Position numbers and translations under genes: made by a program. The notes beneath the pieces are model-generated. The model was not told the origin of the DNA. It was given only the letters and a program-made list of their open reading frames with translations, and searched no databases. From Nitrospinota bacterium (lineage in GTDB: Bacteria; Nitrospinota_A; UBA7883; JACRGQ01): a stretch of 37,205 nucleotides of DNA. Every line of letters begins with the position of its first letter. Position 1 is the first letter of the stretch. The stretch spans positions 1 to 37,205 of the forward strand of contig JACQEX010000065.1 in the NCBI GenBank assembly GCA_016200345.1, written 5' to 3'. Of the stretch, positions 1-37,205 are shown piece by piece.

Positions 1-99
1 ACACTGCGGAAGGTGAACGGTTATCAGCATCTCAAGGAACTGCGGGATGCCATGAAAAGTAGGCTGGTGAAGGAAAACGTGCAGGTGAAGGCGGCGTGA
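1..99 (+). CDS. C-terminal fragment of a CDS running in from the left edge (TLRKVNGYQHLKELRDAMKSRLVKENVQVKAA*); possibly a transposase C-terminus, not certain
   Basis: Open frame 1 from base 1 to TGA at 97-99; no start in window. Confidence 0.45.
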   Translation, partial: TLRKVNGYQHLKELRDAMKSRLVKENVQVKAA

Positions 100-192
100 T
101 GGTCATACCGAAAATTTCAACTAAGAAAGGGCTTGCTTCTTGGTGCCCCAAGCGAAAGTTTTACATAACTTAACTTTTTTGGGAGATTCGAA

Positions 193-651
193 ATGAAACG
201 ATTAGTAATTCTCAGCATTTTCGCTCTTTCCACGGTTTTTGCGTCCAGCGCATTTGCGGGCGGCTACGGCGCGGCGGGTTGCGGGCTTGGCAACCAGCTG
301 TTCAAGGGTAAAAACGACAAATTAAGCCAAATCTTGGGCGCGACCACCAACCACGCCACTCTTAACCAGTCCTTCGGCATCACCACCGGCACGCTGGATT
401 GCGACGCGACCGGCTTGGTCGTCGCCTCGCGCGAGACGGAAATTTACGCGCAAAAGAATTTCGACAGCATAGTTAAGGAAATGGCGGCGGGCAACGGGGA
501 GCACCTCTCCACCCTCGCAAGCCTGATGGGCTACGAGCCGGCCAGGCTTGCGTCCTTCGGCAAAGACCATTTCTCCAAAATCATAACCTCCGAGAACACG
601 TCCGCAACCGACATGCTGTTGGCCATCAGGCTCGGCCTCGGCAACACATAA
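193..651 (+). CDS. DUF3015-family secreted protein
   Basis: Signal peptide MKRLVILSIFALSTVFASSAFA followed by GGYGAAGCGLGNQLF, typical of DUF3015; GGGAG RBS upstream. Confidence 0.8.
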   Translation: MKRLVILSIFALSTVFASSAFAGGYGAAGCGLGNQLFKGKNDKLSQILGATTNHATLNQSFGITTGTLDCDATGLVVASRETEIYAQKNFDSIVKEMAAGNGEHLSTLASLMGYEPARLASFGKDHFSKIITSENTSATDMLLAIRLGLGNT

Positions 652-702
652 CTAATTTCACGCTTGGCGCCGTAGTCATCCGCACTATGGCGCCATTTTT
701 AT

Positions 703-2637
703 TTGAACCGAATGGCCAGTTTAAAATTTAGGTTCCTCCTGTTGTTTGCCGCGTTTTTACCCTGCGTCGCCATGTCGGCTTTCGCCGAACCCGGCGCCCA
801 AAACGATTATGCGGAGTCGCTCGCGGCGAAGGCCAAAGATGAAAAACTATGGGACGACAAATACTGGCACATCCTAATGCACTATCGAAAAAACCTGTTG
901 TGGGGCGTCAACAGCGAGGTGGCGGACAAAAAATTTTACAACTCTCCCGACGGGCAACACAACCCAAAGGAGGAGTTGGAGGCCACCCTGCGGGCGTTTT
1001 TTCTCCCGGTCGCCGAGACGCCAAATGGGGAGGAGCATCCGCAGTGCAATTTCCCGGCAAGGTTAAAATGGCTTTCCAAACGGCTGAACATCGACGCGTC
1101 CCAACTTCCAAACCCAAAGTGCGAGCGGCTGGAACATTGGCTCGCGTCTTTGAATGTGAACCGGGTGACGCTGGTGTTCGCCTCGTACTACATTGCGAGC
1201 CCGGCCTCCATGTTCGGCCACACGTTCCTGAGGCTGGACAGGGAGACTTCGGGGGCGGATCTTGAGCTTATGGACTACGGCGTTGGCTACGCCGCGAACA
1301 TGGACACGGAAAACCCGGTGTTGATGGCCTACAAGGGTATGTTCGGCCTCTTTGACGGGGTGTTTTCCACCTTCCCCTACTACATGAAAGTCCAGCAGTA
1401 CGGCAACATGGAGTCGCGCGACATGTGGGAGTACCAGCTTTCGCTGACCGACGAGCAGATAAACGGCCTCCTGCTACATTTGTGGGAGGTGGGCTCCGTG
1501 AGGTTCAGGTATTTTTATTTCAGGGAGAACTGCGCGTTCGAACTTCTGGCCCTGCTGGAGTCGGGAAACCCGGATTTGCGCCTTACCGACCAATTCCAGA
1601 CCGCCACGGTGCCGACGCAGACAGTAAAGGCCCTTTACACCGAAAAAAATCTCGTCGCCAGGCGGATTTACCGTCCGTCCCTGACAACGCGGCTGGAGCT
1701 TGCGAGAAAAAATATGGACGAATCCCAGACCCGCGTTTTCAAGGGGCTCGTCTCGGGGAAAAATCTCTCGGACATCCCGGAGTACGCCCCCCTTTCGGAC
1801 GAGAAGAAGGCGGCGACGCTCGACGCGTTTTTGGACTACCAACAATACAGCGTCACCCGAAGCAGGAAGGACGAGAATGAGGGGCTGGTCAAACATTCCC
1901 GCAACGTCCTCATTGAGCGGAGCGGACTGCCGGGAAAAACGGAGGAGCCCGTTCCGAACAACGCCAAGGGGCCGGAGGAGGGACACGACAGCAACAAGGC
2001 GGCGCTCGGGTTCGGCGCAAACAACGCGGGGGGTTTCGAGCGGGTCTCCCTGCGTCCGGCGTACAACGACCTGCTTTCGTACTGGGCGGGATACTCGGAA
2101 AACTCGCAGATAATTTATTTCGACGGCTCCGCGCGCATTTACAACCAGACGGGCAAGGCGGTGCTGGAACAGTTCTCGCTCGTGGATTTGGTCTCCATAA
2201 CCCCCTACGACCCGCTTTACGGCGGCACATCCTGGCGCGTCGGGTTCGGCTTTAGAAACCTGCGCGACCTCGGATGCGAGGCGTGCGACTCGTTCTACGT
2301 GAATTTTGGCGACGGCTACGCCGTGCGCGCCCCGTTTTACCACGGGGCCGTGATGTACGCCCTGCTGGTGGCGAACGGCGAGACGGCGCAAAAATTTGAC
2401 CTCGGCTACAGGTTTGGCGCCGGGGCCGACGCGGGAATTCTAATAGAGGAGTCGGACGCGTGGAAAACGCAGGTTTTCGGAAAGGGCCTTCGCCATTTTT
2501 ACGGAAACGTTTCCAACGAATATGAATATGGTGTAAAACAAAGGTACGCCATGAATAAAAATACGGAGTTCGTCCTTTCGCTCTCGCGCATTAACGACGA
2601 CAACGAGGCGGCCTTGTCTTTCGGGGCTTATTTCTAG
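703..2637 (+). CDS. DUF4105 domain-containing exported protein
   Basis: 644 aa, N-terminal signal sequence, DUF4105-like motifs SPASMFGHTFLRLD and FRENCAFELL. Start codon uncertain (first Met may be a few codons downstream). Confidence 0.8.
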   Translation: MNRMASLKFRFLLLFAAFLPCVAMSAFAEPGAQNDYAESLAAKAKDEKLWDDKYWHILMHYRKNLLWGVNSEVADKKFYNSPDGQHNPKEELEATLRAFFLPVAETPNGEEHPQCNFPARLKWLSKRLNIDASQLPNPKCERLEHWLASLNVNRVTLVFASYYIASPASMFGHTFLRLDRETSGADLELMDYGVGYAANMDTENPVLMAYKGMFGLFDGVFSTFPYYMKVQQYGNMESRDMWEYQLSLTDEQINGLLLHLWEVGSVRFRYFYFRENCAFELLALLESGNPDLRLTDQFQTATVPTQTVKALYTEKNLVARRIYRPSLTTRLELARKNMDESQTRVFKGLVSGKNLSDIPEYAPLSDEKKAATLDAFLDYQQYSVTRSRKDENEGLVKHSRNVLIERSGLPGKTEEPVPNNAKGPEEGHDSNKAALGFGANNAGGFERVSLRPAYNDLLSYWAGYSENSQIIYFDGSARIYNQTGKAVLEQFSLVDLVSITPYDPLYGGTSWRVGFGFRNLRDLGCEACDSFYVNFGDGYAVRAPFYHGAVMYALLVANGETAQKFDLGYRFGAGADAGILIEESDAWKTQVFGKGLRHFYGNVSNEYEYGVKQRYAMNKNTEFVLSLSRINDDNEAALSFGAYF

Positions 2638-2645
2638 GAAGGCGA

Positions 2646-3524
2646 ATGACGCGAAATAGAAGCCTCGCCGGTCTGCTTTTCTTTCTATTCGCCGCGTCGC
2701 TTTTCAGCTCCTGCACCCACCTCTTTTACCAGCCGGGCAAGGAGCAATACTTCGACCCCGGAAAAATGGGAATGGTTTACCAAGACGCATGGATCGAGAG
2801 CGCGGGGGGAAGGAAACTGCACGCGTGGCTCTTCCCGTCCGTCGGCGAAACCCCGGAGCGCGGCACGATAATACAGTTCCACGGAAACGCCGAGAACATC
2901 TCCTCTCATTTCGCGTCGCTCGCGTGGGTGACAAAACGCGGCTACAATTTTATAGCCTTCGACTATTCGGGGTACTGGAACTCCGACGGGGAGCCGGGAC
3001 AAAAGGCGCTGAACGAGGATTCGCTTTCGGCGCTGACCTATGCGTATAAATTTAACCAAACACGCTCGCAGGAAACCGGCAATAAATTAAGTCTATCGGC
3101 GTACGGCCAGTCGCTGGGCGGCGCGGTTCTTCTAAGGGCGTTGGCCGATTACCCGCTGAGGGGGGAGTTGAACGCCGTGGTCATCGAGTCCTCGTTCTAC
3201 TCGTACCAAACAATCGCGCGGGAAAAGCTCGGCCTTTCCTGGATAACGTGGCTTTTTCAACCGCTGGCCTACGTTCTGGTTTCGGACGAATACGCCCCGG
3301 AAAAAGTCATCGGCTCGCTTTCCGGCACTAGGCTTTTGGTCATCCACGGCACGGACGACAAGGTGGTGCCTATCCGACACGGCAGGCGCATTTTCGAGCT
3401 TGCGAAAGAGCCGAAAACTTTCTGGGAGGTTCAGGGGGGGAGGCACATTGACTCCATGACAAGACACGGCAAGGAATACCGCGACAAACTAATCGCATAT
3501 CTGGACGAGGCGGGCGCAAAATGA
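2646..3524 (+). CDS. alpha/beta hydrolase, putative lipoprotein
   Basis: Lipobox-like LFSSC; IIQFHGNAENIS oxyanion region; nucleophile elbow AYGQSLGG; VIHGTDDKVVP acid loop. Confidence 0.82.
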   Translation: MTRNRSLAGLLFFLFAASLFSSCTHLFYQPGKEQYFDPGKMGMVYQDAWIESAGGRKLHAWLFPSVGETPERGTIIQFHGNAENISSHFASLAWVTKRGYNFIAFDYSGYWNSDGEPGQKALNEDSLSALTYAYKFNQTRSQETGNKLSLSAYGQSLGGAVLLRALADYPLRGELNAVVIESSFYSYQTIAREKLGLSWITWLFQPLAYVLVSDEYAPEKVIGSLSGTRLLVIHGTDDKVVPIRHGRRIFELAKEPKTFWEVQGGRHIDSMTRHGKEYRDKLIAYLDEAGAK

Positions 3525-4174
3525 GAAAGACGACAATTCTACTTTTGGCGTTCCTCTTTTCCTTTCAAACCCCGTCCCACGCCGGGAACGAACTGCTGGC
3601 CTCCCACGGAATCGAGACGGAGGGGCTATCCGCTCCCGAGGTGGCTCTGCTTGTGGAGACGCTCGACGAAATCGGGAAGCTGGAGGCCAAGAATGTGGTC
3701 ATCAACCCGGACGTGTATTATCGTCTGTCCGGGTTCAAGCGGCTTTTTGGATTTTCGTTCGACGGGAAAAAGCTGGAGGAATGGATACTGCGAAGAATAA
3801 AAAGCGTTTCGCGCGAGAACACCTGGACAATTGCGGTTAACCGCAACGCGGGACATTTTTTAATCGGCGACCGATTTTTTGATAAATCCGATTTTCTGGA
3901 GCGCGCATACCTTCTTGTGCACGAGGCGCGACATTCGGACGGCGACGGATACCGCCACGTCCGCTGTCCAGAGGGGCACAAATTCGTCTCCGCGGGCCAG
4001 CCGGAGATGGATCTGACCAAGGTGAAGGCGTGCGACGACACGCCCGACGGGGCCTACGGATTCCACGCGGCGTTTCTTTTCGAGCTTTACGCGCGCGGCT
4101 TGGTGGACCCCGAGAGGGCGGGCCTTTTGTACAACAACGCCGCGGCCCGAATCATCCCCTCCCCCAAAAAATAG
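3521..4174 (+). CDS. putative secreted zincin-like protein (HEARH motif), otherwise uncharacterised
   Basis: Signal peptide; LVHEARHSDGDGYRH contains an HExxH motif; 4-nt overlap with the upstream hydrolase stop. Confidence 0.65.
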   Translation: MRKTTILLLAFLFSFQTPSHAGNELLASHGIETEGLSAPEVALLVETLDEIGKLEAKNVVINPDVYYRLSGFKRLFGFSFDGKKLEEWILRRIKSVSRENTWTIAVNRNAGHFLIGDRFFDKSDFLERAYLLVHEARHSDGDGYRHVRCPEGHKFVSAGQPEMDLTKVKACDDTPDGAYGFHAAFLFELYARGLVDPERAGLLYNNAAARIIPSPKK

Positions 4175-4205
4175 CCTTTAATGCGCCTTCCTCCGCTCCC
4201 AAAAG

Positions 4206-4230
4206 GCACAGGCTAAAGCCCGCGCCTACC
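4206..4230. repeat. partial REP-like repeat (rc: GGTAGGCGCGGGCTTTAGCCTGTGCC)
   Basis: Matches the right end of the 18.9-kb element (AGGCTAAAGCCCGC..CTACC). Confidence 0.5.
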
Positions 4231-4318
4231 GAAAAAGCGGGCCGAACTTTCCACCGAAACTAGCTTGTAAAAAAGGGGGGCGGGGCGGGGGGAACCGGGT
4301 TAAAATTTAACCTGGCAT

Positions 4319-5524
4319 ATGAAAAACAAAACCTCCGAAAACCACGGCTATAAATCCACAGCCATTAGCGCGCTGTCCGACCTCGGGCTGGCCGTGGGGA
4401 AATTCGCGGCGGGAACGCTCGGCAACTCCTCCGCTCTCATCGCGGACGCGCTCCACTCCCTCTCGGATCTCGCGACCGATTTTATTACCTACGTCTCCAT
4501 CAAGGTCTCCCACAAGGAGCCGGACGCGGAACACCCCTACGGCCACGGCCTGGCCGAGACGATTGGCACCGTCATCATCGGCGTGGTTGTCGCCGTCGTG
4601 GGAATAGGCATAATGTGGGAGGAGCAAAAACATTTCTCCAACCCCGGCGCGACGCCGCACGAGCCGACGATGATTGCGCTTTCGGCGGCGCTGGCCTCCA
4701 TCGCGGTTAAGGAGTTCCTTTTTCAATACACGCTTAAAATCGGCATGGCGACAAACAGCGATTCGGTCGTCGCAAACGCGTGGCACCACCGCTCGGACTC
4801 GCTCGCGTCGCTTGCGGCGGCGGTGGGCATAGGCGGCTCGATGATGGGCTACAAGGCGATGGATCCGCTTGCGGCCATGATCGTGGGGCTTTTAATCCTG
4901 CACATGGGCTGGAAAATCACATGGGAGGCGGGGCAGGACTTGATGGAGCGCGGACTTTCCGAGGACAAGCTTAGGGCCTTGGAGACGATAATCCAGGCGA
5001 CGCCCGGAGTCCTTCACCACCACGACATCCGAACCCGCAAGGCGGGCCGCGACACTTTTGTGGACGTGCACATACAGGTGCATCCGCGCATCAGCGTTTC
5101 GGAGGCGCACAACATAGCCGAGTCCGTCCGGCGCGACCTTAGGAAAAAGGCCGAGAACATAACCGACGTGATGATACACATAGACGCGGAGGACGACCGC
5201 GAGGGGAGGCTTTACAGGGACAGGCGGGAGCAGGTTGAAAAAATAGTGGACGACGCGCTGGCGCCGCTCCCGGGGCTAAAAAGGTCCGACCCGGTGGTGA
5301 TTCATTACTCGATGCACCAGATAGCCGCCGAGGTTTCGTTGGAATCCTCGTCGCGCACCGCGCCGGGGGACATGGAGCGCCTTGCCGCGCAAATTTTATC
5401 CCGACTTGTGCTGGCGGTCCCTTTTGCCGAGGTTGTGATTAGGGAAAAACTGGGCGAATGGAAATCGGCGGCGCACAAGCTCGATTTGGCCCCCCACAAG
5501 GAGGAACACCATGAACAACCGTAA
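4319..5524 (+). CDS. cation diffusion facilitator family transporter
   Basis: ALIADALHSLSDLATDFI and HPYGHGLAETIGT CDF motifs; C-terminal cytoplasmic domain with HHHDIRTRKAG. Confidence 0.92.
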   Translation: MKNKTSENHGYKSTAISALSDLGLAVGKFAAGTLGNSSALIADALHSLSDLATDFITYVSIKVSHKEPDAEHPYGHGLAETIGTVIIGVVVAVVGIGIMWEEQKHFSNPGATPHEPTMIALSAALASIAVKEFLFQYTLKIGMATNSDSVVANAWHHRSDSLASLAAAVGIGGSMMGYKAMDPLAAMIVGLLILHMGWKITWEAGQDLMERGLSEDKLRALETIIQATPGVLHHHDIRTRKAGRDTFVDVHIQVHPRISVSEAHNIAESVRRDLRKKAENITDVMIHIDAEDDREGRLYRDRREQVEKIVDDALAPLPGLKRSDPVVIHYSMHQIAAEVSLESSSRTAPGDMERLAAQILSRLVLAVPFAEVVIREKLGEWKSAAHKLDLAPHKEEHHEQP

Positions 5525-6932
5525 AACTCGGGTTGAGAACGACTCCATGGGGCCGATGACGGTTCCCTTCGACGCCTACCACGGGGCTAGCACCGCCCGG
5601 TCTTTGGCAAACTTTCAAATAAGCCCGTTGAGGCTTTTCCCGGAACAGATTCACGCGATGGTTGCGCTTAAACTCGCGTGCGCGAAGGCCAACATGGAGC
5701 TTGGGCTACTTCCGAAACGAAAAGGGGACGCGATTATTAGGGCGTGCCGCGAGGTGCGCGCCGGGCGGTTCGACGCGGAGTTTGGGCTGGATGTTTTTCA
5801 AAGCGGCTCAGGCACCTCCACAAACATGAACGTGAACGAGGTGGTGGCGAACCGCGCCTCCGAATTGCTGGGCGGCAGGCGCGGGAGCAAGAGGGTGCAC
5901 CCCAACGACGACGTAAACATGGGGCAGTCCACCAACAACATATTCCCCTCCTCCATCCGCGTGGCGGCGACGCCGCTTTTGCTGACGCTGATAAAGGCGG
6001 CGGAAAACTTTTCTAAAACGCTGGCGCAAAAGGGGAAAGAATTCGACCGCGTGATAAAATCCGGAAGAACCCATTTGCAGGACGCCGTGCCAATAAGGAT
6101 GGGGCAGGTTTTCAACGCGTTCTCGCGCTCGATACGAAAGGACGCGGAAAGGCTTCGGCTCAAAATCCGCCACGTTTCGGAACTCGGGGCCGGTGGTAAC
6201 GCCGTCGGCACCGGCATAAACACCCATCCGTCCTTTAGAAAACGGATAATCAAAAATCTCAACGCGGAGCTCGGTTCCAAAATGTTCCGCGTGGCCCCGG
6301 ACGGGGTGGAGGCGACGCACAGCACAAACGATCTGGCAGACCTTTCGGGGGCGGTGCAAACGCTTGCCGTGGACGTTGCGAGAATATGCAACGACATTAG
6401 GCTGATGGCCTCCGGGCCGCTGACCGGCCTGAACGAACTGCGCCTGCCGCCGGTGGAGCCAGGCTCCTCCATCATGCCGGGAAAAATCAACCCCTCCATC
6501 TGCGAGGCGGTCAACATGGCCTGCCTTCGGGTGTTTGGAAACCACCACACCGTCACGCTTTCGGCGATGTCGGCGCAGTTGGAGCTTAACGTAACGATGC
6601 CGGTTACGGCCTACGCGCTATTGGAGTCGCTAAAAATTATGGCGTCCGCCGTGGCGACGCTGGACGAAAAATGCGTGGCGGGCCTAGAGGCGAACAAGGA
6701 ACAGTGCATGGCGTACGCGATGGCAAGCCCCAGCCTTGCGACCTTTCTCAACCCCGTCATCGGCTACGAGAAGTCGGCATCCATCGTAAAAAAGGCGCTT
6801 GCCGAGAAAAAGACGATTCCGCAGGTGGTTCTGGAGCAGGGGATTTTGACGAAAGAGGAGTTAAGAATAATTTTTGACCCGGCGCGGCTCACCTCGCCCG
6901 AAATTTACAAAAAAGGTAAAATAGACCGATGA
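5511..6932 (+). CDS. fumC: class II fumarate hydratase (fumarase C)
   Basis: SGSGTSTNMNVNEVVANRA, GRTHLQDAVP and the superfamily signature GSSIMPGKINP. Confidence 0.9.
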   Translation: MNNRKTRVENDSMGPMTVPFDAYHGASTARSLANFQISPLRLFPEQIHAMVALKLACAKANMELGLLPKRKGDAIIRACREVRAGRFDAEFGLDVFQSGSGTSTNMNVNEVVANRASELLGGRRGSKRVHPNDDVNMGQSTNNIFPSSIRVAATPLLLTLIKAAENFSKTLAQKGKEFDRVIKSGRTHLQDAVPIRMGQVFNAFSRSIRKDAERLRLKIRHVSELGAGGNAVGTGINTHPSFRKRIIKNLNAELGSKMFRVAPDGVEATHSTNDLADLSGAVQTLAVDVARICNDIRLMASGPLTGLNELRLPPVEPGSSIMPGKINPSICEAVNMACLRVFGNHHTVTLSAMSAQLELNVTMPVTAYALLESLKIMASAVATLDEKCVAGLEANKEQCMAYAMASPSLATFLNPVIGYEKSASIVKKALAEKKTIPQVVLEQGILTKEELRIIFDPARLTSPEIYKKGKIDR

Positions 6933-7393
6933 TGTTTACGAAAGAGCAGTTGACCGAGATGATTCGGCACGCCTGCGAGGAATACCCGAGGGAATGCGTC
7001 GGGGCGATTATCGGCCTTGGCGACACGCCGGACAAAAACGAGATTATCCGGCTTCGCAACATTCAGGACGAACTGCTCAAAAAAGACCCCGCGCACTTTA
7101 ACCGCGATTCGCGCACCGGTTATTTCGTGGATCCCAAGGAGGTAATGGCCCTTTCAAACCGTGCGAGAAACGGCGGAAAAATGGTGAAGGCGTTCTACCA
7201 CTCGCACCCCGACCACGACAGCTACTTCTCCAAGGAGGACATGGCCGGGGCGGTCATGTTCGACGAGCCGACCTACCCCGGCGCCGTGTACGTGGTGATA
7301 TCCGTGTTCGGCGGCAGGGCCAAATCCGCGCAGGTTTTCGCCTGGGACGGAAAAACATATTCGCCTTCGGAAAGCCTCCAAATTGACAATTAA
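6929..7393 (+). CDS. M67/JAMM (Mov34/MPN) family metallopeptidase
   Basis: JAMM motif HSHPDHDSYFSKED with upstream EYPRECVGAIIG; 4-nt overlap with fumC stop. Confidence 0.87.
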   Translation: MMFTKEQLTEMIRHACEEYPRECVGAIIGLGDTPDKNEIIRLRNIQDELLKKDPAHFNRDSRTGYFVDPKEVMALSNRARNGGKMVKAFYHSHPDHDSYFSKEDMAGAVMFDEPTYPGAVYVVISVFGGRAKSAQVFAWDGKTYSPSESLQIDN

Positions 7394-8348
7394 AAACAAG
7401 GTCAGGCGCGTAGCGGAATGGGTCGTCCTTTTGGGCGCCATCGTGGTGGCCGGGGCCGTCAGCGGAGTCATCGTCATGCAAATCGCCCTTAGCGGCGAAA
7501 GAACCGAAATATCCGTCCCGTCCGTGGAGGGTGACGAGCTTGTGAATGCCTTGGAAAAAATCGCCAAGGCGGGATTAAACCTAAAAGTCGCCTCGGTGGA
7601 ATACGACGACGAAAAACCGAGAAACACCGTTTTGCGCCAGGCCCCGGGCGCCGGAACCAAAATGCGCTCCGGCAGGGACGTGCACGTGGTGGTAAGCAAG
7701 GGGCCGCGTGAATTTGACATGCCGGATTTGCGCGGGCTCTCCGCCAGGCAGGCGTCGAACCTGCTTCAGGAAAAGGGGATTTCCATAGCCGCCGTCGCAA
7801 AAACCCACTCGGACGACGACGAGGATAAAGTCATTTCGCAATTTCCACCGGCGGGGATGCACGTTTCCGACATGGGGCAGGTGGAGCTTCTTTTGAGCCT
7901 CGGCGCCGAAAAAAACGTCCAGCTTATGCCGGATTTTACCGGTCTTACCCAGTCACAGGCGAAAAAGGAGATTCAAAAGGCCGGGTTTTTACAGGGAAAA
8001 TTTGATTTTGGCGACCGCCCGGGCGCACAGCCGAACACCATTTTCCTGCAAAGCCCTCTGGCCGGAATGCCGACTACGGAGGGAACCTCCGTTGACGTGA
8101 CGGTTGCAAAGGCCGACGCGGTGGTCGGCAGACCGGCGACTTTCACCCTTTACCGGTTTACCCTTCCGGCAAACGCCGGCCAATCCGCCGTGAGGGTCGT
8201 GCGCGAGGGGAGGGACGGACTTAAACAGGAAATTTACAACCACCAGCACAAAGGGGGAGAAACCGCGTCCATAATGGTGGAGGTGGACGGCCCGACCGTG
8301 GTGCGCGTATACCTCAACGACAAGTTGACCGAACAAAAACAGTATTGA
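7383..8348 (+). CDS. membrane-anchored PASTA-domain protein (no kinase or transpeptidase domain)
   Basis: N-terminal TM segment, then about three PASTA repeats; TTG start overlapping the M67 stop. Confidence 0.83.
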   Translation: MTIKNKVRRVAEWVVLLGAIVVAGAVSGVIVMQIALSGERTEISVPSVEGDELVNALEKIAKAGLNLKVASVEYDDEKPRNTVLRQAPGAGTKMRSGRDVHVVVSKGPREFDMPDLRGLSARQASNLLQEKGISIAAVAKTHSDDDEDKVISQFPPAGMHVSDMGQVELLLSLGAEKNVQLMPDFTGLTQSQAKKEIQKAGFLQGKFDFGDRPGAQPNTIFLQSPLAGMPTTEGTSVDVTVAKADAVVGRPATFTLYRFTLPANAGQSAVRVVREGRDGLKQEIYNHQHKGGETASIMVEVDGPTVVRVYLNDKLTEQKQY

Positions 8349-8455
8349 AACGGGTTAGGCTACGGGAACTTTCGCGCTTTTTTTGGGCGTAAAATCGGGT
8401 TATGATGTCGCCTAGCGTTAATGTTACTTGCGTTTTTACCCTTTGGAGGTTTTAT

Positions 8456-9247
8456 ATGAGAAGGACTTTTTTACCGTTTTTGGCGCTTGCGTTATCGCTG
8501 GCCGCGCCGTCCCAAGCCAGGGCGCTTGAAATTGACGTGCAGGTTGGCTCGTCAATTCCGACCGTTTCCGGCTCCGTCACCTACACGGCCAACGGTTTGG
8601 CTGGATCCTCGATAGATTTGGGGACGTTGGGTTTTGGCTCCGGGAACGACACCCACGCGAAAATAGACATCAATCACCCAATCCCCGTGGTTCCCAACAT
8701 ATACGTGCATTACCTTCCGATTGACCTGGTCGGCAACTCAACCTTGACAAAAGCGATTAACTTCGGCGGCACGACGTACGCCGCCAACGCCAATCTTCGC
8801 TCGGAAATATTAATTCAGCAGACCGACGTGGGGCTTTATTACAACGTGCCGATGCTTAAAACGGCCACGGCGGGGATGTTAAACGTAAAACTCGGCCTCA
8901 ACGCCAGAATAATGAACTTTAACGCCTCCATCACCGGCACGTCGGGGGCGGTAAGCAAAACCACCACCGCGTCATTTGCCCCGACGATTCCAATGGCGTA
9001 CCTGGCACTGGACGTCAGGCCGATACACCTGTTTTCCGTCAACGCGGAATATAAAACCCTCCCGATGGGTTCGAGCAGTCTCGTTGATTGGGACGTGGAT
9101 CTGCGTATTTACCCGATTCCCATCCTTTACTTCGGCGCCGGAATCGGCTCCTACGCCATTACGTTGGATCCGAGCCTTGCCGCTGGAGTCCCGGCCGCAA
9201 ACATCACGTTTGCCAGCACGCATTTCTTCCTCGGCGCGGACTTTTAA
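8456..9247 (+). CDS. outer-membrane beta-barrel protein (TIGR04219-like)
   Basis: Signal peptide MRRTFLPFLALALSLAAPSQARA; GGAGGT RBS at 8445-8450 supports ATG at 8456 rather than 8402; terminal aromatic FFLGADF. Confidence 0.72.
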   Translation: MRRTFLPFLALALSLAAPSQARALEIDVQVGSSIPTVSGSVTYTANGLAGSSIDLGTLGFGSGNDTHAKIDINHPIPVVPNIYVHYLPIDLVGNSTLTKAINFGGTTYAANANLRSEILIQQTDVGLYYNVPMLKTATAGMLNVKLGLNARIMNFNASITGTSGAVSKTTTASFAPTIPMAYLALDVRPIHLFSVNAEYKTLPMGSSSLVDWDVDLRIYPIPILYFGAGIGSYAITLDPSLAAGVPAANITFASTHFFLGADF

Positions 9248-9254
9248 TTTGATT

Positions 9255-9361
9255 GTCATTCCCGCCCCGTGTCGTTGCACGGGGCAAACTCCAGCGGGAA
9301 TCCAGTCCACTTAAATACCTAATATTAAGGAGATGGACCCCGGGTCAAGCCCGGGGTGACA
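9255..9361. repeat. dispersed double-hairpin repeat (ATTCCCGC...GCGGGAAT; ACCCCGGGTCAAGCCCGGGGT)
   Basis: Nested inverted repeats CCCCGTG/CACGGGG inside ATTCCCGC/GCGGGAAT, then a second perfect hairpin. Resembles the widespread 'CHPGLDPGS'-encoding repeat. Confidence 0.75.
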
Positions 9362-9429
9362 GTAAAAGAACGTATTTATAAAAGGTAAAAACACTACGGT
9401 CGCCGCGGTTTCCCCGCGGTTAATCCGTC

Positions 9430-9612
9430 CTATTTTTCGCAGGTTGAGGTTCCAAAAATAGAGTAGACCGGGCATCTTTTTGAAAAGCCGGTCAGCAGAG
9501 GAACAAGCCCAACAAGACCCCAATAGGAGCCGTAATAATAACCGGCTGATAGTATTACCACGCCCGCCACGATTCGCACCGCCCTGTCCGCTTTTCCAAC
9601 ATTAATTTTCAT
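9430..9612 (-). CDS. DUF2892 (YgaP-like) inner-membrane protein
   Basis: MKINVGKADRAVRIVAGVVILSAGYYYGSYWGLVGLVPLLTGFSKRCPVY is typical of DUF2892. Confidence 0.88.
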   Translation of the reverse strand: MKINVGKADRAVRIVAGVVILSAGYYYGSYWGLVGLVPLLTGFSKRCPVYSIFGTSTCEK

Positions 9613-9630
9613 TGTCGTTTACCTCCTAAA

Positions 9631-9972
9631 TTAAACCAGATTTATCCACGGGCCGGCGTTAACCACGTTCTTAAAACCCTTTCCCTTTAAGATTGTCGCC
9701 GCCATGCCGCTACGATTGCCGGACGCGCAACAGAGCAAAATTGTCTTGTCCGCGTCCAACTCCTTCGCCCTGCCCTGAATCTGCTGAAGGGGGATGTTTA
9801 CGCTTCCCCTCGGGTTGCCGTTTACGTACTCCGCCTCGGACCTCACGTCCACTATAACAGCGCCCTCCTCCATATACCTTGGTAAATTTTGTCTTACGGA
9901 ACGAAACATAAGCCGTCTCCTTATATAAACAAATCCCAAAAATCCAATGATTGCGTAAGGGATATATTCCAT
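9631..9972 (-). CDS. membrane-anchored rhodanese-like domain protein
   Basis: N-terminal TM, then VIVDVRSEAEYVNGNPRGSVNIP and active-site loop CCASGNRS. ATG at 9972 preferred (RBS GAGGAG) over the 10020 ORF start. Confidence 0.87.
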   Translation of the reverse strand: MEYIPYAIIGFLGFVYIRRRLMFRSVRQNLPRYMEEGAVIVDVRSEAEYVNGNPRGSVNIPLQQIQGRAKELDADKTILLCCASGNRSGMAATILKGKGFKNVVNAGPWINLV

Positions 9973-9983
9973 CTTTTTTCTCC

Positions 9984-10082
9984 TCAGACGGCGGCGGGAA
10001 GCTCTCCGGCGTACTTCCACTCCTTGCGCGCCTCAAAGTCAAACACCCTGGCCTTAAATGCCTCTTTGTCCAAAATTTCCAT
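9984..10082 (-). pseudogene. N-terminal thioredoxin remnant (32 codons: MEILDKEAFKARVFDFEARKEWKYAGELPAAV*)
   Basis: Matches the thioredoxin N-terminus (…WKYxGxLPAxVDFYAxWCGPC) and stops just before the DFYA/CxxC segment; RBS TAGGAGG upstream. Confidence 0.65.
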
Positions 10083-10110
10083 AATTCCTCCTAAATAATT
10101 TCCTACGGCT

Positions 10111-10138
10111 ATTATAATATAATTTCTTAATATGTCAA
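10111..10138 (-). promoter_or_regulatory. consensus sigma70-type promoter TTGACA-16-TATAAT for the thioredoxin remnant/rhodanese/DUF2892 unit
   Basis: Minus strand TTGACATATTAAGAAATTATATTATAAT; both hexamers match consensus. Confidence 0.75.
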
Positions 10139-10149
10139 CAGTCGGTGTA

Positions 10150-10165
10150 GAATTCTTATAGAATC
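10150..10165. promoter_or_regulatory. candidate ArsR-family operator GAATTCTTATAGAATC
   Basis: Imperfect palindrome in the divergent region, AT-rich, next to the arsR-like start; similar AATTTCTTAATA lies within the promoter spacer. Confidence 0.4.
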
Positions 10166-10197
10166 AATGGCGGAGGCAAACATTAGGAGGGTGATTT

Positions 10198-10506
10198 ATG
10201 CTGGCTAAAAATATTTCCATCTCTAAACTGCAGGGAAAGTGCGAGATGGTTTCGTCCCTATTGCGGGCGCTTTCGCATCCGCAGAGGCTGATGATAATGG
10301 GACACCTCATTCAGGGTGAGAAAACCGTGACGGAACTGAAGGATCTTTGCGGTTCCTCGCAGTCGCAACTTTCGCAGTTTCTCGGGCGCATGAGGCTGGA
10401 GGGCCTGCTGTCCCACCGGAAGGCGGGGCGTTACCAGTACTATTCCGTTTCCGACAAGGACGTGGTGAGGCTTATAAAAGCCCTAATGTCCATATACTGC
10501 AAATAG
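10198..10506 (+). CDS. ArsR/SmtB-family HTH transcriptional regulator
   Basis: LLRALSHPQRLMIMGHLIQGEKTVTELKDLCGSSQSQLSQFLGRMRLEGLLSHRKAGRYQYYSV. Confidence 0.9.
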   Translation: MLAKNISISKLQGKCEMVSSLLRALSHPQRLMIMGHLIQGEKTVTELKDLCGSSQSQLSQFLGRMRLEGLLSHRKAGRYQYYSVSDKDVVRLIKALMSIYCK

Positions 10507-10519
10507 CAAAAAGCGCGGG

Positions 10520-13500
10520 TTATTTTTCCGATTTGACCAGCACGTAGAGCGAGGGCAAAAACAACAGCGTCATAAACGTGCCGCTTAGCAGGCCGCCTAT
10601 CACCGCGCGAGCGAGAGGGGCGTTCGCGCCGGACATCGCCGATGGAAGGAGCGCCATGACGGTGGAAATCGCCGTCATCAAAATCGGGCGCAGTCTCACT
10701 ATTCCGGCGTCCCTCATCGCCAGCGAGGGCGAAACGCCGGATTTCAAACGCTGGTTTGCGAAATCGGTCAAAATGACGCTGTTGGATACGATGATTCCGA
10801 TGAGCATTATCACCCCCATCAGCGATTGAATGTTCAGCGTCGTGCCGGTTAAAAACAGAGTCCAGACGACTCCGATGAACGCGGCGGGAACCGTGGCAAG
10901 AACCACAAGCGGGTCCATGAACGACTTCAACTGGGCCACCATGAGCAAAAAGATGAGTATCAGGGCCAGCGCTATTCCGCCCCCCAGGTTGCCGAAGGAG
11001 GAGCGCATGTTCTCCACCGCGCCGCTCCAATTTATCGCGTACCGTTTCGGCAGGCTCGTTTTTGCCAATATTTTGTCTATGTCGGACGCGACGGAGCCGA
11101 TGTCGCGCCCGGATACGTTTGCCATGACGTCGATGGTTCTTTGTAGCGCGACGTGGGATATCTGCACCGGGATTTTTTCCGGCGTGAGCGTGGCTATGTT
11201 TCTCAGCAGGGTCGGGCCGGCCTTGCCCCATTTTCCGCCCGCGCCGGGGTTTATCGGGATGTTGGAGATGCTCTCCATGCTAACGTCCTCCTCCGGGTAA
11301 ATCGCGCCTATGTAGTAGTTGTTTCCGCTGACCGGGTCGTCCCAAAAATTTGGGGAGAACAAAACGCTGGAGTTCAGCGCGGTAATGACGTTTTTAATGA
11401 CCGCGTCGGTGGTGAGGCCGACGTAGGCGGCCTTGGTTCTGTCCACCTCGATGTGTATGGAGGGATAGTCCAGCTCCTGCTCCACGAAGGAGTCGGTTAT
11501 TCCCGGCACTTTTTTTATTTTCGCCAGAAGGTCGTCCGCAATGTCGTGGGCCTTTTGGAGGTCGGGGCCGGAGACCTTCAGGTTAACCGGCGAAAGCGCG
11601 CCGTAGTTCAGGGCCGAGGCCACGGGGTCAATCATGGAAAACGAAAAGCTGACGTCCGGATACTGGCGGGCGAGCTCGGCGCGGATGGTTCTAATGGCCC
11701 CCTCGGCTCCGACGCCCTTTTCCATGTTCATCTCCACCTCCATCAACGCCTCGTGGGTTGCCGAGTTCGGCGTGTAGGCCGCCGCCCAACTGCTAAGAAC
11801 CCCCGCGTTGGAAAGAATCGTCCCCACGCTCCCCTTTGGAAGCGCGTTGTGGATGGTGTCGGACACCTGGCCGACGAGCTCGGACGTTTTCTCCATTTTT
11901 AGCCCGGTCTTCGCGCGCATCCTGATGTAGAACTGCCCGTGGTCGGTGACCGGGAAAAACTCCGAGCCGAGCAAGGGGATAAGCGCCATGCTGACGACGA
12001 AGAAAAGACCGACAAAAGTTACGACAAGCCTCGGCTTTTTTAGGGAGTTCGCCAACATCCGGTCGTACCCCCTTCGAAATCTTTCGTAACCTTTCGTGAA
12101 AATCCGAACGAGAAGCCCTTTTTTCTCATGCCTCTCGGCCTCTTTGCTTTTAAAAAACCTGCTCGCCGCCAGCGGCGCCACGGTCATCGCGGTGAAATAC
12201 GAGATGATGACCGCGAACCCGACGGCCACGGCAAGCGGGGTGAACAGAAACTTTCCCAGTCCCTGAAAGAACACCACCGGAAAGAAAACTATTATGAGCG
12301 CGAGGGCCGAGACAAGCACGGGGAGGGCCACCTCGGACGCGCCGATTTCGGCGGCCTCGAACGGCAGTTGTCCCGTCTCCAAATGTCGCTCTATGTTTTC
12401 CAGCACGACCACCGCCATGTCTATGAGCGGCCCGGTTACAAGGGCGAGTCCGCCGAGCGTCATAAGGTTAAGCGACTGGTCCGAAAAATATAGCCCCGCC
12501 ATGCAACCGACGATTGAGATTGGAATTGCGAGGCCCGCTATGAACGTCGGCCTAAAACTTCCCAGAAAAAAGTAAATTACCAGCGAGGCCAGGATAACGC
12601 CGAGTATTAACTCGCGGATTACGTCATAAACAGCCTCCCTCACCTTTATGGACTGGTCGAACAATAGTTTTATCTGGGTGCCGTCCGGCAGGGCTGTCAG
12701 CACCTTGGGGATTTTATTTTTTATGCCGTCCACGACGGCGAGCGTGTTGCTCCCCACCCTGCGGAAAATCGGGATGAACATCTGCTTGACACCGTTTATC
12801 TGCACCACGTTCGTCTGCACCGCCGATGCGTCCGCCGTCCGGCCTATGTCCTTGACGAAAACCGGGGCGTCGCCGGAGACCCTGATGGGAAGCTTGTCGA
12901 AATCCTCCAGGGTCGGCACCATTCCGTTGCTCGTCATGCCGAGGTCGAGATTCCCGATTCTCGCGTCCCCGGTCGGTATCATCGCGTTGCCGGTTTTAAG
13001 CGCGTCCACCACGTCCAACGGCGAGAGGCCGTGCCCGACAAGCGCGTTTTTATTCAGGTAGACCATTATCTGCCTAAGCTTGCCGCCGAAAACAACCGGG
13101 GCGACGGCGCCGGGAACTGCGTTCAACTGCGTCCTTACGATGTAGTTCGACTCGTCCCACATCTTCGCCTCGTCCATGTTGGGGGTGTAGACTGAGACCT
13201 GCGCGGCGGGGAGGTTGGCCGTGGGGTCGTACGCCATCACTATGGGCGGTAGCGTTCCGGGCGGAAGATAATGGAGGTCGGACGCCACGAAGTTGCCGAT
13301 TTGGGCGAGAGCGTTGTTAGGGTCGAAACCGGGCTGAAAATAGCAGTTCAAAATGCTGACCGCGCCGAGCGAGCGCGACTCGATGTGATCCAGCCCCGAG
13401 GCCTGCGAAAGCCAGCGCTCGAGGCGGTTTGTAATGTCCATCTCTATCATCTTGGACGGCATGCCGGTGTAGGTGGTTACGACCATGACCGCCGGTAGGC

Positions 13501-13615
13501 GGAAGGTCGGCAGGATGTCCAGCGGGAGCCTCGTGATGGAGAAGAGCCCGACCACGATAAGCACCAACGCCGCGACAATGACCGTGTATGGCGTCCTAAG
13601 CGCCGCTTTTACCAT
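10520..13615 (-). CDS. efflux RND transporter permease subunit (AcrB/HAE-like)
   Basis: ~1031 aa, RND TM organisation, FLPSLYVLVK C-terminus; internal ATG (MVKAALRTPYTVIV) preferred over the 13675 start. Confidence 0.92.
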   Translation of the reverse strand: MVKAALRTPYTVIVAALVLIVVGLFSITRLPLDILPTFRLPAVMVVTTYTGMPSKMIEMDITNRLERWLSQASGLDHIESRSLGAVSILNCYFQPGFDPNNALAQIGNFVASDLHYLPPGTLPPIVMAYDPTANLPAAQVSVYTPNMDEAKMWDESNYIVRTQLNAVPGAVAPVVFGGKLRQIMVYLNKNALVGHGLSPLDVVDALKTGNAMIPTGDARIGNLDLGMTSNGMVPTLEDFDKLPIRVSGDAPVFVKDIGRTADASAVQTNVVQINGVKQMFIPIFRRVGSNTLAVVDGIKNKIPKVLTALPDGTQIKLLFDQSIKVREAVYDVIRELILGVILASLVIYFFLGSFRPTFIAGLAIPISIVGCMAGLYFSDQSLNLMTLGGLALVTGPLIDMAVVVLENIERHLETGQLPFEAAEIGASEVALPVLVSALALIIVFFPVVFFQGLGKFLFTPLAVAVGFAVIISYFTAMTVAPLAASRFFKSKEAERHEKKGLLVRIFTKGYERFRRGYDRMLANSLKKPRLVVTFVGLFFVVSMALIPLLGSEFFPVTDHGQFYIRMRAKTGLKMEKTSELVGQVSDTIHNALPKGSVGTILSNAGVLSSWAAAYTPNSATHEALMEVEMNMEKGVGAEGAIRTIRAELARQYPDVSFSFSMIDPVASALNYGALSPVNLKVSGPDLQKAHDIADDLLAKIKKVPGITDSFVEQELDYPSIHIEVDRTKAAYVGLTTDAVIKNVITALNSSVLFSPNFWDDPVSGNNYYIGAIYPEEDVSMESISNIPINPGAGGKWGKAGPTLLRNIATLTPEKIPVQISHVALQRTIDVMANVSGRDIGSVASDIDKILAKTSLPKRYAINWSGAVENMRSSFGNLGGGIALALILIFLLMVAQLKSFMDPLVVLATVPAAFIGVVWTLFLTGTTLNIQSLMGVIMLIGIIVSNSVILTDFANQRLKSGVSPSLAMRDAGIVRLRPILMTAISTVMALLPSAMSGANAPLARAVIGGLLSGTFMTLLFLPSLYVLVKSEK

Positions 13616-14783
13616 TGTTATTCCTCTCCGCTCCGGCGTCCTTTTTGAGGGCAAGAACCTGCTCTCCGTCGCCAATCGCCAGCATGCCGCGCTGGATTAC
13701 GTCGTCGCCGGCGGAAAGGCCGGAAATTATTTCAACCCTGTCGCCTTGCGCGATTCCGACGGTCACAAACGTTTTTTTCGCCCTTCCGTCGGCGAACAGG
13801 TAGACAAATTTTTTGGCCCCCTCGGTCTCGACCAAATCGGACGGCAGGGCGAGCGCGTTTTCTTTCACGTTGAAATGCAGGAGGACCGAGACGAACATCC
13901 CGGCCCTTAGCCTGTTGTCGGCGTTTTTCACGTCCACTAACACGCGCTGGGTTTTTGTGGACTGGTCCAGCAACGCGTCGAGCCGCGATATCTCCCCCTT
14001 GAATATTTGGTTGGGAAACGCGTCCACCGTGATGTCAACGAGGTTCCCGACCCTCACCCTTGAGACGTCGCTTTGGGGAACGTACACGGCGGCGCGAAGC
14101 AGTTTTTCATTCACCATCAAAAATATTGACGCGTTTTCCCCCCTTCCCGTCGGGGAGATGTAGTCCCCCTGGTACTTAAACCGGCGCGCGATGGAGCCGG
14201 TGAAGGGCGCCGTGATTTTGGTGTAGCCGACCCACGCCTTCGCGGTGTTGAACTTCGCCTTTGCCTCGGAGTAGGCAGAGTCTATGCCGTCGAACTCCTG
14301 CTGTGAGATGACGTTGCCGTTTAACAATTTTAGATATCGCTCCCGCGTCACGTTTTTCAAGCTCAAATCGGCCTTTGCCTTGCTGTATTCGTCCATGACG
14401 TCCGGCGCGTCAATCTCGGCCAAAATCTGGCCCGCCTTTACGTTGTCCCCCTCGTCAACATACAGCTTTTTAAGGTAGCCCGTGATATGGGCGTTTAGGC
14501 TGGCCTCCTCGACCGCCTCCAGCGTTCCGGGAAGCGAAAGGCTTGCCTCCATGTTCCGAACCTCCGGCCTTGTTATGTTCACGGATTTTACGACCCTGGG
14601 AACGGGGACGTTGGACTTCTCCGTCACGTGCATCCGCGCAGCGACGAGGCCGGCAAGAACGGCGAGCACAAGCAGAGTTTTTACGGAAAACAGGGCGCGA
14701 ATAAAATCACCGGCCAAATTTTCCTTTTCCGCGCCTTTTTTAAGCCCGTCGTCCCCGGCCCTGTTTTCGCCCAAACTCATCAT
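13596..14783 (-). CDS. efflux RND transporter periplasmic adaptor subunit
   Basis: Membrane-fusion protein features: VNITRPEVRNMEASLSLPGTLEAVEEASLNAHITGYLKKLYVDEGDNVKAGQILAEID. Confidence 0.92.
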   Translation of the reverse strand: MMSLGENRAGDDGLKKGAEKENLAGDFIRALFSVKTLLVLAVLAGLVAARMHVTEKSNVPVPRVVKSVNITRPEVRNMEASLSLPGTLEAVEEASLNAHITGYLKKLYVDEGDNVKAGQILAEIDAPDVMDEYSKAKADLSLKNVTRERYLKLLNGNVISQQEFDGIDSAYSEAKAKFNTAKAWVGYTKITAPFTGSIARRFKYQGDYISPTGRGENASIFLMVNEKLLRAAVYVPQSDVSRVRVGNLVDITVDAFPNQIFKGEISRLDALLDQSTKTQRVLVDVKNADNRLRAGMFVSVLLHFNVKENALALPSDLVETEGAKKFVYLFADGRAKKTFVTVGIAQGDRVEIISGLSAGDDVIQRGMLAIGDGEQVLALKKDAGAERNNNGKSGA

Positions 14784-14791
14784 TTTCTCCT

Positions 14792-16111
14792 TTAATCTAT
14801 CGGCCCGTTGACGGCGGTCGCCAGAAACGCCAAGGCCGATTCGTACTGATACCTTGTCTGCACGGAAAACGCCTGCGCCTCCAAAAGGGCTGTGTCGGCC
14901 GTCAGCAACTCCAAAAACGTCGCCACTCCCGCGTCGTACCTCAGCTTTGCAAGCCGTGCGTTTTCACCGGCGTTGTCGAGGTTTTCCCTCGCCACCTTCA
15001 GTGTGACGAACTGGCGTTTTAAATCCAGCGCGCCCCTTGCGACCTCCGACTCGATTGTCAGCCTTTGTTTGTCCAGCTCGGCCGAGCCGGCGTCCACCTT
15101 GGCGGAAAACTCGCCGATTCTCGCGGTGGTTTTACGCCCCTCGAAGATGTTCCAAGTCATGCTTAACCCAGCGCCCCACGCGTTGTCCAGCGCGTTTGGA
15201 TAATATCCGTAATATTTTCCAATCCAGCCGCCGGCGGATATGACCGGGTACATCCCGTCCTTTTCCCGGAGCAGGGCGCTTCTCGCCGACTCCAGCTCGT
15301 ACTCGCGTCTTTTAAGCTCGGGCCGGTTTTGCAAGGCCGTTTCGGTGAGTTTTCGCAGGTCGATTTCTCCCGGGTCTACCAACCTCGCGGAGGAGTTCCC
15401 CGCCAAATTAAACGACGTCTCGCTCGGCATGCCAAGAATTTTTAGGAGAAATATTCTTGCCAGCTCCCTGTCGTTTTCGGCCCTTATCAGGTTGAGTCTC
15501 GCCTTGGAGAGCTCCACGTCGGCCTGGCTTAAGTCAAAACTGGGCCGCGCCTTGGCCTCCACCATCGCCGATATTCTCCTGCGGGTCTCCTCAAATTTTG
15601 CCACCCCCTGCCGCGCCACCGCGACAAGCCCCTCGGCGCTGGAGGCGGAGTAAAACGCAAGCTCGGCGCTTAGGGAGACCGCCAGCCGAACCGCCTCCGC
15701 CTGTTGCTCCACTGCGTTGCCAAGCGCCCTGTTCACCGCGATGTCGTTGAGGGTCTTCCCGAAGTCGTAGACCAGCTGGCTCACCCCGGCCACGACGGAA
15801 CTGTAGGAGAGCTCCTTTCCCAAATTTGCCGAGGATCCCGCACCTGGCGAGGGAAGGGTTGTCTCCTGCAATCCGGAGGTGATATCCACCTTGGGAAGCA
15901 TTCCCCCCTCGGCCTCCATCACGGACTTGGAGGCCGCGTTGTAATTTGCGATTGCAGACTTGATGTCCGGGTTTTGTTCGACGGCGAGTTTTTTGACGTC
16001 CTGCAAAGTCCAGGTAAACTGGACGGGCTTTTCGTTCCCGCCGGGTGACGGCTGGGCGCGCGCCGATCCGGGCAGGAAACAAACCGCGACGATTACCGTT
16101 AAAATCTTCAT
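14792..16111 (-). CDS. TolC-family outer-membrane efflux protein
   Basis: Signal peptide; TolC duplicated helical repeats (LTETALQNRPELKRREYELESARSALLREKDGMYPVISAGG). Confidence 0.92.
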   Translation of the reverse strand: MKILTVIVAVCFLPGSARAQPSPGGNEKPVQFTWTLQDVKKLAVEQNPDIKSAIANYNAASKSVMEAEGGMLPKVDITSGLQETTLPSPGAGSSANLGKELSYSSVVAGVSQLVYDFGKTLNDIAVNRALGNAVEQQAEAVRLAVSLSAELAFYSASSAEGLVAVARQGVAKFEETRRRISAMVEAKARPSFDLSQADVELSKARLNLIRAENDRELARIFLLKILGMPSETSFNLAGNSSARLVDPGEIDLRKLTETALQNRPELKRREYELESARSALLREKDGMYPVISAGGWIGKYYGYYPNALDNAWGAGLSMTWNIFEGRKTTARIGEFSAKVDAGSAELDKQRLTIESEVARGALDLKRQFVTLKVARENLDNAGENARLAKLRYDAGVATFLELLTADTALLEAQAFSVQTRYQYESALAFLATAVNGPID

Positions 16112-16189
16112 AACGACTACATCCTAATACGTCATAACTTTCGAATGCATTATTTTAGCATTACATTTTTGTAATCATCGGGGCGGAAA

Positions 16190-16365
16190 AAAACACGAAA
16201 GGACACGAAATGGGGATTGTTTGGGTTTGGGCAAATGCAAAACAATTTTTATCCTTCCGTTCGTCCTTCCGCGCAGGCGGACAAATTTTTCCGTCACCCT
16301 TTCGTGCTTTTTCGTCCCTTCGGCCCGCAAGTTGGGCAGGGATGACATGTCTTTCGTGGTTAATC
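16190..16365. repeat. imperfect inverted repeat with CACGAAAGgACAyG arms
   Basis: AACACGAAAGGACACGAAAT on the left; rc of right arm reads AACCACGAAAGACATGTC. Confidence 0.45.
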
Positions 16366-16377
16366 TCCCTTTTAAGG

Positions 16378-17787
16378 CTAAAGCGGGAACTTTAGGCTCA
16401 CCTTCGTTCCGCGCCCCTCCTGGCTCTCTATCGCCACCTCGCCGTTGTAAAGCCCCATGACGCTTTTTACGATTGTCAGCCCGAGTCCGAACCCGCCCAG
16501 CTTCGTTGCGCTTCTCGAGGCGTCGCCGCGATAAAATCTGTCGAAAATATTCGGAATGTCCGACTTTGGTATCCCCGCGCCGTTGTCCTCCACGGACAAA
16601 ACGACCGCCGTCTCTTCCGTCCGGGTGGAGACTTTTATGGCGCCCCCCCTCTTGGTGTAGTTTATTGCGTTCGACACCACGTTTGTGACGGCCCTTTGGA
16701 ATAGGGTCTTCTCGCCCACAAGCTCCACCGAGGGGTGTAAATCCGCCGTTATTGATATCCCCTCCTCGGCGGCGGAGGCGCCGTAGTAGTCCAAAATATT
16801 GCTCACCTCCGCGGCGAGGTTGAATTTTTCCCTCCTCATGTTCGCGACGGGGCTTTCGGTGCGAGCCAAAAACAGCATGCTGTCTATCATCGCCGAGATG
16901 CGCGTAAACTCCTCCAACACGGACGAAAGAACCTCGCGGTATTCCTCCGCCCCCCTTTCCACGAGAAGGGCGACCTCGACCTCCCCGCGCACGTTGTTTA
17001 TGGGAGTCCTAAGCTCGTGCGCGATGTCGGACGAAAACCGCGATAGACGCTCCAAGGAGTCGCCGAGACGCCCGGCCATATGGTTAATCGTCGTGGCGAG
17101 CGGCACGAGCTCCTGGGGGAGGTTTTCGGTCTCCACTTTTTCCTTTATCGTGGTGCCGGTTATTTTATTTGTGGCGTCTATCAACTCCCGCACCGGGACG
17201 AACGATAGCGACGCAAAGCGATGGCCGAACACGACCACGACCAGCAGGCTGACCCCCAATATGACGAAAAAGCTCATTCTATACCGCGCCAGGATGTCGT
17301 TTTCCGCAGAGAGATCCAACGCCGCATAAACCGTCACCCTCCGAATGGCCTTGTTTGCCGTCTCCACATTTTTAACCATCGCAAGGTAGGAACGCCCGCC
17401 CGTTAGTTCAAATCGGGTGCCGGAGCTTTGTGCAAGGCGCTCGTTCCGCGCGACAACTTTAGACAACACGCCCGACTCCACCTCCGGCGGGATTTGCGGC
17501 GAACTGGCCAAAACCGTGCCGTCCGCGTCCACCACCTTTATGTATGTCCGATCATGGAGGCGCACCGGCCATTCGGACTCCACCCTCCTGCGAAGCCTTT
17601 GCAGTGGCTGGTCGGCGCCGTTGAGAATGAACGTCACCGCCTCAATCCTGTCCCTTAAAAACGCGTTCCCCTCCGCGTCGAGAATTTTTGTGAGTGAAAA
17701 ATATAGCGAGCCCGCCACCACCACCACGACGGCTAGGAGAGTGGCGGAATACCACGCAGTGAGACGCGAGACGATGGACTTAAACAT
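16378..17787 (-). CDS. HAMP-containing sensor histidine kinase (heavy-metal/CusS-like)
   Basis: H-box SSDIAHELRTPINNVRGEVE, N-box NVVSNAINYT, G boxes DNGAGIPKSDIPNIFDRFYR and GGFGLGLTIVK. Start MFKSIVSRLTAW preferred because the longer ORF runs into a repeat. Confidence 0.93.
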   Translation of the reverse strand: MFKSIVSRLTAWYSATLLAVVVVVAGSLYFSLTKILDAEGNAFLRDRIEAVTFILNGADQPLQRLRRRVESEWPVRLHDRTYIKVVDADGTVLASSPQIPPEVESGVLSKVVARNERLAQSSGTRFELTGGRSYLAMVKNVETANKAIRRVTVYAALDLSAENDILARYRMSFFVILGVSLLVVVVFGHRFASLSFVPVRELIDATNKITGTTIKEKVETENLPQELVPLATTINHMAGRLGDSLERLSRFSSDIAHELRTPINNVRGEVEVALLVERGAEEYREVLSSVLEEFTRISAMIDSMLFLARTESPVANMRREKFNLAAEVSNILDYYGASAAEEGISITADLHPSVELVGEKTLFQRAVTNVVSNAINYTKRGGAIKVSTRTEETAVVLSVEDNGAGIPKSDIPNIFDRFYRGDASRSATKLGGFGLGLTIVKSVMGLYNGEVAIESQEGRGTKVSLKFPL

Positions 17788-17806
17788 CAAGTCTCTTCGC
17801 ATTATT

Positions 17807-17874
17807 GGTAGGACACCCTTCAGGGTGTTGTTGGCGCGAACGCGCCAAGGCACACCTTGAAAGGCGTACCCACC
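17807..17874. repeat. REP-like three-hairpin palindromic element (GGTAGG...CCCACC)
   Basis: ACACCC-TTCA-GGGTGT, TTGGCGCG-AA-CGCGCCAA and ACaCCTT-GA-AAGGcGT hairpins enclosed by complementary GGTaGG/CCcACC ends. Confidence 0.75.
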
Positions 17875-17907
17875 GGAATTGGCTCAAATATGGCGCCTTA
17901 CAATCGT

Positions 17908-18582
17908 TCATTGCTCTTCGCGCACGACATAGCCCATCCCCCGGACGGTGTGGATTAGTTTTTTCTCAAACGGGTCGTCCACCTTCGCGCGAAGCCTTCT
18001 AATATGGACGTCCACTATGTTCGAGTCGCTGTCGAAATCCAGCCCCCAGACCTGTTCGGCCAGAATGGTCCTCGAAATAACCTCCCCCGCCCTTCGCGAC
18101 AATACGGATAAGAGGGAAAATTCCTTTGGCGTAAGGGCAAGAACTTGGTTGCCCCTTTTTGCGCGATGCTGAAGAACGTCAACCTCCAAATCCGCAATCC
18201 GCACCACGTCCGAGGCGCGCCCCGGCCCCCGGCGAAAAATGGAGCGCACCATCGCCGTAAGCTCGGAAAAGGAAAACGGCTTCACCATGTAAGCGTCCGC
18301 GCCCAAATCCAGCCCCTTAATTTTTTCATCCGTCCCGTCGCGCGCGCTGAGCATGAGGGTCATGGTCTGTTTGCCGGCTTTTCGTAGCTCGGAGATGACG
18401 GACCATCCGTCCCTTTTGGGGAGCATGACGTCAAGGATGATTAGGTCGTATTCCTCCGAGAGCGCGGAGTGAAGGCCGTCCTCGCCGTCCTCGGCGACGT
18501 CCACGGTGTACCCCTCCTCTGAAAGCCCCTTTTTAAGGTAGGAGGCGGTTTTTTTTTCGTCCTCGATTACCAAGATTCTCAT
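17908..18582 (-). CDS. OmpR-family response regulator (CusR-like)
   Basis: MRILVIEDEKKTASYLKKGLSEEGYTVDVAEDGEDGL, LIILDVMLPKRDGW, C-terminal winged-helix VDVHIRRLRAKVDDPFEKKLIHTVRGMGYV. Confidence 0.95.
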   Translation of the reverse strand: MRILVIEDEKKTASYLKKGLSEEGYTVDVAEDGEDGLHSALSEEYDLIILDVMLPKRDGWSVISELRKAGKQTMTLMLSARDGTDEKIKGLDLGADAYMVKPFSFSELTAMVRSIFRRGPGRASDVVRIADLEVDVLQHRAKRGNQVLALTPKEFSLLSVLSRRAGEVISRTILAEQVWGLDFDSDSNIVDVHIRRLRAKVDDPFEKKLIHTVRGMGYVVREEQ

Positions 18583-18660
18583 AGGGACAATAATACAGCA
18601 AGTGGATTAAATCACGCTGAAGTAAACATGACATTTTCGTAATCTCCCGGAGGATTTTAA

Positions 18661-18798
18661 ACACCGAGGCACAGAGACACGGAGAGAGATAGAAAAGAAG
18701 AAGGACCGGCTCTCCCCCTCCCTAACCCTCCCCCGTCAAGGGGGGGGCAAAAGAATCATTTTCCCGTCCTCTCTGTGTCTCCGTGTCGCTGTGTTTCC
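18661..18798. repeat. long imperfect inverted repeat, GAGACACGGAGAGAG-type arms
   Basis: Left ACACCGAGGCACAGAGACACGGAGAGAG; rc of right arm ACACAGCGACACGGAGACACAGAGAG. Confidence 0.65.
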
Positions 18799-18808
18799 AT
18801 TTTGGGCG

Positions 18809-18837
18809 AAAAAAAACCGCCCCGGATGGGGCGGTTA
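18809..18837 (-). terminator. Rho-independent terminator, probably for the porin gene
   Basis: Minus strand AACCGCCCC-ATCC-GGGGCGGTT followed by TTTTTT. Confidence 0.75.
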
Positions 18838-18855
18838 TAAAAACGCTTGCGCTAG

Positions 18856-18974
18856 TGTAGTGTCCCAGCATCTCCTTTACAGGCGGTGCATGCACCAACA
18901 CGAATTGGTAGCAACGGGATTCATCCTGTTTCTGCGCCCGCGGGGCGCAAGGCAGGCTAAAGCCCGCCGCTACC
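18856..18974. repeat. REP-like element, full copy (GGTAGC...GCTACC with three internal hairpins)
   Basis: GGTAGC + AACGGGATTCATCCTGTT + GCGCCC-GCG-GGGCGC + GGCAGGCTAAAGCCCGCC + GCTACC; left flank TGTAGTGTCCCAG… shared with the 37.1-kb copy. Confidence 0.8.
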
Positions 18975-19017
18975 ATAGCGTAAAGATATTACTGTGACAT
19001 TGCGCTTTGTAAGCGGT

Positions 19018-20412
19018 TTAGAACTTGTGGCGAAGGCCTACGCCGTAGGTCGCGTCGTCCAAGTTGGTGTAGCCGGAACCACCGGAGGCGGAATTACCAC
19101 CGTTGGTGTAAAGACCGCCGCTTAGGTTAACAAACATTATGCCCAAGTAAGCGTCGGTGTTCTTGGAGTAGTTGTGGTCCAACAACAGCGAGTAGTATGT
19201 TTGGAACCCCTCTGATGTGGCCGTCTGCTTCGCCGCCGTGGTGTCTGTCGCACCGTTGGTATAGCCAAAGAAGTCAATGGCGTAATACCCAACGGCCAAG
19301 TTGGTCTTCTCGCCCACGTTGTACGAGCCGCCGAGGAAGAACACGCCGATATTCTGGTCGTTTCCGCCGCCGGTTGACGCCGTGGAATAGGGCGTGATCA
19401 ACGCTTGCCTGTTAAACAAGCTCGTAACCCAAGTTTTTGTCGGCCCCGTGCCAAAATAATCCGTCGGGGTGGACAGAGTGTAGTACTGGTAGCCCACGCT
19501 GACCTTCGCGTCGTCGTTGACCTTATACTTGACGGCCACCAGCCAATCCCTCGTGTTGTACGCGGTGCCGGTCAAAGACGCGCCGGACGCCACGGATGCG
19601 GTGGTGCCGTTGCCGGTCTTTATGGCGTCGTTATGCTGTTCGTACAACGCCTGCACGCCCAAATCGCCGGCCTCGTAGCCTAGGTTAAACTGCCAGCCCT
19701 GGTTGTAGGCGGTGCTACCGGCCATGTTGCCCACTTTGTAGGCCATGCCGAGGTTCATGTCGCCCAATTTGGTGACGTACTTGATGTTGTCGTCAACGCG
19801 TGTGTCTTCCGAGACTCCCGCGCCGCCGCCGAACGTGCCGGCGAAGCTGACGGTGGAGAACATCTGCGCGTATTGGACCGGGTCATATTTCGACAGAACG
19901 TCGAATATGAAGTTGTAGGAGCGTCCGAACGACAAGGTTCCGAACGAGTCGCTCGACATACCAATCCAAGCTTGGCGGTTGAAGAGCTGGCCCGCCAAAG
20001 AGCTGTTGGCGTTCGCGGAACCAATATTCTGGTTCGCACCGTTGTTGGGGTTGTTGTTGACCAACGACTGCTCGTTGTCGCTTATCTGGCCGTTTGGCAG
20101 GTTGAAGCCGGTCTCCAATTGGAACACGAACTTCCAGCCGCCCTCCAACGCTTCGGAGCCTTTAACGCCGAGGCGGGAACCCGATATGCCGCCGTTGAAC
20201 ATGGCCAGGATGTCGGTCGAGTTTGCGCTTTTAATTGCGCTATTGGCGTTGGGGTTTATGGTTCCCATGAGGTTTGGATCCGCGTTCAGCGAGCGGGTCT
20301 CGTAACCCACGCCTGCGTCCAACACGCCGTAGATTGTAAAGGGAGCGTCCTCGGCATGCGCCGCGACAGCCATAAAGCCGATAGAGAACATTATTGCCAG
20401 CAATTTCTTCAT
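19018..20412 (-). CDS. Gram-negative porin (betaproteobacterial/Porin_4 type)
   Basis: Signal peptide MKKLLAIMFSIGFMAVAAHA, then FTIYGVLDAGVGYETRSL, FQLETGFNL, RQAWIGMSSDSFGTLSFGRSY; C-terminal YGVGLRHKF. Confidence 0.92.
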   Translation of the reverse strand: MKKLLAIMFSIGFMAVAAHAEDAPFTIYGVLDAGVGYETRSLNADPNLMGTINPNANSAIKSANSTDILAMFNGGISGSRLGVKGSEALEGGWKFVFQLETGFNLPNGQISDNEQSLVNNNPNNGANQNIGSANANSSLAGQLFNRQAWIGMSSDSFGTLSFGRSYNFIFDVLSKYDPVQYAQMFSTVSFAGTFGGGAGVSEDTRVDDNIKYVTKLGDMNLGMAYKVGNMAGSTAYNQGWQFNLGYEAGDLGVQALYEQHNDAIKTGNGTTASVASGASLTGTAYNTRDWLVAVKYKVNDDAKVSVGYQYYTLSTPTDYFGTGPTKTWVTSLFNRQALITPYSTASTGGGNDQNIGVFFLGGSYNVGEKTNLAVGYYAIDFFGYTNGATDTTAAKQTATSEGFQTYYSLLLDHNYSKNTDAYLGIMFVNLSGGLYTNGGNSASGGSGYTNLDDATYGVGLRHKF

Positions 20413-20645
20413 CTAGTTACCTCCAAAAGTTTATGTTTGAATTACCTTCTAACCCTTAACTTCAATCCGAAGACTGTGCAATCCTAATTCGATACTGTTA
20501 CAACAAAATGTGGGGAATGTTACAATTCGGTTAAAACGACTGTTAGGAGCGCTCCCCGGCGCCTCCAGACAATAATTACCTTTGATTTTATCGGCCTATT
20601 GTATACGATTTATGCCATCATCGTAAATGTAAAAGCGTTTGTGAC

Positions 20646-20722
20646 GCGCCCGTAGCTCAACTGGATAGAGCGACTGACTTCGGATCAGTAGGTTGGGGGT
20701 TCGAACCCCTCCGGGCGCACCA
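20646..20722 (+). tRNA. tRNA-Arg (anticodon UCG), CCA encoded
   Basis: GCGCCCG acceptor pairs with CGGGCGC; anticodon stem ACTGA-CTTCGGA-TCAGT (anticodon TCG); T-arm GGGGGTTCGAACCCC. Confidence 0.97.
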
Positions 20723-20744
20723 TTTTGTGATTAGGTATTGGTAC

Positions 20745-20922
20745 GCCCGGAGGGGTTCGAAAGACGCTTTCCGGGCGCGAGCTGGCGAGCGACAATGGAC
20801 ACGACGTCCATTGAGGAAAGCGGTCGGGGCCGAGCCCGGAGGGGTTCGAAAGACGCTTTCCGGGCGCGAGCTGGCGAGCGACAATGGACACGACGTCCAT
20901 TGAGGAAAGCGGTCGGGGCCGA
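20745..20922. repeat. perfect 89-bp tandem duplication carrying an inverted copy of the tRNA-Arg 3' end
   Basis: 20745-20833 and 20834-20922 read as identical; CGCCCGGAGGGGTTCGAA (20744-20761) is the exact reverse complement of tRNA bases 20700-20717. Confidence 0.95.
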
Positions 20923-21007
20923 TGGAGCCGAACACGATGTTCGGCGAGAGTGGCCGAACCCCCTCGAATCGTAAAAATTGTTGGTTTAAATAAATGGAGT
21001 TTGAACA

Positions 21008-21559
21008 ATGAAATTATTCCATAGAATTTTAACGTTAACGATCCTTCTTTCGTCCGCCGGAGTTCTGCAGACGGCGCACGCCGGGACATGCACCCCCGCG
21101 CAGGTTGAAAAGCTGGTGGACAAAGGTTTTTCCAAGGAAGAGATAAAGGATTTGTGCGGAACGCAAAAACCCGCCGCCCCCGCCGAACCGGCCCGGTTTA
21201 CCGACAACAAAGACGGCACCGTGACCGACAACACGACCGGACTAATGTGGCAAAAAAAGGACGACGGGCACAGCAAAAGCTGGGGCAAGGCGTCCGAATA
21301 TTGCAAGGGGCTTACACTGGCAGGCCAAAAGGACTGGAGCCTGCCGTCAAAGGAGGAATTGGAGACGCTGTTGTCCGAGGAGGCGAAAAAGGAGGGGAGG
21401 TCTTTTTTTGCCATCGGAGAGACCTTCCCGTACTGGTCTTCCACGCCCGGCAAGGGAAACTCCCACTACGCCCTGCCATCCTCGCTTAACAACGGAATCG
21501 TAAGTTACTACGGGGCGGAGGGGGGCACCTACGCGCGTTGTGCTCGGCGCCATCAGTAA
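21008..21559 (+). CDS. DUF1566 (Lcl C-terminal-like) secreted protein
   Basis: Signal peptide; FTDNKDGTVTDNTTGLMWQKKDDG…GKASEYCKGLTLAGQKDWSLPSKEELETL and C-terminal YARCAR are diagnostic. Confidence 0.88.
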   Translation: MKLFHRILTLTILLSSAGVLQTAHAGTCTPAQVEKLVDKGFSKEEIKDLCGTQKPAAPAEPARFTDNKDGTVTDNTTGLMWQKKDDGHSKSWGKASEYCKGLTLAGQKDWSLPSKEELETLLSEEAKKEGRSFFAIGETFPYWSSTPGKGNSHYALPSSLNNGIVSYYGAEGGTYARCARRHQ

Positions 21560-21560
21560 A

Positions 21561-21584
21561 GGGGGCGGCCTTCCGACCGCCCCC
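21561..21584. terminator. strong hairpin between convergent genes, possible bidirectional terminator
   Basis: GGGGGCGG-CCTTCCGA-CCGCCCCC; no long T-run. Confidence 0.4.
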
Positions 21585-21604
21585 GGTAAAGTTACTCCCA
21601 ATTC

Positions 21605-23813
<2,209 letters not shown>

Positions 23814-24266
23814 TTATATGTTTAAATTCTTCCCAAAGCGGACGGCTAGAATACCATATTTTGGCGTAAAAATAGCCACGTTTGTGGCGGGGGCCTAACC
23901 GCCAGAACCACCCTATTTTTTTCGGCAACGGATTACGAGTGCTTAGGGTGCGTGACCCATGTCGGGACGGTCGGTGCCGCGTACTTGCCTGTGGACGGTT
24001 TCGCCGTCCAAAGTTTTGCGCCGAGGCTTGGAAATGTCGAAACAGAAAAATTGATTTTTGAGCTAAAAATTGTGTTTTTAGGCTGTTTTGAGCGAGTTTT
24101 GGATAAAAATGCTCATTTTTCGAAGATTTTCTGAAGTTTTGAACATTGATGAAAAGGCATTTCATGATAGAATTTCATGCGTTTGTTGAATGGTAGCCTT
24201 AGGAGGGCGTTTTATTTCTCTTAAATCGGGTTATAATGGCTTGGTCAAATTCAATTGGGAGTCACC

Positions 24267-24966
24267 ATGGAAGAAAGCCAGCTCAATGCGGTATTGCTAA
24301 AGCGCGTAGAGGTCGCGCCCGGTTTGATAATTCTCTCCGTCAAGCCCGACGGGTGGAAACTGCCGGTTTTCGAGCCGGGACAGTACGCCGTCCTTGGTCT
24401 GTCCGGCTCCGCGTTGCGAACCGACCTTTCCGACCCGGAGACCGAGGCTCTCCCGGCGGATAAAATAATAAAACGGGCCTACTCCATCGCCTCATCCTCC
24501 AAGGAAAACGAATATGTGGAGCTTTACATAACGCTCATCCGTTCCGGCTCGCTGACGCCCAGGATTTTCGCGCTGAAGGAGGGGGATAAAATATTCCTCG
24601 CCGACAAGTTCAAGGGGACGCTTCGCCGTTTTGCACGGTGCGCGGCATTCGTGGGATTTGGGATACCGCGCCGAGCTTGCGACGCTGGCGTATTATTTTA
24701 AGAGCTTCGCCTACTTCCCGATTATCAGCAAGCCGGGCGACGAAAAGGAGGGCTGGGGCGGTCAGACGGGCCACGTGCAGGATTTGTGGCGAAACAAGAC
24801 GCTTGAACAACGCTGGGGAACGGCCCCGAAGCCGGAGGACACGCACGTCTTCATCTGCGGCGCCCCGGCGATGGCGGAGGAGATGTCGAAATTCCTCGAG
24901 GGGGAGGGGTTTAGGGAGCACAAGAAAAAGGAGCCGGGCCAGATTCATTTGGAAAGATTCTGGTAG
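24267..24966 (+). pseudogene. ferredoxin--NADP reductase, disrupted by an internal out-of-frame deletion
   Basis: Frame 1 through PVFEPGQYAVLGL…KRAYSIASSS…DKFKGT; then RFAVLHGARHSWDLGYRAELATL…HVFICGAPAMAEEMSKFLEGEGFREHKKKEPGQIHLERFW in another frame. Confidence 0.85.
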
Positions 24967-24981
24967 ACGGGTTGCTGAGAG

Positions 24982-25635
24982 ATGACGACGTTAAAGAATC
25001 TTAAAACGCAACGGGGGCTTTACGGTAGCCGCGCGGCATTATCTGCCGGGGCGGTTGTTTTTCTGCTCTCAATTTTTATTTTTGCGACGGCCGGGTTCGC
25101 CGAGTCCAAAAGGTTGATTCGCTATTCGGACTCCGCCGGGAAATATTTTTACGTCGCAAAGATTTCGGACGTCCCCGAACAATACCGCCCCTCGGCCACG
25201 TCCGTGCTGGTCAAGACCGCCGGCGAAGGAAACAACGGCGCGGACGAAAAATCCGAGGCGGAGGAGAAACCCTCCGGCGACGGCGTGCGCGTGACGATCC
25301 CGCTGAAATTTTCAAGAACCGACTCCGGCGGGACGAGATATTCCGGCGAGGTGAAAAACTTCCTAAGTTCCGACGTCAGCGAGGCAAGACTCACAATCAG
25401 CGTCGTCTCCAAAATCCCCGGCGAGGACGGAACCGCGGAGGTGGTTGTTCGCGGTAGCAAAGGTTCGGGGATTCTCGGCCCCGACGAGACGGCGAAGGTC
25501 TACGGCGTTTTGTCGGTGGATTACAAATCGGTAAAAACTTTTGGCTACAAGCTGACCTGGCAGTCCGCCGTAACGGACGGAGGAAATGCCGGCCATTCTG
25601 AAAAAAACGGGACGGCGGCGAAAAAAAACCGTTAG
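24982..25635 (+). CDS. hypothetical exported protein (DUF4124-like N-terminus)
   Basis: Single N-terminal TM/signal, then RLIRYSDSAGKYFYVAKISDVPEQYR and a beta-rich C-terminal region. Confidence 0.6.
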   Translation: MTTLKNLKTQRGLYGSRAALSAGAVVFLLSIFIFATAGFAESKRLIRYSDSAGKYFYVAKISDVPEQYRPSATSVLVKTAGEGNNGADEKSEAEEKPSGDGVRVTIPLKFSRTDSGGTRYSGEVKNFLSSDVSEARLTISVVSKIPGEDGTAEVVVRGSKGSGILGPDETAKVYGVLSVDYKSVKTFGYKLTWQSAVTDGGNAGHSEKNGTAAKKNR

Positions 25636-25693
25636 GACGCGAAACCAGCCCGGAGAAAAAATATTTGCATTTATAAGTTAAATGCTGTAGATT

Positions 25694-25860
25694 CCAAAGC
25701 TTAAGCTAAATTGCGGGCGCGGTTAAAGGCGCCGCAGTGCGGTTGACTTGTTGGCGACCGCAGGCCTTGCGGAAGGGACATTTTTACGAGTGTGCCTCCC
25801 GCCGTTGATAAGAGCGGTTATTATATGTGCCGGTTAAGTGATTGGCTCCGGCTTTTTTGG
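25694..25860 (+). ncRNA. candidate structured small RNA ending in a terminator-like GCCGG…CCGGC-T6
   Basis: TTGCAT-17-TAGATT promoter-like sequence at 25665-25693; several local stems (GCGGgCGC/GCGCCGC; TGCGGT/ACCGCA; GCGGaAGG/CCTcCCGC); 5' CCAAAGC complementary to GCTTT…GG at the 3' end. Confidence 0.35.
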
Positions 25861-25987
25861 AGGATGCGTAAGCTTGTGGAACCCGCCAGGGTCTGAATGG
25901 GCGAACGTATGAACGTTTTTTTTTCGGCTCCTTTGATTGCCTTCAATCGCTTGAAACCCGCGCGAGAGGTGTGTTTTTGCCAAAAAC

Positions 25988-26016
25988 TTGCATTTGACGG
26001 CCTAAACCGTTAAAAT
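25988..26016 (+). promoter_or_regulatory. candidate promoter TTGCAT-17-TAAAAT for the 70-aa gene
   Basis: Hexamers at 17-bp spacing, ~110 nt upstream of the ATG. Confidence 0.4.
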
Positions 26017-26126
26017 GGACGGGTTTGGTGGTTTAGATTAGGAATACAAGCCGTTAATTAAGGTAATGTCGTATAAGGTATACGGCGTGCGGCAGGTAGG
26101 TAGTAGTTTTTTTTTGGAGGATATTT

Positions 26127-26339
<213 letters not shown>

Positions 26340-26358
26340 TTTCCAATTCGGAAATCGG

Positions 26359-26388
26359 AGCCGGGGCTTTTGCCCCGGCTTTTTTTTT
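26359..26388 (+). terminator. Rho-independent terminator
   Basis: AGCCGGGGC-TTTT-GCCCCGGCT followed by T8. Confidence 0.93.
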
Positions 26389-26444
26389 CCTTTTTTAGCA
26401 TACTGAAGCCAGACGGAAAGGGCCGTGGTTCGCATTTTCCCTTC

Positions 26445-26534
26445 GGTGGGCACGCCATTTATGGCGTACTTTGCCGCGCAAGCGGCAACAATTCGTCGGC
26501 CTTGACGGGCCGCACCCTAAAGGGCGTACCTACC
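26445..26534. repeat. REP-like multi-hairpin palindromic element (GGTGGG…CCTACC)
   Basis: ACGCCATTTATGGCGT, TTGCCGCGCAAGCGGCAA, CGGCC…GGCCG, GCACCCTAAAGGGCGT hairpins; same end architecture as 17807-17874. Confidence 0.75.
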
Positions 26535-26584
26535 AAAGAAATAAGCGGAGATGCGCGCTCTGACGTAGAATGCACAAGAATATA

Positions 26585-26643
26585 ACCATTTACTGCGGGC
26601 GCGGCAACAGGATGAATCCCGTCGCTACCAATTCGTGTCGGCG
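26585..26643. repeat. REP-like element, half copy in inverted orientation
   Basis: rc: GCGCCGACACGAATTGGTAGCGACGGGATTCATCCTGTTGCCGCGCCCGCAGTAAATGG, matching the 18.9- and 37.1-kb copies. Confidence 0.78.
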
Positions 26644-26644
26644 C

Positions 26645-26681
26645 AAAAAAAAACCCGCCTTAACTTTTCGTCAAGACGGGC
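26645..26681 (-). terminator. Rho-independent terminator for the CarD-family gene
   Basis: Minus strand CCCGTCTTGAC-GAAAA-GTTAAGGCGGG followed by a T-run. Confidence 0.8.
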
Positions 26682-26694
26682 TTGAAATTCTGAA

Positions 26695-27204
26695 TTAGGC
26701 CGTGAAGGCTTTGTCGAGCAGTTTGCTCGCCTGGTCCTTTTCAATCCCCTTCGCCTCGGCGATTTCCATGACCATGAGCTGGCGCACATTGTCGTACATT
26801 CTCTGCTCCCCGAAGGAAAGCTCCTTCTTGATCTGGATAATCGTCAGATCCCTGAGGATTTCCGCCAGCTCGAAAACGGAGCCGGATTTTATCCTGTCTA
26901 TGTAGCTCTTCTGCCTCTTGTGCCAGTTCATGCCGATGGCCGCCTTGTTTTTCGTCCTCAGCAACCTCAGCACCTTTCTGACGTCCCTGTCCTTGATCAC
27001 CGAGCGGATGCCGATTTGCATCGCCCTCGACGCGGGAACGCGAATCGTCATGCCCGACTCGTCAATCCTGATTGTGTAAAACGGGGTGAGGGACAATTTC
27101 TCCCCGGTTTTAATCCGCTCAATTTTCTCGATGATGCCCACGCCATGGGCGGGATAAACAACCCTGGCGCCGCGCTTTAGATTAGATTTTTCTTTACCTT
27201 CCAA
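26695..27204 (-). CDS. CarD-family transcriptional regulator
   Basis: RGARVVYPAHGVGIIEKIE and FYTIRIDESGMTIRVPASRAMQIGIRSVI. Confidence 0.93.
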   Translation of the reverse strand: MEGKEKSNLKRGARVVYPAHGVGIIEKIERIKTGEKLSLTPFYTIRIDESGMTIRVPASRAMQIGIRSVIKDRDVRKVLRLLRTKNKAAIGMNWHKRQKSYIDRIKSGSVFELAEILRDLTIIQIKKELSFGEQRMYDNVRQLMVMEIAEAKGIEKDQASKLLDKAFTA

Positions 27205-27568
27205 AACAACACCTCACAAAATAATTGTTGCGAAGCTGATGATAACACATCCGGGAAATATTGCCCAGTAAATAGTTTATTCCCGTGTCTAGTGAACGGC
27301 AGGTATCTATTTGAAAAATAAGGCTATTTAGTGTGAACGAGGCCGAAATGCAGTTTTTATAAAAAATCATAATTATTTGATTTATAAAATGTTATGCCTA
27401 AAATAGCCGCATTGTAATATTTATTTTAAGTTCGACGCATAATGAGCAAAAAATCACGCTTTTACAAAATATTCGTCATGTTTCGATTTATTCTATGAAA
27501 CGGGCCGGTTAAGGGTTAAACTTCCAAAAATGGAGTTAATTTTTATTAGATTGTCGTCGGGCGCATAG

Positions 27569-28429
27569 ATGAACAAACCGCGTTTTGGCCGGGTTGCAAT
27601 CATCGGCGTGGGGCTTATCGGCGGCTCCATCGCGCGGGTGCTAAAGCACCGCCGACTTGCCGGAAGAATTGTCGGCGCGGGGCGCGGAAGCCAAAATTTG
27701 CAGACCGCCCTGGGGTTGGGGATTGTGGACGAGGTCGCCGCACCCGAGAAAGCCGTCGAGGGGGCCGACCTAATCGTAATCTGCACGCCGGTTCTTTCGA
27801 TTATTCCGACGTTGGAGGCGATTGCGCCGCACGTTAAAAAAGGCGCCTTGGTGACCGACGCCGGCTCCACCAAAAAGGAGATTGTCGCGAGAGGTGAGGC
27901 GATTGCAAATGGACGGTTTTTCTTCGTCGGCTCGCACCCGATAGCCGGCACGGAAAAATCCGGGGCCGGGGCCTCGTTTGAAACCCTTTTCGACGGGAAG
28001 GTTTGCATCGTAACGCCGTCGGCGAACACGCCGCCGGACAAACTTGAGATTGTCAACTCCCTCTGGACGGACGCCGGGATGCGCGTCTCCATAATGGATC
28101 CCGAAAAACACGACAAGGTTTTGGGGGCGATAAGCCATCTGCCGCACATGACTGCCTTCGCGCTGGTGAACGCACTGGCAGGCACGGACGGGGGGGAGGA
28201 GATGCTCCAGTTCGCCGGGGGCGGTTTTAAGGACACGACGAGGATAGCCTCCAGCCCGCCGGAGATGTGGGCCGACATCGCCATGGCAAACTCCGACGCG
28301 CTGGCGGAAATGGTCGGAAAGAACATCGAGCAGTTAAAAAAAATCGAGTCCGCAATCAAGGCTGGCGACAGGGCGGCCCTTTTGGGAATGTTTGGGCGGG
28401 CAAACAAGTTTAGGGAAAAATTGAGGTGA
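27569..28429 (+). CDS. tyrA: prephenate dehydrogenase
   Basis: VAIIGVGLIGGSIA Rossmann motif; VTDAGSTKKEIV; GSHPIAGTEKSGA. Confidence 0.9.
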   Translation: MNKPRFGRVAIIGVGLIGGSIARVLKHRRLAGRIVGAGRGSQNLQTALGLGIVDEVAAPEKAVEGADLIVICTPVLSIIPTLEAIAPHVKKGALVTDAGSTKKEIVARGEAIANGRFFFVGSHPIAGTEKSGAGASFETLFDGKVCIVTPSANTPPDKLEIVNSLWTDAGMRVSIMDPEKHDKVLGAISHLPHMTAFALVNALAGTDGGEEMLQFAGGGFKDTTRIASSPPEMWADIAMANSDALAEMVGKNIEQLKKIESAIKAGDRAALLGMFGRANKFREKLR

Positions 28430-29073
28430 TTGTCACCCTGGACGGCCCCGCCGGTTCGGGCAAAAGCACGACCGCGAGGGCGCTTGCGAAAAAACTGGGC
28501 GCCTTGTACCTCGACACCGGGGCGATGTACCGCGCGGTGACGCTAAAGGCGATTCAGGGCGGGGTGGAGCCGACCGACCGCGAGAGACTGGAAAAGATAT
28601 CCTCCGAAATATCCATTGATTTCCGCGAAACCAACGACGACCAGCTTGTGCTGGTGGACGGTGTTGACCGGACGCTCGACATACGCCGCCCGGAGGTTGA
28701 AAAGGCGGTCTCCGCCGTTTCCTCGCACGCCGGTGTTAGGGAACGGATGGTGGCCCTGCAACGAAAAATCGCCTCCTCCCATCCAAAAGTGGTGGTTGAG
28801 GGGCGGGACACGGGAAGCGTGGTGTTCCCAAACGCGGACTACAAATTTTATCTAAGCGCGTCGCCGGAGGTTCGCGCCGCCCGCAGGGGGAGGCAGAACG
28901 AGGAGCGGGGGACAAAATCCGGCGACGTGATTGGCGAGATAAACAAAAGGGACGCGATGGACTCCGGCAGGGCGGTCTCGCCGCTTGTTGTGCCGCCCGG
29001 GGGGGTGGAGTTGGACAACTCAAATTTAAGCCTTGACGAGACCATCCAAAAGATAATAGACTCCTTGGTTTAA
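28426..29073 (+). CDS. cmk: (d)CMP kinase
   Basis: VTLDGPAGSGKSTTARALAKKLGALYLDTGAMYRAVT; VVEGRDTGSVVFPNADYKFYLSAS. GTG start overlapping tyrA stop. Confidence 0.95.
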   Translation: MIVTLDGPAGSGKSTTARALAKKLGALYLDTGAMYRAVTLKAIQGGVEPTDRERLEKISSEISIDFRETNDDQLVLVDGVDRTLDIRRPEVEKAVSAVSSHAGVRERMVALQRKIASSHPKVVVEGRDTGSVVFPNADYKFYLSASPEVRAARRGRQNEERGTKSGDVIGEINKRDAMDSGRAVSPLVVPPGGVELDNSNLSLDETIQKIIDSLV

Positions 29074-29116
29074 TGCGGTTAACTGCAAATTTAAGGAATC
29101 GGAGGAATAAAGTTTT

Positions 29117-30790
29117 ATGGCATCTCAGCAAAATTCCCGCTCCGTCGGCATGGTGGAGTTCGAGGAGAAAGAGTACAGCACCGCCGAATTGGCGGCAATC
29201 TACGACGAAAGCATAAGAAATTTTAAGGAAGGCGAGGTAATAACGGGCGTAATCGTTGACATCAACAACGACTCTATCGTGGTGGACGTCGGCTTTAAGT
29301 CCGAGGGGATTATCCCGATGGACGAGTTTCCGCACGGCTCCGGCCAGCTGAAAATCGGCCAGGAGGTCGAGGTCTTCATCGAGGACACCGAGAACGACGA
29401 CGGCGTCATGGTCTTCTCCATGGAAAAGGCGAGCAGAATGCGCCTTTGGGAGGAGCTACTTAAGAAATACGAGGCGAACCAGACCATACGCGGGGTCATT
29501 TTCGGCAAAATCAAGGGCGGACTCGCGGTGGACATCGGCCTGAAGGCCTTTTTGCCCGGCTCGCAGATTGACGTGCGCCCCCCGAAAAACCTGGACACCC
29601 TGCTCGGCAGGGAGTTTGAGTTCCGCATCATAAAGATGAACGCGAAACGCGGCAACATCGTTCTATCAAGAAGGGTGCTCGTCGAAGAGGAAAGAAAAGT
29701 CACGAAGGACTCCACGCTCTCCACATTGGAAGAGGGGAAAATCGTCGAGGGCGTCGTGAAGAACATCACGGATTACGGCGCGTTCATAGACCTCGGCGGC
29801 GTGGACGGCCTTTTGCACATCACGGACATGTCGTGGGGCAGAATCAACCACCCGTCCGAACTGCTAAAAGTGGGCGACACCATCAACGTGGTCGTCCTGA
29901 AATTCGACAAGGAGACCGAGCGCGTGTCGCTGGGCCTGAAACAACAGCATCCCGACCCGTGGGCAAACGTCCAGGAGAAATACCCCATTGGCAAGCGCGT
30001 GAAGGGGAAGGTCGTGTCCATCACCGATTACGGCGCGTTTTTGGAGTTGGAGAACGGCGTCGAGGGGCTCGTCCACATATCGGAGATGACCTGGAGCAAG
30101 CACGTTCGCCATCCAAGCAGGATTGTGAACATTGAAGACGCGGTCGAGGCCGAGGTGCTGAACATTGACACCGACAAGAAGCGGATTTCGCTCGGCATCA
30201 AGCAGATTACGCCTAACCCGTGGAACAAAATCGAGGAGCGCTACACCATCGGCGCCACCGTCGAGGGAACCGTCCGCAACCTCACCGATTTCGGCGCGTT
30301 TGTGGAGATAGAGGACGGCGTGGACGGCCTGATACACATCTCGGACATGAGCTGGACGCAAAAGATAAAACACCCCTCCGAGGTCCTTAAGAAGAAGGAC
30401 GTCGTGAAGTGCAAGGTCCTGAAGATTGACGAGGAGAACGAGAGGATTTCTCTCGGCCTCAAGCAACTAGAGCCGGATCCTTGGGAGACGGTGGCCCAGA
30501 AATACAAAGTGGGCCGGGACGTAAAAGCCACCATCGTCAAGGTAACGAACTTCGGCGCCTTCGCCGAAATCGAGCCTGGCATAGAGGGGCTGATTCACGT
30601 CTCGCAAATTTCGGACAAGACCCGCGTCGCCAACGCCCGCAAGGAGATAAAGATCGGGCAGGCGGTGGACGTGAAAATTATCAAGGTGGACATGGAGGGC
30701 AAGAAAATCGGCCTGAGCATGAAAGCCTTTTTAAACGGCATGACCGGGGACGAAAACTACGAGATAGAGGACTTCCCCTCCGAAGAATAA
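29117..30790 (+). CDS. rpsA: 30S ribosomal protein S1
   Basis: Six S1-type repeats (VKNITDYGAFIDLGGVDGLLHITDMSWGRINHPSELL…). Confidence 0.96.
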   Translation: MASQQNSRSVGMVEFEEKEYSTAELAAIYDESIRNFKEGEVITGVIVDINNDSIVVDVGFKSEGIIPMDEFPHGSGQLKIGQEVEVFIEDTENDDGVMVFSMEKASRMRLWEELLKKYEANQTIRGVIFGKIKGGLAVDIGLKAFLPGSQIDVRPPKNLDTLLGREFEFRIIKMNAKRGNIVLSRRVLVEEERKVTKDSTLSTLEEGKIVEGVVKNITDYGAFIDLGGVDGLLHITDMSWGRINHPSELLKVGDTINVVVLKFDKETERVSLGLKQQHPDPWANVQEKYPIGKRVKGKVVSITDYGAFLELENGVEGLVHISEMTWSKHVRHPSRIVNIEDAVEAEVLNIDTDKKRISLGIKQITPNPWNKIEERYTIGATVEGTVRNLTDFGAFVEIEDGVDGLIHISDMSWTQKIKHPSEVLKKKDVVKCKVLKIDEENERISLGLKQLEPDPWETVAQKYKVGRDVKATIVKVTNFGAFAEIEPGIEGLIHVSQISDKTRVANARKEIKIGQAVDVKIIKVDMEGKKIGLSMKAFLNGMTGDENYEIEDFPSEE

Positions 30791-30794
30791 TTAA

Positions 30795-31715
30795 ATGGAA
30801 ACCCCGGCCACAAACGCCCATCAAAACAGAAAAGGCATTTTGGCCGGGGTTCTTATCCTTTTCGCGCTTGTCGCGGTGTTCGCGGTTTTTTCCGCGCTTT
30901 CCCCATCCGAGCAGTTCGGCGACCCGTCCGGCTTTGGCCGTGAGAAAATCGGCGTCGTAGAAATTTTCGGCCCCATCATGCAGTCCGACGACGTCGTGAC
31001 GCAGATTCACAAATTTGCCGATGACGGCTCCATCAAGGCGATAATCATAAGAATTGACTCCCCCGGCGGCGCCGTGGCCCCGTCGCAGGAGATTTACAAC
31101 GCCGTGGTAAAGGCGCGCAAATCCAAAAAGGTCGTCGCGTCCATGGCGACGGTAGCGGCCTCCGGCGGATACTACATTGCGGTCGGGGCGGAAAAAATCT
31201 TTGCCAATCCAGGCTCCATCACCGGCTCCATCGGCGTGATAATGGGCTTTGTGGATTTGCAGGAGTTGATGAAGAAAATCGGGCTTCAGGGCGTCGTGAT
31301 AAAATCCGGCCCGTACAAGGACATCGGCGCCAACGACAGGCCGTTCACCGATGCGGATCGAAAGGTGCTACAGGACGTGATAGACGACGTGTACGCGCAG
31401 TTCGTATCCGCCGTCGCAAAGGGGCGCGGGCTGGACGAGGCCAAGGTGAGGGCGCTTGCGGACGGACGGGTCTATTCCGGGCGGATGGCGAAAGAGCGCG
31501 GGATGATAGACGAGCTTGGCGGAATGGACGAGGCGGCGGACTACACGGCGAAGATTGCCGGGATAAAGGGAAAGCCGAAACTTGTGCGCGAAAGGCCGAA
31601 GTTCGGGTTGCTCAAGGAAATTCTTGGCGAAAAAATTTCAACCAAATTCGACTGGCTGGTTAACGAGGCCTCCGTCCACAAACCCGGCGTCTACTATCTC
31701 TGGCAGATGAACTAA
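30795..31715 (+). CDS. sppA: signal peptide peptidase SppA
   Basis: IIRIDSPGGAVAPSQEIYNAV, ASGGYYIAVGAEKIFANPGSITGSIGVI, DGRVYSGRMAKERGMIDELGG. Confidence 0.95.
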   Translation: METPATNAHQNRKGILAGVLILFALVAVFAVFSALSPSEQFGDPSGFGREKIGVVEIFGPIMQSDDVVTQIHKFADDGSIKAIIIRIDSPGGAVAPSQEIYNAVVKARKSKKVVASMATVAASGGYYIAVGAEKIFANPGSITGSIGVIMGFVDLQELMKKIGLQGVVIKSGPYKDIGANDRPFTDADRKVLQDVIDDVYAQFVSAVAKGRGLDEAKVRALADGRVYSGRMAKERGMIDELGGMDEAADYTAKIAGIKGKPKLVRERPKFGLLKEILGEKISTKFDWLVNEASVHKPGVYYLWQMN

Positions 31716-31737
31716 CCGATAAAATTGCCCGTACGGC

Positions 31738-33024
31738 TCACGAGGCTCGGCGGGATTTTGTGCTTTCCTCCTCGCTGGCCCGCCGAATCAACCGCGCTCC
31801 GCGCTGGCCCGTTATGTATCCGTACATCCACTCGATGAGCACCCGCGCCCTGTTTTTGTAAAGCGTCAGGTACATGAGGTGAATCATTGACCAGGTACAC
31901 CAGGCCAAAAACCCGTCGTATTTCATGCCAAAAACCTGCGCCACAGCCCTGCTTCTGCCGATTGTCGCCATCGTCCCGTTGTCGCGGTATTTAAAAGGGC
32001 GCGTTTGTTTTCCGACGAGGTTTTCCCCGATTATCTTTGCGACGTAGCGTCCCTGTTGGATCGCAACCGGGGCCACGCCCGGCAGGGGCGCGCCGTCCTT
32101 AGTCTTGCAGTGCGCGGCGTCGCCAATCACAAAAATTTCCGGGTGGTTTGCAATCGAAAGGTTCGGCTCCACCACAACCCTCCCCTGCCTGTCCATTTGC
32201 GCCCCCAGCGTCCGCAAAACGGGGGACGCCTGGTTTCCCGCCGCCCAGATGATGTTTGTGGAGCGGATAAGCCTCTCCCCCACCAGCACCCCCTCGGCGT
32301 TTATTTCCGTCACCATCTTTCCCGTAATCGCCTCCACCCCCAGCCTTTCCAAATCGGACTGCGCCCTTTTCCCCAGTTCCGGCGGCATGGTCGGAAGAAG
32401 CCTGTCGGCGCCCTCCACTATGTAGACCCTCGCATTGCGCGAGTCAATCCGCTTGAAATTTTTCAGCATGGCGTGGTTGGCAATTTCCGCAATCACACCG
32501 GCAAGCTCCACCCCGGTGGGGCCGCCGCCGATTACGACAAAGTTCATAAAAGTCTGCGCCTGCGAATGGCTGTCGCACAACTCGGCGTGCTCGAAGCTCA
32601 CCAGTATGTTCTCGCGTATGGTGAGCGCGTCGTCGAGCGTTTTTAATCCGGGCGCGAATTTTTCCCACTCGTTCTTGCCGAAATATGAGTGCCGCGCCCC
32701 GGTCGCGACAACCAGCAGGTCGTACGCCAGCGGCGCGTGGTTGTGGAGGTGTATCTCGCGCGCCTCCACGTCAACGCGCAGAACCTCGCTCATCAGCACC
32801 AGCGTGTTTTCGTGCTCGCGGAGAATTTTGCGGACCGGGGAGGCGATGTCCTCCGGCGCAAGCGCGGCGGTGGCCACCTGGTATAACAGAGGCTGGAAAA
32901 GGTGGTGGTTTGTGCGATCCACCACCACAATGTCGTAATCGGCCCTCGCCAGACGCAGGGCCACGTTTAGCCCGCCGAACCCGGCGCCGATTATCACGAG
33001 CCGCTTGCGAAGTTTTTTTGCCAT
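31738..33024 (-). CDS. NAD(P)/FAD-dependent oxidoreductase, NDH-2-like
   Basis: VIIGAGFGGLNVALRLA, NHHLFQPLLYQVATAALAPEDIA, FVVIGGGPTGVELAG, IFVIGDAAH. Confidence 0.92.
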   Translation of the reverse strand: MAKKLRKRLVIIGAGFGGLNVALRLARADYDIVVVDRTNHHLFQPLLYQVATAALAPEDIASPVRKILREHENTLVLMSEVLRVDVEAREIHLHNHAPLAYDLLVVATGARHSYFGKNEWEKFAPGLKTLDDALTIRENILVSFEHAELCDSHSQAQTFMNFVVIGGGPTGVELAGVIAEIANHAMLKNFKRIDSRNARVYIVEGADRLLPTMPPELGKRAQSDLERLGVEAITGKMVTEINAEGVLVGERLIRSTNIIWAAGNQASPVLRTLGAQMDRQGRVVVEPNLSIANHPEIFVIGDAAHCKTKDGAPLPGVAPVAIQQGRYVAKIIGENLVGKQTRPFKYRDNGTMATIGRSRAVAQVFGMKYDGFLAWCTWSMIHLMYLTLYKNRARVLIEWMYGYITGQRGARLIRRASEEESTKSRRAS

Positions 33025-33031
33025 CGGCGCC

Positions 33032-34669
33032 TTACAAGGCCGAGGAGACGATGGCCCGCGCGTCTTCCTGAATTTTGCGCAGGTGGCTTTCGCCGAGGAA
33101 ACTCTCGGCGTATATCTTATAAATGTCCTCGGTGCCGGAGGGCCTCGCCGCGAACCAGCCGTTTTTTGTGACCACCTTGAGTCCGCCGATGGACGCGCCG
33201 TTGCCGGGCGCCTTGGTCAGCTTGCTGATAATTTTTTCTCCCGCAAGTTCCTCGGACTTCACCTGCTCCGGCGAGAGGTTGGAAAGCGAGGTCTTTTGCG
33301 CCGGGGTGGCCGGTGCGTCAATCCGCTGGTAAACGGGCTTTCCGTACTTTTCCTCCAGCCCCTTATACAACTCGCCGGGATCCCTGCCAAATTTTGAGGT
33401 AATCTCAGCCGCGAGAAGGTTCATTATTATTCCGTCCTTGTCCGTGGTCCAGACCGTTCCGTCCTTGCGTAGAAAGGAGGCGCCGGAGCTCTCCTCGCCG
33501 CCGAAACCGTAGGAGCCGTCGGAAAGCCCCTCGACAAACCATTTAAACCCGACCGGAACCTCGGAAAGTTTTTTGCCCAACCCCTCGGCGACCCGGTCAA
33601 TCATGGAGCTGGAGACGAGCGTTTTCCCTATGGCGGCGTCCTTGCGCCAGCCGGGGCGGTGCGAAAATAGGTACGATATCGAAACGGCTAGATAGTGGTT
33701 GGGGTTTAATATCCCCGCGCTTTTTGTAACGACGCCGTGGCGGTCAAAATCCGGGTCGTTGCCAAACGCTATGTCGAAATCGTCCTTTATCGCTATCAGG
33801 CCGGCCATCGCGTACTCGGAGGAGCAGTCCATACGAACCTTGCCGTCCCAGTCCACGCACATAAACGAAAAGGTCGGATCTACGTGCCGGTTTACGACCT
33901 CTATGTCCAGCTTGTATTTGTCCGCAATCGGCTCCCAGTATGCGACGCCGGAGCCTCCCATCGGGTCGGCGCCGATTTTAAGCCGCGCCTTGGCGATTAA
34001 GTCCGTCTCGATTATATTTTTCAGGTCGTCAACGTAAGGGGCGACGTAATCGTACTGGCGCGTTGTGTCGCACCTTAGCGCCTTGTCGAATGTGAATCTT
34101 CTGACGTCTTTGTGCGCGTTGGGGAGAATTTCGTTGGCCCTGTCTTGGATGACTTTTGTAACCGCCGTGTCCGCCGGGCCGCCGTGCGGGGGGTTGTATT
34201 TAATCCCGCCGTCCGAAGGGGGATTGTGCGACGGGGTGATGATTATCCCGTCGGCGAGGCCGGATGTTTTCCCTTTGTTATAGGTGATTATCGCGTGGGA
34301 AATCACCGGGGTCGGCGTGTAACCGCGCCCCCGCTGGATGTTGATGGTGGCGCCGTTGGCCGAAAGAACCTCGCACACGGTGATGAAGGACGGCTCGGAA
34401 AGCGCGTGCGTGTCCATGCCAATGAACAAAGGGCCGGATATGTTTTTAGATTTTCGGTACTCGCAGATCGCCTGAGATATCGCAAGAATGTGCGCCTCGT
34501 TAAAACTATGTTTTGTCGAGGTTCCCCTGTGGCCCGAGGTTTCAAACGACACGCGGTGGGCGGGGTCCGCGGCGTCGGGCAAGTTGGAGTAGTATGCGCT
34601 TACCAGCCTTGGTATGTTCTCCAACTGCTCCTTTGGAACGGGCTTTCCGGCAAATTCGCTTATGGTCAT
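33032..34669 (-). CDS. pgm: phosphoglucomutase (alpha-D-glucose phosphate-specific)
   Basis: [79 protein letters not shown]. Confidence 0.95.
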
Positions 34670-34815
34670 CGCCTATTATTTCCTCTTCACTTAAGCGTTA
34701 TTCAAAAAAGGCCTTTTTCATCCTTTGAAAATACCCCTCTTTCGACGATATTACCAGCCTCTAATAGATGTTAAAATGGCGGCGCATAGGGAACCTTTTT
34801 AAAACGGGGAGTTTG

Positions 34816-37011
34816 ATGAAGCCTACCGCCGCCCAGCAGGAGATTGCGAGGATAATAAACGCCGAGCACTACGACCCGTTTTCCGTACTCGGCATACATG
34901 AAACGGCGGACGGCTCCGTCATCCGTGTTTTCGCGCCGGAGGCTAAGGAAGTATCGGCGATAAACGTCCACAACCGCGTCCTCGTTTTTCCGCTAAAAAA
35001 AATACACGACGACGGTTTTTTCGAGGCGACCATAAAAGGGGCGAAACTGTTCGCCTACGAACTGGACATATTCGGGCACGACGGACGGCATAGAGTGGGG
35101 CGCGACCCGTACAGTTTTTTGCCTCTGTTGGGGGACATGGACCTCCACCTGTTCAAGGAGGGGAACCATTACGAACTGCATAAAAAACTGGGCGCCACCA
35201 TCATGGAGGTGGACGGCGTAAGCGGCGTACGGTTCGCCGTATGGGCCCCAAACGCGCGCAGAGTCTCGGTCGTCGGCGATTTTTGCAATTGGGACGGCAG
35301 GCGCTACCAGATGCGCGTTATGGGCGGCTCCGGGGTGTGGGAGATATTCATTCCGGGAATCGGCAAGTCGGCGATATATAAATTCGAGCTGATGTCCAAG
35401 GACAACCAGGTGTTCACAAAGGCGGACCCATACGCGTTTGCAAGCGAACTGCGCCCCAAAACCGCGAGCGTGGTGTGGGACGTAAACGCCTACCGTTGGG
35501 AAGACGCGGAGTATATGGCGGCGCGGCGCACGAAGGATCTGTTGAACCGCCCGATGAATATTTACGAGGTTCACCTTGCGTCGTGGGCGCACCGCCCGGA
35601 GGACGACGGCTGGCTTTCGTACAGGGAGCTTGCGCCTATGCTGGTGGATTATTGCAAACAGCAAAACTTCACCGACGTGGAGTTGATGCCAATCACGGAG
35701 TTCCCTTACGACCCGTCGTGGGGGTACCAGGTCATCGGGTATTTCAGCCCGACCTCGCGGTTCGGCAGTCCCGACGACTTCAAATTTTTTGTGGACTACT
35801 TTCATAAGCACGGGATAGGCGTGACAATAGACTGGGTTCCGGCGCATTTCCCGAAGGACGATTTCGGACTTAGGCGTTTCGACGGCACCGCGCTTTACGA
35901 GCACGAGGATCCGAGGCTTGGGGAGCACAAGGACTGGGGGACCCTCATTTTCAACTACGGAAGGCACGAGGTGGCAAACTTCCTCCTCTCGTCCGTGCTG
36001 TTCCTTTTGGAAAATTATCATTTGGACGGGATACGGGTGGACGCGGTCGCCTCCATGCTCTATCTGGACTACTCGAAGGAGCCGGGGGAATGGCTTCCAA
36101 ACCAGTTCGGCGGAAACGAGAATCTGGAGGCGATAAAATTCCTCCAGCACATGAACACTGTCGTGCACGACAAATTTCCGGGCGTGACGACCTTCGCCGA
36201 GGAGTCCACCTCCTGGTCGGGCGTGTCGAGGCCCACATACCTCGGCGGGCTTGGGTTCACGATGAAATGGAACATGGGCTGGATGCACGACACGCTTGAT
36301 TATTTCGAGAAAGACCCGGTGTTTAGAAAATTTCACCACGGCTCGCTGACGTTTTCGATGCTCTACGCGTTTCACGAAAACTTTGTTTTGCCGCTGAGCC
36401 ACGACGAGGTGGTGCACGGCAAGGGGGCGCTTTTGAGCAAAATGCCGGGGGACTACTGGCAGAAGTTTGCCAACCTGCGCCTGCTCTTCGGGTATATGTT
36501 CGCGCATCCCGGCAAAAAACTGATTTTTCAAGGCGCCGACATCGGCCAGTGGAACGAGTGGAACCACGAAAAAGGCATGGACTGGATGCTGTTGTTTCAC
36601 GACGCGCACAAGAGCCTGCAAAAATACCTTTCCGATTTGGGGGGGCTTTACCTGAACAACAAATGCATGTGGGAGATAGATTTCAGCCACGAGGGTTTTG
36701 AGTGGGTGGATTTCAACGACTCCGAAAACTCGGTGATATCGTTCAAGCGCAAGGCGAAAAATCCCAAGGATTACATTATATTTGTCTTCAATTTCACGCC
36801 CGTGCCGAGGCACGGATATAGACTCGGAACGACGGAGCCAGTTTTTCACGACGAGGTTTTAAACTCCGACTCGGCGTTGTACCACGGCTCCAACACGGGA
36901 AACGCCGGCGGCGTGTGGGCGGAAAACATACCGTGCAACCAGTGGCCCTGCTCCCTCACCATAACGCTCCCCCCGCTGGGGATGCTCGCCTTCAAACCGA
37001 GGAGGGATTAA
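34816..37011 (+). CDS. glgB: 1,4-alpha-glucan branching enzyme
   Basis: Two N-terminal modules; GH13 motifs VDWVPAHFPKD, DGIRVDAVASMLYLDY, FAEESTSW, LPLSHDEVVHGK. Start MKPTAAQQEIARI at 34816 preferred. Confidence 0.95.
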   Translation: MKPTAAQQEIARIINAEHYDPFSVLGIHETADGSVIRVFAPEAKEVSAINVHNRVLVFPLKKIHDDGFFEATIKGAKLFAYELDIFGHDGRHRVGRDPYSFLPLLGDMDLHLFKEGNHYELHKKLGATIMEVDGVSGVRFAVWAPNARRVSVVGDFCNWDGRRYQMRVMGGSGVWEIFIPGIGKSAIYKFELMSKDNQVFTKADPYAFASELRPKTASVVWDVNAYRWEDAEYMAARRTKDLLNRPMNIYEVHLASWAHRPEDDGWLSYRELAPMLVDYCKQQNFTDVELMPITEFPYDPSWGYQVIGYFSPTSRFGSPDDFKFFVDYFHKHGIGVTIDWVPAHFPKDDFGLRRFDGTALYEHEDPRLGEHKDWGTLIFNYGRHEVANFLLSSVLFLLENYHLDGIRVDAVASMLYLDYSKEPGEWLPNQFGGNENLEAIKFLQHMNTVVHDKFPGVTTFAEESTSWSGVSRPTYLGGLGFTMKWNMGWMHDTLDYFEKDPVFRKFHHGSLTFSMLYAFHENFVLPLSHDEVVHGKGALLSKMPGDYWQKFANLRLLFGYMFAHPGKKLIFQGADIGQWNEWNHEKGMDWMLLFHDAHKSLQKYLSDLGGLYLNNKCMWEIDFSHEGFEWVDFNDSENSVISFKRKAKNPKDYIIFVFNFTPVPRHGYRLGTTEPVFHDEVLNSDSALYHGSNTGNAGGVWAENIPCNQWPCSLTITLPPLGMLAFKPRRD

Positions 37012-37032
37012 CTTTTTTCCTTTTCCTATCCT

Positions 37033-37059
37033 CATAGTAGGTGTGTTATACCTACTATG
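37033..37059. repeat. perfect 9-bp inverted repeat CATAGTAGG-TGTGTTATA-CCTACTATG
   Basis: Read directly; 21 bp past the glgB stop. Confidence 0.75.
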
Positions 37060-37073
37060 GGTTCGAGGCTATT

Positions 37074-37160
37074 GTAGTGTCCCAGTATCTTACAGACGGT
37101 GTATGCACCGACGCGAATTGGTAGCAACGGGATTCATCCTGTTTCTGCGCCCGCAGTGAA
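37074..37160. repeat. REP-like element (copy of 18856-18941)
   Basis: TGTAGTGTCCCAGTATCT..TACAGACGGTGTATGCACCGACGCGAATTGGTAGCAACGGGATTCATCCTGTTTCTGCGCCCGC. Confidence 0.85.
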
Positions 37161-37205
37161 TGGTTGAGACTTTAAAATGTGAATCAGAGCGAGCGGTTTG
37201 AGACT

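Follow-up and report, generated by a model that had tools for sequence, protein, structure and literature searches.

A family of folded, gene-free DNA cassettes, probably mobile, in the T-loop of tRNA and tmRNA genes of Nitrospinota

A tandem repeat behind tRNA-Arg(UCG)

What are the two identical repeats that follow a bacterial tRNA-Arg(UCG) gene, each beginning with an inverted copy of that tRNA's own 3' end? They lie in the window, the whole 37,205-nucleotide stretch of Nitrospinota DNA analysed here, and an earlier note, made from the letters alone, had read them as a tRNA-derived, SINE-like mobile or amplifying palindromic repeat, or else as a structure affecting tRNA 3' processing or termination. 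Our analysis indicates that the repeat probably belongs, as a decayed copy, to a family of folded mobile DNA cassettes, non-coding and about 200 bp long, whose insertion point in tRNA and tmRNA genes is the T-loop, between nucleotides 56 and 57.

Both 89-bp units behind tRNA-Arg(UCG) are present and 100% identical (20745–20833 and 20834–20922), and every hairpin listed in the note was found. The first inverted copy of the tRNA 3' end exceeds the 18 nt noted (23 nt, 96%, including CCA; 20700–20722 against 20739–20761), and the second is 17 nt long (100%). As a repeat the 89-bp unit is real, but it is only the first half of the element, duplicated in tandem. Two parts went unmentioned in the note: the stretch 3' of the second unit (20917–20971) belongs to the element and holds a third domain, P3, and a direct copy of the 3' strand of the tRNA T-arm is also present, worn in the window. 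The features are as follows.

20646–20722, plus strand: tRNA-Arg(UCG) (ARAGORN, Rfam)
20703–20722, plus strand: left copy of the duplicated tRNA 3' end; T-loop nt 57 is 20703, a boundary taken from the direct-repeat analysis
20739–20761, minus strand: inverted tRNA 3'-end copy spanning T-loop to CCA; P1 helix arm of the first unit
20745–20833, plus strand: first 89-bp unit, with inverted arm and P2 domain (hairpins H1 and H2), without P3 and without the direct copy
20834–20922, plus strand: second 89-bp unit, which runs on into P3 and so gives a complete element
20834–20850, minus strand: inverted T-arm copy, 5' arm of P1 in the complete element (by scoring against its own tRNA)
20854–20911, plus strand: P2 domain, stem 20854–20861/20904–20911 around H1 and H2 (inverted-repeat matches, covariation)
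20862–20880, plus strand: H1, with a tandem G.A motif, within P2
20882–20902, plus strand: H2, within P2, CAATGGAC-ACGAC-GTCCATTG
20917–20955, plus strand: P3 domain, GGCC-GATGGA-GCCGAACA-CGA-TGTTCGGC-GAGAGT-GGCC
20955–20971, plus strand: direct tRNA 3'-end copy, worn, CGAACCCC(C)TC..., which forms the 3' arm of P1 and the right limit of the insertion

The arm at 20739–20761 scores 20.5 against its own tRNA and on average 7.5 against other tRNAs. A covariance model of the element matches 20840–20963 (E 2.1e-18, model E-values being rough), the strand folds far more stably than its shuffles (z = −6.8), and an Rfam scan of the region returned the tRNA as its sole match. P3 is the best conserved motif of the family.

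The 89-bp tandem is a local duplication, since its first unit has neither P3 nor a direct copy. This internal duplication and the worn right end, whose counterparts in relatives are intact (20–21 nt, perfect), mark the window copy as decayed. It is among the weaker family members and the oddest of them, the 89-bp duplication being known from a single contig.

Long reverse-strand open reading frames at 20657–21089, ending in VRPEGFEPPTY or RRGSNPQPTDPKSVALSS, are the tRNA read backwards, a common annotation artefact. Elsewhere in the window (26271–26313), a 12-bp tandem repeat (AAAGAAGAGAAG, 3.6 copies) lies in a small lysine/glutamate-rich open reading frame.

Distribution across tRNA genes and genomes

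When DNA downstream of tRNA-Arg(UCG) was searched against the assembly containing the window (2.24 Mb in 113 contigs), two more places came up, behind tRNA-Glu(CUC) and tRNA-Gln(CUG), each with an inverted T-arm copy and a direct 3'-end copy of its own tRNA (the direct copy worn at Gln). When all 39 tRNA genes of this genome were read, about 15 were followed by elements of a common plan (Val, Asp, Met, fMet, Asn, Ala, two Glu, Gln, Leu, two Ser, Arg, Gly, and Thr); remnants were found at about five further tRNA genes, and about half had none. A scan of the same genome for the pattern TTCRANNCC was uninformative.

The covariance model (R1; matches counted at E ≤ 0.01) found the element in all 11 searched genomes of the family (Nitrospinales; seven genera, 3–22 matches per genome) and in none of 13 other genomes of the phylum. 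An exact-pattern scan for the P3 motif across 85,462 species genomes gave four matches, among them one further true copy, behind tRNA-Arg in Patescibacteria UBA3531; in a sample of 384 genomes of that phylum, the model matched in one. Known carriers of the element so far are a single family of Nitrospinota and a single Patescibacteria genome. Two other loci from the motif scan (L099 and L101) were rejected as chance, with no model match to speak of and no tRNA. Adjoining the Patescibacteria tRNA-Arg, a tRNA-Gly has a second, different structured element of the common plan, unmatched by the model (L100, ~5900–6200, minus strand). BLAST of the region against plasmids returned the tRNA as sole match, and the element body alone matched nothing among phages or plasmids.

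Of 126 distinct copies, 105 follow a tRNA (26 species) or tmRNA (six copies) on the same strand at a distance of 20–408 nt, and none of the 126 is on the strand opposite to the tRNA or tmRNA. Most of the remaining 21 are at contig ends. Four of these that were read (L115, L063, L097, and L152) stand behind orphan tRNA 3' fragments (Glu, Gly, Glu, and Ala, respectively), each probably marking the distal end of a genomic island, and an integrase gene lies about 240 bp from L115. One copy (genome G000, contig C98) retains the arms and flank of tRNA-Arg(UCU), a gene sited elsewhere.

The note's proposal of a mobile or amplifying palindromic repeat tied to tRNAs is supported by copies behind 26 tRNA species and tmRNA in 11 genomes, with empty and filled sites. 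Copies elsewhere without any tRNA-derived segment would have spoken against it; nearly all copies have one.

At another locus of G000 (contig C104, L085), a tRNA-Ala(GGC) is broken at the T-loop, so that ..GGGGTTCG runs directly into an element; its 3' half and terminator are missing, and the next unit retains both. The break looks like a hairpin deletion between the tRNA end and the inverted arm, or an intron-like insertion.

Element anatomy and conserved fold

The element is gene-free, about 200 bp in size, and is arranged as tRNA, spacer, inverted T-arm copy, P2 (with H1 and H2), P3, and direct tRNA copy. The inverted arm comprises T-loop nucleotides 54–60, the 3' strand of the T-stem and sometimes the acceptor, the direct arm is the tRNA from nt 57 to CCA, and the pairing of the two forms P1. 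The P2 stem encloses H1, with its tandem G.A steps, and H2, and P3 is either GGCC-GATGGA-stem-GAGAGT-GGCC or of a second type. The spacer often contains a terminator-like hairpin; with a T-tract, it separates tRNA and element in 57 of 89 first copies, which argues against the suggested effect on tRNA 3' processing or termination.

Covariation supports the fold. In an alignment of nine sequences, 31 of 40 pairs changed on both sides (score 0.635 vs 0.200 ± 0.024 shuffled), and slid-alignment controls collapsed to about 0.1; in 69 sequences, an alignment made by the model and hence biased toward it, 38 of 40 pairs were two-sided (0.632 vs 0.183 shuffled). Outside P1, pairs other than Watson–Crick are rare (G.T 41 and A.C 20 of 2118 cells). 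The unpaired motifs GATGGA/GAGAGT and tandem GA are conserved. A reading of the CAGGAUG loops as CsrA sites was dropped because loops also read CACGACG and CGUGAUG.

Rfam cmscan, in gathering and E-value modes, gave tRNA/tmRNA-type and sub-threshold matches only and no described family; the element DNA did not match rtT, and the element body had no tRNA match. The label "tRNA-derived, SINE-like" therefore does not hold for the body, which is not tRNA; only the two arms are tRNA-like, and these correspond to the tRNA targeted in each case.

Many copies have been truncated or have taken up other repeats. Other small palindromic repeats, of the GTACGCCGTAAAGGAGAT..CTCCGGCA type, lie inside hairpins or arms of tRNA elements (L012, L033, L047, L020, L007, and L017).

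Insertion site and target duplication

The left boundary of the duplication is exact: the direct repeat mostly starts precisely at nt 57 (+0), and the base preceding it is C in 38 of 43 cases. It ends 0–40 nt or more past CCA, and the 3' end of the element abuts nt 57. The remark in the earlier note that an integrase att duplication would be direct, not inverted, was correct, and a direct copy is present as well.

Filled and empty sites occur as differences between related species. In genus g6, G006 has an element at tRNA-Asp and G008 has an empty site there. The flank of the empty site corresponds to the DNA that follows the right (direct) copy, whereas the left flank agrees for only about 11 nt beyond CCA. 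The same pattern, less clean, is seen at tRNA-Val(UAC) (empty in G009, filled in G006 and G008) and tRNA-Arg(UCU) (empty in G008 and G010, filled in G006). As the ancestral flank follows the right copy, the tRNA 3' end in use is the new copy; native flank is duplicated at Asp and Val. Filled and empty sites with target duplication, as a mobile element should leave, are thus both found.

In some copies, among them the one at tRNA-Arg(UCU) of G006, the new CCA is followed by a terminator that the empty-site flank lacks. This counts against the insertion account given here, as entire units specific to one tRNA may also travel through ordinary site-specific recombination.

Arms that follow the target

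Both arms read as tRNA T-arm sequence and fit the tRNA at which they stand: the inverted arm scores 11.1 against its own tRNA and 6.6 against other tRNAs, the direct arm 13.4 against 5.7. Orthologous loci in one genus have bodies about 90% identical, and many bodies have their closest relative at a different tRNA. We compared 29 pairs, partly non-independent, in which bodies alike by 80% or more stand at different tRNAs. The inverted arm fitted its own tRNA in 56 of 58 cases and the partner's in none, with two ties; the direct arm fitted its own in 57, the partner's in one, with no ties. Since the arms of alike bodies fit their own tRNAs, these comparisons indicate that the body moves between tRNAs and that its ends are rewritten from the new target.

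A possible mechanism and its rivals

The comparisons above show a body set at T-loop 56|57, with part of the target duplicated and an inverted arm taken from it. Insertion duplicates target nt 57–CCA plus 0 to about 40 nt of flank. This restores a full tRNA 3' end upstream, leaving the old end as the right end of the element, and the rebuilt tRNA gene should remain functional.

As a tentative account, deduced throughout, we propose replicative insertion of single-strand DNA at T-loop 56|57. A trans-acting nuclease/strand-transferase would bind the folded single-stranded body (P2/P3), the T-loop would be cut at 56|57, and the 3' end of the body (..GGC/GCC) would be joined to G57. From the free 3' end at C56, synthesis along the target would renew the tRNA 3' end and flank; the growing strand would then fold back, in many cases where the terminator palindrome lies, make a reverse copy of the T-arm and join the body. 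The fold-back copying is a guess from the product. One step would yield tRNA, flank, inverted T-arm, body, and direct T-arm, and the window copy would have undergone its 89-bp tandem duplication and right-end erosion afterwards. The strict Watson–Crick stems and the terminator-like hairpins in the spacer favour action at the DNA over the RNA level; against this, G.T exceeds A.C 2:1 outside P1, which selection at the RNA level would also produce. Among the reverse transcriptase, integrase and RAYT genes examined in carrier genomes, no dedicated mobilising enzyme could be tied to the element.

An RNA-level function would make the element a structured RNA gene or a cis-element of the tRNA 3' trailer (processing, attenuation, or decoy), its arms matching because pairing with the tRNA is needed. 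It would suit the strong covariation, the unpaired motifs that are conserved, the constant orientation towards the tRNA and the slight G.T excess, but we consider it rather unlikely, given the patchy presence among species of one genus with empty sites, bodies that jump between unrelated tRNAs, the 57 of 89 first copies beyond a terminator-like hairpin, the many truncated or invaded copies, and the lack of an Rfam family match. The multi-contig state of the family genomes, with copies at some contig ends, could hint at an assembly artefact; this is scarcely credible for independent assemblies from seven genera in which the arms differ and match each genome's own tRNAs. Retrotransposition, in which element RNA is reverse-transcribed at a T-loop nick, would give through target priming both a variable-length duplication with one exact boundary and an element 3' end at nt 57, and through snap-back the inverted arm; with reverse transcriptase (PF00078) absent in 10 of the 11 element-bearing family genomes, it is improbable.

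Two DNA-level alternatives to strand transfer with fold-back copying are each unlikely, though worth weighing. The direct T-loop-to-CCA repeat that restores the tRNA, the tandem units, some with their own terminator, and the use of the same tRNAs by genuine integrase islands would fit tyrosine-integrase att products, that is, minimal integrative cassettes with the tRNA 3' end as att core, in an integron-like array with the tRNA as attI. An att copy, however, leaves the inverted arm unexplained, bodies stand at different tRNAs with both arms changed, native flank is duplicated (Asp, Val), and, among family carriers, PF00589 matches are fewest in G000, G001, G005, G007, and G008 (only two each, probably XerC/XerD), with one in the element-bearing CPR genome. 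Small palindromic non-coding repeats and Y1_Tnp matches in 11 of 11 family genomes would agree with a REP-like repeat whose spread depends on a RAYT (HUH/Y1) transposase. Yet Y1 also occurs in 7 of the 13 genomes of the phylum without the element and gave no match in the CPR genome that carries it, REPs occur beyond tRNA ends, the RAYT loci of G000 show no covariance-model match, and the two of them read on both flanks (C74 and C42) have their own GTAG palindromes.

These RAYT-type Y1 transposase genes and their flanking GTAG palindromes (L174 on C74, L175 on C42) are separate REP families of G000. A Y1-like gene beside tRNA-Ser(cga) on G000 contig C62 was considered as an autonomous copy and rejected: it follows an ordinary HEAT-repeat-like gene and merely abuts an element remnant.

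Relation to known systems

The 3' ends of tRNA genes are classic landing sites of bacterial mobile DNA; to our knowledge, the known mobile users of these ends carry genes and a fixed att site. Like tyrosine-integrase elements, the present insert is flanked by a direct tRNA 3'-end repeat that restores the tRNA. It differs in being about 200 bp and gene-free, with no integrase of its own, in having an inverted arm too, in using many tRNA species, and in arms that change with the target while the body stays and moves between tRNAs, in place of a fixed att core.

The E. coli tyrT tandem repeats (rtT RNA) are short, follow a tRNA gene and include a copy of its 3' end. They share these traits with the element but are known from a single locus and with a direct copy only, whereas the element occupies many loci and has an inverted copy also. 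SINEs derived from tRNA are short, non-coding, dispersed, and tRNA-linked; the element, in contrast, lacks a tRNA-derived, reverse-transcribed body, resides in hosts of which 10 of 11 have no reverse transcriptase, and inserts at tRNA genes rather than deriving from one.

REP/REPIN sequences with RAYTs are small non-coding palindromic repeats, several per genome, proposed to be non-autonomous mobile DNA that forms ssDNA hairpins (PMC3116915, PMC8266576). The element resembles them in being small, non-coding, palindromic, several per genome, and able to form such hairpins, but is larger and multi-helix, lies in one orientation behind tRNA/tmRNA 3' ends and has target-matched arms; it is neither a short palindrome headed by GTAG/CGTC and dispersed extragenically nor, at the RAYT loci of G000, one that flanks a cognate RAYT. 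Integron cassettes have in attC a folded site of variable sequence and conserved structure, are inserted at a fixed place and form tandem arrays (PMC2727003). The element shares these traits but is gene-free, uses the tRNA T-loop as its site and has arms that follow the target; PF00589 gave only two matches in G000, probably XerC/XerD, and no integron integrase was identified there.

We found no description of such an element in the open-access literature or Rfam and, judged against these, the family is undescribed. It is quite possible, if short of our firm expectation, that it represents a new class of mobile DNA that writes both terminal arms, inverted and direct, from the target tRNA by replicative T-loop strand transfer and fold-back copying, driven by an enzyme so far unconnected with mobility.

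Implications

For annotation, element loci call for caution, as they yield spurious tRNA-antisense open reading frames and mimic att sites. For the biology of the family, gene-free folded units stand behind nearly half of one genome's tRNA genes and behind tmRNA, apparently leaving the tRNA intact and taking their ends from the target. This implies an insertion chemistry that we did not find described in the open-access literature, and the natural pairs of filled and empty sites offer ready material with which to test it.
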